DNA of 64,000 nucleotides from Luteitalea sp. TBR-22. Lineage in GTDB: Bacteria; Acidobacteriota; Vicinamibacteria; Vicinamibacterales; Vicinamibacteraceae. The notes beneath the pieces were generated by a model. It did no database searches. It had not been told where the DNA came from and worked only from the letters and a program-made list of their open reading frames with translations. A program made the translations under genes and the position numbers. Positions 1 through 64,000 of this stretch are shown piece after piece (the first letter of the stretch is position 1; each line of letters starts with the position of its first letter). The stretch is from positions 1,944,501-2,008,500 of the forward strand of contig NZ_AP024452.1 in the NCBI RefSeq assembly GCF_016865485.1. The letters run 5' to 3'.

Positions 1-2
1 CA

Positions 3-203
3 GACATCAAGGCGGTCCGGGCCAAACTCGGCACATCGCAGCCGGAGTTCGCGGTCATGATCGGTGTGAGCGTCGCCACGCTCCGGAACTGGGAGCAGGG
101 GCGGCGCATACCCGAGGGCCCGGCGCTTGCCCTGCTCCGAGTGGCGGCCAAGCATCCCGACATCGTCATCGATGCGTTGCACGGCAGGCGCGGGGCTGCC
201 TAA
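3..203 (+). CDS. HTH antitoxin/transcriptional regulator (NadS/HigA-like), 5' end outside window
   Basis: The reading frame enters from the left edge and gives 66 residues. A helix-turn-helix of the XRE type is visible: LSQ-like 'GTSQPEFA', recognition helix 'VSVATLRNWEQGRR', then 'PEGPALALLRVAAKHP', the usual C-terminal pattern of NadS/HigA-type antitoxins that pair with RelE-like toxins. Such proteins bind the toxin and repress their own promoter. The toxin would lie upstream, outside the window. The stop codon TAA is supplied by the attC R'' box (GCCTAAC) that follows. The family call is firm for the HTH and moderate for the antitoxin role. Confidence 0.8.
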   Translation, partial: DIKAVRAKLGTSQPEFAVMIGVSVATLRNWEQGRRIPEGPALALLRVAAKHPDIVIDALHGRRGAA

Positions 204-272
204 CCGCCGCTTGCAGCCGACGGCGCCTGGCGCGATCCTGAGGCGCCGCGGCTGAAGCGGAGCACGTTAGGC
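198..272 (+). repeat. attC site 1
   Basis: R'' GCCTAAC at 198-204 and R' GTTAGGC at 266-272 are perfect reverse complements. Inside, CCGCTTGCAGCCG pairs with CGGCTGAAGCGG leaving one extrahelical G, and a GC-rich inner stem CGGCGCC/GGCGCCG closes the hairpin. The arrangement is that of an integron recombination site folded from a single strand. Confidence 0.95.
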
Positions 273-349
273 ATCGAGGGAAGCTGCTGGATCATGGTGC
301 ACATTCAGCATGAGCGGCGAGTGCGCCCGGATTCAGCTGAAGGAAAGCA

Positions 350-787
350 ATGGCACTAGCGCGTCATCACCGAACCAGCATCGCCCTTGGTGGGGTGTCT
401 GGAATCGTGCAGCCGCTGCTGCTGGCAATCGACCCCATTACGCCGCACTACAGTGACAAGCTGCTGCTGCAGCTCTGCATATTCGGTCTGGTTGCACCGA
501 GCATCCTCGGTGTACTCAACAGGGCGCTGGGCTCGGCGATCAACAAGCCAGTCGCAACGAAGCCGGCTGGACATTCGCCGGCGTCCACGCGTCAGGCTAG
601 CTCCATTTTCATAGCCGCAGCATGGGGCGTGGCCTTCGGCCTGTCTGGATTTGCCTGGTACAAGGTCGGCGTCATTCCGAAGGCAGCGTTGATTGTGGCC
701 GGCTTCTTTGGCTCGGCCGGCCTTGGCTTCCTGATGGCGTACCTCTTGGGCCTGGGCGTCACGAGTTCCGAAGACGCTGATGCCTAA
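350..787 (+). CDS. Hypothetical integral membrane cassette protein
   Basis: A 145-residue protein with three to four hydrophobic stretches: about residues 10-25, 38-58, 85-103 and 110-135, the last two rich in Gly/Ala/Leu. I do not recognise a family. It is the only gene of its cassette and starts 77 bp after the preceding R' box. 'GGAAAGC' lies just ahead of the ATG as a possible weak ribosome site. The TAA stop is provided by the GCCTAAC box of the following attC, so the last residues (EDADA) run up to the cassette's recombination site. Confidence 0.7.
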   Translation: MALARHHRTSIALGGVSGIVQPLLLAIDPITPHYSDKLLLQLCIFGLVAPSILGVLNRALGSAINKPVATKPAGHSPASTRQASSIFIAAAWGVAFGLSGFAWYKVGVIPKAALIVAGFFGSAGLGFLMAYLLGLGVTSSEDADA

Positions 788-856
788 CTACCGCTTGCAG
801 CCGACGGCGCCCGGCGCGATCCTGAGGCGCCGCGGCTGAAGCGGAACACGTTAGGC
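782..856 (+). repeat. attC site 2
   Basis: R'' GCCTAAC 782-788, R' GTTAGGC 850-856. It differs from site 1 by a few substitutions (TACCGC instead of CGCCGC after R'', GGAACAC instead of GGAGCAC before R'). The arm pairing and the extrahelical G are kept. Confidence 0.95.
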
Positions 857-902
857 AGAACCCAACGCAAGTGCCGTTAGTCGGTAGCACTTCGGAGGTC
901 TG

Positions 903-1175
903 GTGACTGCCAAGCAATGGCCAGCGTGGTGGGCTTGGGAGCTCGAACTCAGTCCGCACCTTGCGAAGCGGATGGTGGATCGCGGCTTCACCGAGGTGGA
1001 ACTGCGTCGGATGCTCGAGTACGCACAAGGACACGAATCCGACGTCGTCGAGGGCCGATTCGTGGTCGCGGTGCGGCACGCCGGCCGACCGTGGGAGGTC
1101 ATCGTCGAGCCGGACGGCGAACGGCGACTGCTGGTGGTCGTTACGGCGTATCCTGTGGAGCGAGACACGCCATGA
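903..1175 (+). CDS. DUF4258 domain protein
   Basis: A 90-residue protein starting at GTG 903. It shows the DUF4258 pattern: 'LSPHLAKRMVDRGFTEVELRRML', then 'GRPWEVIVEPD.ERRLLVVVTAYPVE'. This is a compact alpha/beta fold related to RelE-like or BrnT-like small proteins; DUF4258 members are often found in toxin-antitoxin-like pairs, but no activity is established here. It overlaps the next gene by four bases (ATGA), so the two are translationally coupled in one cassette. Function is unknown; a role as the toxin-like half of a pair is inference. Confidence 0.75.
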   Translation: MTAKQWPAWWAWELELSPHLAKRMVDRGFTEVELRRMLEYAQGHESDVVEGRFVVAVRHAGRPWEVIVEPDGERRLLVVVTAYPVERDTP

Positions 1176-1441
1176 GAGAGCCCTACCTCGAGGTCACGTT
1201 TCGGCATGGCCGGCCGCTGGCGGCGTACTACTACCTTCCTCGCGAGGTCGGCGAGAAGAGCGTGCGGACCCGCCGCGTGGAGCCGGGGCTGGTCATCGAC
1301 TACGCGAGCGACGGGTCGGCCATCGGCATCGAAATCACGGCTCCGATGCAGTTGTCCTTGTCCACCCTCAACGCGGTGCTGGCGGAGTTGGGACATGCGC
1401 CCGCCAGTGAAGCGGATCTGGCGCCTCTCGCTGCCGCATGA
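1172..1441 (+). CDS. DUF2283 domain protein
   Basis: An 89-residue protein whose ATG overlaps the stop of the DUF4258 gene (ATGA at 1172-1175). The core 'EPGLVIDYASDGSAIGIEI' is the typical DUF2283 signature (small beta protein with a D..G..VGIEI-like strand), followed by a helical tail 'SLSTLNAVLAELG'. DUF2283 genes are commonly next to DUF4258 genes. Function is not established; the pairing and overlap suggest a two-protein module, possibly antitoxin-like. The frame opens further upstream, but that part lies inside the DUF4258 gene and is not chosen as the start. Confidence 0.75.
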   Translation: MREPYLEVTFRHGRPLAAYYYLPREVGEKSVRTRRVEPGLVIDYASDGSAIGIEITAPMQLSLSTLNAVLAELGHAPASEADLAPLAAA

Positions 1442-1463
1442 AGAGTAGTGGGCAGGGGCATCT

Positions 1464-1538
1464 GCCTAACCGCCGCTTGCAGCCGACGGCGCCCGGCGCG
1501 ATCATGAGGCGCCGCGGCTGAAGCGGAGCACGTTAGGC
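1464..1538 (+). repeat. attC site 3
   Basis: R'' GCCTAAC 1464-1470 and R' GTTAGGC 1532-1538 with the shared inner arms; loop variant GATCATGA in place of GATCCTGA. Confidence 0.95.
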
Positions 1539-1572
1539 CGTGCAGACAATGGCGATATGGAGAGGCCCTCGG

Positions 1573-2016
1573 ATGCGGTGGACAATGGGTATTCGAGTCG
1601 CGCTGACCGTCTGCGTGCTGTTGACTGCGGCCACATCGCTTACGGCGCAGCAATCATGGACGTGCTCAAAGCCCCCAGTTGAGCCGTGTGCTAGACGGCA
1701 TGGCCGATTATCGAGTCAGAATGGCATCCCGCTCAGGCTCTGGCTGATCGGAACAAGGCGGGTGTTCGCCGTAGCGAATTCAATCGACTGGCTACCATCA
1801 GAGATCCGGCCGTATCTCGACATGACGTCTGAAGACCACAGCTACATCTATGGTGACTTCGTCGTCTGCCCACTGGAACTCGATGCGCCCGGAAACATGA
1901 GACAAGCCTGCCTCACCGGTGCTGAGAAACTGGTTGTGCAGCCACTCCGTCGGCCAGGGCCTTCGTTCCGTATTCTCTCGACCTGGCCAACCGGCGATCA
2001 ATCACTGCCGCATTAG
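1573..2016 (+). CDS. Secreted hypothetical cassette protein
   Basis: From ATG 1573 the protein begins with a clear signal peptide (MRWTMGIRVALTVCVLL...SLTAQQ), followed by about 120 residues with four cysteines ('SWTCSKPPVEPCARRHG', 'VVCPLELD', 'RQACLTG'), compatible with disulfides in the cell envelope. The frame is open from GTG 1540, and ATG 1549 and ATG 1585 are other possible starts; 1573 or 1585 gives the best signal peptide. The motif 'LDMTSEDHSYIYGDFVVCPL' looks conserved-protein-like, but I do not recognise the family. It is the single gene of its cassette. Confidence 0.65.
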   Translation: MRWTMGIRVALTVCVLLTAATSLTAQQSWTCSKPPVEPCARRHGRLSSQNGIPLRLWLIGTRRVFAVANSIDWLPSEIRPYLDMTSEDHSYIYGDFVVCPLELDAPGNMRQACLTGAEKLVVQPLRRPGPSFRILSTWPTGDQSLPH

Positions 2017-2050
2017 CCGTGAGACCGCAACAACCGGAACGATATGGCCG

Positions 2051-2125
2051 GCCTAACCGCCGCTTGCAGCCGACGGCGCCCGTCGCGATCATGAGGCGCC
2101 GCGGCTGAAGCGGAGCACGTTAGAC
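2051..2125 (+). repeat. attC site 4
   Basis: R'' GCCTAAC 2051-2057; R' GTTAGAC 2119-2125 has one change. The inner arms are intact. It precedes the first copy of the duplicated toxin-antitoxin cassette. Confidence 0.95.
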
Positions 2126-2210
2126 CGGTCGGGGAGCAGCGGCCAGCCCACCGAGGGAGTCCCGTCGCAGCTCGATTGCAGGCTGATGGCCATCGTGGGA
2201 GGATCGCCCC

Positions 2211-2432
2211 ATGCCCTCGAATCCGCTGACCGAACTCCTGAAGCTCCCACCCGGGGACCGGGCTGATTTGGCCATGTCCCTCTGGGAAAGCCTCGACGAC
2301 GAGGCACGGAACGAGCATCTAGAGTTGAGCGAGGCCGACGAGGCCGAGCTCGACCGCCGTTGGGCGGAACACCTGAACGATCCCGATAGCGGCGTGCCGT
2401 GGTCCGTGGTTCGCTCGAAGCTTCGCGGCTGA
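2211..2432 (+). CDS. Addiction module antitoxin, PF09720-type (copy 1)
   Basis: A 73-residue acidic protein: 'LTELLKLPPGDRADLAMSLWESLDD' followed by 'LSEADEAELDRRWAEHLNDPDSGVPWSVVRSKLRG'. This is the pattern of the 'putative addiction module component' family (Unstab_antitox), short helical antitoxins that neutralise ParE/RelE toxins encoded directly downstream. GGGAGGATCGCCCC before ATG 2211 contains a ribosome-binding sequence. The downstream toxin ATG follows the stop by two bases, so translation is coupled. An identical protein is encoded at 5691-5912. Confidence 0.88.
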   Translation: MPSNPLTELLKLPPGDRADLAMSLWESLDDEARNEHLELSEADEAELDRRWAEHLNDPDSGVPWSVVRSKLRG

Positions 2433-2434
2433 GC

Positions 2435-2728
2435 ATGTCGCTCCGGATTGTGTTTCGGCCCCAGGCCGCTGCTGAGGCGGTCGAGGTTCAGGGCTGGTAC
2501 GAGTCGCGGAGCGCTGGTCTGGGCGACCAGTTCGGTGGAGCCCTCAAGGCACTCGTGGAGCGGATCGCCGCCATGCCCTCAGCGTTTCCTCGGGTGCATG
2601 GCGCAACGCAGCGAGCCGTCCTGCGTCGCTTTCCCTACGCGGTCTACTTCCGCGTGGCTGCTGATTCGGTCGTTGTTCTATCGATTCATGGCCGGCAACA
2701 TCCGTCTCACTGGCGACATCGCAGGTAG
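2435..2728 (+). CDS. ParE/RelE-family toxin (copy 1, intact)
   Basis: A 97-residue basic protein from ATG 2435, two bases after the antitoxin stop. 'FRPQAAAEAVEVQGWYESRSAGLGDQFGGALKALVERIAAMP' is the helical hairpin of the ParE/RelE superfamily, and 'RAVLRRFPYAVYFRVAADSVVVLSIHGRQHPSHWRHR' is the beta-sheet and C-terminal basic segment. Family members poison DNA gyrase or cleave mRNA; which applies here cannot be told from sequence. The frame opens at GTG/ATG codons inside the antitoxin gene, but 2435 fits the operon layout. The second copy (5915) carries a stop at codon 60. Confidence 0.87.
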   Translation: MSLRIVFRPQAAAEAVEVQGWYESRSAGLGDQFGGALKALVERIAAMPSAFPRVHGATQRAVLRRFPYAVYFRVAADSVVVLSIHGRQHPSHWRHRR

Positions 2729-2742
2729 GTGGATCGCAGACG

Positions 2743-2817
2743 GTCTAACCGCCGCTTGCAGCCGACGGCGCCTGGCGTGATCATCAGGCGCCGCGGCTGA
2801 AGCGGAGCACGTTAGCC
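2743..2817 (+). repeat. attC site 5
   Basis: R'' GTCTAAC 2743-2749 and R' GTTAGCC 2811-2817, both with single changes. It belongs to the duplicated toxin-antitoxin cassette and shares its R'' variant and its GTGATCATCAG loop with site 8. Confidence 0.93.
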
Positions 2818-2842
2818 GGGCCGGGCGCCAGCGATTCGGCCG

Positions 2843-3191
2843 ATGATGGGACGACGCATGCTCAGTCGCGCACAGGAGATGCGGGTGTTCCTTGGCATCG
2901 TCATGCAGCCCTTGGTCGTTGGGGTGCTTGCCTTTGTCAGCGCTCCGCTGCTGCTGTTGGATCGCAGCGGGCGAACGCTCGCGGGCGGGTTGGCGCGAGA
3001 CGTTGTCGAGTCGGCTCTGTCTGTGGCCGTGGCGACGAGTCTACTCGCCCTCATCGTCGCCCTGGTAGGCGCGTTGCCCGTGGCCGTGTGGCTACTCAAA
3101 CGGCGGCAGGTATCGCTCTTCGAGGCGTGCGTCTATGGAGTCGGACTGGGGAACGTGCCGTTTGTCGTGGGCACGGCCTTGGCAGGCACCC
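2843..3191 (+). pseudogene. Membrane protein gene truncated by IS3 insertion
   Basis: About 116 residues remain before the IS end at 3192. There are hydrophobic segments at about residues 14-36, 52-80 and 92-115, separated by 'LLKRRQVS'. No family is recognised. It starts at ATG 2843 (2846 and 2858 are alternatives) shortly after the R' box of attC 5. The sequence beyond the insertion does not continue this protein but encodes the end of a different one, so the 3' part of this gene has been lost rather than merely interrupted. Confidence 0.65.
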
Positions 3192-3236
3192 TGGGCTTGA
3201 TCCGATCTCGTGGGCACCTTTGCAAAGGTGGATACG

Positions 3237-3554
3237 ATGGCCCGCATGGCCCCCGAGACCCCGCCGCGCCGGACCCGGCGCAGCTTCGATGACGACTTCA
3301 AAGCCCAGGCCGTCCGCCTGGTGCTCGACGAGGGCAAGAGCGTGGGCGCCGCGGCCCGCGACCTCGACCTGACCGAGTCGGCCCTCCGCCAGTGGGTCGA
3401 GCGCGCCCGCGCCGACCGCACCGGCGGCCGCACGGGGCTGACCACCGCCGAGCGCGACGAGCTGGCCAAGCTGCGCAAGGAGAATCGCGAGTTGCGGGTG
3501 GAGCGCGACATCCTAAAAAAAGCCGCGGCCTTCTTCGCGAAGCACCAGGCGTGA
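3237..3554 (+). CDS. IS3-family transposase OrfA
   Basis: A 105-residue protein with an N-terminal helix-turn-helix ('RRSFDDDFKAQAVRLVLDE...SVGAAARDLDLTESALRQWV') and a C-terminal leucine-zipper-like coiled coil ('TTAERDELAKLRKENRELRVERDILKKA'), as in HTH_Tnp_1 OrfA proteins that bind IS ends. Near its end the run A7 (3515-3521) gives a -1 frameshift heptamer, which would fuse it to OrfB as the active OrfAB transposase. ATG 3237 is chosen; a GTG at 3210 is also in frame but lies almost in the terminal repeat. Confidence 0.9.
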   Translation: MARMAPETPPRRTRRSFDDDFKAQAVRLVLDEGKSVGAAARDLDLTESALRQWVERARADRTGGRTGLTTAERDELAKLRKENRELRVERDILKKAAAFFAKHQA

Positions 3555-4417
3555 GGTTCGCCTGGATCGCCACGGAGAAGGCCACGCACCCGCTGCGGGT
3601 GCTCTGTCGGGTGCTGCGCGTCACCCCCAGCGGCTTCTATGCCTGGCAGCGGCGGCCCCTGTCGGCCCACGCGCGGCGGGACGGCGAGCTCGACGTGCGC
3701 ATCCGCGCGCTGTTCACCAAAGCGCGCCAGCGCTACGGGAGCCCGCGCATCCACGACGATCTGCGCGAGGCCGGCGTGCCGGTCAGTCGCAAGCGCGTGG
3801 CGCGCCTGATGCGCCAGGCGGGGCTGCGGGCGCGCCAGCGCAAGCGGTACCGCTCGACGACGATGAGTGAGCACGACCAGCCGATCGCGCCCAATCACCT
3901 CGCGCAAGCGTTCGAGGCCCATGCGCCTAATCAGCGCTGGGTGGGCGACACGACCGAGTTCGCCATCGGGACCAGCGGCAAGCTCTATCTCGCCGCGATC
4001 CTCGACCTCTACTCGCGGTTCGTCGTGGGCTGGGCGGTCAGTGCCGTCAATGACCGGCATCTGACGATCAAGGCGCTCGATCAGGCGCTGCGTCGCCGCG
4101 GGCCGGCGCCTGGGCTCTTGCACCACTCCGATCAGGGCTGCACGTACGCCAGCGCCGACTACCAGCGGGTGCTCGAGGCCCGTGGCCTCGTCTGCAGCAT
4201 GAGTCGGCGCGGTAACTGTTACGACAACGCGGTGGCGGAGAGCTTCTTCTCCACCGTGAAGAGTGAGCTCGCCGATCGCTTCGACAGCTTCGGTGAGGCC
4301 AAGATGGAGTTGTTCGACTACATAGAAGTGTTCTACAACCAGCAACGTCGGCACTCGACGATCGGGCGGATCAGTCCGGCCGCGTTCGAGCGCCGGTTCT
4401 CCGCTCAGGCGGCGTAG
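3551..4417 (+). CDS. IS3-family transposase OrfB (DDE integrase core)
   Basis: A 288-residue protein with a HTH_21-like segment ('ARQRYGSPRIHDDLREAGVPVSRKRVARLM') and an rve integrase core. The catalytic triad is D133 ('WVGDTTEF'), D194 ('HHSDQG') and E230 ('NAVAESFFS'), spacing DD(35)E, plus the usual 'FYNQQRRHSTIG' end. It overlaps the OrfA stop (GTGA at 3551-3554) and is probably expressed mainly by frameshifting as OrfAB. The gene looks intact, so the element may still be active. Confidence 0.92.
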   Translation: MRFAWIATEKATHPLRVLCRVLRVTPSGFYAWQRRPLSAHARRDGELDVRIRALFTKARQRYGSPRIHDDLREAGVPVSRKRVARLMRQAGLRARQRKRYRSTTMSEHDQPIAPNHLAQAFEAHAPNQRWVGDTTEFAIGTSGKLYLAAILDLYSRFVVGWAVSAVNDRHLTIKALDQALRRRGPAPGLLHHSDQGCTYASADYQRVLEARGLVCSMSRRGNCYDNAVAESFFSTVKSELADRFDSFGEAKMELFDYIEVFYNQQRRHSTIGRISPAAFERRFSAQAA

Positions 4418-4448
4418 TTAACCCGTCCACAGAATCGGATCAAGCCCA

Positions 4449-4556
4449 GTGACCGCGCTATGTCCCCGCTGCGGCATCGACAGCGTGTTGCCGTCTGCCG
4501 CCCCAATTCGCTGGGACGAGACGCTGCTCTCCGAGATGCAGGCGTTCTGGTTTTGA
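4449..4556 (+). pseudogene. 3' fragment of a CPxCGID-type cassette gene
   Basis: Immediately after the IS right end an open frame reads 35 residues: 'CPRCGIDSVLPSAAPIRWDETLLSEMQAFWF' in part, then TGA. The CPxCGIDSV... motif with a final 'FWF' resembles the C-terminus of a small family of zinc-ribbon-like 'cytoplasmic proteins' common in cassettes; that match is from memory. No N-terminal part exists in the window, and the gene left of the IS encodes a membrane protein, so this is a remnant with its 5' end lost. Confidence 0.6.
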
Positions 4557-4593
4557 CAGCGCGCGTGACGCAAGATGTCCACTAATCGACGTC

Positions 4594-4839
4594 ATGGTCA
4601 ACACGTCCGTCACGTTGACGGTCGGCGAGCTCGTCATCGCGCCGAAGTTCGGTCAAGCTGGCGAGCACAGGGCGTGGGGGTTGGCATTCGCGTGCGATCT
4701 GCCGCCAGTACTCAAGAGTCGCCTTTTCTGGCAGGCGTGGGAATGCGTGCGGAAGGCGCCATCGTCGTTTACTGGCGGACCGCCTAACCGCCGCTTGCAG
4801 CCGACGGCGCCCGACGCGATCCTGAGGCGCCGCGGCTGA
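4594..4839 (+). CDS. Possible small cassette protein running into attC
   Basis: An open frame from ATG 4594. The first 63 residues ('MVNTSVTLTVGELVIAPKF...') have ordinary composition; the tail 'NRRLQPTAPDAILRRRG' is simply translated attC. I do not recognise it. Another frame at 4575-4787 is very Arg-rich and ends in the attC TAA, and is less likely. It could be a second gene of the disrupted cassette or non-coding; low confidence. Confidence 0.3.
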   Translation: MVNTSVTLTVGELVIAPKFGQAGEHRAWGLAFACDLPPVLKSRLFWQAWECVRKAPSSFTGGPPNRRLQPTAPDAILRRRG

Positions 4840-4856
4840 AGCGGAGCACGTTAGGT
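4782..4856 (+). repeat. attC site 6
   Basis: R'' GCCTAAC 4782-4788 and R' GTTAGGT 4850-4856, inner arms intact. It closes the cassette that carries the IS3 element. Confidence 0.95.
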
Positions 4857-4864
4857 TGCCTCGA

Positions 4865-5269
4865 CTAGCGGGACGCCGTCGTCGAGCGTTGTCGAATCCA
4901 ACTTGCGAGTGCGTCTTCGGAGACGTGGCCCGCCGCGAGCGAAACAAACTGCACGACCACGTCCTCATCGGTGGCTTCGAATGCGCAGCCGTTGACGCCC
5001 AGGAACGTGACCATGGTGAGGAATCCGATTCGCTTGTTGCCGTCGCGATACGGATGGTTCTTCACGAGCCCGAACGCATAGGCAGCGGCGAGCGCCGGCA
5101 CGTCGGTCGCCGGGCGGTAGTGCCAAACTTGTCGTGGTCGGGCAAGCGCCGATTCCAGCGCGTTGTCATCCCGCACGCCCGGCAAGCCGCCGTGCTCGCG
5201 AAGCTGGTCGGCGTGAATGGCGTCCACGACGAGGCGCGACAGCCAAGTCGGCTCGCGGCGCGGCCCCAT
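4865..5269 (-). CDS. doc: Doc/Fic-family death-on-curing toxin
   Basis: A 134-residue protein with the Doc core motif HPYRDGNKR (about residues 71-79, minus strand), close to the HxFx(D/N)xNKR consensus, preceded by 'ESALARPRQVW' and 'AAAYAFGLVKN'. These are hallmark segments of the Doc subfamily, whose members phosphorylate elongation factor EF-Tu. The whole cassette is inverted relative to the others, so the gene is not read from an array promoter but from its own, 5' of the antitoxin at 5510-5527. It starts three bases after the antitoxin stop. All catalytic residues seem present. Confidence 0.88.
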   Translation of the reverse strand: MGPRREPTWLSRLVVDAIHADQLREHGGLPGVRDDNALESALARPRQVWHYRPATDVPALAAAYAFGLVKNHPYRDGNKRIGFLTMVTFLGVNGCAFEATDEDVVVQFVSLAAGHVSEDALASWIRQRSTTASR

Positions 5270-5272
5270 GGG

Positions 5273-5518
5273 CTATTTGGCGAGTTCCCGCAGGGCGTTG
5301 CGGTAGGTTTTGGCCGCTCTTGCCGCCACCTTCAGGGCTCGCTCGGCTTCGGGGTCGTAGGGCGTCAACAGAATGCCCCGGTCGGTCTCGATCGCCAAGA
5401 CGCGGTCGCCCGCCTCCAGATGGAGCCGGTCGGCCATGTCCTTGGGCAGGGTGGCACTGACCGAGCCGCCGGCTTGTCGCAAGGTCAGCTCTTTGGTCAC
5501 GGGCGCAGAGTAGCACAT
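5273..5518 (-). CDS. AbrB/SpoVT-type antitoxin of Doc
   Basis: About 81 residues from ATG 5518, or 75 from GTG 5500. 'VTKELTLRQAGGSVSATLPKDMADRLHLEAGDRVLAIETDRGILLTPY' is a swapped-hairpin AbrB/MazE-like DNA-binding domain, and the helical tail 'EAERALKVAARAAKTYRNALRELAK' should cover the toxin. ATG 5518 lies inside a perfect palindrome (5510-5527), the likely operator, so the GTG at 5500 is a reasonable alternative start. The gene is directly upstream of doc on the minus strand, and only about 13 bp separate its 5' end from the next attC. Confidence 0.82.
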   Translation of the reverse strand: MCYSAPVTKELTLRQAGGSVSATLPKDMADRLHLEAGDRVLAIETDRGILLTPYDPEAERALKVAARAAKTYRNALRELAK

Positions 5519-5527
5519 TTGTGCTAC
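5510..5527 (-). promoter_or_regulatory. Palindromic operator of the inverted antitoxin-doc cassette
   Basis: GTAGCACA-TT-TGTGCTAC is a perfect 8+2+8 palindrome overlapping the antitoxin start. Autorepression by AbrB-type antitoxins through such palindromes is well known; that this one is the operator is inferred from position and symmetry. Confidence 0.6.
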
Positions 5528-5530
5528 GCA

Positions 5531-5605
5531 ACCTAACCGCCGCTTGCAGCCGACGGCGCCCGGCGTGATCATGAGGCGCCGCGGCTGAAGCGGAGCACGT
5601 TAGAC
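5531..5605 (+). repeat. attC site 7
   Basis: R'' ACCTAAC 5531-5537 (first base changed) and R' GTTAGAC 5599-5605; arms intact. It directly follows the antitoxin promoter region of the inverted cassette. Confidence 0.94.
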
Positions 5606-5690
5606 CGGTCGGGGAGCAGCGGCCAGCCCACCGAGGGAGTCCCGTCGCAGCTCGATTGCAGGCTGATGGCCATCGTGGGAGGATCGCCCC

Positions 5691-5912
5691 ATGCCCTCGA
5701 ATCCGCTGACCGAACTCCTGAAGCTCCCACCCGGGGACCGGGCTGATTTGGCCATGTCCCTCTGGGAAAGCCTCGACGACGAGGCACGGAACGAGCATCT
5801 AGAGTTGAGCGAGGCCGACGAGGCCGAGCTCGACCGCCGTTGGGCGGAACACCTGAACGATCCCGATAGCGGCGTGCCGTGGTCCGTGGTTCGCTCGAAG
5901 CTTCGCGGCTGA
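5691..5912 (+). CDS. Addiction module antitoxin, PF09720-type (copy 2)
   Basis: Identical in protein and DNA to the gene at 2211-2432, at an exact offset of 3480 bp, including the ribosome-binding region. It encodes the 73-residue acidic antitoxin with the 'LPPGDRADLAMSLWESLDD' core. Here the partner toxin is broken, so this copy makes antitoxin alone. Because the protein is identical, it should neutralise the intact toxin of copy 1 and so lowers the penalty for losing that cassette's antitoxin; this functional reading is inference. Confidence 0.88.
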   Translation: MPSNPLTELLKLPPGDRADLAMSLWESLDDEARNEHLELSEADEAELDRRWAEHLNDPDSGVPWSVVRSKLRG

Positions 5913-5914
5913 GC

Positions 5915-6208
5915 ATGTCGCTCCGGATTGTGTTTCGGCCCCAGGCCGCTGCTGAGGCGGTCGAGGTTCAGGGCTGGTACGAGTCGCGGAGCGCTGGTCT
6001 GGGCGACCAGTTCGGTGGAGCCCTCAAGGCACTCGTGGAGCGGATCGCCGCCATGCCCTCAGCGTTTCCTCGGGTGCATGGCGCAACGCAGTGAGCCGTC
6101 CTGCGTCGCTTTCCCTACGCTGTCTACTTCCGCGTGGCTGCTGATTCGGTCGTTGTTCTATCGATTCATGGCCGGCAACATCCGTCTCACTGGCGACATC
6201 GCAGGTAG
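5915..6208 (+). pseudogene. ParE/RelE toxin copy 2, nonsense mutation at codon 60
   Basis: The second copy of the toxin gene. C2612 of copy 1 is T6092 here, turning CAG CGA into CAG TGA and ending the protein after 59 residues, before the beta-sheet and basic C-terminal segment that carry the active residues in this superfamily. One further change in the gene is silent (G2641 to T6121) and the original stop TAG is still present at 6206-6208. The rest of the reading frame is intact, so the inactivation looks recent. Confidence 0.85.
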
Positions 6209-6222
6209 CTGGATCGCGGACG

Positions 6223-6297
6223 GTCTAACCGCCGCTTGCAGCCGACGGCGCCTGGCGTGATCATCAGGCGCCGCGGCTGAAGCGGAACACGTTAGGC
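6223..6297 (+). repeat. attC site 8
   Basis: R'' GTCTAAC 6223-6229, R' GTTAGGC 6291-6297; copy of site 5 with GGAACAC before R' and one change in R'. Confidence 0.95.
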
Positions 6298-6312
6298 GGG
6301 TAGGTATTTCAC

Positions 6313-6774
6313 ATGCGCTGGCCATTTTCAAAAAGCGACCGGAAGCTGGAGATCCCTCCGATCGAAACGCAGCAATGGACGGTCGCGCAAGCAAACGACG
6401 GAGGCCAGCCTCTACTCGTGCGCATCAACGAGAGCGTGCGGCGGCTTGCAGGACATCCAGGGCTTCCGATCAAGCTGGGCTTCGCGATACCGCTCAATCA
6501 ACCTCGCGAAGGCGGGCTCCCTGATGCTCACGAGAATGAGCAGCTCGGTGCCATCGAAGACCTCCTCGTGGCGCGGGTCTTGCGATCTGGCCCGGGTGTG
6601 TTCGCGCTCGCCCTCACCAACGGGGTGATGAAGGAATACGTCTTCTACGTCGCGAGCGGGCTGGATATAGCAGCCCTACACGCGGAGGTGCAGCAGCGAG
6701 TATCAAGCCATGAGGTCCAGTGCATGGCTATCGAAGACCCGACATGGGAGTCCTATCGCGACTTTTCACCGTAG
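6313..6774 (+). CDS. DUF695 domain protein
   Basis: A 153-residue soluble protein, the only gene of its cassette, starting 15 bp after the R' box. 'WTVAQANDGGQPLLVRINESVRRLAGHPGLPIKLGFAIPLNQP' is the opening of a DUF695 domain, and the C-terminal 'LALTNGVMKEYVFYVASGLDIAALHAEVQQRV...QCMAIEDPTWESYRDF' is its usual closing half. Function is unknown; DUF695 proteins are small cytosolic proteins often seen in variable regions. No signal peptide or membrane segment. Confidence 0.82.
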   Translation: MRWPFSKSDRKLEIPPIETQQWTVAQANDGGQPLLVRINESVRRLAGHPGLPIKLGFAIPLNQPREGGLPDAHENEQLGAIEDLLVARVLRSGPGVFALALTNGVMKEYVFYVASGLDIAALHAEVQQRVSSHEVQCMAIEDPTWESYRDFSP

Positions 6775-6800
6775 CGCGTGCTGCGGGCTCTGGGAGAGCT

Positions 6801-6875
6801 GCCTAACCGCCGCTTGCAGCCGACGGCGCCTGGCGGGATCCTGAGGCGCCGCGGCTGAAGCGGAGCACGTTAGGC
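6801..6875 (+). repeat. attC site 9
   Basis: R'' GCCTAAC 6801-6807, R' GTTAGGC 6869-6875; last of the well-conserved sites. Confidence 0.95.
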
Positions 6876-6909
6876 GCACCAATCGGCGCTCAATCAAGGT
6901 CACTTGCAC

Positions 6910-7116
6910 ATGGCCACATGGTTTGGGGTCTTCGTTGCCGTGTACGGCATTCCGGTTGTCATCTACCTCGCTTTCGCAATTCCAGCGCTATTGGCACTCC
7001 GCAGCCGCGCACTCGACGATACCCCGACGGCCATATGGGCGCTAACGATCGTGGCGATCCCTGTTATGGGTGCGGCAGCGTTCGCGTTCCTGGGGCCCGG
7101 CATCCGGGCACGTTAG
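6910..7116 (+). CDS. Small two-helix membrane protein (PLDc_N-like)
   Basis: A 68-residue protein from ATG 6910 (a TTG at 6904 is in frame) with two hydrophobic segments, 'VFVAVYGIPVVIYLAFAIPALLAL' (split here by position, residues 5-27) and 'AIWALTIVAIPVMGAAAFAFLG' (residues 42-63). The 'IPVMG' turn and 'LGPG' end resemble the phospholipase-D/nuclease N-terminal membrane domain; this is a weak match. The TAG stop lies in the sequence GCACGTTAGCC, which equals the 3' end of an attC, so the original end of the gene and most of its attC may have been deleted. Confidence 0.55.
   Translation: MATWFGVFVAVYGIPVVIYLAFAIPALLALRSRALDDTPTAIWALTIVAIPVMGAAAFAFLGPGIRAR
7106..7116 (+). repeat. Possible attC scar (3' end only)
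   Basis: GCACGTTAGCC is identical to the last 11 bases of attC site 5, yet the 60 bases before it code for the membrane protein and have no L''/L' arms. It is best explained as the remnant of a deleted attC. Confidence 0.4.
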
Positions 7117-7653
7117 CCGGCGCCGCGCTGCCAACATCCGCTCCTGCTGATGCCGCACGGAGACCTCCATCTGACACGGGCGCGGGATCGACGGCGGCGA
7201 GCGGCGTGCTGGGGCTGCAGCACTGCCCCGCCCGCCGTGGGAGCCCAAGAGCTTGGCGCACGTCACCGCGGGAGACTGTGAACACCGGAGAACGCCGTGC
7301 GAGGCGCTGTGAAGAGATCGCATCTGCAGGGTGGACGGTCTGAGCTGACATCTGCGTTGCGCTTCTTGTGGAGGTATCGCACGGATGCCGCCGTTGAACA
7401 GTTCTTCGCTGGCTACTTGCCAAGACGGCGGCATCGACTTGGACAGGACGAGGTCACCGTACTCGACGAGCGTGCCTCGGGCGGATAGGCTGCCCAAGCG
7501 GCGCGTGAACCAAGCCGAGGCCTGGGTCAACTCGCAGCTCGCTTCGATGGTTCATTCTCTCGTGGTGGCTGATCGCCGCGCGTGTCCTTGAGTTCTTCGC
7601 TACGGGACAACTTGCGGCGGTGGCCTCGGCAGGTAAAGCGGAGCACGTCAGGC
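7117..7653 (+). other. Cassette-derived stretch with no convincing gene; attC remnant at its end
   Basis: No frame in these 537 bp has recognisable protein features on either strand. The 3' end, GTAAAGCGGAGCACGTCAGGC (split: GTAAAGCGGAGCAC then GTCAGGC at 7647-7653), matches the last 20 bases of attC with R' mutated to GTCAGGC, while no R'' or L'' can be found upstream. This looks like one or more decayed cassettes. Confidence 0.5.
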
Positions 7654-7679
7654 CGCGAAACCCTCAGGGAGGAGGAACG

Positions 7680-8318
7680 ATGCAATTGCCCTTTTCCCGC
7701 GACGCATTTCTCGACGTGTTCGGGGCGTACAACTCGCGGCTGTGGCTGGCCGCTGCCCTGCTCTGGGTCGCTACGGCGGTCGCGCACTGGGTGTGGCTCC
7801 GTGGCGGGGTGAGCCGACGCGTGCTCTTGATCGTGCTTGCCGTCCATTGGGCATGGTCAGGCATCGCGTACCATTGGCTCTTCTTCCGGAGCATCAATCC
7901 GGCCGCCACCATCTTTGCAGCACTGTTCGTGTTGCAGGCGGTTCTGTTCGTGTGGCTGGCAGTCGCGGCCAGAGGACGCGCCACTGTGCCGACCGGCGTG
8001 CGCTGTACCGTTGGCGCCGCACTCGTCGTTTACGGTCTTCTCTATCCATTCATCGGCTTCGTCGTTGGGCTGGACTACCCGCGACTGCCGCTCTTCGCTG
8101 TCCCGTGCCCCACCACACTCGTCACAGCCGGCTTCTTGGTCGCCGCCGTCAAGGTGCCACGCTTCGTGGCGGTCGTGCCGATCCTGTGGGCTGCAGTGGG
8201 CAGTTCTGCTGCCTTCACACTGGGGATGACAGCCGATCTGGCCCTTGTCATCGCTGGCGCACTGCTCACGTTCGATCTGGTTGTACCGACAGCGTTGGGG
8301 CGAAGGGCCGCAGCCTGA
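7680..8318 (+). CDS. DUF6064 family membrane protein
   Basis: A 212-residue protein starting at ATG 7680 behind a good GGAGGA ribosome site. 'MQLPFSRDAFLDVFGAYNSRLW' is the typical DUF6064 opening, followed by six or seven hydrophobic segments ending near residue 205. It probably sits in the inner membrane; its function is unknown. The TGA stop comes from the mutated R'' box (GCCTGAC) of the following attC. The gene itself looks intact although the sites around it are degenerate. Confidence 0.8.
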   Translation: MQLPFSRDAFLDVFGAYNSRLWLAAALLWVATAVAHWVWLRGGVSRRVLLIVLAVHWAWSGIAYHWLFFRSINPAATIFAALFVLQAVLFVWLAVAARGRATVPTGVRCTVGAALVVYGLLYPFIGFVVGLDYPRLPLFAVPCPTTLVTAGFLVAAVKVPRFVAVVPILWAAVGSSAAFTLGMTADLALVIAGALLTFDLVVPTALGRRAAA

Positions 8319-8387
8319 CCGCCGCTTGCCGCCGACGGCGCCGGGCGTGATCCCGACGCGCAGCGGCCGAAGCGGAGCACGTGTGGC
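8313..8387 (+). repeat. attC site 10, degenerate
   Basis: R'' GCCTGAC 8313-8319 and R' GTGTGGC 8381-8387 no longer pair perfectly; L'' CCGCTTGCCGCCG and L' CGGCCGAAGCGG are still recognisable. Length is still 75 bp. It is probably a poor recombination substrate. Confidence 0.8.
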
Positions 8388-8429
8388 GTCCACCGCAGCC
8401 CGCCCCGCAGGACGACGCGAGAATGCGGC

Positions 8430-8800
8430 GTGGACGTGCCGAACGCCAATCGCGCCATCATCGACCGGGCGAAAGATGCGGGTGCAGATGGCGCGGGCGC
8501 AGTTGGAAGGCTACCTGTCGTCGGCCAGCCACCCGGTAGGGCGGTTCAAGGCGCGGGTGTTTGCGCGGCTTGGCTTCAGGGCCAGCGAGTGATGGCTGTT
8601 CGAGCAAGCCTTACGCGAGCAGCATCTGGCACGGGCCGCAGAGGCCGGTCGGTGGACGCCGTCGGCCAGTCGTTCACCATTCGCGCTATGCTGCGAGGAC
8701 CGACCGGAGCGCCGGCGCTCGTGACCAGCGTCTGGTTCCTCCGGGCGCTGAAGACCGTCCGGGACTCGTGACCGCCTTTGCCCCCCGACCTTACCTTCCG
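8430..8800 (+). pseudogene. Frameshifted DUF6883-like cassette gene
   Basis: Pieces of one protein are found in different frames: 'VDVPNANRAIIDRAK' from GTG 8430, then 'LEGYLSSASHPVGRFKARVFARLGFRASE' one frame on (ending in TGA 8590-8592) and 'WLFEQALREQ' just beyond that stop, then 'SFTIRAMLRGPTGAPALVTSVWFL' back in the first frame, and 'RPGLVTAF' in the third. Together they follow the DUF6883 layout (DVPNA..AIID..K, HPVGRFKARVF, G..APALVTSVW, LVTAF). At least three frame changes and one stop make it non-functional. Confidence 0.65.
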
Positions 8801-9233
8801 ATCCGCCCGGGTCTCCGAAAGAGAAGCGCTCGAGGCATTGCAGTGGCGGGCGTCCCTCAACAATCCCGGGGATCGTGAGGCTCTGCTGGCTCACCCTGAT
8901 GCGATCCACATCCCACCCGATCAACTCGCCGGTGGGCTGGTCTTCGTTGCCGAAAGCGGGGGCGCCATCGTCGGCTTTGCGGCCCTCGTGTCACGCAGCG
9001 ACGGCGACTCGGAACTCGACGCGCTCTTTGTCGAGCCGGGTCTCTGGCGTCGCGGTTACGGCAAAGCGCTGCTGCTCCATTGCGCTCAGGCGGCGCGGGA
9101 CCGCGGCTCGGCGGCACTTCACGTCGTCGGAAATCGGCATGCGGAAGCGTTTTACAGAAGCTGCGGCTTTGAGCTCGTTGGGGCCGCGGAAACCCGGTTC
9201 GGATCAGGCTTACTCATGCGCATGCGGTTGTGA
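8778..9233 (+). CDS. GNAT-family N-acetyltransferase
   Basis: A 151-residue protein. An in-frame TGA at 8769-8771 limits the start to TTG 8778 or later. It contains the GNAT core: 'IVGFAALVSRSDGDSELDALFVEPGLWRRGYGKALLLHCAQAARDRG', where R-R-G-Y-G-K is the acetyl-CoA pyrophosphate loop, then 'LHVVGNRHAEAFYRSCGFELVG'. The substrate is unknown. It lies at the distal end of the array and overlaps the broken DUF6883 gene, with no attC between them. Confidence 0.85.
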   Translation: MPPDLTFRSARVSEREALEALQWRASLNNPGDREALLAHPDAIHIPPDQLAGGLVFVAESGGAIVGFAALVSRSDGDSELDALFVEPGLWRRGYGKALLLHCAQAARDRGSAALHVVGNRHAEAFYRSCGFELVGAAETRFGSGLLMRMRL

Positions 9234-9268
9234 CGGATCATGCGGCCACCCTAGTGAGGCCCACAGCG

Positions 9269-9343
9269 GTCCGACCGCCGCTTGCCGCCGACGGCGCCGG
9301 GCGTGATGATGAGGCGCCGCGCCTGGAGCGGAGCACGTCATTC
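9269..9343 (+). repeat. attC site 11, degenerate, last of array
   Basis: R'' GTCCGAC 9269-9275, R' GTCATTC 9337-9343; the ends no longer pair, but the inner segment from CGCCGCTTGCCGCC to GAGGCGCCGCG and GAGCGGAGCAC are clear. It marks the distal end of the cassette array. Confidence 0.8.
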
Positions 9344-9607
9344 CGACGCGCGTTCTCGAGGAGCTTCCGATGGCCCCGACGCGCTGCGAAGAGTGCGGAG
9401 CCGAGTACACGGACCCGCAAGCAGCAGGCGCTGAGCCGCTTCTACCCTGATGTGACGTGGACGGGATCCATCGAAGCCGGCGGCATGGGGCGGGGACCCC
9501 GGCACAGACTGGGACGGGATGGGGCAAGCACGAGCGCATCCAGGATGGGCGATGGATCGTGCGCCCATGACGCCTGCAGACAGAACTCCGGTTCAGGGAC
9601 AACTCGC
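9344..9607 (+). other. Gap between array end and chromosome; possible zinc-ribbon gene remnant
   Basis: No full gene. A 26-codon frame at 9370-9450 starts 'MAPTRCEECGAEY', reminiscent of the first half of small zinc-ribbon cassette proteins, then stops. It could be a last decayed cassette. Otherwise I see nothing. Confidence 0.3.
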
Positions 9608-11122
9608 ATGAAACGATACGTACTCGCTTTGCTGATCGGTCTCCTGCCCGCGGTTGCCGGCGCCCAGGCCAACCCTGCCGCGCAGGCCGCTCGCTCGTGG
9701 CGCCAGCAGCACGAGCGGGCGATCGTCGACGAGTTCGTCACCCTTCTGTCGATCCCGAACATCGCGCGCGATCGCGAGGACATCCAGCGTAACGCGGAGG
9801 CCATCGCAGCCATGATGGCGAAACGGGGGCTGGCGCCGAAACTGGTGTCGGTCCCCGGGGGCAATCCGATTGTGTTCGGTGAGATTCGCACGCCGGGCGC
9901 CACTCGAACACTCGCGTTCTACGCGCACTACGACGGTCAACCGCTCGACGCCAAGGAATGGGCCTCACCGCCGTTCGTGCCAACGCTGCGCGACAAGCCG
10001 ACGGAAGACGGCGGGCAGGTGATCCCGCTGCCACCGGTTGGCGCGACGTTCGACCCCGAGTGGCGGCTGTACGCTCGCGGGGCGGCCGACGACAAGGCGC
10101 CAGTCATCGCCCTCATGACCGCCGTCGACGCCATCCGTGCCGCCGGCATGACGTTCAGGGCAAACATCAAATTTGCGTTCGAAGGGGAGGAAGAGGCCGG
10201 ATCGGTGAACCTCGAACGAACGCTGGCAGCCAACAAGGACCTCTTTGCGGCAGATCTCTGGCTGATGTGCGATGCGCCGCTCTATCAGACGCGGCAGCAA
10301 TCGATCATCTTCGGCGCGCGTGGCGTGACACAGGTCGACATCACCGTCTATGGACCGCGTGCCGAGCTGCACAGCGGCCATTACGGCAACTGGGCGCCGA
10401 ACCCGGCCATGTCGCTCGCGCGGCTGCTGACGTCCATGAAGGACGACAAGGGCCGCGTCCTCGTTGAGGGCTTCTACGACGACGTCGAACCGCTCGGGCC
10501 GGTGGAGAAGCGGGCGCTCGCCGAGGCACCGGCGATCGGCACGGATCTGATGCGTCAGTTCTGGCTCGGTTCAACCGACGGCGGTCCGCTGACGCTCAAC
10601 GAGCTGATCACGGTCCCGTCACTCAACATCCGGGGGATGACCAGCTCGCGCACCGGCGCGCAGGCCTCGAACGTGATCCCGGCCTCGGCGACGGTGAGCA
10701 TCGACATCCGGATGGTGAAGGGCATGGACGGCCGCAAGACCGGACAACAGATCACCGATCACATCCGCACGCAGGGCTTCTTCGTCGTCGACCGCGAGCC
10801 GACGGCCGACGAGCGCCGCGCGCACCCGAAGGTGGCCAAGGTGGTCGTCGTTCGAACCGGCGCCGGCTCGCGTACGCCGATGGACCTGCCGATCTCCCAG
10901 GAAGTCATCCGGACGGTCGAAAGCGTCCGCGGCCGCGCCGTCAAGCTACCAACGATGGGCGGGGGCCTTCCGCTCGCGCAGGTGGAACGGCCTCTCGGGA
11001 CCCGGACGATCGTGATTCCCATGGGGAATCATGACAACAATCAGCACAGCTCTGATGAGAACCTGAGGATCCAGAACCTCTGGGACGGAATCGAACTGAT
11101 GGCGGCCCTTCTGACGATGTAA
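9608..11122 (+). CDS. M20-family metallopeptidase, secreted
   Basis: A 504-residue protein with a signal peptide (MKRYVLALLIGLLPAVAGAQA) and the M20 dizinc pattern: 'AFYAHYDGQPLD' (His near 107), 'ARGAADDKAP' (Asp near 160), 'FEGEEEAGS' (catalytic Glu near 193), 'CDAPLY' (Asp near 221), the dimerisation-domain His in 'ELHSGHYGN' and the last ligand in 'MGNHDNNQHSSDEN' (about 480). It most resembles the dipeptidase/carnosinase-like branch that cleaves small peptides, here probably in the periplasm. The frame is open from upstream, but ATG 9608 gives the signal peptide. It is the first clear chromosomal gene after the integron array. Confidence 0.92.
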   Translation: MKRYVLALLIGLLPAVAGAQANPAAQAARSWRQQHERAIVDEFVTLLSIPNIARDREDIQRNAEAIAAMMAKRGLAPKLVSVPGGNPIVFGEIRTPGATRTLAFYAHYDGQPLDAKEWASPPFVPTLRDKPTEDGGQVIPLPPVGATFDPEWRLYARGAADDKAPVIALMTAVDAIRAAGMTFRANIKFAFEGEEEAGSVNLERTLAANKDLFAADLWLMCDAPLYQTRQQSIIFGARGVTQVDITVYGPRAELHSGHYGNWAPNPAMSLARLLTSMKDDKGRVLVEGFYDDVEPLGPVEKRALAEAPAIGTDLMRQFWLGSTDGGPLTLNELITVPSLNIRGMTSSRTGAQASNVIPASATVSIDIRMVKGMDGRKTGQQITDHIRTQGFFVVDREPTADERRAHPKVAKVVVVRTGAGSRTPMDLPISQEVIRTVESVRGRAVKLPTMGGGLPLAQVERPLGTRTIVIPMGNHDNNQHSSDENLRIQNLWDGIELMAALLTM

Positions 11123-11309
11123 GGGGCCGGGTGCGAGCCCTCGGACCGATCGCTGTCCGAGCAAGCGCTGGACCGGACGCCCGCGATTCGGTGAGGGCGC
11201 GGCCGCTGGTGAACGCAGGCGTTCGATTGTCAAGAGCGCATGACGGTGCGCTGGCGCATGTTGGGGATGGTGCGGGAAGACAGCTTCAGCGAATCACGGG
11301 AAGGCGCGC

Positions 11310-11693
11310 ATGGAGAGATCGATTGAAGTCCTTGCCATCATTCTGTTCGGGGTCATTGGTCTCTCGCACATTGTGCAACCCAGGGCCTGGGTGGACTTCT
11401 TCATCCTCTTGCGAGGCAAGGGGGAAGCCGGCGTCTTCGTGGACGGGCTCGTGAATCTGCCATTTGCAGGCGCTATCATCGCCTTTCACAACATATGGTC
11501 CGGAATACCCGTCGTGTTGACGCTGGTGGGCTGGGGCCTTCTCGTCAAGAGCCTGATTCGCTTCTGCGCACCGAAACTGGGGTTGAGGATGATGGCGCGG
11601 GTGTCCGTGGAACGGTCCTGGGAGTTCCAGGTGGCTGGCGCCGGCCTCGTGGCCCTTGCGGGCCTCCTTGGCTACGGGATCTACGCTGGCTGA
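11310..11693 (+). CDS. Hypothetical membrane protein
   Basis: A 127-residue protein with hydrophobic segments near residues 5-22, 50-75 and 105-126. 'GLSHIVQPRAWVDFFILLRGKGEAGVFVDGLVNLPFAGAIIAFHN' suggests a conserved unknown family of small membrane proteins. GGGAAGG lies just before ATG 11310. No partner gene is evident. Confidence 0.7.
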   Translation: MERSIEVLAIILFGVIGLSHIVQPRAWVDFFILLRGKGEAGVFVDGLVNLPFAGAIIAFHNIWSGIPVVLTLVGWGLLVKSLIRFCAPKLGLRMMARVSVERSWEFQVAGAGLVALAGLLGYGIYAG

Positions 11694-11803
11694 GCGTCAC
11701 ACCAGAGCTAAGCGAAGGCCGCCGGTAGCGTGTATCGCAACGCCGCCGAACACCGAATGGAGCCGTCGGCTTGCCGTAGGGCGGCATGAAGCAAGGGAGG
11801 AAC

Positions 11804-13174
11804 ATGTCCTGGTGGCGTCGATTGCTCGGTCAGGACACCGGCGACGTCGATCCGCGCGTGCCCATTCGATTCGACGCCGGCGGATGGACGCCGAACCGCC
11901 GTGCAACGGGCGCGCGTGAATGGACCGACGCACTCGGCAACGTCCTGCGGCTGGAGATCGAAACGGAACCCGCACCGTACCTGGCGGCCGCGACAGATCT
12001 GTCGGCGCTTCGCGAATGGTGCCGGCGAAACGCCGCTCAGCGAGATGGCGGGATCGTGTCTGTCGATGTGGTGGAGGTCGATGGCCGTCAGGCGCTCCAG
12101 ATCATCGAAAAGTTCGAGCGCCGGCCCACCTACGACTACGAAGGCACCCTCATCGTGCCTCTGCGCGACCGACACTGCCGATTCGTCGTGCGTGCCCGCG
12201 AGCAGGGCAGGACCGGCATGCGAGAAGCGGTGATCACGGGCCATCTCGTGTCATCGGGGGAGCTCGACCTCTCAAGCATGCTCGCCGCCGGGAGCGCCAG
12301 GGACGGGGCACCGATTCCCGGCTGGTTCTCGGATCCGTACGATCCTGCCTACGAGGGGCGAACGCTCCGATCCCTTGCTGATGATCCGCGCGTCGATGGA
12401 CTGTTCCCCGATCATCCGCTGTCTCAGGTCCGAATGGCGCTCGTCAAGCTGCGTGCCTCGATCGAGTTCGACGATGTCGACGAGACGGAGCGGGGTCCGA
12501 CGCTGACGTTCGCCTCGGCCGGAGAGGAGCGCCGATCCGGCCGCGAGATGTCTGCCGTGGCTGTCGGCACGCTACTCCTCCAAGGGGGCCGCGTCGTGGA
12601 CGCGCAGACGATACTCGAGGAGTCCTTGAAGCGCCACGTCCCGAACGCAGGCGGTGAGCCCGCTCGCGTAGCCATGGAGTGGCAGCTCCTTGGCCTGGCG
12701 CACGAGCTGCAGGGGCACCTTGACCAGGCGGAGGCGGCCTTCGAGGCGTCCGCCACGGGATTCGCGGCCTCGCTTGGCGAGCGACATCTCCGCACCGCGC
12801 AAGCCATCAACAGTCGTGCGCGCATCCTGATTTCGCGCAAGGATGCCGACGCGGCCGAACCGCTGTTTCGATTCAGCCTCGAGGTGTTCGAGTCAGGACC
12901 GGCCGAGACGAGCGATGCCGCGGTGGCGTGGAACGGCCTCGGGCTCGTCCACATCGCCCGTGAGCAGTACGAAGAGGCAGTCGGCTGCTTCGAACGCGCC
13001 GTCGACATCTTCGAGCGGGCGAACGGGCCGGCCTTTCCGGACACGGCGACGGCGTTGCGCAACATGGCCCTGGCGTGGAAACGTTTGGGAGACCTGGAAC
13101 GCATGGCTGAGGCGTGGCAACGTGCGGAGGATGTGGAGAGAGCGGCACAACGCCGGCGCCCCGGGATTGGCTGA
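11804..13174 (+). CDS. TPR-repeat protein
   Basis: A 456-residue protein. ATG 11804 is chosen because GGGAGG lies directly upstream; ATG 11786 is in frame without such a site. The first ~200 residues form an alpha/beta region ('VPIRFDAGGWTPNRRATGAREWTD...'). From about residue 235 at least four tetratricopeptide repeats follow, e.g. 'EWQLLGLAHELQGHLDQAEAAFEAS', 'AVAWNGLGLVHIAREQYEEAVGCFERAVDIFE' and 'TALRNMALAWKRLGDLERMAEAWQRAE' (quoted as separate repeats). It is probably cytosolic and a protein-interaction scaffold; the partner is unknown. Confidence 0.85.
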   Translation: MSWWRRLLGQDTGDVDPRVPIRFDAGGWTPNRRATGAREWTDALGNVLRLEIETEPAPYLAAATDLSALREWCRRNAAQRDGGIVSVDVVEVDGRQALQIIEKFERRPTYDYEGTLIVPLRDRHCRFVVRAREQGRTGMREAVITGHLVSSGELDLSSMLAAGSARDGAPIPGWFSDPYDPAYEGRTLRSLADDPRVDGLFPDHPLSQVRMALVKLRASIEFDDVDETERGPTLTFASAGEERRSGREMSAVAVGTLLLQGGRVVDAQTILEESLKRHVPNAGGEPARVAMEWQLLGLAHELQGHLDQAEAAFEASATGFAASLGERHLRTAQAINSRARILISRKDADAAEPLFRFSLEVFESGPAETSDAAVAWNGLGLVHIAREQYEEAVGCFERAVDIFERANGPAFPDTATALRNMALAWKRLGDLERMAEAWQRAEDVERAAQRRRPGIG

Positions 13175-13244
13175 AGTGGGCTTGGAACTGGAGCTGACGG
13201 GGAACGCCTCCAGCGTCATTCCATGCGGCCGGGTGGAGCACGAG

Positions 13245-14287
13245 ATGGACCCTTCGCGAAGGGCATTTGTGGCGGCAGTCGTGAGCGTGCTCGCGTGGCC
13301 TGAGGACGGGATGAAGGCCGAGAGTGGTGATGGCCCGGCGGCGCCCAGGAACTTCATCTTCTTCGGACGCGAGCGGCAGCGAATCTCGGAGCGCGCCTTC
13401 CTCGAGCACCCGCACATCGTCGGAGCCCAGCTCAAGTACACGTGGCGTGAACTCGAGCCCGAGCGGGATCGGTACCAAGTCCAACCGTTGCTCGACGACC
13501 TCGCGTTCCTCGAGGCGCGCGGCAAGCGGCTCTTCGTGCAACTGCAGGACGTGTTGTTCTCCGAGGAGCCAGTGGTCCCCGACTACCTTCGCACGGACCC
13601 GGCCTTCGGGGGCGGTGCCGCGCGCAAGTACGAGTACGAAGGAGACGACGAGTCCGGGGCCCGCTTCGACGGCTGGGTGGCGCGACGATGGGACCCGGCC
13701 GTGCGCGCGCGCTTCATCAGGCTGCTCGAGGTGCTCGGCACGAAAGTCGATGGACGGATCGAAGGCGTGAACCTCGCCGAGACGTCCGTGGGCTTCGGCG
13801 AGAGCGGGAAACTCCATCCCAGGGGATTCACCTACGAGAACTATGTCGAAGGCGTCAAGGCCACCATGACGGGGGCGCGCCGTGCGTTTCCGCGCTCGTG
13901 CGTGATCCAGTATGCCAACTTCATGCCGGGGGAGTGGCTCCCCTGGACGGACCGCGGCTATCTCCGAGCAGTCTACGCCTGGGCTGATCGCATCGGGGTG
14001 GGCGTCGGCGGGCCCGATCTGCTTCCGTACCGCAAGGGTCAGCAGAACCATAGCTACCCGCTCATCGCGGCACGGGGGCGCCACACTCCGGCCGGGGTCG
14101 CTGTGCAGGATGGCAATCTCGGGGGATCAATCCCGCCACGGGGAAACGCGTGACAGTGGCGGAGCTGTACGCCTTCGCGACGGCACGGCTGCGGCTGGAC
14201 TACATCTTCTGGGGCACGGAGGAGCCGTACTATTCCAGGGAGATTCTTCCGTACCTGGCTGGTGTCGGTTCGAGTGATGTTCGCTGA
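13245..14287 (+). pseudogene. TIM-barrel hydrolase-like gene with a single-base frameshift
   Basis: From ATG 13245 the frame reads 302 residues and stops at 14153 after '...GNLGGSIPPRGNA'. Shifting one frame at the G5 run 14121-14125 restores a smooth continuation ('GKRVTVAELYAFATARLRLDYIFWGTEEPYYSREILPYL') to a TGA at 14285-14287, giving about 347 residues. The N-terminus has a Tat-like 'SRRAFVAAVVSVLAW' leader; the body ('GAQLKYTWRELEPERDRYQ', 'FVQLQD', 'GVNLAETSVGF', 'YANFMPGEW') resembles a glycoside-hydrolase-type barrel. One G is missing relative to the expected GGGGGG; this may be a real mutation or a sequencing error. Confidence 0.7.
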
Positions 14288-14436
14288 ATCCTGTTGCGGG
14301 CGCCGCTCATCAAGTAGAGCCAGCAGGCACCTCGCGTGGACCACATACGGCCTGACCGCCGGGTACACAGCCAACGCGCCGCGCATCGCTCACACCGTTC
14401 GGCTGATTCGGTAACGGCAAGGCGACACGGACATCC

Positions 14437-14910
14437 ATGCTCGACATTTCGCAGGCTTCGACTTCCGAAGAGATCGCCACTGTTCGAGCGCTCATGCTCG
14501 AGTACCACGCCCTTCTTGGGGTCGATCTCCGGTTTCAAGGCTTCGAGGCCGAGGTCCGCGGCCTTCCGGGTGCCTACGCTCCGCCCAGAGGCCGCCTGCT
14601 GCTCGCCACCCATGCGGGTACGGCCGTCGGCTGCGTCGCCCTGCAGGAGGCCGGGTGGCCGCGGGGAGAGATGAAGCGGCTCTTCGTTCGTCCCTCTGGT
14701 CGGGGCCTTGGCGTCGGCCGGGCTCTTGTTTCGGCCGTTCTCTCCCAGGCCGTCGTCATCGGCTACACCGAGGTCGTCCTCGACACCCTGCCCTCGATGA
14801 CCGAGGCGCAACGGCTCTACGAGCAGTTCGGCTTCCGCGACATACCCGCGTATCGTCCGAACCCCGTTCACGGCGCACGCTATCTCTCCAAGTCCCTTGT
14901 CGGGGCCTGA
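14437..14910 (+). CDS. GNAT-family N-acetyltransferase
   Basis: A 157-residue protein with the GNAT pattern 'AVGCVALQEAGWPRGEMKRLFVRPSGRGLGVGRALVSAVLSQA', in which R-G-L-G-V-G-R is the acetyl-CoA-binding loop, then 'VVLDTLPSMTEAQRLYEQFGFRDIPAY'. The order of segments (S..E..VR.L..EY, VGCVALR, MKRLFVRP, LDTL..M..A..LY..LGF) is typical of a widespread subfamily of unknown substrate. It stands alone. Confidence 0.88.
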   Translation: MLDISQASTSEEIATVRALMLEYHALLGVDLRFQGFEAEVRGLPGAYAPPRGRLLLATHAGTAVGCVALQEAGWPRGEMKRLFVRPSGRGLGVGRALVSAVLSQAVVIGYTEVVLDTLPSMTEAQRLYEQFGFRDIPAYRPNPVHGARYLSKSLVGA

Positions 14911-15211
14911 CCACGACACATTGGACCGCGGAGGACACCATCCCTGGAGTCACGGGCTGACCAGCCTGCGCCTGTGGCATCATGCGTGGCATTCCAGCTG
15001 ATCCGCACGAGCGGAGCAGGTTCCCCGGCCGGTTCGCAGCCGATTCGGGCCGATGCAGGCAGCTCGACCGACACTGCCTCTCTCCGGGGGCGGTTGGCGC
15101 CGTGATTGCTGCGGGGGGCGGCGATCGGACTCCGGACATCGTGGTCGCCATGGATGGGGTCATGCTGCGCCGATACACGCGGGCGCGAACGTCAGGCGCC
15201 AGGAGTTGCTG
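14911..15211 (+). other. Intergenic, no gene seen
   Basis: About 300 bp between the GNAT gene and the alpha/beta hydrolase. Open frames here have no protein-like features. A promoter for the hydrolase must lie here, but I cannot place it. Confidence 0.4.
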
Positions 15212-16120
15212 ATGCAGACACCACGCGCTACCCCCTGTTGGTCCCATGCGGTCGTCGCGTGCCTCCTCGCCGCGACTACGGTGAGTGCGCAAAGGGGCTT
15301 CGGTCCGCGCGACGTCGATGCGTTGCCGAGCAGCGCGCCGACTCGAATCGCGCGCTATGGCAGTCACGAACTGGCGTTCGGCGAGCTCCGGATGCCGTCA
15401 GGTACCGGCCCGTTCCCGGTGGCCGTCGTCATTCACGGCGGCTGCTGGACCGTGGGATTCGCCACGCTGAAGAACACGGCGCCGCTGGCCTCGGCGCTCA
15501 CTGACGCCGGCGTGGCGACCTGGAACATCGAGTATCGGCAGGTGGGTGACCCCGGCGCCGGATGGCCCGGCACCTTTCTCGACGTCGGCGCCGGCGTCGA
15601 TTACCTGCGCACCCTCGCCGAGACATACCCGATCGATCTGGCGCGGGTCACCGTGATCGGGCACTCGGCCGGCGCGCACCTGGCGTTGTGGAGTGCTGGC
15701 CGAGCCGTCCTCCCCGCCGAGAGCCCGATTCGCGGCCCGAACCCACTCAAGGTGGCTGCAGCCGTCGCGATCGACGGCCCCGCGGACGTGGGTGGACTCG
15801 TCGGCCGCGACGCCGACATCTGCGGCAAACCGGTCATCGCGCCGCTCATGGGCGGTACACCGGCCGAGCAGCCAGCGCGGTATCGCGACGCGTCGCCCCA
15901 GGAGATGCTCCCGCTTCGCGTGCCGCAGTACCTCGTCGCGGCTGCGGTGCTCACGCACGAGGATGCGCGACGCCATGAGGCGCGCGGCCGTGCGGCCGGC
16001 GACACGGTGGTGGTCCTGCCGGTGACCAACGGCAACCACTTCGACGTGATCGGACCCGGGCGCGCCGCATTCCCGGAAGTGCTGGCGTTCATCCGCCGGG
16101 CGATGGCACTGCAGCAGTAG
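15212..16120 (+). CDS. Secreted alpha/beta hydrolase (esterase-like)
   Basis: A 302-residue protein with a signal peptide (residues 1-26, ending VSAQ). It has an oxyanion-hole HGG in 'VVIHGGCW' (about 74), the nucleophile elbow GHSAG (Ser about 152) and a likely catalytic His in 'NGNHFDVI' (about 275). This is the HSL/BD-FAE-like esterase layout; the substrate is unknown. The frame is open upstream, but ATG 15212, behind AGGAGTTGCTG, gives the signal peptide. The next gene follows after 14 bp with its own AGGAGGAG, so the two may form an operon. Confidence 0.87.
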   Translation: MQTPRATPCWSHAVVACLLAATTVSAQRGFGPRDVDALPSSAPTRIARYGSHELAFGELRMPSGTGPFPVAVVIHGGCWTVGFATLKNTAPLASALTDAGVATWNIEYRQVGDPGAGWPGTFLDVGAGVDYLRTLAETYPIDLARVTVIGHSAGAHLALWSAGRAVLPAESPIRGPNPLKVAAAVAIDGPADVGGLVGRDADICGKPVIAPLMGGTPAEQPARYRDASPQEMLPLRVPQYLVAAAVLTHEDARRHEARGRAAGDTVVVLPVTNGNHFDVIGPGRAAFPEVLAFIRRAMALQQ

Positions 16121-16134
16121 GAGGAGAATCTCCG

Positions 16135-17001
16135 ATGAGCAAGGTGACGCCGTTCCTGATGTTCAACGACCAACTCGAGGCGGCCATCGCGTTCTACACC
16201 GCCACGTTCCCCGACTCCGAGGTCAGGAACATCGCCCGCACCGGCGAGGACGGCCCGGTCACCTCGGCGGAGTTCGTCGTCGGCGGGCAGGTTTTCATGG
16301 GCTACAACGGCGGCCCGTACTTCGCGTTCTCCGAAGGCTTCTCGCTCTTTGTCGACTGCGAAGACCAGGCCGAGGTCGACAGGTACTGGGACGCGCTCGT
16401 CAACGCCGGGGCCACGCCGACCGCGTGCGGCTGGATCAAGGACCCGTTCGGCCTCTCCTGGCAGATCGTGCCCCGGCGCTTCATGGAGCTGATTCGCGAC
16501 AGGGACGCCACGAAAGTCAAGGCCGTGATGGCCGCCATGATGACGATGGCGAAGCTCGACGTGGCTGAACTCGAGCGCGCCTACGAGGCGGCGCCCGTGT
16601 CGCACAGCGATCGCACCAGCTTTGCCATCCGCTATGCCGCCGCATGGAGCGGGAAGGATCCCGTGGCCTTCGGAGCGTTCTACGAGGAGAATGGCTCGCT
16701 CGTGGTGAACGGCTCGCCGTCGGTCGGGCGACCGGCCATCGTCGCGACGGCGCGCGCGTACATGGAGGCGTTCCCCGACATGACGGTTCGCCTGGAGTCC
16801 CTGCACGAGGAGGAGGGAACGACGGTGTTCCACTGGATCTGGACCGGCACCAACACGGGACCCGGCGGCACCGGGAGGTCGGTGCGCCTGAGCGGCCACG
16901 AGCGGTGGACCTTCGGGTCCAGCGGGCTGATTCTGACGTCGGAGGGCCACTTCGACGCGGCCGAGTACCAGCGCCAACTCACGGGCACGATCGCTCGCTG
17001 A
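16135..17001 (+). CDS. VOC/PhnB-like domain fused to SnoaL-like ester cyclase domain
   Basis: A 288-residue protein with two domains. Residues 1-120 ('KVTPFLMFNDQLEAAIAFYTATFPDSEV', 'CGWIKDPFGLSWQIVPRRF') match the 3-demethylubiquinone-9 methyltransferase-like VOC family; residues about 155-285 ('FAIRYAAAWSGKDPVAFGAFYEENGSLVVNG', 'MTVRLESLHEEEGTTVFHWIWTGTNTGPGGTG') match the SnoaL/NTF2-like polyketide cyclase fold. The two usually occur as separate proteins. AGGAGGAG precedes ATG 16135. Role unknown. Confidence 0.85.
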   Translation: MSKVTPFLMFNDQLEAAIAFYTATFPDSEVRNIARTGEDGPVTSAEFVVGGQVFMGYNGGPYFAFSEGFSLFVDCEDQAEVDRYWDALVNAGATPTACGWIKDPFGLSWQIVPRRFMELIRDRDATKVKAVMAAMMTMAKLDVAELERAYEAAPVSHSDRTSFAIRYAAAWSGKDPVAFGAFYEENGSLVVNGSPSVGRPAIVATARAYMEAFPDMTVRLESLHEEEGTTVFHWIWTGTNTGPGGTGRSVRLSGHERWTFGSSGLILTSEGHFDAAEYQRQLTGTIAR

Positions 17002-17115
17002 CACGGCGCAACGGCTGCCCCTCGACGATCTGCGCAAGCGGCGACGCGGCGTGAGGCTGCATCGTCCTGGGCGCCGCGGCGGCCCTATGGTGGTCACGGG
17101 GACAGGAGCGCAGGG

Positions 17116-17358
17116 ATGGCGTGGCTCTTCGACGTCTGGATGCTGACGTTCTGGATCCCGGTGCTCGCATCGGCCGGGACCGGCTGGTTTGCCATCGAGA
17201 GCGGCCTGGTGCGATCGCTGCCGATCGCGTTGTGGTTCCTCGCGGCATTGGTGCTGCAGTTCGAGTCGGCGCCGTTGTCGCTGGCATGGAGCGCCGGCCT
17301 GGTCGGCCAGACGGTCCTGGCCATCTACCTGAGCATCCGGCTGAGGCTCGAGACCTGA
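17116..17358 (+). CDS. Small membrane protein
   Basis: An 80-residue protein with three short hydrophobic segments (residues 3-20, 31-50 and 56-75). No family recognised. 'GACAGGAGCGCAGGG' upstream of ATG 17116 has a possible ribosome site. It is followed 60 bp later by the DoxX-like gene. Confidence 0.6.
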   Translation: MAWLFDVWMLTFWIPVLASAGTGWFAIESGLVRSLPIALWFLAALVLQFESAPLSLAWSAGLVGQTVLAIYLSIRLRLET

Positions 17359-17430
17359 CACGCACCGACGCCGTCTCGCTGGCGGCGCCGGTATGCTGAC
17401 CGCTTACGGCACCTCCATGTGGCTTCCACG

Positions 17431-17916
17431 ATGAACCTGCCTGCCCGACTCGACCCGATCGACATCCGCATCACGCACTGGATGGCCCGCCACGGCATCA
17501 CCCTGACCAGAGTCGCGCTGGGCGTGGTGTTCCTGTGGTTCGGCATCATCAAGTTCGTGCCGACCTGGAGTCCGGCTGCCGACCTGGCGACGCGGACCAT
17601 CGAGCACCTGACGTTCGGCGTCGTTCCGCCAGCCGTGAGCCTGCCCGTGCTGGCCGCGTGGGAGTCGCTGATCGGACTGGGCCTGCTCACGGGCCGGTAC
17701 CTCAGGACGACGCTGCTGCTCCTGTTCGCCCAGATGCCAGGCACCCTGACGCCGCTCCTGCTGTTTCCGGCCGAGACGTTCCGCGCCTTCCCCTACGCCC
17801 CCACCCTCGAGGGCCAGTACATCATCAAGAACCTCGTGCTCGTCGCGGCCGCAATCGTCGTCGGCGCCACCGTACGCGGCGGGCAGCTGCAGGCATCAGG
17901 TCCGGACGCGCGCTGA
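17431..17916 (+). CDS. DoxX/YkgB-like membrane protein
   Basis: A 161-residue protein with four hydrophobic helices. 'RVALGVVFLWFGIIKFVP' is the DoxX-type first helix, followed by 'LPVLAAWESLIGLGLLTGRYLRTTLLLLFAQMPGTLTPLLLFP' and 'TLEGQYIIKNLVLVAAAIVVG', the motif pattern of YkgB/DUF417-like DoxX relatives (quoted in pieces). It would sit in the inner membrane, with an unknown role possibly linked to redox or thiol stress. A GTG at 17419 is an alternative start. Its stop lies two bases from the stop of the convergent esterase-like gene. Confidence 0.8.
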   Translation: MNLPARLDPIDIRITHWMARHGITLTRVALGVVFLWFGIIKFVPTWSPAADLATRTIEHLTFGVVPPAVSLPVLAAWESLIGLGLLTGRYLRTTLLLLFAQMPGTLTPLLLFPAETFRAFPYAPTLEGQYIIKNLVLVAAAIVVGATVRGGQLQASGPDAR

Positions 17917-17918
17917 CG

Positions 17919-19103
17919 TCACTTCCACGGGTCGAACGTCGGCGCGACTTCCTGGCCGATGACGACGACCGCATCGAAGGAGTCCGCCCAGGTGTCCGAC
18001 CCGACAGCGCCCAGCAGGCGTGAGGGCACCGACCCGAGGCGACGCAGGGCGGGTGCATCGAGCAGCGCCCACGGCGTGTCGCGCGTTGCCGTCGCTTCGA
18101 GCGACTCCGGCGGCGCCGCGGCAAGCGGGCGTGCCGGCCGTCCCGCCATCGCCGAGGCGCCAGCCGCGGCGGTGAACCCGATGGCCGCGACGCGATCGCC
18201 CCAGCGCTCGACCGCCAGCGCGCCGAGTGGCGGCTCGGGCCACGTGCCACGCTGCTTGGCGGCATGCACGGTCGCCGTCCACACGACGACGCGGCTGTTG
18301 GCGGGGAGGCGCGTGAGGTGCCACTCCAGCGCGCGGAACATCGACGCGTCGCGGCCGGTCGTCCCGTCGCTCCGCTGCCGAGCGGCGTAGCGGGCGAAGC
18401 TCTCCAGCATCGCGCGGTCCGAGGCGTCGAAGGCGCCACGACTCGTGGCCGTATCGGCGGCGTTGCGTGAACACTGCTGCAATCGCTGCTTCTCGGCCTC
18501 GTCGAAGGGGTGCGCGGCGTCGTACGTCCAGCGCAGGTGCCTGTCGACGACCTCGCGACACTCCGCGGCGCGCGGTTCCGGCGACGCAGACGCGACCAGG
18601 CCGGGCAGCGTCGCGCGGGCATAGCGGGACGTGATGCTCACCTGGTCGTCGAGTCCGCCGAGCGTCACGCGCCTGGCCGTGGCCGCATCGAACAGCGACC
18701 GGCGCCAGGTCCCCAGCTCGCGCGTCCACCAGAAGCGCCCGATGGCCTCGTCGAGTTGCTCCGGCGTGGCGGTACGCGCCTCGATCGCCCGCGCCAATCC
18801 GACGAAGTCGTACATCGGCGCCTCGAAGAGCACGGCGGTGAAGCCGCACTGCGCGATCAGCCGATCGACGAGGCGCGCCTTGACGTCGAAGGCGTGTGCC
18901 TCGCCGTGGCTGGGGAGTTCGCCGAGGAGCACGACCCGCTTGTCGCACGTCGTCGCCACGAGGCGCTCGACGATCGACTCGGGCACGCGCTCCTGTGCGT
19001 GCATCGCCTGTGACGTCGACAGCAGCGCGCCGCTCACCACGCAGGCGAGCATCGCGACGATGGCTCTGGCGGACCGTCGGCTCACGTGGACGTTCGTGCG
19101 CAT
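17919..19103 (-). CDS. Erythromycin-esterase-like protein, secreted
   Basis: A 394-residue protein. After a signal peptide (to about residue 36, 'STSQAMHAQ') comes 'RVVLLGELPSHGEAHAFDVKARLVDRLIAQCGFTAVLFEAPMYD' (quoted in part), matching the GE..HG..E....K..L...L....GF..V..E block of the EreA/ChaN-like superfamily. The catalytic-type His follows GELPS. Because it is secreted and has several insertions, I would not claim macrolide resistance; chromosomal relatives mostly have unknown substrates. It is convergent with the DoxX-like gene and reads away from the amidohydrolase, whose stop is 16 bp upstream. Confidence 0.75.
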   Translation of the reverse strand: MRTNVHVSRRSARAIVAMLACVVSGALLSTSQAMHAQERVPESIVERLVATTCDKRVVLLGELPSHGEAHAFDVKARLVDRLIAQCGFTAVLFEAPMYDFVGLARAIEARTATPEQLDEAIGRFWWTRELGTWRRSLFDAATARRVTLGGLDDQVSITSRYARATLPGLVASASPEPRAAECREVVDRHLRWTYDAAHPFDEAEKQRLQQCSRNAADTATSRGAFDASDRAMLESFARYAARQRSDGTTGRDASMFRALEWHLTRLPANSRVVVWTATVHAAKQRGTWPEPPLGALAVERWGDRVAAIGFTAAAGASAMAGRPARPLAAAPPESLEATATRDTPWALLDAPALRRLGSVPSRLLGAVGSDTWADSFDAVVVIGQEVAPTFDPWK

Positions 19104-19119
19104 GTCGAGGGGCCCCGAG

Positions 19120-22100
19120 CTACTTGCCGCCCGTCCGTGTCTTCGCGGCAGCCGGCGCCGACGCCTGGCCCGAGGCCGTCGCGGACGCCGGGGCAGGCGG
19201 TTCCAGCTTCCACCACCACTGCGGGCCGAGTGCCTTCCTGCGCGGGTACGTTTCGTCGAGCGTCGCCGCGTCGTACAGGCGGCCGTTCTTCATCACCTCA
19301 GCGAGCTTGAAGGTGTTCTTGATGTCGTCGAGCGGGTTGGCGTCGAGCACGAGCAGGTCGGCGAGCTTGCCGACCTCGAGGGAGCCGAGTTCCTTGCCGA
19401 AGCCGATCGCGCTGGCGCTGTCGATGGTCGCGGCGCGCAGCACGCGGTGCGGCGTCATGCCGCCCGAGGCCATCATCCACAACTCCCAGTGCACGCCCAT
19501 GCCCTGCACCTCGCCGTGCGAGCCGAGGCCGACCTTGCCGCCACCCTCGGTCCACTTCGCGAGCTGCCTGGCATGCAGCGGGAACACGTACTGGTCCTCG
19601 CGGTGCCAGTCGGTGTTGCGCCAGCTGTCGAGTTCCTCGTGCGGCGTGAAGCGACGCAGCCTCGGGTCTGCATCCAGCGTCGTCCCGTTGGTCAGGTAGT
19701 GCTGACGGCCGATCGGGCCGCCATAGCTCACGATCAGCGTCGGCGTGTACGTGATGCCGCTGCCGGCGCCGAGCTTGACGACGTCGGTGAAGAACGGGCT
19801 GATGGGCAGCGAGTGCTCGAGGCCGGAGTAGCCGTCCTGCATGAGCGTCAGGTTCATCGTGAAGTTCGAGCCGCCCTCGGTGGTCGGCGTGAGCCCGAGT
19901 TCCTTCGCGGCCATGATCACCCACTGCCGCACCTTGCGGTCGCCGACCAGGTACTGCTTGATCGTCTTGGTGTTGTAGTGATCCGAGTACCGCCGGAGCG
20001 CGTCGCGCGCGTCCTCGAGGCTGCGGATGTTGTCGGCGGCGAAGATGCCGGGGCCGGTCGAGTAGAGGCGCGGCCCGATCAGCTGGCCCGTGTCCATCAG
20101 GTCCTGGTACGTCAGCGCGTCCTCCGACGAGGTCTGCGGGTCGCGCTGCGTGGTGACGCCGAAGGCCAGCTGCGCGAGGAACTGCGACACCTGGTTGCGG
20201 TGCACGCCCCACGCCACCCACGTGTGCGCGTGGATGTCCACGAGCCCGGGCATGACCGTCTTGCCGGCCAGGTCGCGCACGACGGCGCCCGCCGGAATTG
20301 CGACCTTGCCGCGCGGGCCGATCGCCGTGATCCGGTTGTCGGTGATCACGATGTCGCCACGCGCGATCACCTCGTCGCCCTTCATCGTGATCAGGCGTGC
20401 GTTGCGCAGCGCGATCACGCCCTTCGGCTTGTCCTTGTCGACGATGAGCTCGACGTCGACGCGATGCGGCTGGTACTCGATTGTCGGCGGCTTGGGCGGC
20501 GCGGCCGGCTTGGCGTCGGCGGCCTTGTCGGACGCGGGCGTCGCAGCGGGCGCTGGCCCGGGCGCTGGCGCAGCGGCTGCGGGCGCCGTGCCAGTGGCGG
20601 CGGCCCGCTCGGCCTCGGTCTCGGCCTTGACGCGGTTGGCGAGGTCGACCTCGGCCTGCATCGCGATGTCGTGCAGGAAGAAGCTGCGGCCGATCGAGAA
20701 GTACGCGCGCGTGCTGTCGGCGGTCCAGCCGATGAAGTCGCCGCCGACCTTGGTCACGCGCCAGGTCGGCACCGACGAGGAAGAGGCCGCTGACACGGTC
20801 GGGGCAGTCCCGGTGACGGGCGGTACCGTGATCATGTAGACGTTGCGGTTGGCGCGGACGAGCGCGCGCGTGCCGTCGGGCGACAGGACGACCTCGTCGG
20901 GCGTCGGCGGCGGTCCAGGCGGCGCGTCGGGCAGCGGCGGTGGCGCGGGCGCGGTGACCTTGACGACGGTCGTGATGTCGGTGCCGTCGTAGCGCATCGA
21001 CACCAGTCCCTCCGAGCCGGCCCACACATAGATGCGGTCGGGATCCGGACCGACGTGCGGCGCCTCGCGACCTTCCTGCGTCGAGCCGCCGCCGGCCCAC
21101 GCGATGCGGGTGACGGCGCCACCCGTCGCCGGCAGCCAGACGTACTCCAGCTCCGCAGCGCCGCTGTGGTTGCCGAAGTCCTCGAGCGTGCGCAGGCGGT
21201 GCATCCTCGAGCCGCGCACGCCGATGAGCCGCAAGCCGTCCTTCGAGTACGCGATGCGGTCGTAGAACGCGGTTGCCGACGTGAGCCGTTCGGGCTGTCC
21301 GCTGCCGTCGGCGCGGACGCGGCGGATGTGGCCGCCTTCCTCGTCGTTCCACGTGACGTACGCGATGAACTGCCCGTCGGGCGACCACACGGGCCCGTGC
21401 TCGACGTCGGTGCCGTCGGTCAGGCGGCGCGCGTTGCGAATCGTCGGGATCGGGGCCGGGGGTACCTCGGCCACCGGTGCGGCGGGTGGTGTGGCGGCAA
21501 CCTGCGCGACCGCCGTGGACGTGCCGCCCCCCGCCGCTGTGGCAGCGGGCGTTCCTGCCGCGGGCGTGGCAGACGCCGGCGGGCCGGGGGGCGTGGCGCC
21601 GGTCGCGGTGCCAGCCTCGGCGTCGGGTTTCTTGTCCGCGTCGGCCGGCTTCTCCTTCGTCGTGCCGCGGCCCTGCGGCAGGTCGGCGATCCACAGGCGG
21701 TCGAGCGCCGTGAAGACGACGCGGGTGCCGTCGGGCGACGGACGCGCGCCGCGGATCTGCGACACGCGCAGCTTCTCATCGTCGATCTTGTAGTCGAAGG
21801 TGACGAGCGGACCCATGCGCTGGTCGACCTTCGCGGTGAAGGGAATCTCGACGGCCTCTCCACTCGGCACGGCGACGCGCCAGAGCTTGCCGTCGTAGCT
21901 GGTGATCAGGGCCGACGAGTCCGGCGTGAACGCGGAGTTCGGGTAGACGTCGCGGTCGCGCGCGCCGCCGCCCTGGCTGTCGTCGCGCTGCACGTCCATC
22001 CGCAGCCAGCGGTCCTCGCCAGTAGCCAGGTCGAGCAGCTTGAGCGCCTGGCGCGCATCGTGACGGGTCGAGTAGACGAGCCACTTGCCGTCGGGGCTCG

Positions 22101-22947
22101 GTACCGGGCGGAAGGCGCCGGTGTGCTCGTGCGTGCGGACGAGCAGGCGTCCCGTCTTCCGATCGAGCTGCGCGACCTGGTACTGGCCGACGACGCGGGG
22201 ATTGCTGCGGAGCGTGTGCGGGTCGAAGTCGGCGCGCGATTCGTCGAGGTCGATCAGGCGCGTCGGCAGCCCCGGGCGTACCGTGCCACGGACGTTCACC
22301 CACAGCGAGTCGGGATCCTTGCCAAAGGCCGGGCCGAGGATGGCCGGCGTGGCCGGGCCGCCAGGTGTCGGGCCTGGCGTGGCGGCCGCCGCCGGGCGCG
22401 CGCCGGCGCCGGTCATCTGCACGCCGCTGCCGCCACCTTTGTGGTAGAGCCAGAGCTGCGAGCCCTTGGCCGCGATCACGTACTCGCCGTCGGGCGTCCA
22501 GGTCGGCGACATGTAGTTCTCGCGCTCGGTCGTCGTGAGGGCGCGCGGCTTGGTGCCATCGGCGTTGGCGACCCACACGTTCTCGGAGCCATTGCGGTCG
22601 CTGATGAACACCAGCGTGCTGCCGTCGGGCGAGAAGGCCGGCTGCATGTCGTAGGCCTGGCCGCTGGTGATGCGCGTCGCCTCGCCGCCGGTGATCGGCA
22701 GCGTGTAGAGGTCGCCGAGCAGCTCGAAGACGATCGTCTTGCCGTCGGGCGAGAGGTCGAGCGAGAGCCAGGTGGCCTCCGACGTCGTGAACGAGAGCGT
22801 CCGTTCGGTGATGAGCGGCAGGCTCTTGTTCTTGACCGCGTCGGCGGCGGCCTTGTCGTTCTGCGCGCGTGTTTGCGCCATCGGCGCCTGTGGCAGGAGG
22901 AGCACGACGACGAGCAGGGACAGCAGGCGGCAGGCAATTCTTGGCAT
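19120..22947 (-). CDS. Large secreted protein: TolB-like PD40 propeller plus amidohydrolase
   Basis: A 1275-residue protein. ATG 22947 is chosen because it gives a signal peptide (MPRIACRLLSLLVVVLLLP...MAQ); the frame continues upstream through a heptamer repeat. Residues about 55-800 contain repeated PD40/WD-like blades ('LSPDGKTIVFE', 'AFSPDGSTLVFISDRNG', 'WTPDGEYVIAAKG', 'WSPDGQFIAYVTWND'), interrupted by Pro/Ala-rich linkers. The C-terminal third is a metal-dependent amidohydrolase: 'GLVDIHAHTWVAWG' (about 902), 'GLEHSLPI', 'GLGSHGEVQG' (about 1146), 'LADLLVLDANPLDDI'. Such fusions are known in Acidobacteria and Bacteroidetes; the substrate is unknown, possibly a cyclic amide or peptide in the periplasm. 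Confidence 0.9.
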   Translation of the reverse strand: MPRIACRLLSLLVVVLLLPQAPMAQTRAQNDKAAADAVKNKSLPLITERTLSFTTSEATWLSLDLSPDGKTIVFELLGDLYTLPITGGEATRITSGQAYDMQPAFSPDGSTLVFISDRNGSENVWVANADGTKPRALTTTERENYMSPTWTPDGEYVIAAKGSQLWLYHKGGGSGVQMTGAGARPAAAATPGPTPGGPATPAILGPAFGKDPDSLWVNVRGTVRPGLPTRLIDLDESRADFDPHTLRSNPRVVGQYQVAQLDRKTGRLLVRTHEHTGAFRPVPSPDGKWLVYSTRHDARQALKLLDLATGEDRWLRMDVQRDDSQGGGARDRDVYPNSAFTPDSSALITSYDGKLWRVAVPSGEAVEIPFTAKVDQRMGPLVTFDYKIDDEKLRVSQIRGARPSPDGTRVVFTALDRLWIADLPQGRGTTKEKPADADKKPDAEAGTATGATPPGPPASATPAAGTPAATAAGGGTSTAVAQVAATPPAAPVAEVPPAPIPTIRNARRLTDGTDVEHGPVWSPDGQFIAYVTWNDEEGGHIRRVRADGSGQPERLTSATAFYDRIAYSKDGLRLIGVRGSRMHRLRTLEDFGNHSGAAELEYVWLPATGGAVTRIAWAGGGSTQEGREAPHVGPDPDRIYVWAGSEGLVSMRYDGTDITTVVKVTAPAPPPLPDAPPGPPPTPDEVVLSPDGTRALVRANRNVYMITVPPVTGTAPTVSAASSSSVPTWRVTKVGGDFIGWTADSTRAYFSIGRSFFLHDIAMQAEVDLANRVKAETEAERAAATGTAPAAAAPAPGPAPAATPASDKAADAKPAAPPKPPTIEYQPHRVDVELIVDKDKPKGVIALRNARLITMKGDEVIARGDIVITDNRITAIGPRGKVAIPAGAVVRDLAGKTVMPGLVDIHAHTWVAWGVHRNQVSQFLAQLAFGVTTQRDPQTSSEDALTYQDLMDTGQLIGPRLYSTGPGIFAADNIRSLEDARDALRRYSDHYNTKTIKQYLVGDRKVRQWVIMAAKELGLTPTTEGGSNFTMNLTLMQDGYSGLEHSLPISPFFTDVVKLGAGSGITYTPTLIVSYGGPIGRQHYLTNGTTLDADPRLRRFTPHEELDSWRNTDWHREDQYVFPLHARQLAKWTEGGGKVGLGSHGEVQGMGVHWELWMMASGGMTPHRVLRAATIDSASAIGFGKELGSLEVGKLADLLVLDANPLDDIKNTFKLAEVMKNGRLYDAATLDETYPRRKALGPQWWWKLEPPAPASATASGQASAPAAAKTRTGGK

Positions 22948-22986
22948 CGGACCTCGGATGAACGTGGAGCGGCGATTATAGGCGGC

Positions 22987-23035
22987 GTCAAACGTTTGAC
23001 GTTTGACGTTTGACATCGAACTCGGACGCTGGACG
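22987..23035 (+). repeat. Heptamer tandem array, GTTTGAC type
   Basis: Seven consecutive 7-bp units: gtcaaac, gtttgac three times, then atcgaac, tcggacg, ctggacg. It lies between the divergent amidohydrolase and retropepsin-like genes. Confidence 0.7.
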
Positions 23036-23145
23036 CGGAGGGCAGCCTCGGTCCAATGCAGCTGCGCGCCGGGCACGCCCGACGCCTACGCGCCACTTGT
23101 TAACCGCGCCTCGCGTGTCGCGTTCTACAGGCTGGAGGCAGGCGC

Positions 23146-24051
23146 GTGGGCAAGGTTCGGCGGGGCATCGGCGGGTTCTGGTGTGCGGTCGGGGTTGTGG
23201 TGTGGATGGCGGCGGCGGCCGCTGCGGCTGGCGCGCGTGCCGACCATCCCGCGTGCGAGGCGGCCCGCGCCGCACGAGAGGCGTTCGACATGCAGATCCC
23301 GTTCGAGGTCATCGACGGGCGCATCTACGTGCAGGTGATGGCCAACGGGCGTGGCCCGTTCCGCTTCGCCCTCGACACGGGCGCCAGCGGCCTCGGTCGC
23401 GCCGATGCCAGCCTCGTCGCCGCCCTCGGCCTGGCCATCAGCCCGCCCGTCGCGAACTCGGACGGCGTGGCCACCGCGGCGGCCGACACCACCACGCTCG
23501 ACGTCCTCGACGTCGGCGGGCTCGTGAAGCGGGACCTGCGGGTGATCACTCGCGACTACAACCGGGGCATGTCTCCCGCCGCCGCCCTTTCGGGCATCGT
23601 GGCGCGCGAGTTCTTCGCCGACGGCCTGCTCGTGATCGACTACCCGCGGAGGCTGGTCTCGTTCAGCCGGCGCCTCGCGCTGTCGCCCACGCAGGAGGGA
23701 GCACTGCGCTACGAGCGTCCGTTTCGCGTGCCGGTGTCGGTCGGGTCGCTGGTGGTCGAGGGGAACCTCGACACCGGCGCCAACGTCGCCTTCGTACTGC
23801 CTCGCGCGCTGTTCGAGCGGGTCCCGGGGACGCCCCTCGAGCCGGTGGGGCAGGGGCGCCTGGCCAACACCACGGTGGACGCCTGGCGTTCCACGGTCCA
23901 CGGCCCGTTCGTGATCGGGCAGGCCAGTCTCGAGGACGTCGAGGTGCGCGTCTCGGCGCGGTACCCGGAACTGCTGGTGGGCGCCCATGCCCTGCAGTCG
24001 TTCGTAGTGGTCATCGACCAGCGATCGCGCGCGCTCGCCGTGTGTCGGTGA
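23146..24051 (+). CDS. Secreted retropepsin-like aspartic protease homologue
   Basis: A 301-residue protein from GTG 23146 with a signal-like leader (residues 8-31). It carries two D-T-G motifs: 'FRFALDTGASGLGRAD' (Asp about 78) and 'GNLDTGANVAFVLP' (Asp about 208), i.e. a tandem two-lobe aspartyl-protease-like protein. The lobes include 'GIVAREFFADGLLVIDYPRRLVSF', typical of this bacterial family (Asp_protease_2). It may be a periplasmic peptidase, but activity of such tandem bacterial forms is largely untested. It is divergent from the amidohydrolase gene. Confidence 0.82.
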   Translation: MGKVRRGIGGFWCAVGVVVWMAAAAAAAGARADHPACEAARAAREAFDMQIPFEVIDGRIYVQVMANGRGPFRFALDTGASGLGRADASLVAALGLAISPPVANSDGVATAAADTTTLDVLDVGGLVKRDLRVITRDYNRGMSPAAALSGIVAREFFADGLLVIDYPRRLVSFSRRLALSPTQEGALRYERPFRVPVSVGSLVVEGNLDTGANVAFVLPRALFERVPGTPLEPVGQGRLANTTVDAWRSTVHGPFVIGQASLEDVEVRVSARYPELLVGAHALQSFVVVIDQRSRALAVCR

Positions 24052-24090
24052 CCCTCCGGCGGCAGCTTGCCTTCGGCTCCCTCGGGAGCG

Positions 24091-25602
24091 ATGATGGCCG
24101 CCACCACAATGCTCCGGCTTGGCGCCACGGCGCTCGCGGTCGCGATCCCCGCCACCCTCGTGCTCGCGGCGCTGCCGTTCCTGCAGCTCGGGGATGGCAC
24201 AAACCTGCCGCAACTGGCGCTGTTCGTCGGCCGGCTGCATCCCACCGTGCTGCACCTGCCGGTGGCGTTGCTGATCCTTGCGCTGCTGCTCGAGGCGACG
24301 CGCCTGCCGTGGCTGGCGCGCCTCGCCCCGGACTTCCCACCGAGCGTCCTCGCGTCGGTGCTCTGGCTGGCTTCGTTGACTGGCCTTGGCGCTGCGGTCG
24401 CCGGCTGGTGCCTGTCGCACGAAGGCGGCTACGACGCAGACCTCCTCGGCCGGCACCTGTGGGCCGGCGTCGCGACGGCGACCGGCGCGTTCGTGTGCCT
24501 GGTGCTGCACACACTGGCGATCGCGCGGCCTGACCGCACAGCCCTCCGGCACCTGCTGACCCTCGTCGTGCTGGTCACGGGCGGGGTGATGGTCGTCGCC
24601 GCGCACGCCGGGGGCAGCCTGACGCATGGCGAGGACTACCTGACCGAGCACGCGCCCACGCCGATCCGTCGGCTCGCGGGCCTGCCGATCCCGCGCGATC
24701 GATCGCTCGAACGTCGCACGGCCATCGCCGATCGCGAGGTCTTCGACGGTGTCGCCCTGCGCGTCCTCGAGCGGCACTGCACCGCCTGTCACAACCCAGG
24801 CAAGCGCAAGGGCGATCTGGCGATGGATACGCACGCCGGCGTGATGGCTGGTGGCGTGTCGGGGCCCGTCGTGATTGCCGGCGTCGCGGCCGAGAGCGAA
24901 CTCCTCAGGCGGCTACACCTGCCGCTCGACGACAAGAAGCACATGCCGCCGAAGGGACGGCCGTCGCTGACCGACGACGAGATGGCGGTGCTGACCTGGT
25001 GGGTGGCGGCGGGGGCGCCCGCGGCGGGCACGCTCAGGACGGCCAAGGCGCCGGCCGAGGTGCGCGCCGCCTTCTCGCGGATCCTGCCGGAGTCCGAACG
25101 ACAGGAGATCGAGGCGCACCAGCGTCGACAGGCCGCCGAGTACGAGGCGACCCTCGCGTCACTGCGGGCGTCCGTGCCCGGCTCGCTGCGGGCGATCGTG
25201 CCCGGGGAGCGCGAGCTCGAGTACACGGCGGCGGTGGCAGGCAAGGCCTTCGGCGACGCGGAACTGGCGAAGCTGTCGGCGGTGGGCCGCGATCTGGTCT
25301 GGCTCGACCTGTCGCGCACGGCGGTCACCGACGCGGGCCTGAAGGCCCTGACCACGATGCCGAACCTGGAACACCTCGACCTGCGCGAGACGGCGATCGG
25401 CGATGCCGGCGTCGCGGCACTCGCGCCGCTTGCCAACCTCCGGACGCTCGGCCTCTACGGCACGGCGGTGTCCGACGAGGGGGTGCCCTCGATCCAGCGG
25501 CTGGCGGGCGTGACGCGGGTCTACGTCGGTGGCACGCGGGTGACCGAGCGCGGCATCGCGGCGCTCCGCACCGCGCGGAAGGACCTGCGCATCGCGCCCT
25601 GA
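24091..25602 (+). CDS. Membrane-anchored heme protein with DUF2231, PSCyt1-like and LRR parts
   Basis: A 503-residue protein. Residues 1-185 form about five transmembrane helices ('LPQLALFVGRLHPTVLHLPVALLILALLLEA', 'LLGRHLWAGVATATGAFVCLVLHTLA' as separate helices), the DUF2231 pattern. A planctomycete-type cytochrome segment follows: 'VLERHCTACHNPGKRKGDLAMDT' with CxxCH heme motif (Cys about 230) and 'KKHMPPKGRPSLTDDEMAVLTWWVAAGAP'. Residues about 375-500 are leucine-rich repeats ('LVWLDLSRTAVTDAGLKAL', 'LEHLDLRETAIGDAGVAAL'). It is followed 45 bp downstream by the DUF1549/DUF1553 gene, so it probably functions with it. ATG 24091 chosen; TTG 24067 is alternative. Confidence 0.85.
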   Translation: MMAATTMLRLGATALAVAIPATLVLAALPFLQLGDGTNLPQLALFVGRLHPTVLHLPVALLILALLLEATRLPWLARLAPDFPPSVLASVLWLASLTGLGAAVAGWCLSHEGGYDADLLGRHLWAGVATATGAFVCLVLHTLAIARPDRTALRHLLTLVVLVTGGVMVVAAHAGGSLTHGEDYLTEHAPTPIRRLAGLPIPRDRSLERRTAIADREVFDGVALRVLERHCTACHNPGKRKGDLAMDTHAGVMAGGVSGPVVIAGVAAESELLRRLHLPLDDKKHMPPKGRPSLTDDEMAVLTWWVAAGAPAAGTLRTAKAPAEVRAAFSRILPESERQEIEAHQRRQAAEYEATLASLRASVPGSLRAIVPGERELEYTAAVAGKAFGDAELAKLSAVGRDLVWLDLSRTAVTDAGLKALTTMPNLEHLDLRETAIGDAGVAALAPLANLRTLGLYGTAVSDEGVPSIQRLAGVTRVYVGGTRVTERGIAALRTARKDLRIAP

Positions 25603-25647
25603 GCGCTTGCGCCTCTGCATCGGCGACGACTATCCTCCGCAGCACGG

Positions 25648-28600
25648 ATGAGAGCCCAGCGGATCCTGCTGCTCGCCTCGGCGGTGCTCGTGGCGAGCCT
25701 CGTCGCGGCGGTGGCGCCGCACGTGACGTGGCGCCGCGCCAAGGCGGCCCCGGCGCCTGCCGCGGCGTCTGCCGCCCTGCCGGGCACGATCTCGTTCAAC
25801 CGGGACATCCGCCCGATTCTGGTCGCCCACTGCTTCCGCTGCCACGGCGTCGATCCCGGCGCTCGCGAGGCGGAGCTGCGTCTCGATCGGCCGGAGTTCG
25901 CCTTCGCGCCCCGCAAGAACGGCCAGCCGGTGATCGTCAAGGGCGACCCGGCACGCAGCCCGCTGATGCGGCGCATCCTGTCGAGCGACCCCGAGACGGT
26001 GATGCCGCCGCCCGAGACGCACAAGACCCTGGCGCCACGCGAGATCGCGCTGCTCGAGCGCTGGATCAGGGAAGGCGCGCCCTACGAGCCGCACTGGGCC
26101 TTCATCCCGCCGGTCCGCCCGGCCCTCCCGGACGTCCAGGGCTCGGCGTCCAACCCGATCGATCGCTTCGTGCGGTCGCGCCTGAAGGAGGAGGGGCTGA
26201 CGCCCAACCCGGAGGCCGATCGTCACACGCTGATCCGTCGCGTCACGCTCGACCTGACGGGCCTGCCGCCGACGCCCGCGGAGGTCGACGCCTTCGTGCG
26301 CGACACGTCACCTGGTGCGTACGAGGCGCTGGTCGACCGCCTGCTGGCGCGTCCGAGCTACGGCGAGCACCGCGCCCGGTACTGGCTCGACGCCGTCCGC
26401 TACGCCGACACGCACGGCTATCACTTCGACAACTACCGCAGCATCTGGCCCTATCGCGACTGGGTCATCGACGCCTTCAACGCCAACCAGCCCTTCGACC
26501 GGTTCACGCTCGAACAGATCGCCGGCGACCTGCTGCCCAGGCCGACGGCGACTCAGCTCATCGCGACCGGGTTCATCCGGGCGGGGATGAGCACCAACGA
26601 GGGCGGGACGATTCCCGAGGAGAACCTGGCCAACTACGCGACCGATCGCGTCGAGACGACGTCGCAGGTGTGGCTGGGGCTGACCATGGGCTGCGCGCGC
26701 TGCCACGATCACAAGTTCGATCCGATCAGCGCGAAGGACTTCTACAGCATGGCGGCATTCTTCCGGAACACGACGCAGCCGGCCATGGACGGCAACGTGA
26801 TGGACTCGCCGCCAGTCCTCCGCATCCCGCGCCCGGAAGACGCCGCGCGCGACGCGGCGCTCCCCGGAGAGATCGATCGCGCCACGCAGCTCTACGACGC
26901 GCACCTCGAAGCGGCCGACGCCGCCTTCATGGCGTGGCAGCAGACGCAGGGAACCGACGACCTGCCGACGATCGCGGCGGACGGGCTCGAGCTCCGCCTG
27001 CTCACCGACGGCACCGAGCCGGCCATCCTGCGCAACGCGGCCGCCGACGGGCCGCCGATCACCTTCACGGGCGGACGCCCGCAGGTCGTGACGTCCCCGC
27101 ACGGACCGGCGCTCCGCCTGCCGATGGGCGTGACGGCGGCGCTCGGGTCGTTCGGCGACTTCGAGTCCGACGAGCCCTTCTCGATCGCCGCGTGGGTGCA
27201 ACTTCCCGACAACGTCGACGGTGCCCTGCTGGCCCGGATGGACGTCGCCAACGGCTCGCGCGGGTGGGACATCTGGCTGAAGGGCAGTCGCATCGGGCTG
27301 CGGATGATCGGCGCGTGGAACCAGGACGCGCTGAGCGTTGTCACCCGCGGGGCGGTGTCGCCGCAGGGCTGGCACCACGTGCTCGTCACGTACGACGGAT
27401 CGCGTCAGGCGAGGGGCGTGAGCATCTACTACGACGGCAGGCGCCAGTCGGTGTATGAGGAAGTGGACTCCCTGCGCGGGTCCATCCGCACCAAGACCCC
27501 GCTTCGGCTGAACCGCCGCAGCACCGGTGAGGGGGCCGGTGGTGCAGCCGTGCACGACCTGCGCGTGTATCGACGGACCCTGACGAGGGCCGAGGCGCAG
27601 GTGCTGGCCCGGCGGATCGCGCTGGAAGACGTCCTGTCCACGCCCCCCGACGCGCGCACCGACGCGCAACTGTTGCCGCTGCGCGACTACTACCTGGCGT
27701 TCGTCGACCAGGAGGCCATGCAGCACCAGCGGGCCCTGCAGCGCCTGGTCGACGAGTTCGAGGGCGTGAAGTCCAGGTCGAAGGTCACGCTCGTCGCCGA
27801 GGAGAAGCCCGGCGAAACGCCCTTCGCGCACATCCTCGTCAGGGGCCAGTACGACCAGGAGGGACCGCGGGTCGGCGCGGCTGTCCCGGCGGTGCTGCCG
27901 CCGATGCCGAGGGGCGCGCCCGCCAACCGCCTCGGACTCGCGCGATGGTTGACCCGGCCGGACCATCCGCTCACCGCGCGTGTCAACGTCAACCGCTTCT
28001 GGGCCCAGGTCTTCGGCCAGGGCATCGTCGCGACCCCCGGCGAGTTCGGCATCACCGGCGAGGCTCCGACCAACCAGCCGCTGCTCGACTGGCTGGCCGT
28101 CGAGTTCCGCGAGTCGGGGTGGAACGTCAAGGCGCTCTTCCGGCTGATGGTGACCTCGGCCACCTACAAGCAGTCCGCGGTCGCCAGCCAGGAGAAGCGC
28201 GAGAAGGATCCCGACAATCGGCTGCTCTCGCGCGGGCCGCGTTTCCGCATGCACGGCGAGATGATTCGCGACCTGGCGCTGCGCGCGTCGGGCCTGCTGT
28301 CGGATCGGCGTGGTGGGCCGAGCGTCAAGCCGTACCAGCCGGCGGGGATCTGGGAAACCGTGGCGATGGAGGAGAGCAACACCAAGATCTACGTCGCCGA
28401 CCGCGGCGAGGCCAACTATCGCCGCAGCCTCTACACCTTCTGGAAGCGCGCCGCGCCGCCGCCGTCGATGGAGACCTTCAACGCGCCGACCCGCGAGCAG
28501 TGCGCCGTCGATCGCGAGCGGACCAACACCCCGCTGCAGGCCCTGGTGACGATGAACGACGTGCAGTTCGTGGAGGCGTCGCGTCGTCTCGCGGAGGTGG

Positions 28601-28872
28601 CCATCAAGGAGCGCGGAGCCGACGATGCGGCGCGCCTCGACGCGATGGCGGTACGTGTGCTCAGTCGTCCGCTCGCGCGTGCCGAGCGCGATGCGCTGGC
28701 GCCGGTGGTGCGCGATCTCCGGCAGCGCTATGCCGCCGACCGCACGAAGGCGAAGGCGTTGATCACGACGGGCGACTCGACGCCCGACCCGGCGATTCCC
28801 GTGCCCGAACTCGCCGCCTGGACCATGGTGGCGAGCCTGTTCCTGAACCTCGACGAGGCGCTCAACAAGTGA
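25648..28872 (+). CDS. Planctomycete-type cytochrome protein: PSCyt1-DUF1549-LamG-DUF1553
   Basis: A 1074-residue exported protein. After an N-terminal hydrophobic segment comes '[23 protein letters not shown]' with heme motif CFRCH (Cys about 62), then DUF1549/PSCyt2 (about 165-375, including '[14 protein letters not shown]' and '[14 protein letters not shown]', a second CxxCH near 348). A LamG/concanavalin-like domain (about 490-655, '[21 protein letters not shown]', '[12 protein letters not shown]') and DUF1553 (about 755-1040) follow. Function is unknown in general; it is assumed to act in oxidative use of polymers or sugars at the cell surface. Its stop overlaps the DUF1501 gene start (GTGA). 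Confidence 0.92.
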
Positions 28873-30344
28873 CCGAGAAGGCGCGGCACCCGCACTGCTC
28901 CGGCGGCGACGAACTGTTGCTGACCCGTCGCGAACTCCTGGCGCAGGCCGGCCGCGGCATCGGCTCGGTGGCGGTTGCGTCGATGTTGGGCGGCGCGAGC
29001 CTGCTGGCCGGGGCACCGGGCGGCCTCCCGAGCCTGCCGCACTTCCGGCCGAAGGCGCGTCGCGCCATCTGGCTGTTCCCGGCGGGCGCGCCGTCGCAAC
29101 TCGACACCTGGGACTACAAGCCGAAGCTGCGCGCGATGTTCGGCAAGGACCTGCCGCCGTCGGTCCGCGGCGACCAGCGGCTCACCACCATGACCTCGAA
29201 GCAGAAGGGCTTCCCGGTCGCACCGAGCCTCTTCAGGTTCGCGCAGCACGGGCAGAGCGGCATGTGGGTGAGCGAACTCTTCCCGCACACCGCCCGCATC
29301 GTCGATCGCATCGCGCTCGTCAGGTCGCTCCACACCGAGGCCATCAACCACGAGCCGGCCACCATCGCCGTCAATTCGGGCAACCAACTGCCTGGCCGGC
29401 CCTGCCTCGGGTCGTGGCTGTCGTACGGGCTCGGGAGCCTGAACGAGAACCTGCCGACGTTCGTCGTGATGACGTCGACCTACACCAACAAGTCGAACGT
29501 CCAGGCGTTGTCGGCGCGGATGTGGAGCAGCGGCTTCATCCCGGCGCGCCATTCAGGCGTGTCGGTCCGAGGGGCCGGTGATCCGGTGCTGTACCTGAGC
29601 GACCCCGACGGCGTCGATCGGGAGACCCGACGACGGATGCTCGACGGCGTGCAGGCGCTCAACACGCAGCATGCCGATGCCATCGGCGACCCCGACACCG
29701 ACACGCGCATCGCCCAGTACGAGATGGCGTTTCGCATGCAGGCCTCGGTGCCCGAGCTGACCGACGTGCGCGGCGAGCCCGAGTCGGTGCTCGGGCTCTA
29801 CGGCGACGATGTGCGGAGGCCGGGCACGTTCGCCGCCAACTGCCTCCTGGCGCGGCGGATGATCGAGCGTGGGGTCCGCTTCGTGCAGATCTACCATCGC
29901 GGGTGGGACTCGCACACCAACCTCCCGCACCAGCACCGGCTGCAGGCCCAGGACACCGATCGGGGCACGTACGGCCTGATCACGGACCTGGCGCAGCGCG
30001 GGCTGCTCGAGGACACGCTGGTCATCTGGGGCGGCGAGTTCGGGCGCACGGTCTACTCGCAGGGCACGCTCAAGGAAGACAACTACGGCCGCGACCACCA
30101 CCCGCGCTGCTATTCGATGTGGATGGCCGGGGGCGGGGTCAAGGCGGGCACCGTGTTCGGCGAGACCGACGACTTCAGCTACAACATCACCAAGGACCCG
30201 GTGCACCAGCGCGACCTGCACGCGACCATCCTCAACCTCTTCGGCCTCGATCACGATGCCTTCACGTTCCGCCACCAGGGCCTCGACCAGAAGCTCGTCG
30301 GCGTCGAGGCGCCGGCCCACGTCGTGAAGGGGTTGATCGCCTGA
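28869..30344 (+). CDS. DUF1501 protein
   Basis: A 491-residue protein from GTG 28869, overlapping the previous stop by four bases, so translationally coupled. It has a Tat-like leader ('[22 protein letters not shown]') and the DUF1501 pattern of a sulfatase/alkaline-phosphatase-like fold: '[20 protein letters not shown]', '[11 protein letters not shown]', '[22 protein letters not shown]', '[19 protein letters not shown]', '[11 protein letters not shown]'. DUF1501 and DUF1553 genes are nearly always paired in Planctomycetes and some Acidobacteria; the common substrate is unknown. Confidence 0.92.
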
Positions 30345-30479
30345 GCCGGTGCGTGCTTGCCGTGGCGACCGACATGGGCGAGTATCGCTGCGCCCGGGCA
30401 GCGGACACCGGGCACCGGTCTCCGGGCAGCCAGGGCCGTAGGCGGGGAGCAGGCCGGTGCGAAGGTCGAGAGTGAACAG

Positions 30480-31682
30480 ATGAACCATCAAGACAGTCGA
30501 CAGCCGGTGGTCGTGCGGCGGCGGACGTTCCTGGCCGCAGGCGCCGGCGTGCTCGCGGCGGCGCTGCCCGCGGCGGCGCAACGGCGGGCAGGGACGCCCA
30601 CGCAGATGCACGTCTACATCGGCACGTACACCAACGGCACGAGCAAGGGGATCTACCGCGCCCGCCTCGACCTCGCGACGGGCACCGTGTCGGCGCCCGA
30701 ACTTGCCGCGACGCAGACCAATCCGAGCTTCCTGGCGCTCCACCCGACGCGGCCGCTGCTGTACGCGATCAGCGAAACCGGCACGTTCGGCGACAAGCCC
30801 ACCGGGTCGGTGTCGGCGTACGCCATGGATTCCGCGACCGGGGCACTGACCGCACTCAACCAGGTGAGCTCCGGTGGCAACGGCCCCGCGCACGTGTCGG
30901 TGACGCCGGATGGCCGCACGGTGCTGGTGGCCAACTACGGCGGCGGCACCGTCGCGTCGTACGCCGTCGGCGCTGACGGACGTCTCAGCGAGCCCGTGTC
31001 GGTGGTCGCGCATCAGGGCAGCAGCGTCCATCCCAAGCGGCAGACCAAACCGTACGCGCACTCGATCAAGGCTGCCCCTTCCGGTGCGTTCGTCTACGCG
31101 GCCGACCTGGGGGCTGACAAGGTGTTCGTCTACCGGCTCGACCCGAAGACCTCCGCGCTGTCGCCCGCATCTCCCGCGTCGGTCGCCGCAAGTCCGGGAT
31201 CGGGGCCGCGCCACATGGCCTTCCACCCGCGCGCGCCGTTCCTGTACGTGATCAACGAACTCGCGCTCACGGTTGCCGTCTATCGCCGCGACGCGTCGAC
31301 CGGGGCGCTCACCGAGGTGCAGTCGATCGGCACGCTGCCGGCCGGCGTGCCCAACGACCCGGCGTTCAGCACCGCGGAGGTGCAGGTGCATCCGTCGGGC
31401 AGGTTCCTCTACGGCTCCAACCGCGGTCACGACTCCCTTGTGGTCTTCGCGATCGACGAGGCCACCGGCCGCCTGACGCTCGTGCAGCACGAGCCGACGC
31501 AGGGCAAGACGCCGCGCGGGTTCGGCATCGACCCGACGGGCCGCTACCTGCTGGCAGGCAACCAGCGGTCGGACACGCTCGTCGTGTTCCGCATCGACGA
31601 GAAGACTGGCCGATTGACGCCGACGGGGCAGTCGATCGGCATCGGCGCGCCGGTGAGCGTCGTCTTCGCGGCGGTCCGCTAG
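30480..31682 (+). CDS. Lactonase-family seven-bladed propeller (6-phosphogluconolactonase-like), Tat-exported
   Basis: A 400-residue protein with Tat motif 'RRRTFLAAGAGVLAAALPA'. The mature part is the lactonase beta-propeller (PF10282): 'VYIGTYTNGTSKGIYRARLDLATG', 'NPSFLALHPTRPLLYAI', 'GGNGPAHVSVTPDGRTVLVANYGGGTVASY' (in pieces), 'GSGPRHMAFHP', 'GSNRGHDSLVVFAID', 'PRGFGIDPTGRYLLAGNQ'. Cytosolic members hydrolyse 6-phosphogluconolactone; an exported one probably opens a sugar lactone. Its position after the heme/DUF1553/DUF1501 genes and before an MFS carrier fits sugar-acid use, by inference. Confidence 0.88.
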   Translation: MNHQDSRQPVVVRRRTFLAAGAGVLAAALPAAAQRRAGTPTQMHVYIGTYTNGTSKGIYRARLDLATGTVSAPELAATQTNPSFLALHPTRPLLYAISETGTFGDKPTGSVSAYAMDSATGALTALNQVSSGGNGPAHVSVTPDGRTVLVANYGGGTVASYAVGADGRLSEPVSVVAHQGSSVHPKRQTKPYAHSIKAAPSGAFVYAADLGADKVFVYRLDPKTSALSPASPASVAASPGSGPRHMAFHPRAPFLYVINELALTVAVYRRDASTGALTEVQSIGTLPAGVPNDPAFSTAEVQVHPSGRFLYGSNRGHDSLVVFAIDEATGRLTLVQHEPTQGKTPRGFGIDPTGRYLLAGNQRSDTLVVFRIDEKTGRLTPTGQSIGIGAPVSVVFAAVR

Positions 31683-31691
31683 CGCCATCGA

Positions 31692-31713
31692 CCGTCGACC
31701 TGAAGGTCGACGG
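31692..31713 (+). repeat. REP-like perfect palindrome
   Basis: CCGTCGACCT, two spacer bases (GA), AGGTCGACGG; perfect 10-bp arms, ten bases after the lactonase stop. A similar palindrome is at 53127-53146. Confidence 0.6.
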
Positions 31714-31743
31714 CTACGAGTGCGTCACGGTCGCGATGCCCTC

Positions 31744-31785
31744 ACTCCCGATTCCCGACTCCCGATTCCCGACTCCCGCCTCCCG
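31744..31785 (+). repeat. Heptamer tandem array, (A/C)NTCCCG type
   Basis: Six units: actcccg, attcccg, actcccg, attcccg, actcccg, cctcccg. The array touches the start codon of the MFS gene. Confidence 0.75.
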
Positions 31786-33033
31786 ATGCCCTACAGACAC
31801 CGCGTCCTCGGCCTGCTGTTCCTCCTGTCGATGGTCACGTACCTCGACCGCGTGTGCATCGCGGTCGCCGGCCCCGAGATGCAGAAGGATCTCGGGCTGT
31901 CGCCGTCGCAGTGGGGCTGGGTCGTCGGCATCTTCGCGCTCTCGTATGCGCTGTTCGAGATTCCGTCCGGCGCGCTCGGGGACCGGATCGGCCCGCGCAA
32001 GGTCCTGACGCGCATCGTGTTGTGGTGGTCCGCGTTCACGAGCGCCACCGGCCTGGTGTCGAACTACTACGTGCTGCTCGCCACGCGCTTCGCCTTCGGC
32101 ATGGGCGAGGCCGGCGCCTATCCGAACGCCTCGTCAGCCATCTCGCGCTGGTTCCCGCTGGCCGAGCGGGCGCGGGCGCACGGCACGGTGTGGATGGCCA
32201 GCCGTGTCGGCGGGGCGCTCACGCCGCTGCTCGTGGTGCCCATCGTGCAGGCGTGGGGGTGGCGGAGCGCCTTCTACATCTTCGGCCTGATCGGCGTCGC
32301 GTGGGCGGCGGCCTGGTACTGGTGGTACCGCGATTACCCGACGGAGATGCCGGGCGTGACGACCGAGGAACTGGCGCACATCGGCGAGTCGTCGAGCCGG
32401 CGGGCGCACCACTCCCTGCCGTGGGCCCAGGTCGTCAAGAGCCGCAACTTCTGGATCATCCTGCTCATGTACCACGCGTACTGCTGGGGCTCGTACTTCT
32501 ACGTGTCGTGGATGCCGACGTACCTGCGGCTCGGGCGCGGGTTCACGGCCGACGAGATGAAGATCTACGCGATGCTGCCGTTCGTGGCCGGCGCAGTCGG
32601 CAACCTGACCGGCGGATCGATCAGTGACATCCTGGTCCGTCGCTTCGGCTTGCGCAACGGTCGTCGCTTCGTGGCGGCCGCCGGGCTCGCCGCCTCGGCG
32701 CTCTGCCTCTTCGGCACGGCCGTCGTCGAGAACCGCCTGCTGGCCGTGGCGCTGCTGACGATGGGGTACTTCAGCATGGACTGCATGCTGCCGGTGTCGT
32801 GGGCGGTGTGCGTGGACGTGGGCAGGCGGCACGCCGGGGCCGTGACCGGCGCCATGAACTCGGCCGGTCAGATCGGCTCGTTCCTGTCGTCGATCGCGTT
32901 CGGCGCGCTCGTGGACGCCTTCGGTGGGCGCTACGACGTCCCCTTGATGCTCTTCAGCGGCGCGCTGCTGCTCGCGGCCTTGCTGTTCCTGGCCATCGAC
33001 GCGTCGACGCCCCTTGTCGACGAGGTCGCCTGA
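31786..33033 (+). CDS. MFS transporter, anion:cation symporter (ACS) type
   Basis: A 415-residue protein with 12 hydrophobic helices. 'MVTYLDRVCIAVAGPEMQKDLGLSPSQWGWVVGIFALSYALFEIP' (in part) and 'GALGDRIGPRKVLT' are the ACS-family signature in the first two helices and loop 2-3; 'RFAFGMGEAGAYPNASSAISRWFP' is the family's helix-4 motif. ACS members import hexuronates, galactonate, glucarate and similar organic anions. The start ATG follows a heptamer array directly, with no clear ribosome site. Two bases separate it from the next gene. Substrate not determinable. Confidence 0.9.
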   Translation: MPYRHRVLGLLFLLSMVTYLDRVCIAVAGPEMQKDLGLSPSQWGWVVGIFALSYALFEIPSGALGDRIGPRKVLTRIVLWWSAFTSATGLVSNYYVLLATRFAFGMGEAGAYPNASSAISRWFPLAERARAHGTVWMASRVGGALTPLLVVPIVQAWGWRSAFYIFGLIGVAWAAAWYWWYRDYPTEMPGVTTEELAHIGESSSRRAHHSLPWAQVVKSRNFWIILLMYHAYCWGSYFYVSWMPTYLRLGRGFTADEMKIYAMLPFVAGAVGNLTGGSISDILVRRFGLRNGRRFVAAAGLAASALCLFGTAVVENRLLAVALLTMGYFSMDCMLPVSWAVCVDVGRRHAGAVTGAMNSAGQIGSFLSSIAFGALVDAFGGRYDVPLMLFSGALLLAALLFLAIDASTPLVDEVA

Positions 33034-33035
33034 CC

Positions 33036-33944
33036 ATGCGCCTTCCACGGATCGCCCGCCGTGTTCGTCGCGCTGCCACTCGTCCCCACCGCATGACACC
33101 ACTGTTCGGTACGCTGTCGGCCGCCCTCGTCGCCGTGTCTTTCCTGGCGACGGGCGTCGCCGCCCAACCCGCGAGCGAGGATCCGCAGGTCATCAAGCTG
33201 GAGCGGTTTCGGAAGGCCTTGTGGAAGGTGCGCGTGTCGGTGAACGGCACCGCGGGTGACTTCCTGCTGGACACGGGCGGCGGCCACACGATGGTGACCG
33301 AGGCGTTGTCGCCTCGACTCACCTGCACGTTCTGGGGAAGAGCGACGGGCTACAACATGTTCGGCCAACGCGGTGACGGCCCACACTGCGACGATGTCCA
33401 TCTCATGGCCGGTACGGTGCCGCTCACGCCAGTGGACGTCGGCAAGATCGACTTCGGCGAGCGATTCGCCGGCGACAAAGCGCCCGACGGCCTGTTGTCG
33501 CTCGATGCCTTCGATGGCAAGGCGATCACGCTCGATCAGGCGGCGGGGACGCTGACGATCGAGACGCCCGCGAGCCTCGCCCGGAGGGTTGCCGGGATGC
33601 GCGAGTTGCCGTTCCGACTCGTTCGCGGCGTGGCAGCACGTGGACTCGAGGGCTTCGTCGGTGTGTCCACCCGACGTGGCCGCGCGTGGCTGACGCTCGA
33701 TTCCGGCGCCGGTGGGGTGTCCCTGATCGGGCGCGAGTATGCCGACGCCTTCGGCCTGGACCCGGCGCGCAAGGAGCAACAGCTCCGCTTCGAGATCGCG
33801 CCCGGCTTCACGGTCGACAGCCCGGTGCTGGTCGCGGACCTGATCATGGACGGCAATCTCGGGCAGCCGTTCATGAGCCGGTACATCCTGACTTTCGATC
33901 TGCGAGAAGGGCGGCTCTGGATCGGCAGGCCGCCCGCCAACTGA
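33036..33944 (+). CDS. Secreted retropepsin-like aspartic protease homologue
   Basis: A 302-residue protein. ATG 33036 is two bases after the MFS stop; ATG 33093 is an alternative that gives a shorter leader ending GVAAQ. There are two Asp motifs: 'DFLLDTGGGHTMV' (about 78) and 'AWLTLDSGAGGVSLIG' (about 222), with 'DGLLSLDAFDGKAITLD' between and 'GNLGQPFMSRYILTFDL' at the end. Same two-lobe layout as the protein at 23146-24051, though not closely similar. Likely periplasmic; activity unknown. Confidence 0.82.
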   Translation: MRLPRIARRVRRAATRPHRMTPLFGTLSAALVAVSFLATGVAAQPASEDPQVIKLERFRKALWKVRVSVNGTAGDFLLDTGGGHTMVTEALSPRLTCTFWGRATGYNMFGQRGDGPHCDDVHLMAGTVPLTPVDVGKIDFGERFAGDKAPDGLLSLDAFDGKAITLDQAAGTLTIETPASLARRVAGMRELPFRLVRGVAARGLEGFVGVSTRRGRAWLTLDSGAGGVSLIGREYADAFGLDPARKEQQLRFEIAPGFTVDSPVLVADLIMDGNLGQPFMSRYILTFDLREGRLWIGRPPAN

Positions 33945-34001
33945 GGGACGGGCGCGCGGACGCGACCCTCCCCGTGGCCCGGTTTCCGGAGACAATGGGT
34001 C

Positions 34002-34427
34002 GTGCCCGATCTCGCGACTCGTGCCGACATCGACGTCCTGCTCCGGCGGTTCTACTCGCGGGCGATGGCCGACGACCTGATCGGCTACCTGTTCACCGAG
34101 GTCGCCCATCTCGACCTCGACCATCACCTGCCCCGGATCGGAAATTTCTGGGAGCAGCTCCTCTTCCAGCGTCCCGTCTACGTGGGGCAGCCCATCGCCG
34201 TCCACTTCCCGCTGCACGAAGCCGCGACGCTGCAGCCGGCGCACTTCCAGCGCTGGTGGCGGCTGTGGGACGAGAGCATCGCCTCGCTGTTCGAGGGGCC
34301 GATGGCCGATCAGGCGCGCACCCGTGCCGCGACCATCTCGGAGTCCATGCAATACCGGCTGGGCATCGAGAGCGACCCGGCGCTGTTCTCGGGCGCCTAC
34401 AAGGCGGCGTTGGGGATGGAACCGTGA
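34002..34427 (+). CDS. Group III truncated hemoglobin
   Basis: A 141-residue protein from GTG 34002. 'IDVLLRRFYSRAMADDLIGYLFTEV' and 'LDHHLPRIGNFWEQLLFQRPVYVGQP' followed by 'HFPLHEAATLQPAHFQRWWRLWDESIASLFEGPMADQARTRA' (in pieces) is the group III trHb pattern. The proximal heme His is in 'AHFQRWW', and the conserved Trp of group III is present. Proposed roles in the family are NO or peroxide chemistry. A heptamer array starts one base after its stop codon. Confidence 0.9.
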   Translation: MPDLATRADIDVLLRRFYSRAMADDLIGYLFTEVAHLDLDHHLPRIGNFWEQLLFQRPVYVGQPIAVHFPLHEAATLQPAHFQRWWRLWDESIASLFEGPMADQARTRAATISESMQYRLGIESDPALFSGAYKAALGMEP

Positions 34428-34428
34428 C

Positions 34429-34547
34429 GTTTAACGTTTAACGTTTAACGTTTAACGGCTAACGGCTAACGTTTAACGGCTAACGGCTAACGGCTAACGG
34501 CTAACGGCTAACGGTTAACGGCTGACGCCTGACGCCTGCCGGTTGCC
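34429..34547 (+). repeat. Heptamer tandem array, 17 units, GTTTAAC to GGCTAAC
   Basis: Seventeen unbroken 7-bp units: four gtttaac, two ggctaac, one gtttaac, five ggctaac, then ggttaac, ggctgac, gcctgac, gcctgcc, ggttgcc. Variation is confined mostly to positions 2, 3 and 5. It begins just after the stop of the hemoglobin gene. Confidence 0.9.
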
Positions 34548-34568
34548 GAAAGGGAAGGGTGACAGGGG

Positions 34569-34610
34569 GACGACCGACCAAGGACCAAGGCCGAATGACG
34601 AAGGCCGACG
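34569..34610 (+). repeat. Heptamer tandem array, GACCAAG type
   Basis: Six units: gacgacc, gaccaag, gaccaag, gccgaat, gacgaag, gccgacg. It lies 21 bases after the 17-unit array, between convergent genes. Confidence 0.65.
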
Positions 34611-34623
34611 ACCGCTCGGCACG

Positions 34624-34662
34624 CAAAAAGGGGCGCCCTGCGCGTATGCAGGGGCGCCCCTT
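34624..34662 (-). terminator. Rho-independent terminator of the cupredoxin gene
   Basis: On the minus strand GGGGCGCCC...GGGCGCCCC forms a strong stem around a CTGCATACGCGCAG centre, followed by TTTTTGCG. It lies 24 bases downstream of the cupredoxin stop. Confidence 0.75.
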
Positions 34663-34685
34663 CGTACTGTTGCCGAGCGGCCGGA

Positions 34686-35198
34686 CTACTCGACGATCAG
34701 CTGGCCCACCATGCCGCCCTGGAAGTGCGCCGGGAACGTGCAGATGAACGTGTACTTGCCGGCCGCCGGCGCCGTGAACTCGACGCTGACGGTCTCGCCG
34801 CCGCCCGCGAGCGCGGTGTGGGCGATGATCTGGGCATTGGACTTCGGCGAGATGAAGTTGGTGTCGCGCGCGGTGGCGCCTGCCGTGGCCACGGCGGCGG
34901 CGTCGGCGCCCGCCTTGAGCAGCACGAAGTTGTGCGCCATGGCGATCTTGGGCATCGCGCTGACGGCCTTGAGGGTGACCTTCACCTTGTCGCCCGCCTT
35001 CACGCGGATGACCGACGGCGTGAAGCGCATGTTGTCGGAGCCGGTCAGGGTGAACGTCTTGACGGCGCCGGCAGCGGCCTTGGGAGCGGCCTTGGGAGCC
35101 GCCTTCGGGGCGGCCTTGGTCGTCTGGGCGAGGGCAAGCGCGGGGGACAGCGTCAGCGCAACGGTGCACAGCGCGGCGCACAGAGAGTGACGGGTCAT
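34686..35198 (-). CDS. Secreted plastocyanin/azurin-like cupredoxin
   Basis: A 170-residue protein with a signal peptide (MTRHSLCAALCTVALTLSPALALA) and an Ala/Lys/Pro-rich linker, 'KAAPKAAPKAAPKAAAG'. The cupredoxin domain starts at 'VKTFTLTGSDNMRFTPSVIRVKAGD'. Copper ligands are visible: His in 'MAHNFVLL', Cys in 'FICTFP', His in 'PAHFQGG' and Met in 'GGMVG', the type 1 set C-x3-H-x3-4-M. It probably carries electrons in the periplasm. The frame opens far upstream, but ATG 35198 gives the signal peptide. Confidence 0.9.
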   Translation of the reverse strand: MTRHSLCAALCTVALTLSPALALAQTTKAAPKAAPKAAPKAAAGAVKTFTLTGSDNMRFTPSVIRVKAGDKVKVTLKAVSAMPKIAMAHNFVLLKAGADAAAVATAGATARDTNFISPKSNAQIIAHTALAGGGETVSVEFTAPAAGKYTFICTFPAHFQGGMVGQLIVE

Positions 35199-35413
35199 CG
35201 AGAGCAATCCTTTGGGAAGAAGACTTGCGGCCGCCCGGTCGTGGGGCGCACCGCCCTGGCAAGCGCCGGAATCGACGTGCCATTGACCATCGTACCCGAA
35301 ACGACGGCGCGGGAGCAGGCGTCTCCTTGTTCCGGGTCGGAAACATGTCGACCGGTCCCATACGGTCGCGTCAGCCGGGGGGCACGCGAGCCCCGACACG
35401 ACAGGAGGAGTCC

Positions 35414-36403
35414 TTGTCCCGAGTCTTGATCGTCGCCGCCGCACTGGCCCTGCTCGGGCCCGCCGCGGCCACCGCCGCACCGCCCCAGGAACGGGGCATG
35501 GGCGGGGTGGTCGGCATCACCGTGTACGACGACCGCGATTTCCGCGGCCGCAACGCCAACTTCCGGCAGGACGTGCCCGACTTGCGCCAGTCGGGGATGA
35601 ACGACCGGATCGTCAGCCTGCAGATCGCCAACGGCGAGGCCTGGGAGGTGTGCGAGCACGCCTTCTACGGCGGCCGCTGCCAGGTCTTCTACGGCGTCGA
35701 GTACGACCTGCGCCAGCGCGGCTGGAGCCGCATGATCTCGTCGATGCGCCGGGTCCGAGGCAACGGCGGCGGCTGGGGGGGCGGCGGTGGAGGCGGTTGG
35801 GGCGGCGGGGGTGGCGAGCGCGGGCTCGTCCTGTACTCGGGCCGCAACTTCGGCGGCCAGACGCGCGTGCTCCGCGGGCCGACGCGCGACCTGCGCGAAC
35901 TCGACTTCAACGACGCCGCCGAGAGCCTCCGCGTTCCCAGGGGCGAGGAGTGGGAGGTCTGCGACAACATCGAGTTCAATCGCTGTCGTGTCGTCAACGG
36001 CGACGTCACCGACCTCAACAGGATCGGCCTGCGACGCAAGATCTCCTCGGCAAGGCCGTTGCGCGGCGGCGGTGGGGGCGGCTGGGGTGGCGACGGCGGT
36101 GGAGGCGGCTACTACCCGCCGCCGGGACCCGGACCGCGCCCGCCGGGAGGCGGCTATGGCCGCATCATCCTGTTCGAAGGGATGAACTTCTCGGGCCGTT
36201 CCTACGTGGTGACCAACCCGGCCAACTACGTGAACATGGACTACGCCAACAGCGTGCGCGTGGAGGGCGGCAACTGGGAACTCTGCGAGAGCGCCGACTT
36301 CCGCGGCCGCTGCACCACCGTGAACGTGGACGTGTCGAACCTCCGGTCGATGGGCTTGCCGGGCCGCGTGCGCTCGGCGCGGCCGGTCGCCTCCCCCCGC
36401 TAG
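35414..36403 (+). CDS. Secreted protein with three beta/gamma-crystallin domains
   Basis: A 329-residue protein. TTG 35414 is preferred because AGGAGG is five bases upstream and it gives a clean signal peptide (LSRVLIVAAALALLGPAAATAA); ATG 35345 is in frame. Three crystallin-type segments ('VVGITVYDDRDFRGRNANF', 'RGLVLYSGRNFGGQTRVL', 'GRIILFEGMNFSGRSYVV') each end with 'WEVC..' or 'WELC..' and are joined by Gly-rich linkers ('GNGGGWGGGGGGG', 'PPPGPGPRPPGG'). The Ca2+ motif N/D-N/D-x-x-S/T-S is only partly kept ('NDRIVS', 'NDAAES'). Divergent from the cupredoxin gene. Confidence 0.88.
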   Translation: MSRVLIVAAALALLGPAAATAAPPQERGMGGVVGITVYDDRDFRGRNANFRQDVPDLRQSGMNDRIVSLQIANGEAWEVCEHAFYGGRCQVFYGVEYDLRQRGWSRMISSMRRVRGNGGGWGGGGGGGWGGGGGERGLVLYSGRNFGGQTRVLRGPTRDLRELDFNDAAESLRVPRGEEWEVCDNIEFNRCRVVNGDVTDLNRIGLRRKISSARPLRGGGGGGWGGDGGGGGYYPPPGPGPRPPGGGYGRIILFEGMNFSGRSYVVTNPANYVNMDYANSVRVEGGNWELCESADFRGRCTTVNVDVSNLRSMGLPGRVRSARPVASPR

Positions 36404-36414
36404 CGCTCAGCACC

Positions 36415-36448
36415 GCGGGTGATCGGCCGGCCCCGGCTGATCACCCGC
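36415..36448 (+). terminator. Hairpin after the crystallin gene, possible terminator
   Basis: GCGGGTGATC and GATCACCCGC form a perfect 10-bp stem with a 14-base GC-rich loop, 12 bases after the stop. No T-run follows, so termination is uncertain. Confidence 0.45.
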
Positions 36449-36507
36449 AGTCGCTCCCGAGCTTGCGGCCTCCTGCCTTCCCGCGGTCCACTGGCGGAGG
36501 AGGTCCG

Positions 36508-37071
36508 ATGTCCGAACGTGCGCGCATGCTCGCCGGCGATCCCTACGACGCCAACGACCCGGAGCTCGTGGGCCTGAGGCAGGCGGCCGAGGCCCGCTGC
36601 CAGGCCCTCGCGTCTTCGTCGCCCTTCGACGAGGCCGCGCGGCGCGCCATTCTCGTCGCCCTCTTCGGCCGCGGCGGCGAGACGGTCGGTGTCCATCCGC
36701 CGTTCTGGTGCGACTACGGCGTCCACATCGAACTCGGTGACCGCGTCTTCTTCAACGTCAACTGCGTCGTCCTCGACGTGTGTCCCGTCCGCATCGGCTC
36801 GGGCACGATGTTCGGCCCCGGTGTGCAGATCCTGACCGCCACCCATCCACTCGATGCGATCGAGCGCCGCGGCCGCGAGTCCGGGCGCCCGATCACCATC
36901 GGCGACGACGTGTGGGTCGGCGGCGGGGCGATCATCCTGCCCGGCGTGACGGTCGGCGCCCGCAGCGTCGTCGGGGCCGGCAGCGTCGTCACGCGCGATG
37001 TGCCCGACGATGTGGTGGTGGCCGGCAATCCGTGCCGCGTGATCCGGCGCCTCTGGCCCGGCACGGCCTGA
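36508..37071 (+). CDS. maa: Maltose/galactoside O-acetyltransferase family (left-handed beta helix)
   Basis: A 187-residue protein. 'ERARMLAGDPYDANDPELVGLRQAAEARCQAL' is the Mac N-terminal domain, and hexapeptide repeats follow ('PPFWCDYGVHIELGDRVFFN', 'VRIGSGTMFGPGVQILTATHPL', 'IGDDVWVGGGAIILPGVTVG'), with the catalytic His in 'TATHPLD'. It transfers acetyl groups from acetyl-CoA to sugars; the exact acceptor is unclear. GGAGGAGGTCCG precedes ATG 36508. It stands alone between the crystallin and DUF6265 genes. Confidence 0.92.
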   Translation: MSERARMLAGDPYDANDPELVGLRQAAEARCQALASSSPFDEAARRAILVALFGRGGETVGVHPPFWCDYGVHIELGDRVFFNVNCVVLDVCPVRIGSGTMFGPGVQILTATHPLDAIERRGRESGRPITIGDDVWVGGGAIILPGVTVGARSVVGAGSVVTRDVPDDVVVAGNPCRVIRRLWPGTA

Positions 37072-37111
37072 CGCTGTGGTCTGGCGCCCTGTCGCGCTAC
37101 CATTGCGCGCC

Positions 37112-37654
37112 ATGTCCACTCGTGCCCTCCTTCGTGCCTCATTCGCGGCGGTCGTCGGTCTCGCGCTGACCGCTGCCTCCACGCTCGCCCAGGACGCCAT
37201 CGGCACTGCGCCGCCGGCCAAGGCGACCATCCAGCAGGTTGCGTTCATCGCCGGCCAATGGGTCGGCAAGCTCGGCGAGAACCACATCGAGCAGCACTGG
37301 ATGACGCCGATCGGGCCGTCCATGGTCGCCGCGTACCGCAACCTCTCGGGCGGCACCAAGCCGGGCCTCTACGAGATCCTCGCCATCGAGGAACAGGACG
37401 GCACGCTGAAGCTGCGCATCAAGCACTTCGCTCCGGGACCGGGCCTCGCCAGTCGCGAGGCGCAGGGCGAGGCGGCCGAGCACACGCTCGTGAAGGTCGA
37501 GGGCGAGATGGCGGTGTTCGAAAGCACGGGCCCCAACGCGCTGCGCATCACCTTCTCGAAGCCGTCCAGGGACGCGCTGAACATCGTGCTCGACCGGGTG
37601 CGCGACGGCAAGCCCGTGCAGACGGTGTTCGCGTACAAGGCCGTGCAGCGCTAG
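37112..37654 (+). CDS. DUF6265 family secreted protein
   Basis: A 180-residue protein with a signal peptide (MSTRALLRASFAAVVGLALTAASTLA). 'QVAFIAGQWVGKLGENHIEQHWMTPIGPSMVAAYRNLSGG' and 'LYEILAIEEQDGTLKLRIKHFAPG' (in pieces) are the DUF6265 lipocalin-like core, and 'FESTGPNALRITFSKPSRDALNIVL' completes the barrel. Ligand unknown; probably periplasmic. ATG 37112 is used; the frame opens 36 bases earlier with a worse signal peptide. Confidence 0.8.
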   Translation: MSTRALLRASFAAVVGLALTAASTLAQDAIGTAPPAKATIQQVAFIAGQWVGKLGENHIEQHWMTPIGPSMVAAYRNLSGGTKPGLYEILAIEEQDGTLKLRIKHFAPGPGLASREAQGEAAEHTLVKVEGEMAVFESTGPNALRITFSKPSRDALNIVLDRVRDGKPVQTVFAYKAVQR

Positions 37655-37693
37655 CACCGCGGCTCCGTCCCGCTTCTTGCAGCGGGGCGGGGC

Positions 37694-39160
37694 ATGGCTC
37701 CTCCCATCCCGTGGCCGCGCGTGCTCCGCACGTTGCGGCAGACCTTCGGCCTTCGTGCACTGCGCCCCGGCCAGGGCGAGGTGATCCGGTCGGTGCTCGC
37801 CCGGCGCAACACCCTGGCGGTCATGCCCACCGGGGCGGGCAAGTCGCTCTGTTACCAGTTGCCGGCGGTGCTGATGCCGGGCACGACGATCGTCGTGTCT
37901 CCACTCATCGCGCTGATGAAGGACCAGGTGGAGAAGCTGGGCAGCCTGGGCGTCGAGGCGCGCCAGGTGAACAGCGCCATCACCTCGAGCGAAGAGCAGG
38001 AAGCGCTCGCGCACATCGAGGAGGCGCGCAGCGAGTTCGTGCTCACGACGCCGGAGCGTCTCGCGTCGTCAGAGTTCCTCGACACGCTGCGACAGCAGCC
38101 CATCGACCTGTTCGTGATCGACGAGGCCCACTGCATCTCGCAATGGGGCCACGACTTCCGGCCCGCCTACCTGCAGTTGCGGCAGGCCATCGCGGCGCTC
38201 GGGCATCCACCGGTCCTCGCCCTCACGGCCACCGCCACGCCACAGGTGATCGAGGACATCGCCACCCACCTCGGCGTTGCCGACTTCGGCGTGATCAACA
38301 CCGGGACGTACCGCCCCAACCTGCATCTCGAGGCGGTCGCCTGCGCCGACGAGGACGATCGCGCCACGCACCTGGCGCGCGTCGTCGCCGGCCTGGCCGG
38401 ACCCACCATCGTCTACGTGCCGACCGTCAAGCTGGCCTCGTCGGTGCACGAACGCCTGTCGGCACGGGATCCGGGCACGCCGATCGGCCTCTATCACGGG
38501 CGGCTCGGGCGCGCAGCGCGTCACGCCTCGCACGACGCCTTCATGAGCGGCGAGGTGTCCCTCATGGTGGCGACCAACGCGTTCGGCCTCGGCATCGACA
38601 AGCCCGACATCCGCGCCATCGTCCACGTCGGGCTGCCGGGCTCGCTCGAGCAGTACTACCAGGAGGCGGGCCGCGCCGGTCGGGATGGCGAGCCGGCCCG
38701 CTGCGTCCTGCTGCACGCCCCGCACGACCGACGCCTGCAGCGCTACTTCATCGGCGGCGTCGCGCGTGGCGACGACGCCGATCCGGAGGCCAGCGGGGCC
38801 CGACGCGAGGCCGACGTGGCGCGCCTCGACCGCCTCGTCGCCTGGGCACAGTCTGGCCTCTGCCGCTGGGCGCAGGTCCTCGACTACTTCGGCGAGACGC
38901 TACCGGACCAGCGCTGTGGCCACTGCGACAACTGCGACCGCCTGCTGGAACGGCCGCTGCCGGTCGCGGCGCCGGAGGCCGTCCGGCGCACCGCCCTGCC
39001 GGACCCGGCCCCGGCGACCGCCGGCCTGCGCGCGGGCGTGGTCGTGAGCACGGCACACGGCCCCGGCGAGGTGGTCGCCGTGCACGACGACAAGGTGGAC
39101 GTGCGCAGCCCCGACGGCACCGTGCGTACCTTCAGCGCGACGTTCGTGACGCCGGCCTAG
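37694..39160 (+). CDS. recQ: RecQ-family ATP-dependent DNA helicase, short form
   Basis: A 488-residue protein with helicase motifs 'RPGQGEVI', Walker A 'MPTGAGKSLCYQLPA', 'SPLIALMKDQV', DEAH in 'VIDEAHCISQWGHDFRPAY', 'ALTATATP', 'YHGRLG', 'VATNAFGLGIDKPDIR' and 'QYYQEAGRAGRDGEPA'. The zinc-binding cysteines remain ('CRWAQVLDYFGETLPDQRCGHCDNC' region, in part), but no winged-helix or HRDC domain follows. Instead the last ~45 residues ('VVVSTAHGPGEVVAVHDDK', 'VRSPDGTVRTFSATFV') look like a small SH3/Tudor-type domain. It unwinds 3'-5' DNA in repair. Convergent with and overlapping the oxidoreductase gene by four bases. Confidence 0.9.
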   Translation: MAPPIPWPRVLRTLRQTFGLRALRPGQGEVIRSVLARRNTLAVMPTGAGKSLCYQLPAVLMPGTTIVVSPLIALMKDQVEKLGSLGVEARQVNSAITSSEEQEALAHIEEARSEFVLTTPERLASSEFLDTLRQQPIDLFVIDEAHCISQWGHDFRPAYLQLRQAIAALGHPPVLALTATATPQVIEDIATHLGVADFGVINTGTYRPNLHLEAVACADEDDRATHLARVVAGLAGPTIVYVPTVKLASSVHERLSARDPGTPIGLYHGRLGRAARHASHDAFMSGEVSLMVATNAFGLGIDKPDIRAIVHVGLPGSLEQYYQEAGRAGRDGEPARCVLLHAPHDRRLQRYFIGGVARGDDADPEASGARREADVARLDRLVAWAQSGLCRWAQVLDYFGETLPDQRCGHCDNCDRLLERPLPVAAPEAVRRTALPDPAPATAGLRAGVVVSTAHGPGEVVAVHDDKVDVRSPDGTVRTFSATFVTPA

Positions 39161-40263
39161 CGCCCGGCATCGGTGCCCCGACGTGTCGGCGTGCCTGCGG
39201 GCGCGGCCCTGAGGTACTGCGCCGGCCAGGACAGCGCGTGGCCGAGCGATTGTGCCGCCAGCATCGGCCACCGCGGGTTGCGGAGCATCTCGCGGGCCAG
39301 CAGCACGAGATCGGCGTCGCCCTCGGCGACGACGCGCTCGGCCTGTGCCGGTGTCGTGATCAAGCCCACCGCCGCGGTCGGGATCGCCGCCTCGCGGCGG
39401 ATGCGAGCCGCGAAGGGCACCTGATAGCCGGGGGCGATCGGGATTTGCTGGTGCGGCACGTTGCCGCCCGATGAGCAGTCGATCAGGTCGGCGCCCTCGG
39501 CGCGAAGTCGGCGCGCGAGGTCCACGCACTCGTCCACATCCCACCCGCCCGGCGCCCAGTCGGTGGCCGAAACGCGAACGGTCACCGGCAGCCCTTCTGG
39601 GACGGCGTCGCGCACGGCGCGCGTCACCCGGAGGACGAGCCGCGCCCGGTTCTCGAACGTCCCGCCGTAGTCGTCGGTGCGCTGGTTGCTGAGCGGCGAG
39701 AGGAACGCGTGCAGCAGGTAGCCGTGCGCGGCGTGGATCTCGAACACCCGGAAACCCGCCGCATGCGCGCGCCTGGCAGCGTCGGCAAACGCGGCGACCA
39801 CCGCGCCGATGCCCTCGACGGTGAGCGCCTGCGGCTGCGGATACGTGTCGGAGAAGGGCACCGCGCTCGGGCCGACCACGTCGGGCCACCCACCCTCCTC
39901 GACGGGCGCGACGCCACCGCCGTCCCATGGGCGTCGTGTGCTGGCCTTGCGGCCCGCATGGGCCAGCTGGATGCCGGCAACGGCGCCCTGCGCCTGCACG
40001 AAGCGGGCGATGCGCGCCAGCGGCTCGACCTGCCCGTCGTGCCACAGGCCCAGATCCTGGGGGCTGATTCGTCCGTTGGCCTGCACGGCCGTGGCTTCAG
40101 CGATGACGAGGCCAGCGCCGCCGACCGCGAAGCTGCCCAGGTTCACGAGATGCCAATCGTTGGCCAGACCGTCGGTGGCCGAGTACTGGCACATCGGCGA
40201 GACGCCGATGCGGTTGGGAATGACGACGTCGCGGAGGGCGAGGGGCGAGAACAACGAGGACAC
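39157..40263 (-). CDS. NADH:flavin oxidoreductase (Old Yellow Enzyme, YqjM/NamA type)
   Basis: A 368-residue FMN protein. 'LFSPLALRDVVIPNRIGVSPMCQYSA' with the regulatory Cys of the YqjM class, 'GIQLAHAGRKAS', substrate-binding 'EIHAAHGYLLHAFLSPLSNQR' (H-x-x-H), 'DDYGGTFENRARL', and 'GNVPHQQIPIAPGYQVPFA' (in pieces). It reduces activated C=C bonds or xenobiotics with NAD(P)H. Tail-to-tail overlap with recQ. Its start is 10 bases from a heptamer array at 40273. Confidence 0.9.
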   Translation of the reverse strand: MSSLFSPLALRDVVIPNRIGVSPMCQYSATDGLANDWHLVNLGSFAVGGAGLVIAEATAVQANGRISPQDLGLWHDGQVEPLARIARFVQAQGAVAGIQLAHAGRKASTRRPWDGGGVAPVEEGGWPDVVGPSAVPFSDTYPQPQALTVEGIGAVVAAFADAARRAHAAGFRVFEIHAAHGYLLHAFLSPLSNQRTDDYGGTFENRARLVLRVTRAVRDAVPEGLPVTVRVSATDWAPGGWDVDECVDLARRLRAEGADLIDCSSGGNVPHQQIPIAPGYQVPFAARIRREAAIPTAAVGLITTPAQAERVVAEGDADLVLLAREMLRNPRWPMLAAQSLGHALSWPAQYLRAAPAGTPTRRGTDAGR

Positions 40264-40272
40264 ACTTCAGGT

Positions 40273-40328
40273 TAACGCCGAACGCCGAACGCCGAACGCC
40301 GATTGCCGACTGCCGACTGCCGACTGCC
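40273..40328 (+). repeat. Heptamer tandem array, GAACGCC/GACTGCC type
   Basis: Eight units: taacgcc, three gaacgcc, gattgcc, three gactgcc. It lies between the divergent OYE-type and hmgA genes. Confidence 0.8.
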
Positions 40329-40390
40329 GTCCAAGGTGACACGTCCCGTCGACCTGTGGTTACCTGAGGCTGGCACCCGAGGATGCTTCC

Positions 40391-41728
40391 ATGAGCGACG
40401 CACGACCCGCGGCCGCCGTCGTGTCACCCGGCGACGTGCGCTACCAGTCCGGTTTCGGCAACGGTTTCGAGACCGAGGCGTTGCCCGGCGCGCTGCCCGT
40501 CGGGCGCAACTCGCCGCAGCGCTGCGCCTACGGCCTGTACGCCGAACAACTCTCGGGATCGCCGTTCACCGCGCCCCGCGCCAGCAACGAGCGGTCCTGG
40601 CTGTATCGCATCGCGCCGACGGTGGCGCATTGGGGCCCGTTCCGCCCGGCCGACATCGGCTGGTGGCGGACGGCGCCGGCGCCGGAGGTCGACCTGCCCC
40701 CCGGTCCCCTGCGGTGGGATCCGTTTCCCCTGCCGGACGGCCCGGCCTCGTTCCTCGAGGGCGTGCATACGATCACGACCGCGGGCGACGCGGCCACGCA
40801 GGCCGGCATGGGCGCGCACGTCTACCTGCTGACGCGCTCGATGCAGGACGAGTACTTCTACGATGCCGACGGCGAGCTGCTCTTCGTGCCCCAGCAGGGG
40901 GCACTGCGGCTGTGGACCGAGTTCGGCATCATCGACGTCGCGCCCGGCGAGATCGCGGTGATCCCGCGCGGCGTGAAGCTGCGCGTCGAGGTGCCAGAGG
41001 GCGCGGCGCGCGGGTACCTGTGCGAGAACTACGGCGGGGCGTTCACGCTGCCCGAGCGCGGCCCGATCGGCGCCAACTGCCTGGCCAACCCGCGCGATTT
41101 CCTGACGCCCGTCGCCGCCTACGAGGACCGCGAGGCGCCATCGCGTCTGTACGTGAAGTGGGGCGGCGCGTTGTGGGTGACCGACATCGCGCGGTCGCCG
41201 CTCGACGTCGTCGCCTGGCACGGCAACTACGCGCCGTACAAGTACGACCTGCGTCGCTTCTCACCGGTGGGGCCGATCCTCTTCGATCACGCCGACCCCT
41301 CGATCTACACCGTGCTCACCTCGCCGTCGGAGACGCCGGGCACCGGCAACGTCGACTTCGTGATCTTCCCCGAGCGGTGGATGGTCGCCGAGAACACCTT
41401 CCGGCCGCCCTGGTACCACATGAACGTCATGAGCGAGTTCATGGGCCTGGTCTTCGGCCAGTACGACGCCAAGCCGCAAGGCTTCGTGCCCGGCGGGATC
41501 TCGCTGCACAACACGATGCTGCCGCACGGGCCCGACGTCGACGCTTTCGAGCACGCCAGCACGGTGGCGCTGCAGCCACACAAGCTGGAGTCGACGCTCG
41601 CCTTCATGTTCGAAACGCGGTACCTGCAGCGGGTGACGGCCTTCGCGGCGCAGGCGCCGCAGCGGCAGCAGGGCTACGGCACGTACGGCCGCCACCTCAG
41701 GCGCCACTTCGATCCGGCACGGCCCTGA
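40391..41728 (+). CDS. hmgA: Homogentisate 1,2-dioxygenase
   Basis: A 445-residue protein clearly matching HmgA: '[26 protein letters not shown]' (in part), '[14 protein letters not shown]', 'RSWLYRI', '[10 protein letters not shown]'-like '[13 protein letters not shown]', '[19 protein letters not shown]'-like '[16 protein letters not shown]', '[27 protein letters not shown]' (in part), and '[15 protein letters not shown]'. Fe(II) ligands are the His/Glu of the 'PPWYH..MSEFMG' region and the His of 'LPHGPD'. It opens the homogentisate ring in tyrosine/phenylalanine breakdown. No other pathway gene (hppD, fahA, maiA) is in the window. Confidence 0.97.
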
Positions 41729-42218
41729 TGGCCCCGCCGTCGGTGGTCCGCAGCCAGCGCGCATACACCATCGCCAGGGCGTCACTCGGATCGGCAGGCC
41801 GGAAGGCGCCGAGTGCGTCGAGCAACCCGGACGGCGATCCCACGATGCGGGCCGCGTCCTGCCGGCGCGACGAGGCGGCGCGACACGCCGCCACGATCTG
41901 CGTCGGCAGCGCCGTGATGGTGTCGCGTCCTGACGCCAGCAAGCGGCCGAGCAGCACGGCCATCGCCCGGGCGACGTCCTCGGGTCGATTGGCTGGTGCG
42001 ACCGTCTCGCCGGACGACCTGCGCACCTCGACATCGCCGAACGGCGTGATGCCGACGGCGTCGAGGGAAGGCACCGACGCGATCGCGCCGTCGCCGGCGC
42101 CGATGGGCGCCACGTGCTCGGACAACCGCACGAGGACCGCGCAGGCTTCATCCGGTTCGAACCGCACCTGATCGGCGATGATGCGCCCGAGCGAGACAAC
42201 GAGGATCGAGGGTCCCAT
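41697..42218 (-). CDS. Hypothetical protein overlapping the hmgA end
   Basis: A 173-residue protein whose last ~32 bases overlap the 3' end of hmgA on the other strand. '[35 protein letters not shown]' and '[19 protein letters not shown]' (in pieces) have ordinary protein composition, and the third part is helical. The opening resembles short proteins found beside serine/threonine kinases in Acidobacteria, but I do not recognise a family. It is divergent from the exonuclease gene, 38 bp away. Confidence 0.6.
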
Positions 42219-42256
42219 CCTCGCAGCCTAGCATCGGGCTGCGTTGCCGAGTTGCC

Positions 42257-43048
42257 ATGCACATCCACCTCATCGACGGCACGTACGAGCTCTTCCGGCA
42301 CTATCACGCCATGCCCTCGCAGCGCGACGAGCAGGGGCACGAGGTGGCCGCCGTGCGCGGCGTGCTCGCCTCGCTGGCGGCACTCGTGCGACAGGGCGCG
42401 ACGCACGTCGGGGTGGCCACCGATCACGTCATCGAGTCCTTCCGCAATGATCTCTGGCCCGGCTACAAGACCGGCGATGGCATCCCGCCCGATCTGTGGG
42501 CGCAGTTCCCGCGTCTCGAGGATGCGTTGCGGGCGGCCGGGTACGTCGTGTGGCCGATGGTCGCCGAGGAGGCCGACGACGCGCTGGCCTCGGCGGCGCG
42601 ACTGGCGGCCGCCGATCCCCGGGTGACGCAGGTGCTGGTGTGTTCGCCCGACAAGGACCTGGCGCAGTGCGTGCGCGGCACGAAGGTCGTCCAGGTGCAT
42701 CGGCGCCTGCGCGTCACGCTCGACGAGGCGGGCATCATCGCGAAGTTCGGCGTGCCGCCCGCGTCGATCCCCGACTATCTCGCGCTGGTGGGCGACAGTG
42801 CCGACGGCTACCCGGGCATCCCGGGCTGGGGCGCGAAGTCGGCCGCCGCGGTGCTTTCGGTGTACGGTCACCTCGAGGCGATCCCCGACGACCACCGCAC
42901 CTGGCGCGCGAACCCGGCCAACCCGGCGCGCCTCGCGCTCGCCCTGCGGGAGCGGCGGCCGCTGGCCGCGCTCTTCAAGCGCCTGGCGACGCTGCGCGAC
43001 GACCTGCCGCTGTTGGACGACGTGGAGGCCCTGCGGGTGCGCACCTGA
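42257..43048 (+). CDS. 5'-3' exonuclease (PolI N-terminal/FEN-like)
   Basis: A 263-residue stand-alone 5' nuclease. 'HIHLIDGTYELFRHYHAMP', 'ATDHVIESFRNDLWPGYKTGDGIPPDLWAQFP' (in part), 'WPMVAEEADDALASAARLA', 'VLVCSPDKDLAQCV' and the H3TH part 'IPDYLALVGDSADGYPGIPGWGAKSAAAVL' (in part). The acidic metal-binding residues (D in LIDG, E-x-x-D-D in AEEADDAL, S-P-D-K-D, G-D-x-x-D) are all present. It removes flaps or RNA primers. Conserved as a separate gene in many bacteria. ATG 42257 chosen. Confidence 0.9.
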   Translation: MHIHLIDGTYELFRHYHAMPSQRDEQGHEVAAVRGVLASLAALVRQGATHVGVATDHVIESFRNDLWPGYKTGDGIPPDLWAQFPRLEDALRAAGYVVWPMVAEEADDALASAARLAAADPRVTQVLVCSPDKDLAQCVRGTKVVQVHRRLRVTLDEAGIIAKFGVPPASIPDYLALVGDSADGYPGIPGWGAKSAAAVLSVYGHLEAIPDDHRTWRANPANPARLALALRERRPLAALFKRLATLRDDLPLLDDVEALRVRT

Positions 43049-43105
43049 GCGGGCCCGGACCACCTGGGCCGCCTGGGCCCGTTCCGGCACGGACCCCGGC
43101 CGTGT

Positions 43106-45025
43106 TCAGCGCGGCAACCACAGGACGAACCGGATGTGCGTGGCCGTGGGGGCGTAGCGGAGGTGTCCGCCCAGTTGTGCGGCCAGCGTCGAGGCGAGGT
43201 GGAGCCCGAGTCCGGATCCGGTCAGTCGACGTGCCCCCGGGCTCCGGTAGTACTTCTGGAAGACGAGGCGTGGATCGGGCCAGCCGGCGATGCCGGGCAG
43301 GTTCGAGGTCCAGATCAGCAGGCCGCCGCCCTGCCGGCGGTCGAGGGCGGCGCTCAGGTCCACGGGCGCGTCCTGCGCGCCGTGCATGAGGGCGTTCTCG
43401 ACGAGCAGGCCGAGCAGGCGGCGGAGCGTCACGACGTCGGTCTCGACCATGTGCAGGTCGTCCTCCACCGCGACGACGACGCGGGTCGGCGCCGCCGCGT
43501 CGGCGCGCACCGCCTCGAGCAGCGGCCGCAGCTGGTGGCTGGCGATCGGCAGCGGGCCCGGCGCCTCGACGCGCTGCACGTCGTCGCACCGGTCGAGGAC
43601 GCGCCCGATGCTGTCGATGGACTGCTCGGCGAGCTGCCGGAGGTCGGAGGAGGGCCCGGGTGAGCCGAGCGACATCCGGATCACCGCCAGGCCGGTCCTC
43701 ACCTCGTGGGTCAGCATGGACAGCAGCTGTGCCTGTTCCTCGCGCTGCTGCCGCGCCTGTTGCGCCTGGCTCTCGGCGATCTGGGCACTCAGCACCGCTT
43801 CCGATCGGACCCGCGACACGCGGCGCGTCCGGACCAGCAGCACGGTCAGCATCACCACGCCGATCAGCGCGGTGAACCAGATCATGCCGTACACGAGGAA
43901 GTAGGTGCTCTTCATCCAGCCGTACTGGGTGAGGAACCACAGCGTCGAGCCCAGCACGCCCACGAGGGCGGCGCCGAGGTACAGGGGACGCGGTACCGAC
44001 GGGCGGTGGGCCGCCGTGCTGTCCCACGCCCGGCAGGTGAGCGCGGCCACCAGGGTCGTGCAGGGCAGGACGAGGATGGTGCAGGCGTTGAGCTCGAGGG
44101 CGATGTCGAGCCGCCCGGCGAGGGTGACCAGGAGCAGGGCAGGCAGGATGAACAGCGGCGCGGTGACCAGCCAGGCCCCGAGGCGGGAGGGGCGGTGTTC
44201 CTTGACGAAGAAGTAGTAGAACCAGCAGGCCAGGTGGACGCCGATGAACACGGCGATGTTGAAGCCCTGGTCGAGCACGACGGCCGGCAGGTAGGGCGCG
44301 AGCAACGGCCGGGCGTAGCCGAGCACGTAGAGCGCATAGGGCAGGTTGGCGGCCTGCATCGCTGCGAACGCGTAGTCGGTGGTGGTGCGGCTGGCGACGG
44401 CGGAGAACAGGCCGATGAGCGCCAGCGCCGCGAGCAGCATGATGAGCAGCGCCGCCGTCAGCTCGTCCTCGCGGTCGGCGTTGGTGGCCTCGCGCCACGG
44501 CAGCACCTGCACGTGCAGTTGGCGCGAGCTCGTGGTCTGCATCCGCAGCCAGACGTGCCTCGGCACCGGGCCGATCGAGATCACGAAGGTGTGGGTCAGG
44601 GACCGATGCTCGGCGTCGAGCCAGTCGGTGCGGTCGCCGGTGATGCGCTGGCGCCCCGATGTGTCGGCCGGATCGAACAGCTCGATCTGGTCGACGAACA
44701 CCGGCCGCATGCGGACGACGGCCCAGCCGGCGCCGGGCTGATCCGGCTGGTCGACGGCGGCAGGCATGGCGCGAACCGTGAGCCGTATCCAGTACACCGA
44801 GGGGCCGTACCCGGCGTTCAGGAAGGCCGAGTAGCGCTGGTACGGTCGTTGCCGCGCCTCCTCGAAGGACAGCCGCCCGGTGGTGTCCTCGAAGTACGCC
44901 TTCTCGGTGACGAGGTCCTGCGCGTGCGCCCGGGTCGCGCTCCCACCGAGCGCCCCGAGCGCCAGCAGGAGGAGTGCGAGGACCCGCGGCAGCCATGCCA
45001 TCGCCTCAGATGCTAGCTGAAGCAT
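43106..45025 (-). CDS. 7TMR-DISM sensor histidine kinase with atypical G1 box
   Basis: A 639-residue protein from ATG 45025 (45001 is possible). A signal peptide is followed by a 7TMR-DISM extracellular domain ('TTGRLSFEEARQRPYQRY', 'GYGPSVYWIRLTV') and seven transmembrane helices (about residues 205-430). The dimerisation helix has H-box 'LSMLTHEVRTGLAVIRM'. In the ATPase domain the N box ('LLVENALMHG'), F box ('VFQKYYRS') and G2 box ('GSGLGLHLA') are present, but the G1 box usual D-x-G-x-G is replaced by 'TSNLPGIAG', lacking the Asp. No response regulator is next to it. Signal unknown. Confidence 0.87.
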   Translation of the reverse strand: MLQLASEAMAWLPRVLALLLLALGALGGSATRAHAQDLVTEKAYFEDTTGRLSFEEARQRPYQRYSAFLNAGYGPSVYWIRLTVRAMPAAVDQPDQPGAGWAVVRMRPVFVDQIELFDPADTSGRQRITGDRTDWLDAEHRSLTHTFVISIGPVPRHVWLRMQTTSSRQLHVQVLPWREATNADREDELTAALLIMLLAALALIGLFSAVASRTTTDYAFAAMQAANLPYALYVLGYARPLLAPYLPAVVLDQGFNIAVFIGVHLACWFYYFFVKEHRPSRLGAWLVTAPLFILPALLLVTLAGRLDIALELNACTILVLPCTTLVAALTCRAWDSTAAHRPSVPRPLYLGAALVGVLGSTLWFLTQYGWMKSTYFLVYGMIWFTALIGVVMLTVLLVRTRRVSRVRSEAVLSAQIAESQAQQARQQREEQAQLLSMLTHEVRTGLAVIRMSLGSPGPSSDLRQLAEQSIDSIGRVLDRCDDVQRVEAPGPLPIASHQLRPLLEAVRADAAAPTRVVVAVEDDLHMVETDVVTLRRLLGLLVENALMHGAQDAPVDLSAALDRRQGGGLLIWTSNLPGIAGWPDPRLVFQKYYRSPGARRLTGSGLGLHLASTLAAQLGGHLRYAPTATHIRFVLWLPR

Positions 45026-45063
45026 CGCACGGCGCAGGAGTGGAATGTGGGTCGACGCTCTCC

Positions 45064-46896
45064 CTACAGCCGACAGATCAGCAGCTCGCGCTCGTAGATC
45101 ATCTCCTTGGGCAGGTGCGAGTGGAGCTGGAGGAACAACTCCTCGTGCTCCATCACCTCCTTGCGCCACTGGGCGGCGTCCACCGACTGCAGCTTCTCGA
45201 ACTCCGATTCCGGGAAGTCGAGCCCGCGCCAGTCGATGTCCTGGTAGCGCGGCATCCAGCCCAGCGCCGACTCGCGGGTCGGGACGCGGCCGCGCACCCG
45301 GTCGACGATCCACCGCAGGACGCGCATGTTGTCGGCAAAGCCGGGCCAGAGGAACTTGCCCTCCTCGTCCTTGCGGAACCAGTTGACGTGGAAGATCTTC
45401 GGCGTCTCGCTGAGCGAGCGCTGCATCGTGATCCAGTGCCGGAAGTAGTCGGCCATGTGATAGCCGCAGAAGGGCAGCATCGCCATCGGATCACGACGCA
45501 CCTTGCCCACCGCGCCGGCCGCCGCCGCCGTCGTCTCCGAGCCCATCGTCGCGCCCATGTAGACGCCCGACGTCCAGTTGAACGCCTGGTAGACGAGCGG
45601 CATCGTGGTGGCGCGTCGGCCGCCGAAGATGATCGCGCTGATCGGCACGCCGAGCGGGTCGTTGAAGCCAGGGTCGATGATCGGGCACTGGCTGATCGGC
45701 GCCGTGAAGCGCGCGTTGGGATGCGCCGCCGTGGCGCCCGTCTCGTGGGCGATCTCCGGCGTCCAGCGATGGCCGCGCCAGTCGAGGCATTCCTCGGGCG
45801 GGGCCGCGGTCATGCCTTCCCACCACACGCCCCCCTCGGGAGTGAGCGCGACGTTGGTGAAGATCGTGTTGCTCGCGATGGTCGCCATCGCGTTCGGGTT
45901 GGTCTTGAGCGACGTGCCCGGGGCGACGCCGAACATCCCGGCCTCGGGGTTGATCGCGCGCAGGCGACCGTCGGCATCCGGCTTGAGCCAGGCGATGTCG
46001 TCGCCGATCGTCGAGACCGTCCACCCCTTCATCGCCCTGGGCGGCACGAGCATCGCCAGATTGGTCTTGCCGCACGCACTCGGGAAGGCGGCCGCGACGT
46101 ACGTCTTCTCGCCGTGCGGATCCTCGACGCCCAGGATCAGCATGTGCTCGGCCATCCAGCCCTCGTCGCGCGCCATCGCCGAGGCGATGCGCAGGCCGAA
46201 GCACTTCTTGCCGAGCAGGGCGTTGCCGCCGTAGCCGGAACCGTACGACCAGATCTCGCGCGTCTCCGGGAAGTGCACGATGTACTTCTGCTCGTTGCAG
46301 GGCCAGGGCACGTCCGGCTGCCCCGGCTGCAGCGGCATGCCCACCGAGTGCATGCACGGCACGACGCGCTTGGTGTCGCGATCGATCTCCTCGAGCACGG
46401 GCAGGCCGATGCGCGCCATGATGCGCATGCTCGCCACCACGTACGGCGAGTCGGTCAGCTGCACGCCGATCTGCGACATCGGCGAGCCGACCTCGCCCAT
46501 GCTGTAGGCCAGCACGTACATCGTGCGCCCGGCCATGCAGCCCCGGAAGAGGCCGCGCAGCGTCTTGCGCATCTCGAACGGATTGACCCAGTTGTTGGTG
46601 GGGCCCGCCGCGTCCTTCGACAGGGAGCACACGAAGGTGCGCTGCTCGACGCGCGCCACGTCGGACGAGTCGGACCGGGCGTAGTAGCAGCCGGGCCAGA
46701 GATCCTCGTTGAGCTTCGTGAGGGTGCCCGTCTCGACCATCTGCGCGCACAGCGCGTCGTATTCCTCCTGCGATCCATCGACCCAGTGCACCGCGGCCGG
46801 CGTCGTGAGGTGGCGCATCTTCTCGATCCAGCGGAGCAGGTGCGGGTTGGTCGCGAGGGGGGCCGACGGGTCTCGTCCGAGGGTCACGGTCGTCAT
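45064..46896 (-). CDS. pckG: Phosphoenolpyruvate carboxykinase (GTP)
   Basis: A 610-residue protein. ATG 46896 is chosen ('[10 protein letters not shown]'); the upstream extension is not conserved-looking. Hallmarks: '[21 protein letters not shown]', '[20 protein letters not shown]', '[16 protein letters not shown]' (P-loop with the reactive Cys), '[23 protein letters not shown]' (metal-binding, in part), '[18 protein letters not shown]'. It makes PEP from oxaloacetate with GTP in gluconeogenesis. Divergent from the cax gene with 130 bp between. Confidence 0.97.
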
Positions 46897-47026
46897 GCGA
46901 CTTATGATTCTATAACTGGCGTCCGGCCGCCCGCTACAGGCCACCTGCGGGGCGGCGCGCCACAGCCCCGGGCCTCACTTCCTGCCTCGAGCCGCGTAGT
47001 AGGATGCGCGCTCGCATGGAGCCTGC

Positions 47027-48103
47027 ATGACGCGCGTGATCCGGTTCGCCATGCTGGCCTGCGGGCCAGTCGCCCTCCTGCTCCACTTCTGGGCGCCCGA
47101 GCGCCACCTGGTGATCTTCGCCACGGCCGTTCTGGCACTCCTGCCGCTCGCCGGCTACATCGGGCATGCGACCGAAATCCTCGCCGAGCGGTACGGGGGC
47201 GGCATCGGCGGCCTCCTCAATGCGACGTTCGGCAACGCAGCCGAGTTGATCATCGGTGCTCTCGCCCTGCGCGAGGGCCTGATCGACCTCGTCAAGGCCT
47301 CCATCACCGGATCGATCCTCGGCAACGTGCTGCTGGTGTTCGGCGCGGCGGCGCTGGTCGGCGGCTACCGGCGCCCGGTGCAGCGCTTCAACCGCACGGC
47401 GGCCGGCGTCGGCACGACGATGCTGCTCCTCAGCGTGGTCGGCCTGATCGTCCCCGCGTTGCTGCACCGCGTGGCCCCGGCCGAATCGGGGCTGCGGCTC
47501 GACACCGAGATCGCCGTCGTCCTCTTCATCACCTACCTGCTCGGCCTGGTGTTCACGCTGCGCACCCACAAGGATGCCTTCGGCGTCGTGGAGGCCAGCG
47601 GGCTCGAGGAGGGGTCGGCCGACGCGGTGCCGTCGGGCGCGTCGACCCGCAACGCGGTGCTCCTGCTGCTGGCCAGCACGATCGCCGTCGCGGTGGTGAG
47701 CGAGGTGCTGGTGGGGTCGGTGAGCGCCACCGCCGAGCAGCTGGGACTCACGCAGATCTTCGTCGGCGTGATCGTCGTCGCGCTGGTCGGCAACGCCGCG
47801 GAGCACTTCTCGGCCGTGACGATGGCCGCGCAGGACAAGATGGACACCGCGATTGCCATCGCGGTCGGGTCGTCGACGCAGATCGCGCTGTTCGTGGCGC
47901 CGGTGCTGGTGTTCCTCAGCTACCTGATCGCGCCGACGCCGATGGACCTGCTGTTCACGCCCTTCGAGATCGCCTCGCTCGGTGTCGCGGTGCTGAGCAT
48001 CTCGTTCATCGCCCACGACGGCGAGACGCACTGGATGGAGGGCGTCCAACTGCTCGCCGTCTACGTGATCCTCGCGCTCGGGTTCTTCTACCTGCCTCAC
48101 TGA
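47027..48103 (+). CDS. cax: Ca2+/H+ antiporter (CaCA, Cax type)
   Basis: A 358-residue protein with about eleven transmembrane helices. Both cation-binding repeats are seen: 'GLLNATFGNAAELIIGALALREG' (in part; c-1 repeat GNxxE) and 'VALVGNAAEHFSAVTMAAQDKMD' (c-2 repeat). It ends '...ALGFFYLP', typical of Cax proteins, which remove Ca2+ from the cytosol in exchange for protons. Monocistronic; ATG 47027 used. Confidence 0.93.
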   Translation: MTRVIRFAMLACGPVALLLHFWAPERHLVIFATAVLALLPLAGYIGHATEILAERYGGGIGGLLNATFGNAAELIIGALALREGLIDLVKASITGSILGNVLLVFGAAALVGGYRRPVQRFNRTAAGVGTTMLLLSVVGLIVPALLHRVAPAESGLRLDTEIAVVLFITYLLGLVFTLRTHKDAFGVVEASGLEEGSADAVPSGASTRNAVLLLLASTIAVAVVSEVLVGSVSATAEQLGLTQIFVGVIVVALVGNAAEHFSAVTMAAQDKMDTAIAIAVGSSTQIALFVAPVLVFLSYLIAPTPMDLLFTPFEIASLGVAVLSISFIAHDGETHWMEGVQLLAVYVILALGFFYLPH

Positions 48104-48367
48104 GCGGCGCGCTGGAGCGCGTCGCCGTCACCGACACGGTGGCCCCGAGAAGCCTTTCCGTGCGTGCGAGGAAGTTTCCACGTCGCCCGCGCGAAAAGTC
48201 GCAGTGCCCGACTCGCGTCATCACTGCCTTTCGATATGGGCGCTGTCGCGGTACCGCGCGATCGGCCCACGACTTGCAGTGTTGCCGAGCATCGGGAGAC
48301 AGACGCGCCGGCGGTCCCGTGACGCGCCGGCGTGGACTTGTCTGCATGCATCCGGGAGGAGGGCAGC

Positions 48368-48832
48368 ATGTTGACGTCACGTGCAGCATGGGCAACGGTC
48401 ACCAGCGCGGGAGCCATCCTGCTCGCGGCAGTCGTGGCCGGCACCAACGCGCAGCCGACGACCGCGCCGACCATCAAGAAGGTCCCCTATCACGACATCG
48501 CGTCAGTCGACGGACGGTCCAACTACGTCGCCTACTGCGCGTCGTGCCACGGCCTGTCGGGGAAGGGCGACGGACCTGCCGCGCCGGCGCTCAAGGCGAT
48601 GGTGCCCGACCTGACGATGATGTCGGCCAGGCGCGGCGGCAAGTTCGACGTCCTCGCCATCGAGCGCTTCATCTCGGGCGTCGACAGGGCCGTGCCGGCT
48701 GCGCACGGCTCGGTCGACATGCCGGTGTGGGGGCCGATGTTCCGAAGCGGTGGCGTCTCCAACGCGACGGCGCAGATGCGGCTGACCAACCTGGCGACGT
48801 ACCTCAAGTCGATCCAGAAGCCGCAGTCGTAG
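48368..48832 (+). CDS. Secreted c-type cytochrome
   Basis: A 154-residue protein from ATG 48368 behind GGGAGGAGGGC. Signal peptide (MLTSRAAWATVTSAGAILLAAVVAGTNA), then a single heme motif CASCH in 'NYVAYCASCHGLSGKGDGPAA' (Cys about 57), and a downstream Met in 'HGSVDMPVWGPMF' as the likely sixth ligand. This is a class I monoheme cytochrome of the kind that feeds terminal oxidases or accepts electrons from periplasmic dehydrogenases. Its partner is not apparent. A longer frame begins at 48332 without signal features. Confidence 0.9.
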   Translation: MLTSRAAWATVTSAGAILLAAVVAGTNAQPTTAPTIKKVPYHDIASVDGRSNYVAYCASCHGLSGKGDGPAAPALKAMVPDLTMMSARRGGKFDVLAIERFISGVDRAVPAAHGSVDMPVWGPMFRSGGVSNATAQMRLTNLATYLKSIQKPQS

Positions 48833-48875
48833 AACGCGAGGTCGGGCCGGCGCTGGCGGCCGGCCCTGCCTTTCC

Positions 48876-48917
48876 GATCCGCGAACCCCAATCCCCGATC
48901 CGCGATCGGAGAATCCG
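48876..48917 (+). repeat. Heptamer tandem array, GATCCGC/AATCCCC type
   Basis: Six units: gatccgc, gaacccc, aatcccc, gatccgc, gatcgga, gaatccg. It lies between the convergent cytochrome c and DUF4139 genes, ending two bases before the latter's stop codon. Confidence 0.65.
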
Positions 48918-48919
48918 CC

Positions 48920-51088
48920 CTACGGCAACGCCACGTCCAGCGTGATGCCGTTGGCCAGGCGCACCAGTTCGTCCTGCGCCTTGCCGCGCTGCACTTCGAG
49001 ATCCTCGATCTCCTTGCGGAGCGCCACGAGTCGATCTTCCTGTGCATTCAACTGGGTGGCGTAGCGCGCCACCAGCTGGCGCTCCTCGGCGCTCGACTTG
49101 AGCGCCTGGAGGTTCTCGCGGACCCGTGCCTGGTCCTTCTCGATGCGCTCGACCTCGGCGCGCCTGTCACGGAGAGCCGCCTGCAGCCGGGCGACTTCGG
49201 CGTTCTGGGCCATCACGGCCTTGAGCTGCGGCTCGGCGGCCACATCCACGTTACGGCCCTGGAGGATCAGCGCGACCTGGTCACTGGTGACGCTGGTCAC
49301 GGCGACACGCGTCTCCACCTCGCGGACCTCCTCGACCTTGAGGGTCTGCGTGCCGCCCTGCGGCACCACCACCTTGAAGCGGTGCTGCGACGTGCCGGTC
49401 TCGGCGGGTTGGGGCGTGCCCGGCGCGAACGTGAAGCCATCGCGCTTCGGGTGCTCGATCACGAAGGTACGCGGCGCGGCATCGTCGTTGCGCAGGGTGT
49501 AGAGGGTGGTGCCGCGCTCCTGCACCGTCTGGATGAAGGCGCCCCGGCTGACACGGATGCGGCTCACCCGGCGAGGGCCGCCTTCGAAGCTGCTGGTGAC
49601 GCGCGCGGCCAGGTCCACCGCGTACGACACCAGGCGACGTTCCTTCGGCTGGATCGGGTCGAGCAGCCCCTCGCCCGCGAACGCGCCGCCCTCGACCAGC
49701 GACAGGCTGCCGCCGTCGAGGGTCAGGCCGGTGTCGTTGGTGATCCACACGGCGCGCAGCGGCCGGGCCGAGTTGCTGCCGGCCGTCCAGAGCGAGACGC
49801 GCTCCACCGTGACCGGCGATTGCACGATCGGCACGAGCGCCGACTGGTTGCGGCGCACCGTGATGGGTTGGGTCAGCTTGTATTCGAACAGGTCACCGAG
49901 GTCGGCGCCCTGCGCCGCCGCCGGCGTCCGTGTGAGCCGGTCCTCGAGTTCGTTGGCCGACACGCGCGAGGCACGGAACTGCGCGGCAGGCGCCGGCGGC
50001 GGAGGTGCGCTCGGCAATCCGCCGACCACGCCACCGAGGGCCCCGCCAGGCACCCCGCCCTCGACCGATTCCGCCGCGACGCCAGCCTTCTCGGCACTCA
50101 TCGCGCCGTCGTGGGTCTGCGGCGTCAGCATCGCCGCGCTCGGTAGCGGCACGACGGGTCGACGCGTGTACAGCGGCTGCGAAATCTGCTGGATGAACGA
50201 CTGCGGCGCGCCGGCCACCAACGACAGCTCGACGTCGGTCCAGTCTTCGCCGAGCGTGTTGTCGACGATCGCCCAGCCCTGGAGGAAGGGCGCCTTGCCG
50301 GCGGCGGTGGGGATGACCAGCCGGTACGATGACTTCCACACCGGCACCTCGCTGACGTAGCTGACGAAGAGGTCGCGCGCGCCGGTGCCGCTGGTCGCGA
50401 TGCGCAGCCGACGGACGTCCTGGGCCCGCGCCGACCCGACCAGGTCGAGGTACTGCGCGAGTTCGCCGCGCGCGTCGGCGTCCACGAGCCGCACGCCGAT
50501 CCCCGACCCGAGCGTGAAGGTCCGCACGACGCCGGCATCGGTGACGATCGCGAGCTCCACCGTGGATTCGGTCTTCTCGCCGACCGTCCGTTCGCGTTCC
50601 TGCACGCTGAGCACCCGCCCGGTCACCGCGGCGCCGCTGCCCTGCACCTCGACGCGCGAGCCACGCAGGGCCTGCAGCAGGTCGGTGGGCGAGGTCGTCG
50701 CTCCGAGCGGCAAGCCGAGCGTCCGCAGGCGCTGTTCCAGCGGGGCCATCGAGTTGAAGGTGATGCCGGTGACCGTGCCGTCTCCGAGGTCGGTCGTCGT
50801 CAATGACTTCAGCACGTCGTCCAACTGGCCGCTGGTGAGGTCGATGGACACCACCTGGTCGCCGCGCACCCGGCCGACGTGCTCGAAGTACCCGACCCCG
50901 CTCTTGTACAGCACGACCCGCCGCACCGGGAGCTTGCCCGTCTCCGCGGCAGGCGCGGGCGGTGGGCTGGCAGGCGGCCGAGGAGCGGGCGCGCCCGCAG
51001 GTGGGGGAGCGACCGGCGATTGCGCAAGTGCCGGAGCCAGCACGCACGAGGCGAGGCCGGCCGCGAGGAGCCATGCACGAGTCTGCAT
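48920..51088 (-). CDS. Secreted DUF4139 domain protein
   Basis: A 722-residue protein. Signal peptide (MQTRAWLLAAGLASCVLAPALAQ), a Pro/Ala-rich segment, then 'KLPVRRVVLYKSGVGYFEHVGRV', the usual DUF4140-like start of this family. The DUF4139 body ('LFVSYVSEVPVWKSSYRLVIP', 'GWAIVDNTLGEDWTDVELSLVAGAPQSF' in part, 'FEYKLTQPITVRRNQSALVPIV') and a C-terminal coiled coil (about residues 640-710, 'NAEVARLQAALRDRRAEVERIEKDQ') follow. Function unknown; relatives are exported in many Gram-negatives. ATG 51088 chosen for the signal peptide. Confidence 0.83.
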   Translation of the reverse strand: MQTRAWLLAAGLASCVLAPALAQSPVAPPPAGAPAPRPPASPPPAPAAETGKLPVRRVVLYKSGVGYFEHVGRVRGDQVVSIDLTSGQLDDVLKSLTTTDLGDGTVTGITFNSMAPLEQRLRTLGLPLGATTSPTDLLQALRGSRVEVQGSGAAVTGRVLSVQERERTVGEKTESTVELAIVTDAGVVRTFTLGSGIGVRLVDADARGELAQYLDLVGSARAQDVRRLRIATSGTGARDLFVSYVSEVPVWKSSYRLVIPTAAGKAPFLQGWAIVDNTLGEDWTDVELSLVAGAPQSFIQQISQPLYTRRPVVPLPSAAMLTPQTHDGAMSAEKAGVAAESVEGGVPGGALGGVVGGLPSAPPPPAPAAQFRASRVSANELEDRLTRTPAAAQGADLGDLFEYKLTQPITVRRNQSALVPIVQSPVTVERVSLWTAGSNSARPLRAVWITNDTGLTLDGGSLSLVEGGAFAGEGLLDPIQPKERRLVSYAVDLAARVTSSFEGGPRRVSRIRVSRGAFIQTVQERGTTLYTLRNDDAAPRTFVIEHPKRDGFTFAPGTPQPAETGTSQHRFKVVVPQGGTQTLKVEEVREVETRVAVTSVTSDQVALILQGRNVDVAAEPQLKAVMAQNAEVARLQAALRDRRAEVERIEKDQARVRENLQALKSSAEERQLVARYATQLNAQEDRLVALRKEIEDLEVQRGKAQDELVRLANGITLDVALP

Positions 51089-51243
51089 GCTGCATTAGTA
51101 CCCCGTCTGCGCGATCAGGTTCACGCGGCACGCTCGAGGCGGGTGACCCCAGGCCCTGGCCGCAGGACCGACACTGACGCCGCCCCCTCGGTGTTGGCAT
51201 CGTCTGTGCTGTGGACAGGGGCAGGCGGAAAGGTCGCCCATAC

Positions 51244-51498
51244 GTGAAACACGACAACTCTCAGCCTCAGCCTCAGCCCTCACCTGTCGGTGTTCCAGAG
51301 CTTCGCAGGCGTCGGGTCGCCGTGGGCGACGTGCTCGTCCGCCGTGACGACGGCGGCTATGGCATCTTCAACTACCGCGGCGAACGGGTCATGGACGCGC
51401 TGCTGGGGTCGCCCGCGGAAGCGGCGCAGTTGGCTGCCGACATCGTCTCGCCGTGGCGAGGCCGGGTACAGATCGACGACTCGGGCACGGGCGCCTAG
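51244..51498 (+). CDS. Small hypothetical protein
   Basis: An 84-residue protein probably from GTG 51244, with a Gln/Pro-rich start ('SQPQPQPSPVGVPEL') and 'RRRVAVGDVLVRRDDGGYGIFNYRGERVMDALLGSPAEAAQLAADI' (in pieces), which resembles the DUF2188-like beta-beta-alpha fold of the next protein. The genes lie 15 bp apart and are probably one operon. I do not recognise a specific family. Confidence 0.5.
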   Translation: MKHDNSQPQPQPSPVGVPELRRRRVAVGDVLVRRDDGGYGIFNYRGERVMDALLGSPAEAAQLAADIVSPWRGRVQIDDSGTGA

Positions 51499-51513
51499 GC
51501 AAGGGAGGCAGCA

Positions 51514-51699
51514 GTGATCCGGGTCATGCGACAGGGGGCTGCCTGGGCTGTCGTTCGTGATGGACGACTCCTGCGCGAAGGGGCAGGCGCCGCGGTCCAC
51601 AAGACCAAGGCGTCCGCCGAAGAGCACGCGAGGCGACTGGCAGCCAAGCTCGACGAGGAACTCCGCCTGCCGGTCCGTGACGAGGACCCGCAGGACTGA
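51514..51699 (+). CDS. Small DUF2188-like protein
   Basis: A 61-residue protein from GTG 51514, with GGGAGGCAGCA upstream as a ribosome site. 'IRVMRQGAAWAVVRDGRLLREGAGAAVHKTKASAEEHARRLA' (in pieces) follows the pattern W-x-V...G...A-x-x-K..A...A..LA seen in DUF2188 proteins. Function unknown. Confidence 0.55.
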   Translation: MIRVMRQGAAWAVVRDGRLLREGAGAAVHKTKASAEEHARRLAAKLDEELRLPVRDEDPQD

Positions 51700-51767
51700 C
51701 CCGTTGGCCACCGGCCTCCCGACAGCGTGAAGGCAAGCTCGACGCTTCGTAGGTATACTCCCGCCCT

Positions 51768-53126
51768 GTGACCCACGCTCCCGGCAAGGCTCCGGCCCGC
51801 GCCCCCTGGCGCCAGGCGGACCTCCTCGTCCTCGGCGCGCTGCTCGGCGCGGCCGCCATCGCGGCCGCCATCGCCTTCCTCGCCAATGCGCCGAAGGTGC
51901 AGTCGCTCACCGGCCTGTGCGTGCTGCTGGCCATCGCGTTCGCGTGGTCGAGCAACCGCGCCGCGATCGACCGCAAGACGGTGGCCTGGGGCCTCGGCCT
52001 CCAGATCGTGATCGCGCTGATCGTGCTGCGCACGACGCCGGGACGCGAGGCCTTCGCGGCGGCGGGGCGCGGCATCAACTGGCTGCTCGACTTCGGCAAC
52101 GTCGGCGCCGGGTTCGTGTTCGGTCCGCTCGGCAACAAGGAGGTGTGGCCGCGCATCATGACCGGCGCCCTCGGCCCCGAGGGCGCGCAGTACTCGGTGC
52201 TGTTCGCCTTCCAGGTGCTGCCGACGATCATCTTCATCGCGTCGCTGTTCGCGATCCTCTACTACCTCGGCGTGATGCAACTGGTCGTGCGGGCGTTTGC
52301 CGTCGGCATGCGCTGGGTGATGAAGGCGAGCGGCGCCGAGACGCTCAACGTCGCGGCGAGCATCTTCATGGGCCAGACCGAGGCCCCGCTCACCATCCGG
52401 CCCTTCCTCGCGAAGATGACGCAGTCCGAGCTCATGACGGTGATGACCTCGGGCATGGCCCACATCTCGGGCGGCATCATGGCCGCCTACGTGCTCTTCG
52501 GCATCGAGGCGCAGCACCTGCTCACGGCGGTCATCATGACGGCGCCGGGGACGCTGATGATGGCCAAGATCTTCGTGCCCGAGACCGAGCAGCCCGAGAC
52601 GATGGGCACCGTCGCGCTGAAGCACGAGAAGACCGACGTCAACATCATCGACGCGGCCGGGCGCGGCACGTCCGAGGGCCTGATGCTGGCGCTCAACGTC
52701 GGCGCGATGCTGATTTCCTTCCTGGCGCTCATCGCCCTGCTCAACGCCATCCTCGGTCTCGCCGGCCTGAGCCTGCAGCAGATCTTCGGCTGGGTCTTCG
52801 CGCCGATTGCCTGGAGCATGGGCGTGCCATGGCGCGACGCGCCGGCCATCGGTAACCTGCTCGGCACGCGGATGGTGCTGAACGAGTTCGTGGCCTACTC
52901 GCAGCTCGGGCCGATGAAGGCGACGCTCGACCCGCGCTCCTTCACGATCGCGACCTTCGCGCTGTGCGGCTTTGCCAACTTCGCCTCGATCGGCATGCAG
53001 GTCGGCGGCATCGGCGCGCTGGCGCCGGCGCGGCGCAGCGACCTGGCGCGGCTCGGCTTCCGGGCGATGATGGCCGGCACGCTGGCCAACTTCGTCACCG
53101 CGACCATCGCGGGGTTCCTCCTGTAG
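51768..53126 (+). CDS. nupC: Concentrative nucleoside transporter (CNT/NupC family)
   Basis: A 452-residue protein from GTG 51768 with about ten helices. Family signatures: 'GFVFGPL', 'FAFQVLPTIIFIASLFAILYYLGVMQ' (in part), 'SGAETLNVAASIFMGQTEAPLTIRPF', 'MTSGMAHISGGIMAAYVLFGI' (in part), 'GTRMVLNEFVAYSQLG' and 'CGFANFASIGMQVGGIGALAP'. The E-T-L-N and N-E-F-V motifs bind nucleoside and Na+/H+. The two-motif pattern makes the call firm; substrate range is unknown. Confidence 0.95.
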   Translation: MTHAPGKAPARAPWRQADLLVLGALLGAAAIAAAIAFLANAPKVQSLTGLCVLLAIAFAWSSNRAAIDRKTVAWGLGLQIVIALIVLRTTPGREAFAAAGRGINWLLDFGNVGAGFVFGPLGNKEVWPRIMTGALGPEGAQYSVLFAFQVLPTIIFIASLFAILYYLGVMQLVVRAFAVGMRWVMKASGAETLNVAASIFMGQTEAPLTIRPFLAKMTQSELMTVMTSGMAHISGGIMAAYVLFGIEAQHLLTAVIMTAPGTLMMAKIFVPETEQPETMGTVALKHEKTDVNIIDAAGRGTSEGLMLALNVGAMLISFLALIALLNAILGLAGLSLQQIFGWVFAPIAWSMGVPWRDAPAIGNLLGTRMVLNEFVAYSQLGPMKATLDPRSFTIATFALCGFANFASIGMQVGGIGALAPARRSDLARLGFRAMMAGTLANFVTATIAGFLL

Positions 53127-53261
53127 CCGTCGGCCCTGGCCGACGGTCAGCGATCATCGCCGACTGCCACAGCCCCCGGTAAGGCGGGGTGTCCCACCCC
53201 GCCGTGAATCACCAACGGCGCGGTCGCGTGCCCTGAGCGCAGTCGAAGGGGAGACCGCGCC
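53127..53261 (+). repeat. Cluster of three REP-like palindromes between convergent genes
   Basis: Three separate perfect stems: CCGTCGGCC/GGCCGACGG with 2-base loop at 53127-53146, GGCGGGGTG/CACCCCGCC with 3-base loop at 53183-53203, and GGCGCGGTC/GACCGCGCC at 53217-53261 enclosing CCTGAGCGCAGTCGAAGGG. No T-runs follow. It may act as a bidirectional terminator. Confidence 0.65.
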
Positions 53262-54533
53262 CTACCTCTGCGTTGCCCACACGCGCTCGCGCATGCCGTC
53301 GATGCGGCTGGCGGCGGGCGCCAGGGGCGGCAGGCCGTTGACCGGGCGATCCAGGTAGAAGTACGCGGTCGCCGACACGTCGTCGGATCGGTAGTAGTTC
53401 ACGCCGCCCTGCGGATGGCGCGGGTCGTCGAAGGGCGGCAGCCCCTGGGCGTCGAGCAGCAGGTGGATGTCGGGCGCCGCCTTGCGGATGTCCATCACCG
53501 GCTCGCCCTTGAGGTCGAGCACCAGCACCGGCACCGCGGGCGCGCCGGCCGCCTGCATGGCCTTCACCTTCGCGATCGGTGCGTTGCCCATCTGCTGCAG
53601 CGTCACCCGGCATTCGCGCTGGAAGAACACCGGGTCGTCGAGGTGGTACCGGTAGAACGCGTAGAGGTCGGCCTTCTCGTCGGACACGAGTGACCCGTGA
53701 TACCGGCCCCGGAAGGTGCCCTGACCCCAGCCCGTCCCGATGTAGTCCTCGGTGCCCGTGCCGACCAGCGTCGGCAGCGTCGAGTCGCCGTCGAGGAAGA
53801 CCTTCACCTCGCCCTCCCCGAACCAGGTGCCGCGGTAGGCCTCGTGCCCGCCGACCACGCCGACGTGCGTCCCCAGGTAGCGGCCGCGGCCCGTCACGCG
53901 CGGCAGGATCTCGAAGTCGGTGCCAGGCGCGGTGCGCGGCACCCGGTGCCACGTCGCGTGGAAATACAGCACGTCGTCGGCATGGGCCTTCACGATGCTG
54001 TAGTTGATGTCGTACCAGATGAGCGCGTAGGACGGCGCCTCGTTGACCACACGGATGCGGGCGGCGGTGCGATACGGCATCGGGATGGTCGCGTTGAACG
54101 AGCGACCTTCCGGGTTCTGGAGCAGCGCGCTCTCGAAGGGCACGGCCAGGCCGAGCGAGGCGCCGAAGAAGTCGCCCATCGGCACGTCCACCGCCGGCGC
54201 AGTCGCGTCGTCCCACGTCATCAGGAGGCGCACCAGTCGGCGCTGCTCCGGGTTGCGCGGGACGGTGCCGCTGATCCAGATGCGGTGGATGATGCCCGCG
54301 CCGCGGATGTCGGCCAGGTCCACGCTGGCGCCTGGTGGCACGACGATGAAGGCCGCGCCCTTGGCGCCGCGATTGACACGGCCGCCACTGCCACTCGCGC
54401 CTGTCGGGTTCTCGGGGCTGATCCAGCGGGTCTCGACGTCCTGCATGCGGTAGAGGTCGTCGGCCGACGACTGGGCACCGGCCGTCGAGGCGGCCAGGCT
54501 GCAGGCCAGGCCGACGAGAGCAAGAAGGCGCAT
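53262..54533 (-). CDS. DUF2961 family secreted protein
   Basis: A 423-residue protein; ATG 54533 gives a signal peptide (MRLLALVGLACSLAASTAGA). DUF2961 pattern: 'TRWISPENPTGASGSGGRVNRGAKG' (in part), 'IRGAGIIHRIWISGTVP', 'DFFGASLGLAVPFESAL', 'TGTEDYIGTGWGQGTF', 'YRYHLDDPVFFQRECRVTLQQMG' (in part). Some family members act as fructan/arabinan-degrading glycoside hydrolases (GH172-type), so a carbohydrate-active role is likely by inference. It is the first of four minus-strand genes spaced 10-50 bp apart. Confidence 0.88.
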   Translation of the reverse strand: MRLLALVGLACSLAASTAGAQSSADDLYRMQDVETRWISPENPTGASGSGGRVNRGAKGAAFIVVPPGASVDLADIRGAGIIHRIWISGTVPRNPEQRRLVRLLMTWDDATAPAVDVPMGDFFGASLGLAVPFESALLQNPEGRSFNATIPMPYRTAARIRVVNEAPSYALIWYDINYSIVKAHADDVLYFHATWHRVPRTAPGTDFEILPRVTGRGRYLGTHVGVVGGHEAYRGTWFGEGEVKVFLDGDSTLPTLVGTGTEDYIGTGWGQGTFRGRYHGSLVSDEKADLYAFYRYHLDDPVFFQRECRVTLQQMGNAPIAKVKAMQAAGAPAVPVLVLDLKGEPVMDIRKAAPDIHLLLDAQGLPPFDDPRHPQGGVNYYRSDDVSATAYFYLDRPVNGLPPLAPAASRIDGMRERVWATQR

Positions 54534-54543
54534 GGACGCGAGT

Positions 54544-55230
54544 CTACCTGTCGCCGCCCGGCGCCGACCGAACCTGTCGGGCACGATCGCCCGCCGGCGG
54601 GACCTCGAGGCGCAGTTCGAGTCGAGCGAGCGCGAGGGTGTAGCGCGAGCGCGTGTCGTCGCCGTCGACGCTGATCCACACCGCCGCGGTCTCGAGGGGC
54701 GCGTCGAGATCGACGGTGATCGTGAAGCCACCGTTGGCATTCGGTGCAGCGACGACGCGTTCGCTGATCAACGCGCTGGCGGGATGCTGGCGGGACTGCC
54801 CGATCTGCGACGGCGAGACGGCGACGTTGAAGAAGCGGATGCCGGCGATCCCGAGGTCCGGCGGCGCCAGCGCGAACAGGCGCTGCACCCACGCGGGCGC
54901 CACCTTGCGTTCCAGCCACCCGGGGCGGCGCGTGCCCACCTCGACCAGCCCGACGCGGAGGGCGTAGTCGTCGGCTCCTCGCTCACCCTGCCGACGCGCG
55001 TCGGTGCGCAGGGCGCCAACCACCCGTCCCTCCGCCCGCAGGCCCCGCACCCAGCGGGGCGAGTCGAGCGGGTACACCAGCGGGGCGGCCGAGGCGTTCA
55101 CCTCGACGCGCAGGCCTTCGGCGCCGAAGTCGACGACGTGCGGCGGGATGCCGCGGTACCGCAGGACTTCCCAGCCCACACCAGTGGTCAGGGGAATCAC
55201 GAGCAGCAGGGCGAGCGGCCACGGCGTCAC
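54544..55230 (-). CDS. Hypothetical exported protein
   Basis: A 228-residue protein with an N-terminal hydrophobic anchor ('WPLALLLVIPLTTGVGWEVL'). The rest ('VNASAAPLVYPLDSPRWVRGLRAEGRVVGAL', 'WISVDGDDTRSRYTLALARLELRLEVPPAG' in pieces) looks like a beta-rich envelope protein. No family recognised. It sits 10 bp upstream of the DUF2961 gene on the same strand. Confidence 0.6.
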   Translation of the reverse strand: MTPWPLALLLVIPLTTGVGWEVLRYRGIPPHVVDFGAEGLRVEVNASAAPLVYPLDSPRWVRGLRAEGRVVGALRTDARRQGERGADDYALRVGLVEVGTRRPGWLERKVAPAWVQRLFALAPPDLGIAGIRFFNVAVSPSQIGQSRQHPASALISERVVAAPNANGGFTITVDLDAPLETAAVWISVDGDDTRSRYTLALARLELRLEVPPAGDRARQVRSAPGGDR

Positions 55231-55280
55231 GGCTGCTGATTGGACGCCAGCACGGGGGGCGGCGCCCCGGGGGGCGCGGG

Positions 55281-56576
55281 CTAGCCCTGGCCGCAGCGAA
55301 CCAGGGCCAGTTGCTCCCGCTTGTACTTGAACGCCTCGACCCAGGCGTCCAGGCCCGTGTAGGACTTCCTCGTGCCGGGCGCGGTCCAGGCGAGCGGCTC
55401 ACCGAGGGCCTCGACGCGCGCGGCCGTGAAGAGCGCTCGGAGATGGTCGTCGGTCAGGCGCTGCAGGCGCTCGACGAGGAAACGGCGGCCGGCCTCGCCG
55501 ATGCGAGGGTTGGCCCGTGCGCCGGGACCGGCATCGAGCGCCGGCGTGACGTCGGCGCGGCAGCCGCGCACGTTGCGATCGGGATCCTCGGCCGGCGGGA
55601 GGAACACCGGGCGCATGGCCCACCGCCCGAGGTCGATCTTGCCGGTGCGGATCGTGCCCTTGCCGGAACTGCCGAAGGTGGCGCCCAGATCCTGGATCAT
55701 CGCCAGGGGGGCGCGGCAGGCCCGCGCCCCGGGATGCTCGAACAGCGCGGCCACGCCGAGCGGCCGCGCGTCGAGTGGGTGGACGTCGCCGGCCGACAGG
55801 TCGAGGGCCTCGGCGCACACCAGGCGCTGCTGCGCGGGCTTCCTGTCGCCATGCTGCACGAAGGCGCCCAGCAGGCTGAGCGCGTCGAAGTGGATCCGTT
55901 GACGATCGCGGTCGGCTCCTGGCGGCAGTGCGGTGATGGCCGCGTCGAGTTCACCGAATTGCCAGCCCTGGTCGGCGTTGGCGCTCGAGAGGATCGGCGT
56001 GCCGCGGAACGCCGGCTCGGTCACGCCGAGGAACGTGCGCGTGGCGCGCGGCCCGGTGCCCGCCATCGGGTTCTCCGGGCACTCCAGGCACTGCACGGTG
56101 AGCGGCAGCACGATGTCGGACGGGAAGCCGAGCGCCCAGAACAGGCGCACGGCGACGACCTCGGCGAACACCTCGCGATTGCCGGTGCGCGGCTGCCCGT
56201 CGTAGTACTTCACGCGCAGCAGGCGTCGGTTGGCCGTGCGGCAGGTGAACTTCGGGGTGTTGCCGCCCATCTGCGCACCGCCGGACTCCCAGGTGCAGGG
56301 CAGGCCGCCGGGGGGATTCAGGTCGGCGCGGCCGCCGCTGGCCGGCGTGCCTCGCCCCTCGACGATCCGGGCTGGCGAGGGGAGCTCGCGGTCCTCCCAC
56401 AGGATCGCCGTCGCCAGGTACGCCTGGCGCTGGGTGGGCGAGGTGACCAGGACCTTCGGTCGCTCCTGTGCAAGGCCGGTGGCACCGAGCGCGGCGACGG
56501 CCGCGAGGATCGCGGCCAGTCCCAGGCCGTGTGCGCCACTGTTGGGGGGCCGAGGTCCGACGGGCATGCGCGCCAT
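55281..56576 (-). CDS. Hypothetical secreted protein
   Basis: A 431-residue protein with a signal peptide ending about residue 37 (GATGLAQ). It has about ten cysteines in the mature part, some paired ('LPCTWES', 'FTCRTANRR', 'VQCLECPENP', 'LVCAEALDL', 'GARACRAPL', 'VRGCRADV'), consistent with a disulfide-rich periplasmic protein. 'HFDALSLLGAFVQHGDRKPAQQRLVC' (in part) and 'MIQDLGATFG' recall kinase-like D-x-K/HGD motifs of lipopolysaccharide-kinase folds, but this is weak. Same-strand neighbours suggest an operon. Confidence 0.6.
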   Translation of the reverse strand: MARMPVGPRPPNSGAHGLGLAAILAAVAALGATGLAQERPKVLVTSPTQRQAYLATAILWEDRELPSPARIVEGRGTPASGGRADLNPPGGLPCTWESGGAQMGGNTPKFTCRTANRRLLRVKYYDGQPRTGNREVFAEVVAVRLFWALGFPSDIVLPLTVQCLECPENPMAGTGPRATRTFLGVTEPAFRGTPILSSANADQGWQFGELDAAITALPPGADRDRQRIHFDALSLLGAFVQHGDRKPAQQRLVCAEALDLSAGDVHPLDARPLGVAALFEHPGARACRAPLAMIQDLGATFGSSGKGTIRTGKIDLGRWAMRPVFLPPAEDPDRNVRGCRADVTPALDAGPGARANPRIGEAGRRFLVERLQRLTDDHLRALFTAARVEALGEPLAWTAPGTRKSYTGLDAWVEAFKYKREQLALVRCGQG

Positions 56577-56625
56577 TGTACGAAGGACCGGACGGGACCG
56601 CTCGTCCGGTCGGGCCGGGCCGGGC

Positions 56626-57171
56626 CTACTTCGCGGAGTCGAGGGCGATCAGCAGCGCGTCGGTCCAGATCATGTCGAGGCGATCGCCGACCTTCACCTT
56701 CTCGAGCGCCTTCTTGTCCTCGACGCGCGAGGAGTACTTCCAGTCGTTGGGGCCGACCACGGTGATGGTGCTCGCCTTGCGGTCGATCGCCGTGACGGTG
56801 GCCGTGATGGCGCGCTGCACGGCGGCCGTGCCGCCCGGATGCTGCCCCTCCGAGCTGACCGTGGCGGCCGAGGCCGTGTCGATCGCCTTCTCGCCGGCGG
56901 GCTTGACGCGGACGACGAGGTTCTCGTAGTAGCGTGCGGTCACCTTGTCGCCGACCTTCACCTCGTCGAAGCGCTTCATGCCGGCGGGGGCGACGGTGGT
57001 GAGGAACGTGCCGTCGGTGCGCTTGAGCGTCAGGGTCCGACTCTTGGACTCGATGGCCTGGACGGTGAGCGTCTCGACCTTCGTCTCGTAGGTGATCGTC
57101 TTGGTCGCCTGGCCGGCCGCGAGGCCAGCCGTCATCAGGAGCAGCGCGAGCGCGCGAACGGCATGAGTCAT
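56626..57171 (-). CDS. Hypothetical secreted beta-rich protein
   Basis: A 181-residue protein; ATG 57171 gives a signal peptide (MTHAVRALALLLMTAGLAAG). Two similar ~75-residue segments: 'VETLTVQAIESKSRTLTLKRTDG...VKVGDKVTARYYENLVV' and 'TATVTAIDRKASTITVVGPND...VKVGDRLDMIWTDALLI'. This is an internal repeat of an OB/S1-like or DUF5666-type beta domain, each ending KVGD. Function unknown. It is the upstream gene of the minus-strand run and divergent from the dehydratase gene. Confidence 0.65.
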   Translation of the reverse strand: MTHAVRALALLLMTAGLAAGQATKTITYETKVETLTVQAIESKSRTLTLKRTDGTFLTTVAPAGMKRFDEVKVGDKVTARYYENLVVRVKPAGEKAIDTASAATVSSEGQHPGGTAAVQRAITATVTAIDRKASTITVVGPNDWKYSSRVEDKKALEKVKVGDRLDMIWTDALLIALDSAK

Positions 57172-57368
57172 GACACGGTAGGCTACCTGAAGCGTGCTGG
57201 TCGTGCCAGTGCCCCGGGGCCGCCGGGGCGTGGTGGCGAGGTGCGGCATGCGCTCGACGCACATCCGTGGGAGCATGACGGGCACGACGCGAGCGATCGA
57301 CGGAGCACGCTGGAGGTGAGGCTCCAGGTGGGTCCGTTCCGGGACGGCGGAAGCGACAGGCGTGACCG

Positions 57369-59096
57369 ATGACAGAGAGAGCGAAGGGCAAGCGACGCAG
57401 CACAGGATGGTTCAGCGGCATCGATCGCAACACGTTCATCCACCGCAGCTGGATGAAGAACCAGGGCCATCCCGATCACGTCTTCGACGGCCGGCCGATC
57501 ATCGGCATCTGCAACACCTGGTCGGAGCTCACGCCGTGCAACGCGCACCTGCGCGACCTGGCCGAGCACGTGAAGCACGGGGTGTACGAGGCCGGCGGAT
57601 TCCCGCTCGAGTTCCCGGTGATGTCGCTCGGCGAGACGCAACTGCGGCCGACGGCGATGCTGTTCCGCAACCTGGCCAGCATGGACGTCGAGGAGTCGAT
57701 CCGCGGCAACCCGATCGACGGCGTCGTGCTGCTGGTCGGTTGCGACAAGACGACGCCGGCCTGCGTGATGGGCGCGGCGAGCGTCGACCTGCCGACGCTG
57801 GTCGTCTCCGGCGGCCCGATGCTCAACGGCAAGTTCCGCGGCCAGGACATCGGATCGGGCACGCACGTGTGGAAGTTCAGCGAGGAGGTGCGGTGCGGCC
57901 TCATGTCGCCCGAGGACTTCCGTGATGCAGAGGCCGGGATGAGCCGCTCGGCCGGTCACTGCATGACGATGGGCACGGCGTCGACGATGGCCTGCCTGGT
58001 CGAGGCGCTGGGCCTGGCGCTGCCGACCAACGCGGCGATTCCCGCCGTCGACGCGCGCCGCCGCCGCCTCGCCCACCAGGCCGGCAACCGCATCGTCGCG
58101 ATGGTCGAGGAAGACCTGAAGCCATCGCAGATCCTCACGCGCAAGGCGTTCGAGAACGCGGTGCGCGCGGTCAACGCGGTCGGCGGATCCACCAACGCCG
58201 TGATCCACCTGCTGGCCATCGCCGGGCGGGTCGGCGTCGAGTTCACCCTCGACGACTGGGATCGCCTGGGGCGCGACGTGTCGTGCCTGGTCGACCTGAT
58301 GCCGTCGGGTCGGTACCTGATGGAGGACTTCTACTACGCGGGTGGCCTGCCGGCCGTGCTGCGGGAGCTCGGCGACCTCATCCACCGCGACGCGCTGACC
58401 GTCACTGGCAGGACCCTCGGCGAGAACATCGACGGGGCGCCCAACGACAACCCCGAGGTGATTCGGCCGCAGGACAACCCGGTGGTGCCCGACAGCGGCA
58501 TCGCGGTCCTGAAGGGCAACCTGGCCCCCGACGGCGCGATCATCAAGCCTGCCGCCGCGAGCGCCGCGCTGCTCAGGCACACGGGCCGCGCCGTCGTGTT
58601 CGAGGACATCGACGACTTCTACGCGCGCATCGACGACGAGACGCTCGACGTCGATGCCTCGTGTGTGCTCGTCCTGAAGCACTGCGGGCCGAAGGGCTAC
58701 CCCGGGATGCCCGAAGTGGGCAACATGCCGCTACCGCCCAAGATCCTGCGGCAGGGCGTCACCGACATGGTGCGCATCTCCGATGCCCGGATGAGCGGCA
58801 CCGCCTACGGCACCGTGGTGCTGCACGTGGCGCCCGAAGCGGCCGTCGGCGGGCCACTGGCGCTGGTGCGGTCGGGCGACATGATCGCGCTCGACGTCCC
58901 GGCGCGGAAGATCTCGCTGCTGGTGGACGACGAGGAACTGGCCAGGCGCCGCGCCGCCTGGCAGCCGCCGGCGCCGATCACCAGCCGCGGGTACGTGAAG
59001 CTGTACGTGGACCACGTGCTGCAGGCCAACGAGGGGGCGGACCTCGACTTCCTCAAGGGCGGCAGTGGGTCGGCCGTGCCGCGGCACTCGCACTGA
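57369..59096 (+). CDS. IlvD/Edd-family dehydratase, L-arabonate dehydratase-like
   Basis: A 575-residue protein. 'RSWMKNQGHPDHVFDGRPIIGICNTWSELTPCNAHLRDLAEHVK' (in part) with the first Fe-S Cys in 'TPCNAH', 'LVGCDKTTPACVMGAAS' with the second, 'AGHCMTMGTASTMACLVEALG' with the third. The Cys trio and 'MSRSAGHC' spacing indicate the [2Fe-2S] pentonate-type dehydratases rather than IlvD. It likely dehydrates a sugar acid such as L-arabonate to a 2-keto-3-deoxy acid. The final step enzymes are not in the window. Confidence 0.85.
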   Translation: MTERAKGKRRSTGWFSGIDRNTFIHRSWMKNQGHPDHVFDGRPIIGICNTWSELTPCNAHLRDLAEHVKHGVYEAGGFPLEFPVMSLGETQLRPTAMLFRNLASMDVEESIRGNPIDGVVLLVGCDKTTPACVMGAASVDLPTLVVSGGPMLNGKFRGQDIGSGTHVWKFSEEVRCGLMSPEDFRDAEAGMSRSAGHCMTMGTASTMACLVEALGLALPTNAAIPAVDARRRRLAHQAGNRIVAMVEEDLKPSQILTRKAFENAVRAVNAVGGSTNAVIHLLAIAGRVGVEFTLDDWDRLGRDVSCLVDLMPSGRYLMEDFYYAGGLPAVLRELGDLIHRDALTVTGRTLGENIDGAPNDNPEVIRPQDNPVVPDSGIAVLKGNLAPDGAIIKPAAASAALLRHTGRAVVFEDIDDFYARIDDETLDVDASCVLVLKHCGPKGYPGMPEVGNMPLPPKILRQGVTDMVRISDARMSGTAYGTVVLHVAPEAAVGGPLALVRSGDMIALDVPARKISLLVDDEELARRRAAWQPPAPITSRGYVKLYVDHVLQANEGADLDFLKGGSGSAVPRHSH

Positions 59097-59159
59097 CACG
59101 GGAGGGAGCGCCGCGTGTCAAGGGATCAGGGACACGGGGGCGAGTCACAAGGGTTGCGT

Positions 59160-59232
59160 GGGACGAGGGGCAAGGTGCGGTAGGGACGAGGGACAAGGGA
59201 GGGACAACGGAGGGACAAGGGACAAGGGAGGG
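59160..59232 (+). repeat. Heptamer tandem array, GGGACAA type
   Basis: Units include gggacga, ggggcaa, gggacga, gggacaa, gggaggg, gggacaa repeated, partly out of phase. It lies between the dehydratase and the response regulator gene. Confidence 0.6.
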
Positions 59233-59282
59233 CGGCTCCCAGAGCTCTGCTGTGGCAGAATCCTCGCCGGAAGGGACTTTCG

Positions 59283-59936
59283 ATGAGCACGATTCGCGTG
59301 GTCCTCGTGGACGACCACGAGACGGTGAGGCAGGGGCTCGCGCTGTTGTTGAACGGGTTTCCCGACGTGGAGGTCGTGGGCGAGGCCGGCGACGGGAGGG
59401 CCGGCGTCGGGTGCGCACGAGAGCAGCAGCCCGACGTGGTGGTGATGGACGTGGCCATGCCGGGGACCAACGGCCTCGAGGCCACCCGTGAGCTGAAGGA
59501 AGGCAATCCGGGCATCGGCGTGGTCGCGCTCTCGCGCTACGGCGACGACGCCTACGTGCAGGAACTGTTGCGCGCCGGTGCGTCGGGCTACGTGCTCAAG
59601 CAGAGCGCGCCCGGCGAGTTGCTCAACGCGATCCGTGCCGCGGCGGCCGGTCAGCATTACCTCGACAAGACACTGAGCGCGCGGGTCACCGGCGCCTACG
59701 TCCGCAAGCACGCGCGCACCGCCGGGCCCGAGCCGCCGTCGATCACCGAGCGCGAGGCCGAGGTCCTGCGACAGATGGCCTGGGGCTACAGCAACAAGGA
59801 CATCGCCGCGCGTCTCGACCTGAGCGTCAAGACGGTCGAAGTGCACAAGGCCAACGCGATGCGCAAACTGGGGTTGCGTGGGCGCATCGACATCGTGCGG
59901 TACGCGCTGCTCCAGGGCTGGCTGCGCGAGGCCTGA
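59283..59936 (+). CDS. NarL/LuxR-family response regulator
   Basis: A 217-residue protein. Receiver domain: acidic pair DD in 'VVLVDDHETVRQG' (residues 10-11), phosphoacceptor Asp in 'DVVVMDVAMPGTNGLEATREL' (in part, about 55), Ser/Thr in 'VVALSRYGDD' and Lys in 'GYVLKQS'. LuxR HTH: 'ITEREAEVLRQMAWGYSNKDIAARLDLSVKTVEVHKANAMRKLG' (in pieces). No histidine kinase is adjacent; the orphan kinase at 43106 is 16 kb away, and a link is speculative. Confidence 0.93.
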   Translation: MSTIRVVLVDDHETVRQGLALLLNGFPDVEVVGEAGDGRAGVGCAREQQPDVVVMDVAMPGTNGLEATRELKEGNPGIGVVALSRYGDDAYVQELLRAGASGYVLKQSAPGELLNAIRAAAAGQHYLDKTLSARVTGAYVRKHARTAGPEPPSITEREAEVLRQMAWGYSNKDIAARLDLSVKTVEVHKANAMRKLGLRGRIDIVRYALLQGWLREA

Positions 59937-59965
59937 CGCACGCCTGTGCGATCCTCGTCGGCGGG

Positions 59966-62821
59966 ATGAACACGTCCGTCGGCAGTGCCCCCGCATCACT
60001 CCGCCGCGCGCTCGAGCAGGTCATCGCCCCCGAGCGCGTGCTCACGCGCCCGATCGACATCGCGGCGTGGGCCTCCGACGCCAGCTTCTATCGCCCTGTC
60101 CCGAAGGCCGTCGTTCTCGCGGCCTCGGTGGACGAGGTGCGCGCGCTCTTCCGGCTCTCCCATGAACTCGGCCTGCCGCTGACGTTCCGCGCGTCGGGCA
60201 CCAGCCTGTCGGGGCAGGCCGTCACCGACGGCATCCTCGTGGAGGTCAAGCGTCACTGGCGTCGCCTCGAGGTGCTCGACGGGGGCGCGCGCCTGCGCGT
60301 GCAACCCGGCGTGCTCGGCGGCGAGGCCAACCTCGCGTTGCGGCCGTTCGGGCGCAAGATCGGGCCCGATCCGGCCAGCCTGGCCGCATGCGCGCTCGGC
60401 GGCATCCTCGCCAACAACGCCTCGGGCAAGTGCTGCGGCGTCGCGCAGAACGCGTACCACACGCTCGACGCGATCACGTTCCTGTTGCCGTCGGGCACGG
60501 TGATCGACACGGCCCAGGCCGACGCCGACGCACGGTTCCGGTCGGCCGAGCCGACGCTGGCCACCGGCCTGCTGGCGCTCAAGGCGGAGATCGAAGCCGA
60601 CGAGTCCTTGTCGGCGCGCATCCGGGCCAAGTACCGGATGAAGAACACGACCGGGTACGGCCTGAACGCGTTCCTCGACTTCTCGCGTCCGGTCGACATC
60701 TTCGCGCACCTGCTCATCGGCTCCGAGGGCACCCTCGCCTTCATCCCGGAGGCCGTGCTCCGGACGGTGCCCGACCTGCCGCACAAGGCCACCGGCCTGC
60801 TGCTGTTTGCCACCATCGACGACGCCTGCCGGGCGATCGCGCCGCTCAAGGCGGCGGGCGCGAAGGCCCTCGAACTGATGGATCGGGCGTCGCTGCGCGC
60901 CGTCGAGCGCCAGTCGGGCGTGCCGGCGGAGTTGCAGGGCCTGTCGGACGGCGCGGCGGGGCTGCTCGTGGAGTTCCAGGCCGAGACGCCCGACGCGCTC
61001 ACGGCCTACCGGACGGAGGCCGCCGCGGTCGTGGCCGGGCTCGCCGGCTTGTCCTTCCCGGCACCCTTCACCGACGACCCGCGGCAGATCGCGGCGCTGT
61101 GGCGCGTGCGCGAGGGGATGTACCCGTCGGTGGGGGCGGTGCGCAAGAGCGGGACCACGGTGATCATCGAGGACGTCGCCTTCCCGCTCGAGCGCCTCGG
61201 CGAGGCGGTCGTCGACCTGCAGGCGCTCTTCGCGCGTCACGGCTACCCCGAGGCGATCATCTTCGGCCACGCCGGCGACGGCAACCTGCACTTCGTCATC
61301 ACGCAGTCGTTCAACGACGCGGCCGCAATCGATCAGTACGCGCGCTTCATGGACGATGTCGTGGCCCTCGTGGTGGGGAAGTACGACGGAGCGCTGAAGG
61401 CCGAGCACGGCACCGGCCGCAACATGGCGCCGTTCGTCGAGGCGGAATGGGGCGGCGCCGCGCTGGCCATCATGCGCCGGCTGAAGGCGCTCGCCGACCC
61501 CGACGGCCTGCTGAATCCCGGCGTCATCATCAACGACGACCCGCGCGCGCACCTCACGGATCTCAAGTCGCTGCCGTCGGTCGAGGCGTCGATCGACACC
61601 TGCGTCGAGTGTGGCTTCTGCGAGCGCGTCTGCCCGTCGCGCGACCTGACGCTCACGCCACGCCAGCGCATCCTCGTGCGGCGCGACATGGTGCGACGCG
61701 AGCAGGCCGGCGAGTCGCGGGCGTCCCTCGACGCCCTCTGGCAGGACTACGCGTACGCGGGGCTCGACACCTGCGCCGTGGACGGCATGTGCGCGACCGC
61801 CTGCCCGGTGGCCATCAACACCGGCGCGCTCGTGAAGCAGTTCCGCCACGCCCGGCATTCGCCGACCGCCGAGGCCGTGGGGATGACGGTTGCCACGCGG
61901 TTCGGGCTGGCGGAATCCCTGGTGAAGATTGGCCTGCGCCTGGGGCACGTCGTCCAGGGCGTGCTCGGCCCCGGCGCCATGCCGGCCGTCACGCGGCTGG
62001 CGCGCCGCCTTGCGGGGCCGGAGGTGCCACTGTGGACGCGCGAGATGCCGCGTCCCGCCGCCTCGCTGCCCCGGACGTCGCGGGCCGACGTCGCCGCCGT
62101 CTACCTGCCGGCGTGCGTCTCGCGCGTGTTCGGCCACGTGCCAGGCGAGGCGTCGACGCTCTCACTGCCGGACGCGCTGGTGGCGGTTGCCGCCCGGGCC
62201 GGTCGTCCCGTGTGGATTCCTGACGACGTGCACGGGACGTGCTGCGGCACGCCGTTCTCGTCGAAGGGACTGGTCAGCGGGCACCGTCAGGCCGCCAATG
62301 ACGCCATCGAGCGCTGCTGGACGTGGTCACAGGAGGGGAGGCTGCCCATCGTCGTCGACGCCAACTCGTGCACGCTCGGCCTGCGCGAGTGCGGCCCGGC
62401 CCTGACGTCCGAGAACCGCGCCCGCCTGGCCTCGCTGCGCATCGTCGACAGCGTCGCGTTCGCCCGCCAGGACCTGCTGCCGCGCCTCGACGTGACGCGT
62501 CGGGCCGGCCGCGTCGCGGCGCACCCGACCTGCTCACTCGCGCACCTCGGCCACGCCGACGACCTACTGGCCCTGGTGGCCGCCTGCGCCGAGCACGTGA
62601 CCCTGCCCGCCAACGCCGGCTGCTGCGGCTTTGCCGGCGACCGTGGCTTCCTCTTCCCGGAACTCACGGCGAGTGCAACCCAGCGGGAGGCCGTCGAGGT
62701 GCGGGCCGCCGCCTGCGACGATCACGTGTCGGCCAACCGGATGTGCGAGGTCGCGCTGACCAGCGCCACGGGACGTCCCTACAGGTCGGTGATCCACCTG
62801 CTCGAGGAAGCGACCAGGTAG
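59966..62821 (+). CDS. FAD-linked D-lactate/glycolate dehydrogenase fused to Fe-S/CCG module
   Basis: A 951-residue protein. Residues about 40-260: FAD-binding PCMH-type domain ('SLSGQAVTDGILVEVKRHWRRLEV', 'GGILANNASGKCCGV'). About 270-500: FAD-oxidase C ('FGHAGDGNLHFVITQSFND', 'EHGTGRNMAPFVEAEWG'). 546-640: two [4Fe-4S] motifs, 'CVECGFCERVC' and 'CAVDGMCATAC'. The C-terminal third has two cysteine-rich CCG-type repeats ('GTCCGTPFSSKG', 'NAGCCGFAGDRG'). The usual partners are the GlcD/GlcF chains, here in one polypeptide (Dld2/DLD type). It oxidises a 2-hydroxy acid and passes electrons to quinone. Confidence 0.93.
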   Translation: MNTSVGSAPASLRRALEQVIAPERVLTRPIDIAAWASDASFYRPVPKAVVLAASVDEVRALFRLSHELGLPLTFRASGTSLSGQAVTDGILVEVKRHWRRLEVLDGGARLRVQPGVLGGEANLALRPFGRKIGPDPASLAACALGGILANNASGKCCGVAQNAYHTLDAITFLLPSGTVIDTAQADADARFRSAEPTLATGLLALKAEIEADESLSARIRAKYRMKNTTGYGLNAFLDFSRPVDIFAHLLIGSEGTLAFIPEAVLRTVPDLPHKATGLLLFATIDDACRAIAPLKAAGAKALELMDRASLRAVERQSGVPAELQGLSDGAAGLLVEFQAETPDALTAYRTEAAAVVAGLAGLSFPAPFTDDPRQIAALWRVREGMYPSVGAVRKSGTTVIIEDVAFPLERLGEAVVDLQALFARHGYPEAIIFGHAGDGNLHFVITQSFNDAAAIDQYARFMDDVVALVVGKYDGALKAEHGTGRNMAPFVEAEWGGAALAIMRRLKALADPDGLLNPGVIINDDPRAHLTDLKSLPSVEASIDTCVECGFCERVCPSRDLTLTPRQRILVRRDMVRREQAGESRASLDALWQDYAYAGLDTCAVDGMCATACPVAINTGALVKQFRHARHSPTAEAVGMTVATRFGLAESLVKIGLRLGHVVQGVLGPGAMPAVTRLARRLAGPEVPLWTREMPRPAASLPRTSRADVAAVYLPACVSRVFGHVPGEASTLSLPDALVAVAARAGRPVWIPDDVHGTCCGTPFSSKGLVSGHRQAANDAIERCWTWSQEGRLPIVVDANSCTLGLRECGPALTSENRARLASLRIVDSVAFARQDLLPRLDVTRRAGRVAAHPTCSLAHLGHADDLLALVAACAEHVTLPANAGCCGFAGDRGFLFPELTASATQREAVEVRAAACDDHVSANRMCEVALTSATGRPYRSVIHLLEEATR

Positions 62822-63088
62822 GGCGCGAGTATGAAGTGGCTGGCCGGGTCAAGGGCAGATCAGTCCCGTCGCGGGGGCGCAGGCCCCCGCGCGGGGGGAT
62901 ACATCGGTCCTGCCTCGGGGGATCGGGCTGCTCCAGTCGAGTATTCGCGCTCAGGGGCGCACTAGGTTGCTGCGGGGCGGGGTCGCACATCGGTTCCTCG
63001 TGGTCGCCCGAAGGCGCCAGAACCGCCCTACTCGCGATCACCCGCGCGTGGCAGCCGACCCCAGCAGGGCGGTGCCGCCGTGGCGCGG
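62822..63088 (+). other. Intergenic stretch next to the IS110 transposase end
   Basis: 267 bp without a recognisable gene. It contains the palindrome at 62871-62890 and the 3' flank of the IS110 transposase. The right end of the element is probably in this interval, but I cannot fix it without terminal repeats. Confidence 0.4.
62871..62890 (+). repeat. GC-rich palindrome
   Basis: GCGGGGGC, loop GCAG, GCCCCCGC; perfect 8-bp arms, about 50 bases after the dehydrogenase stop. Possible terminator without a T-run. Confidence 0.4.
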
Positions 63089-64000
63089 TTACCCGGCCAG
63101 CGGCGCGGCGTTGGTCCGGTGCGGGTCGAAGCGGGTGCCATCCCGCCAGATCGCATACAGGATGCCGGTCAACTTGCGCGCCAAGGCCACGACGGCGACC
63201 TGGCGCCCGCGCCGGTGCTGCACGGCGTCGACCCAGTCGCGGAGCGGCCCCGGCTTCAGCGTCCGTTTCGCGCAGTGCGCGGCCTGGACGAGGCACCAGC
63301 GCAGGCTGCGGCTCCCCGCTTTGGTAATCCCCAGGTGACGCGTCCGCGCGCCACTCGAGTCCTGGCCGGGCACCAGCCCGACATACGCCTCCACCGCGTG
63401 CGCGCCGTCGAAGCGCGTGTGGTCGTCGAGCGCCGCCACAAACCGCACGGCGGTCACCGGGCCGACTCCGGGGACCGTCAGCAAGCGGCGCGCGACCGGG
63501 TCGCCCGTGGCCCAGGCCGTCACCTCGCGGTCGGCGTCCGCGATGGCGGCATGCAGGTGCTCCAGCAGCTGCAGCTGCCGGGCCACGTAGCTCGGGAGGG
63601 GCTCGCCTACCGCGGCGCGGACGCGCGCCCCGAAGGTGTGCACGCTGCCACTCGCCAGCCGGCGGCCCTGCGTCCGCAGCCAGCCGCGCACGGTATTGAG
63701 CAGGAGCGTGCGACTGCGCACCAGCCCGTCGCGCATGCCGCAGAGCGTCTTGGCCGCCCGCGCCTCGGCGCTCGGGATATGCACCGACGGCAGGTCGATG
63801 CGGCAGGACACCTCGCTGAGCACCTGCGCATCACGCCGGTCCGTCTTCATCCGGCGCGCCCCCACGCCCAGGGTCGGCGCCAGGGTCGCCGGCACCACCC
63901 GCACCTCATGCCCGGCCGCCCGTGCCGCGTCGGCCACCCAGAAGGCCTCACTGCACGTCTCGACAATCACTCGGCTGCCGGGCCGCTCGCCCAGGTACCG
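63089..64000 (-). mobile_element. IS110-family transposase, 5' end cut by the window edge
   Basis: The frame runs through the right edge (about 303 residues present). Pieces of the DEDD N-terminal domain remain: 'MKTDRRDAQVLSEVSCRIDL' and 'LVRSRTLLLNTVRGWLRTQG'. The C-terminal Transposase_20 domain follows: 'LLTVPGVGPVTAVRFVAAL', 'AHAVEAYVGLVPGQDSSG', 'SRSLRWCLVQAAH'. IS110 elements move with bridge-RNA guidance in the related IS621/IS110 group. The bridge RNA, if present, would lie in the flank not visible, or at 62822-63088 (3' of the gene). Whether the element is intact cannot be judged. Confidence 0.88.

Follow-up and report, generated by a model that had tools for sequence, protein, structure and literature searches.

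The window, by which we mean the whole stretch of 64,000 nucleotides analyzed here, derives from a closed genome of 6.47 Mb (labelled G000) and carries at 34002..34427 on the plus strand a gene for a group III truncated haemoglobin (PDB 2ig3, E 6.1e-8), in agreement with the initial annotation, which had spoken of a hemoglobin gene from the letters alone; no Pfam family matched its product at E ≤ 0.001. An array of about 17 heptamers (34427..34548, plus strand), identified by direct reading, period-7 scoring and a lag-7 test, runs out of the globin gene after its stop. Read from position 34429, its units are GTTTAAC (four copies), GGCTAAC (two), GTTTAAC, GGCTAAC (five) and then the degenerate GGTTAAC, GGCTGAC, GCCTGAC, GCCTGCC and GGTTGCC, 17 in total. 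The 5′ end of the array is the last base of the TGA stop codon, which itself stands in register: TGACGTT, stop codon included, lines up with TAACGTT. At a lag of 7, 102 of 115 positions match, and none of 5000 shuffles scored as high at any lag from 4 to 12, which confirms the drifting 17-unit run described earlier at this place.

The second run with another unit, which had been reported 21 bases further on, is present as well but weaker. It was found by direct reading at 34569..34610 (plus strand), 21 bases past 34547, with the units GACGACC, GACCAAG, GACCAAG, GCCGAAT, GACGAAG and GCCGACG; 21 of 30 positions match at lag 7 between 34574 and 34610 (no equal among 5000 shuffles at any lag from 4 to 12), and its score lies below the threshold applied to arrays elsewhere in the analysis. 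On the far side of the gap lies a convergent gene of the plastocyanin/azurin family (34686..35198, minus strand; PF00127, E 3e-17), and an A-tract with an inverted repeat (GGGGCGCCCTGC...GCAGGGGCGCCCC), read from the sequence at 34625..34660 on the minus strand, looks like an intrinsic terminator of this azurin-like gene. The claim that the unit length is kept at exactly 7 holds inside the array; it is not absolute, because exact unit copies just outside arrays are often out of phase (15 of 21 in G000 and 31 of 41 in G001, a genome of the same genus; copies in phase are absorbed into the array and do not enter these counts).

The globin array is accompanied by others in the window. Directly 5′ of the start codon at 31786 of an MFS gene lies a heptamer array (31746..31785, minus strand), the outward strand of which (CGGGAGT type) is antisense to the gene. 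A mechanical open reading frame from the GTG at 31720 would translate this array; a start at 31786 is more likely, and a start called inside the array region represents an annotation hazard. Two arrays are located between divergent genes, namely one of ACGTTTG (22992..23014, plus strand, 3.3 copies, 44 bp from the left gene) and one composed of AACGCCG (four copies), ATTGCCG and ACTGCCG (three copies) at 40274..40329, which has no single strand, its halves facing each other by the polarity of their types. A short AGGGACA run between two plus-strand genes (59211..59229, no strand assigned) reaches a score of 12, the usual threshold being 13; it belongs to a stretch of mixed repeats (59147-59232) with periods of 7, 11, 22 and 29, made of AGGGACA and AAGGGAC words.

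The initial annotation had named a genome-wide scan for period 7 as the test on which its reading should stand or fall, and the excess is clear. In a contiguous 464-kb block of G000, period 7 gave exact runs with 14 or more matches at 29 places; with multiples of 7 set aside, no other period between 2 and 30 gave more than 2 such places, and one second-order random copy of the 464 kb contained none at period 7. Patterns at 14, 21 and 28 bp are present in the block, and from the earlier suggestion of slippage or length-conserving copying it stands that these patterns are compatible with slippage or unequal exchange in steps of 7 bp. Across 844 kb (the block plus 19 spaced stretches), 68 of 75 period-7 arrays are intergenic and 7 are coding; among the other periods tested (4 to 15, multiples of 7 excluded), none exceeds 3 intergenic arrays. 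The bias is shared by G001 (133 intergenic and 4 coding arrays in 400 kb, other periods at most 5) and by G087, which has 51% GC and belongs to a different family within the phylum (82 intergenic arrays in 380 kb; 18 at period 8, 10 at period 9 and at most 4 for the rest not multiples of 7), and 150 kb of E. coli K-12 yielded zero arrays at any period from 4 to 15. Arrays are carried by 56 of 450 gaps in G000 and by 80 of 230 gaps in the 400-kb sample of G001. In 20-kb samples of 17 relatives, period 7 was the commonest in seven (G002, G004, G005, G006, G008, G012 and G087) and tied in one, two samples were spoiled by N, and seven held no array; the trait is therefore not shared by the whole order.

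In total, we sampled 1.2 Mb of the 6.47 Mb of G000, 0.8 Mb of G001 and 0.38 Mb of G087. Since they overlap with the contiguous block, stretch L013 was left out of the 844-kb count and stretches L012, L013 and L014 out of later counts, and false matches caused by N runs in L137 and L148 were ignored in the sampling of relatives. Genes were called with our own codon-usage caller, which made 42 calls on one 50-kb stretch of E. coli and thereby recovered 41 of the 46 stops annotated there, a benchmark that refers to E. coli only; start codons are uncertain.

From this we conclude that the globin array is one of a genome-wide class of intergenic period-7 arrays, which have many different unit sequences and mostly start at gene borders. 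The STRR of heterocystous cyanobacteria are seven-base tandem units in intergenic DNA, and the likeness to them that was noted at the outset is borne out by an array of that kind in a genome whose period-7 excess is strong and specific and in which exact seven-base tandem units are intergenic and spread genome-wide. Three findings described below go beyond the initial annotation, namely that the arrays are tied to gene borders, that their polarity is fixed and that different loci use the same units.

Identical unit types recur at unrelated loci. The 93 intergenic arrays of G000 are built from only 28 major units, compared to 84 if 7-mers are chosen randomly from intergenic DNA (minimum 74 in 1000 draws), and the 183 intergenic arrays of G001 from 55 (null 156, minimum 140). 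The sets of units vary by lineage: three consecutive GGCGTTC units were found in 2 of 297 genomes of the phylum, both genus members included, and three GGGARTC units in 5 of 119 genomes, G001 not among them. The GGGAGTC/GGGAATC units of G000 give 417 overlapping triple-unit matches in the genome, and the units of G087 are GGGTTCR, GTGGTTA and GTAGTCA. A reversed control pattern (CTRAGGG repeats) matched 34 times in G087 and 5 times in G098; G087 contains TTTAGGG/TTCAGGG arrays, units of a type that resembles the plant-type telomere heptamers.

Next to the units, the position of the arrays is biased. The median distance from array to stop codon is 10.5 nt in G000 compared to 33 nt for random placement (G001: 22 versus 57), and start codons exert no pull (63.5 versus 57 nt in G000, 126 versus 92 nt in G001). 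The number of gaps with arrays per kb is 0.96 for convergent, 0.46 for tandem and 0.61 for divergent gaps in G000, and 1.93, 1.01 and 0.70, respectively, in G001. If only gaps of 25-99 bp are considered, the excess between convergent genes reaches significance in G001 (6/23 versus 2/49, p 0.011) and not in G000 (7/58 versus 10/169, p 0.15).

Close to stop codons, the strand of a unit type is virtually fixed. A reference strand was given by majority vote to 18 types in G000 and 30 in G001. Up to 30 nt from a stop, 39 of 40 arrays in G000 and 40 of 40 in G001 follow the strand taken by the majority of their type, which none of 5000 permutations reached; these counts cover the types seen at least twice there, i.e. 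40 of 49 and 40 of 58 arrays. The same measure is weaker for all other arrays (27/32, p 0.004 in G000; 75/102, p 0.03 in G001). Near starts, the same types are mostly antisense to the gene, with ratios of 14 to 4 (G000) and 10 to 0 (G001) within 60 nt in divergent gaps and of 6 to 1 and 16 to 3 for arrays in tandem gaps that are nearer to the start; in this comparison the near-stop arrays define the reference and only the remaining ones are independent. Deeper in the gaps the polarity is weaker or absent, and arrays in tandem gaps beyond 30 nt yet nearer to the stop are sense and antisense in 1 and 2 cases (G000) and in 9 and 9 cases (G001). A fixed strand at stops together with a mostly opposite strand at starts means that, at either end of a gene, the arrays are directed outward.

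This outward polarity was recovered in several ways. With leave-one-out scoring, which we applied in the tests of the 5′ end and of G-richness, the 5′ end of the array is nearer to its border in 63 of 74 arrays in G000 and 101 of 123 in G001, the remainder of the 93 and 183 arrays dropping out as types with a single border member. Neighboring arrays within one gap face each other in 21 pairs, face away in 2 and have the same direction in 23. Six types have border arrays in both G000 and G001, and in all six the majority polarity agrees between the two, a single array being the exception; G087 shows 59 concordant versus 3 discordant pairs near borders, i.e. the same polarity despite other units. 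The rule is visible in the window itself, in which the array at 34427 points outward after a stop, the one at 31746-31785 is antisense directly before a start codon and the one at 40274-40329, between divergent genes, consists of two types that face each other. That this polarity is largely independent of the letters may indicate a common role or process connected with the borders of genes.

Some arrays begin within the stop codon, and seeding by stop codons or by a GTAG signal was considered and dropped, because an enrichment of TAG is confined to G000 (26/53 versus 189/577, p 0.02; G001: 22/62 versus 113/355, p 0.56). A role of the units as backup stops in all frames is not general either, since many units contain no stop.

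Arrays are retained in syntenic gaps while their units change. Of 50 gaps shared by G000 and G001 (syntenic pairs with a median protein identity of 74%; 53 of 103 conserved neighbor pairs were dropped because their gaps were below 25 bp), 10 carry an array in both genomes, 4 in G000 alone, 8 in G001 alone and 28 in neither (Fisher p 0.0019). After stratification by gap length without arrays, the 10 gaps with both arrays still compare to 5.2 expected (permutation p 0.002). An exact unit is common to both genomes in only 1 of these 10 gaps, and one further syntenic pair differs by a single base (TGAGCCC, TGAGACC). Array presence is thus kept above chance while the unit changes. The globin locus follows this pattern: the arrays of G000 (TAACGTT/TAACGGC), G001 (GAACGCC/GAACGTC) and G004 (degenerate, AAGGGAC-like) each lie directly 3′ of the gene. 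In the G001 ortholog (stretch L028), the reading frame continues three codons into the array before stopping, so that the array provides the stop codon and three extra codons. In G002, the transporter and azurin-like genes were found by blastn with no globin between them, and no array is visible at this place.

Several known repeats are comparable. In the portions of Rehm et al. 2015 (PMC4692102) considered here, GGGAATC and GGGGA(T/C)T repeats are described as lying with their 5′ side close to an ORF in any orientation, this polarity is reported for repeats of quadruplex type in Xanthomonas and Nostoc, oligonucleotides folded as quadruplexes in vitro, many GGGNATC repeats (83%) were kept in place between two species, and a role of heptamer repeats could not be identified. 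According to these portions, the arrays studied here share with the GGGNATC repeats the period of 7, the dispersed intergenic location, drifting units, the outward polarity and, in G000, even GGGAATC/GGGAGTC units; their 5′ ends likewise lie close to an ORF in either orientation. They differ, on the same basis, in that the repeats of Rehm et al. have one unit type per lineage and a quadruplex explanation, whereas we find 18 and 30 types, many without G-runs, and mostly different units in orthologous gaps; a G-run in every unit is not found in the globin array (GTTTAAC, GGCTAAC). The TAACTGA direct repeats of Beggiatoaceae and others, as described in the portions used of MacGregor 2015 (PMC4679880), are likewise intergenic heptamers spread over the genome. 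There, a single unit is favored, related heptamers are seldom repeated and most repeats lie just 5′ of start codons; unlike these, our arrays have 28 and 55 major units and are mostly located behind stops. Longer-unit repeats are over-represented intergenically in some genomes (Mrazek and Huang 2014, PMC4060949), in an account of long simple sequence repeats which, in the part drawn on here, does not deal with polarity at gene borders. A search of titles and abstract openings, with most subscription journals outside its range, returned no paper on heptamer arrays in Acidobacteriota among those listed, and a word search of the main text of PMC12699852 found neither "hepta" nor "acidobacteri". 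The arrays described here widen the polarity rule to many units without G-runs, the globin array included.

As a tentative reading, which seems to us quite possible rather than probable, the arrays could be one-way boundary elements built by 7-bp slippage. They would grow and change through slippage or unequal exchange in 7-bp steps, and the strand read outward would act as a one-way boundary, most likely by aiding the end of transcription leaving the gene. Such a role would be useful at stop codons and could cause arrays to be retained at gene borders. In sense upstream of a start, the same strand would block entry, and therefore mainly the antisense orientation would survive; the unit would be free to drift, since the presence of an array would matter more than its exact sequence. 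Sites resembling intrinsic terminators are fewer at gene ends with arrays (7/105 versus 105/760, Fisher p 0.04), a deficit that may simply reflect the space taken up by the array, and most gene ends have no detected terminator, with or without arrays. Taken together, the polarity at both borders, the convergent excess, the terminator deficit and the retention of arrays with changing units favor a one-way transcript boundary, which gives no account of the step of 7. Against it stand the weaker or absent polarity deeper in the gaps, a G-richness of the outward strand that G001 does not share, the confinement of the significant short-gap convergent excess to G001 and the folding of the outward strands. 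Asymmetry of RNA folding, a further candidate, was set aside as weak: the outward strand folds more stably than the inward one in 59 of 95 and less stably in 35 cases (p 0.017), the outward strands have no common fold, and AACGCCG, a leading type, goes the opposite way.

The arrays might instead be neutral heptanucleotide microsatellites, which arise by slippage in free intergenic DNA with some replication bias for 7 and which selection merely excludes from genes and promoters. The paucity of arrays in coding DNA, the multi-unit block patterns and the avoidance of the sides of start codons fit this explanation, as does the over-representation of heptamers in many bacterial genomes that surveys found according to the portions of Rehm et al. 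2015 (PMC4692102) used here. It predicts neither the fixed strand at gene borders nor the units common to unrelated loci (28 major units in 93 arrays, null 84) nor the retention of arrays in syntenic gaps. In these three respects, the arrays go beyond ordinary microsatellites, and we regard a neutral origin as possible but rather doubtful.

A more far-reaching reading would be a hitherto unrecognized border system in bacteria of several phyla, in which a process or reader that is indifferent to sequence and measures seven nucleotides would set down and maintain arrays pointing away from gene borders; position, step and polarity would then be conserved, and the letters would be free to change. 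We consider this to be unlikely.

That the arrays stem from a mobile or REP-like element, dispersed by insertion at gene ends and equipped with heptamer arms, appears decidedly improbable. Unit types are indeed common to many loci, GTAG palindromes are frequent (93 in 864 kb of G000 and 187 in 800 kb of G001, compared to 5 in 150 kb of E. coli), 15 of 20 relatives have Y1 transposase domains, and some loci of G000 have a common core between inverted GGCTCA arms. However, inverted partners of the same unit are not clearly more common in the same gap than in other gaps (same gap versus other gaps: 5.6% versus 3.7% in G000, 9.5% versus 10.1% in G001, score 14), among the matches listed most arrays of one type have flanks without apparent relationship, and the many unit types misfit one element. 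Hairpins formed by inverted arms of the same unit were rejected as a candidate, as their enrichment is not clear. The GTAG-headed palindromes of G000 and G001, e.g. GTAGCCGTCGACCTTCAGGTCGACGG, are REP-like, and the GGCTCA-armed core, which was seen at several loci (L008, L019 and the contiguous block; about GAGAGCATTCAG ... GAATGCCTTC), looks like a dispersed palindromic element.

G-quadruplexes formed by G-rich outward strands and acting on transcription, as proposed for the GGGNATC repeats, are in our view very unlikely to account for the class. GGGAGTC/GGGAATC are among the units of G000, and the outward strand holds more G than C in G000 (58 versus 14) and G087 (59 versus 0), but G-richness as the cause of polarity fails in G001, which lacks the bias (68 versus 61). 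Moreover, units without G-runs (GTTTAAC, GGCTAAC, GAACGCC, GTCTCAG) follow the same polarity, for which reason we reject quadruplexes as the general cause; the period and the border polarity across many unrelated units, at about 70% and at 51% GC, argue in the same direction.

A telomerase-like enzyme that adds heptamers to 3′ ends at intergenic breaks would yield the observed geometry, with arrays that extend outward from either side of the break. Its traces could be seen in the pairs within one gap (21 facing, 2 facing away, 23 in the same direction), in the TTTAGGG/TTCAGGG-like units of G087 and in the 5′ register of the arrays, which is biased in G000 as well as in G001 (entropy 1.64 and 1.84; every one of 2000 uniform draws was higher). 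The 3′ register is likewise biased in G001, which led us to drop a fixed 5′ register with a free 3′ register, and growth from one tip was rejected because a homogeneity gradient along the arrays is absent (p 0.73 in G000, 0.49 in G001). Furthermore, no PF00078 reverse transcriptase match was found in the array-rich G000 or G001, Ku is absent from the array-rich G087 and hence is not required for arrays, and many unit types would demand many templates. Templated addition is therefore highly improbable. Finally, a hypervariable locus for phase variation of the haemoglobin gene, which the many-copy tandem repeats adjoining the gene might suggest, is extremely unlikely, given that the array lies 3′ of the stops of two convergent genes, outside reading frame and promoter, and that such arrays occur genome-wide. 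The initial annotation had considered that the locus could be hypervariable; between G000 and G001, gaps keep the presence of an array more often than expected by chance.

Heptamer repeats have long been noted in bacteria, with no agreed role. If the arrays described here are one-way boundary elements, a large share of the gaps in such genomes would contain a class of elements that gene annotation ignores.
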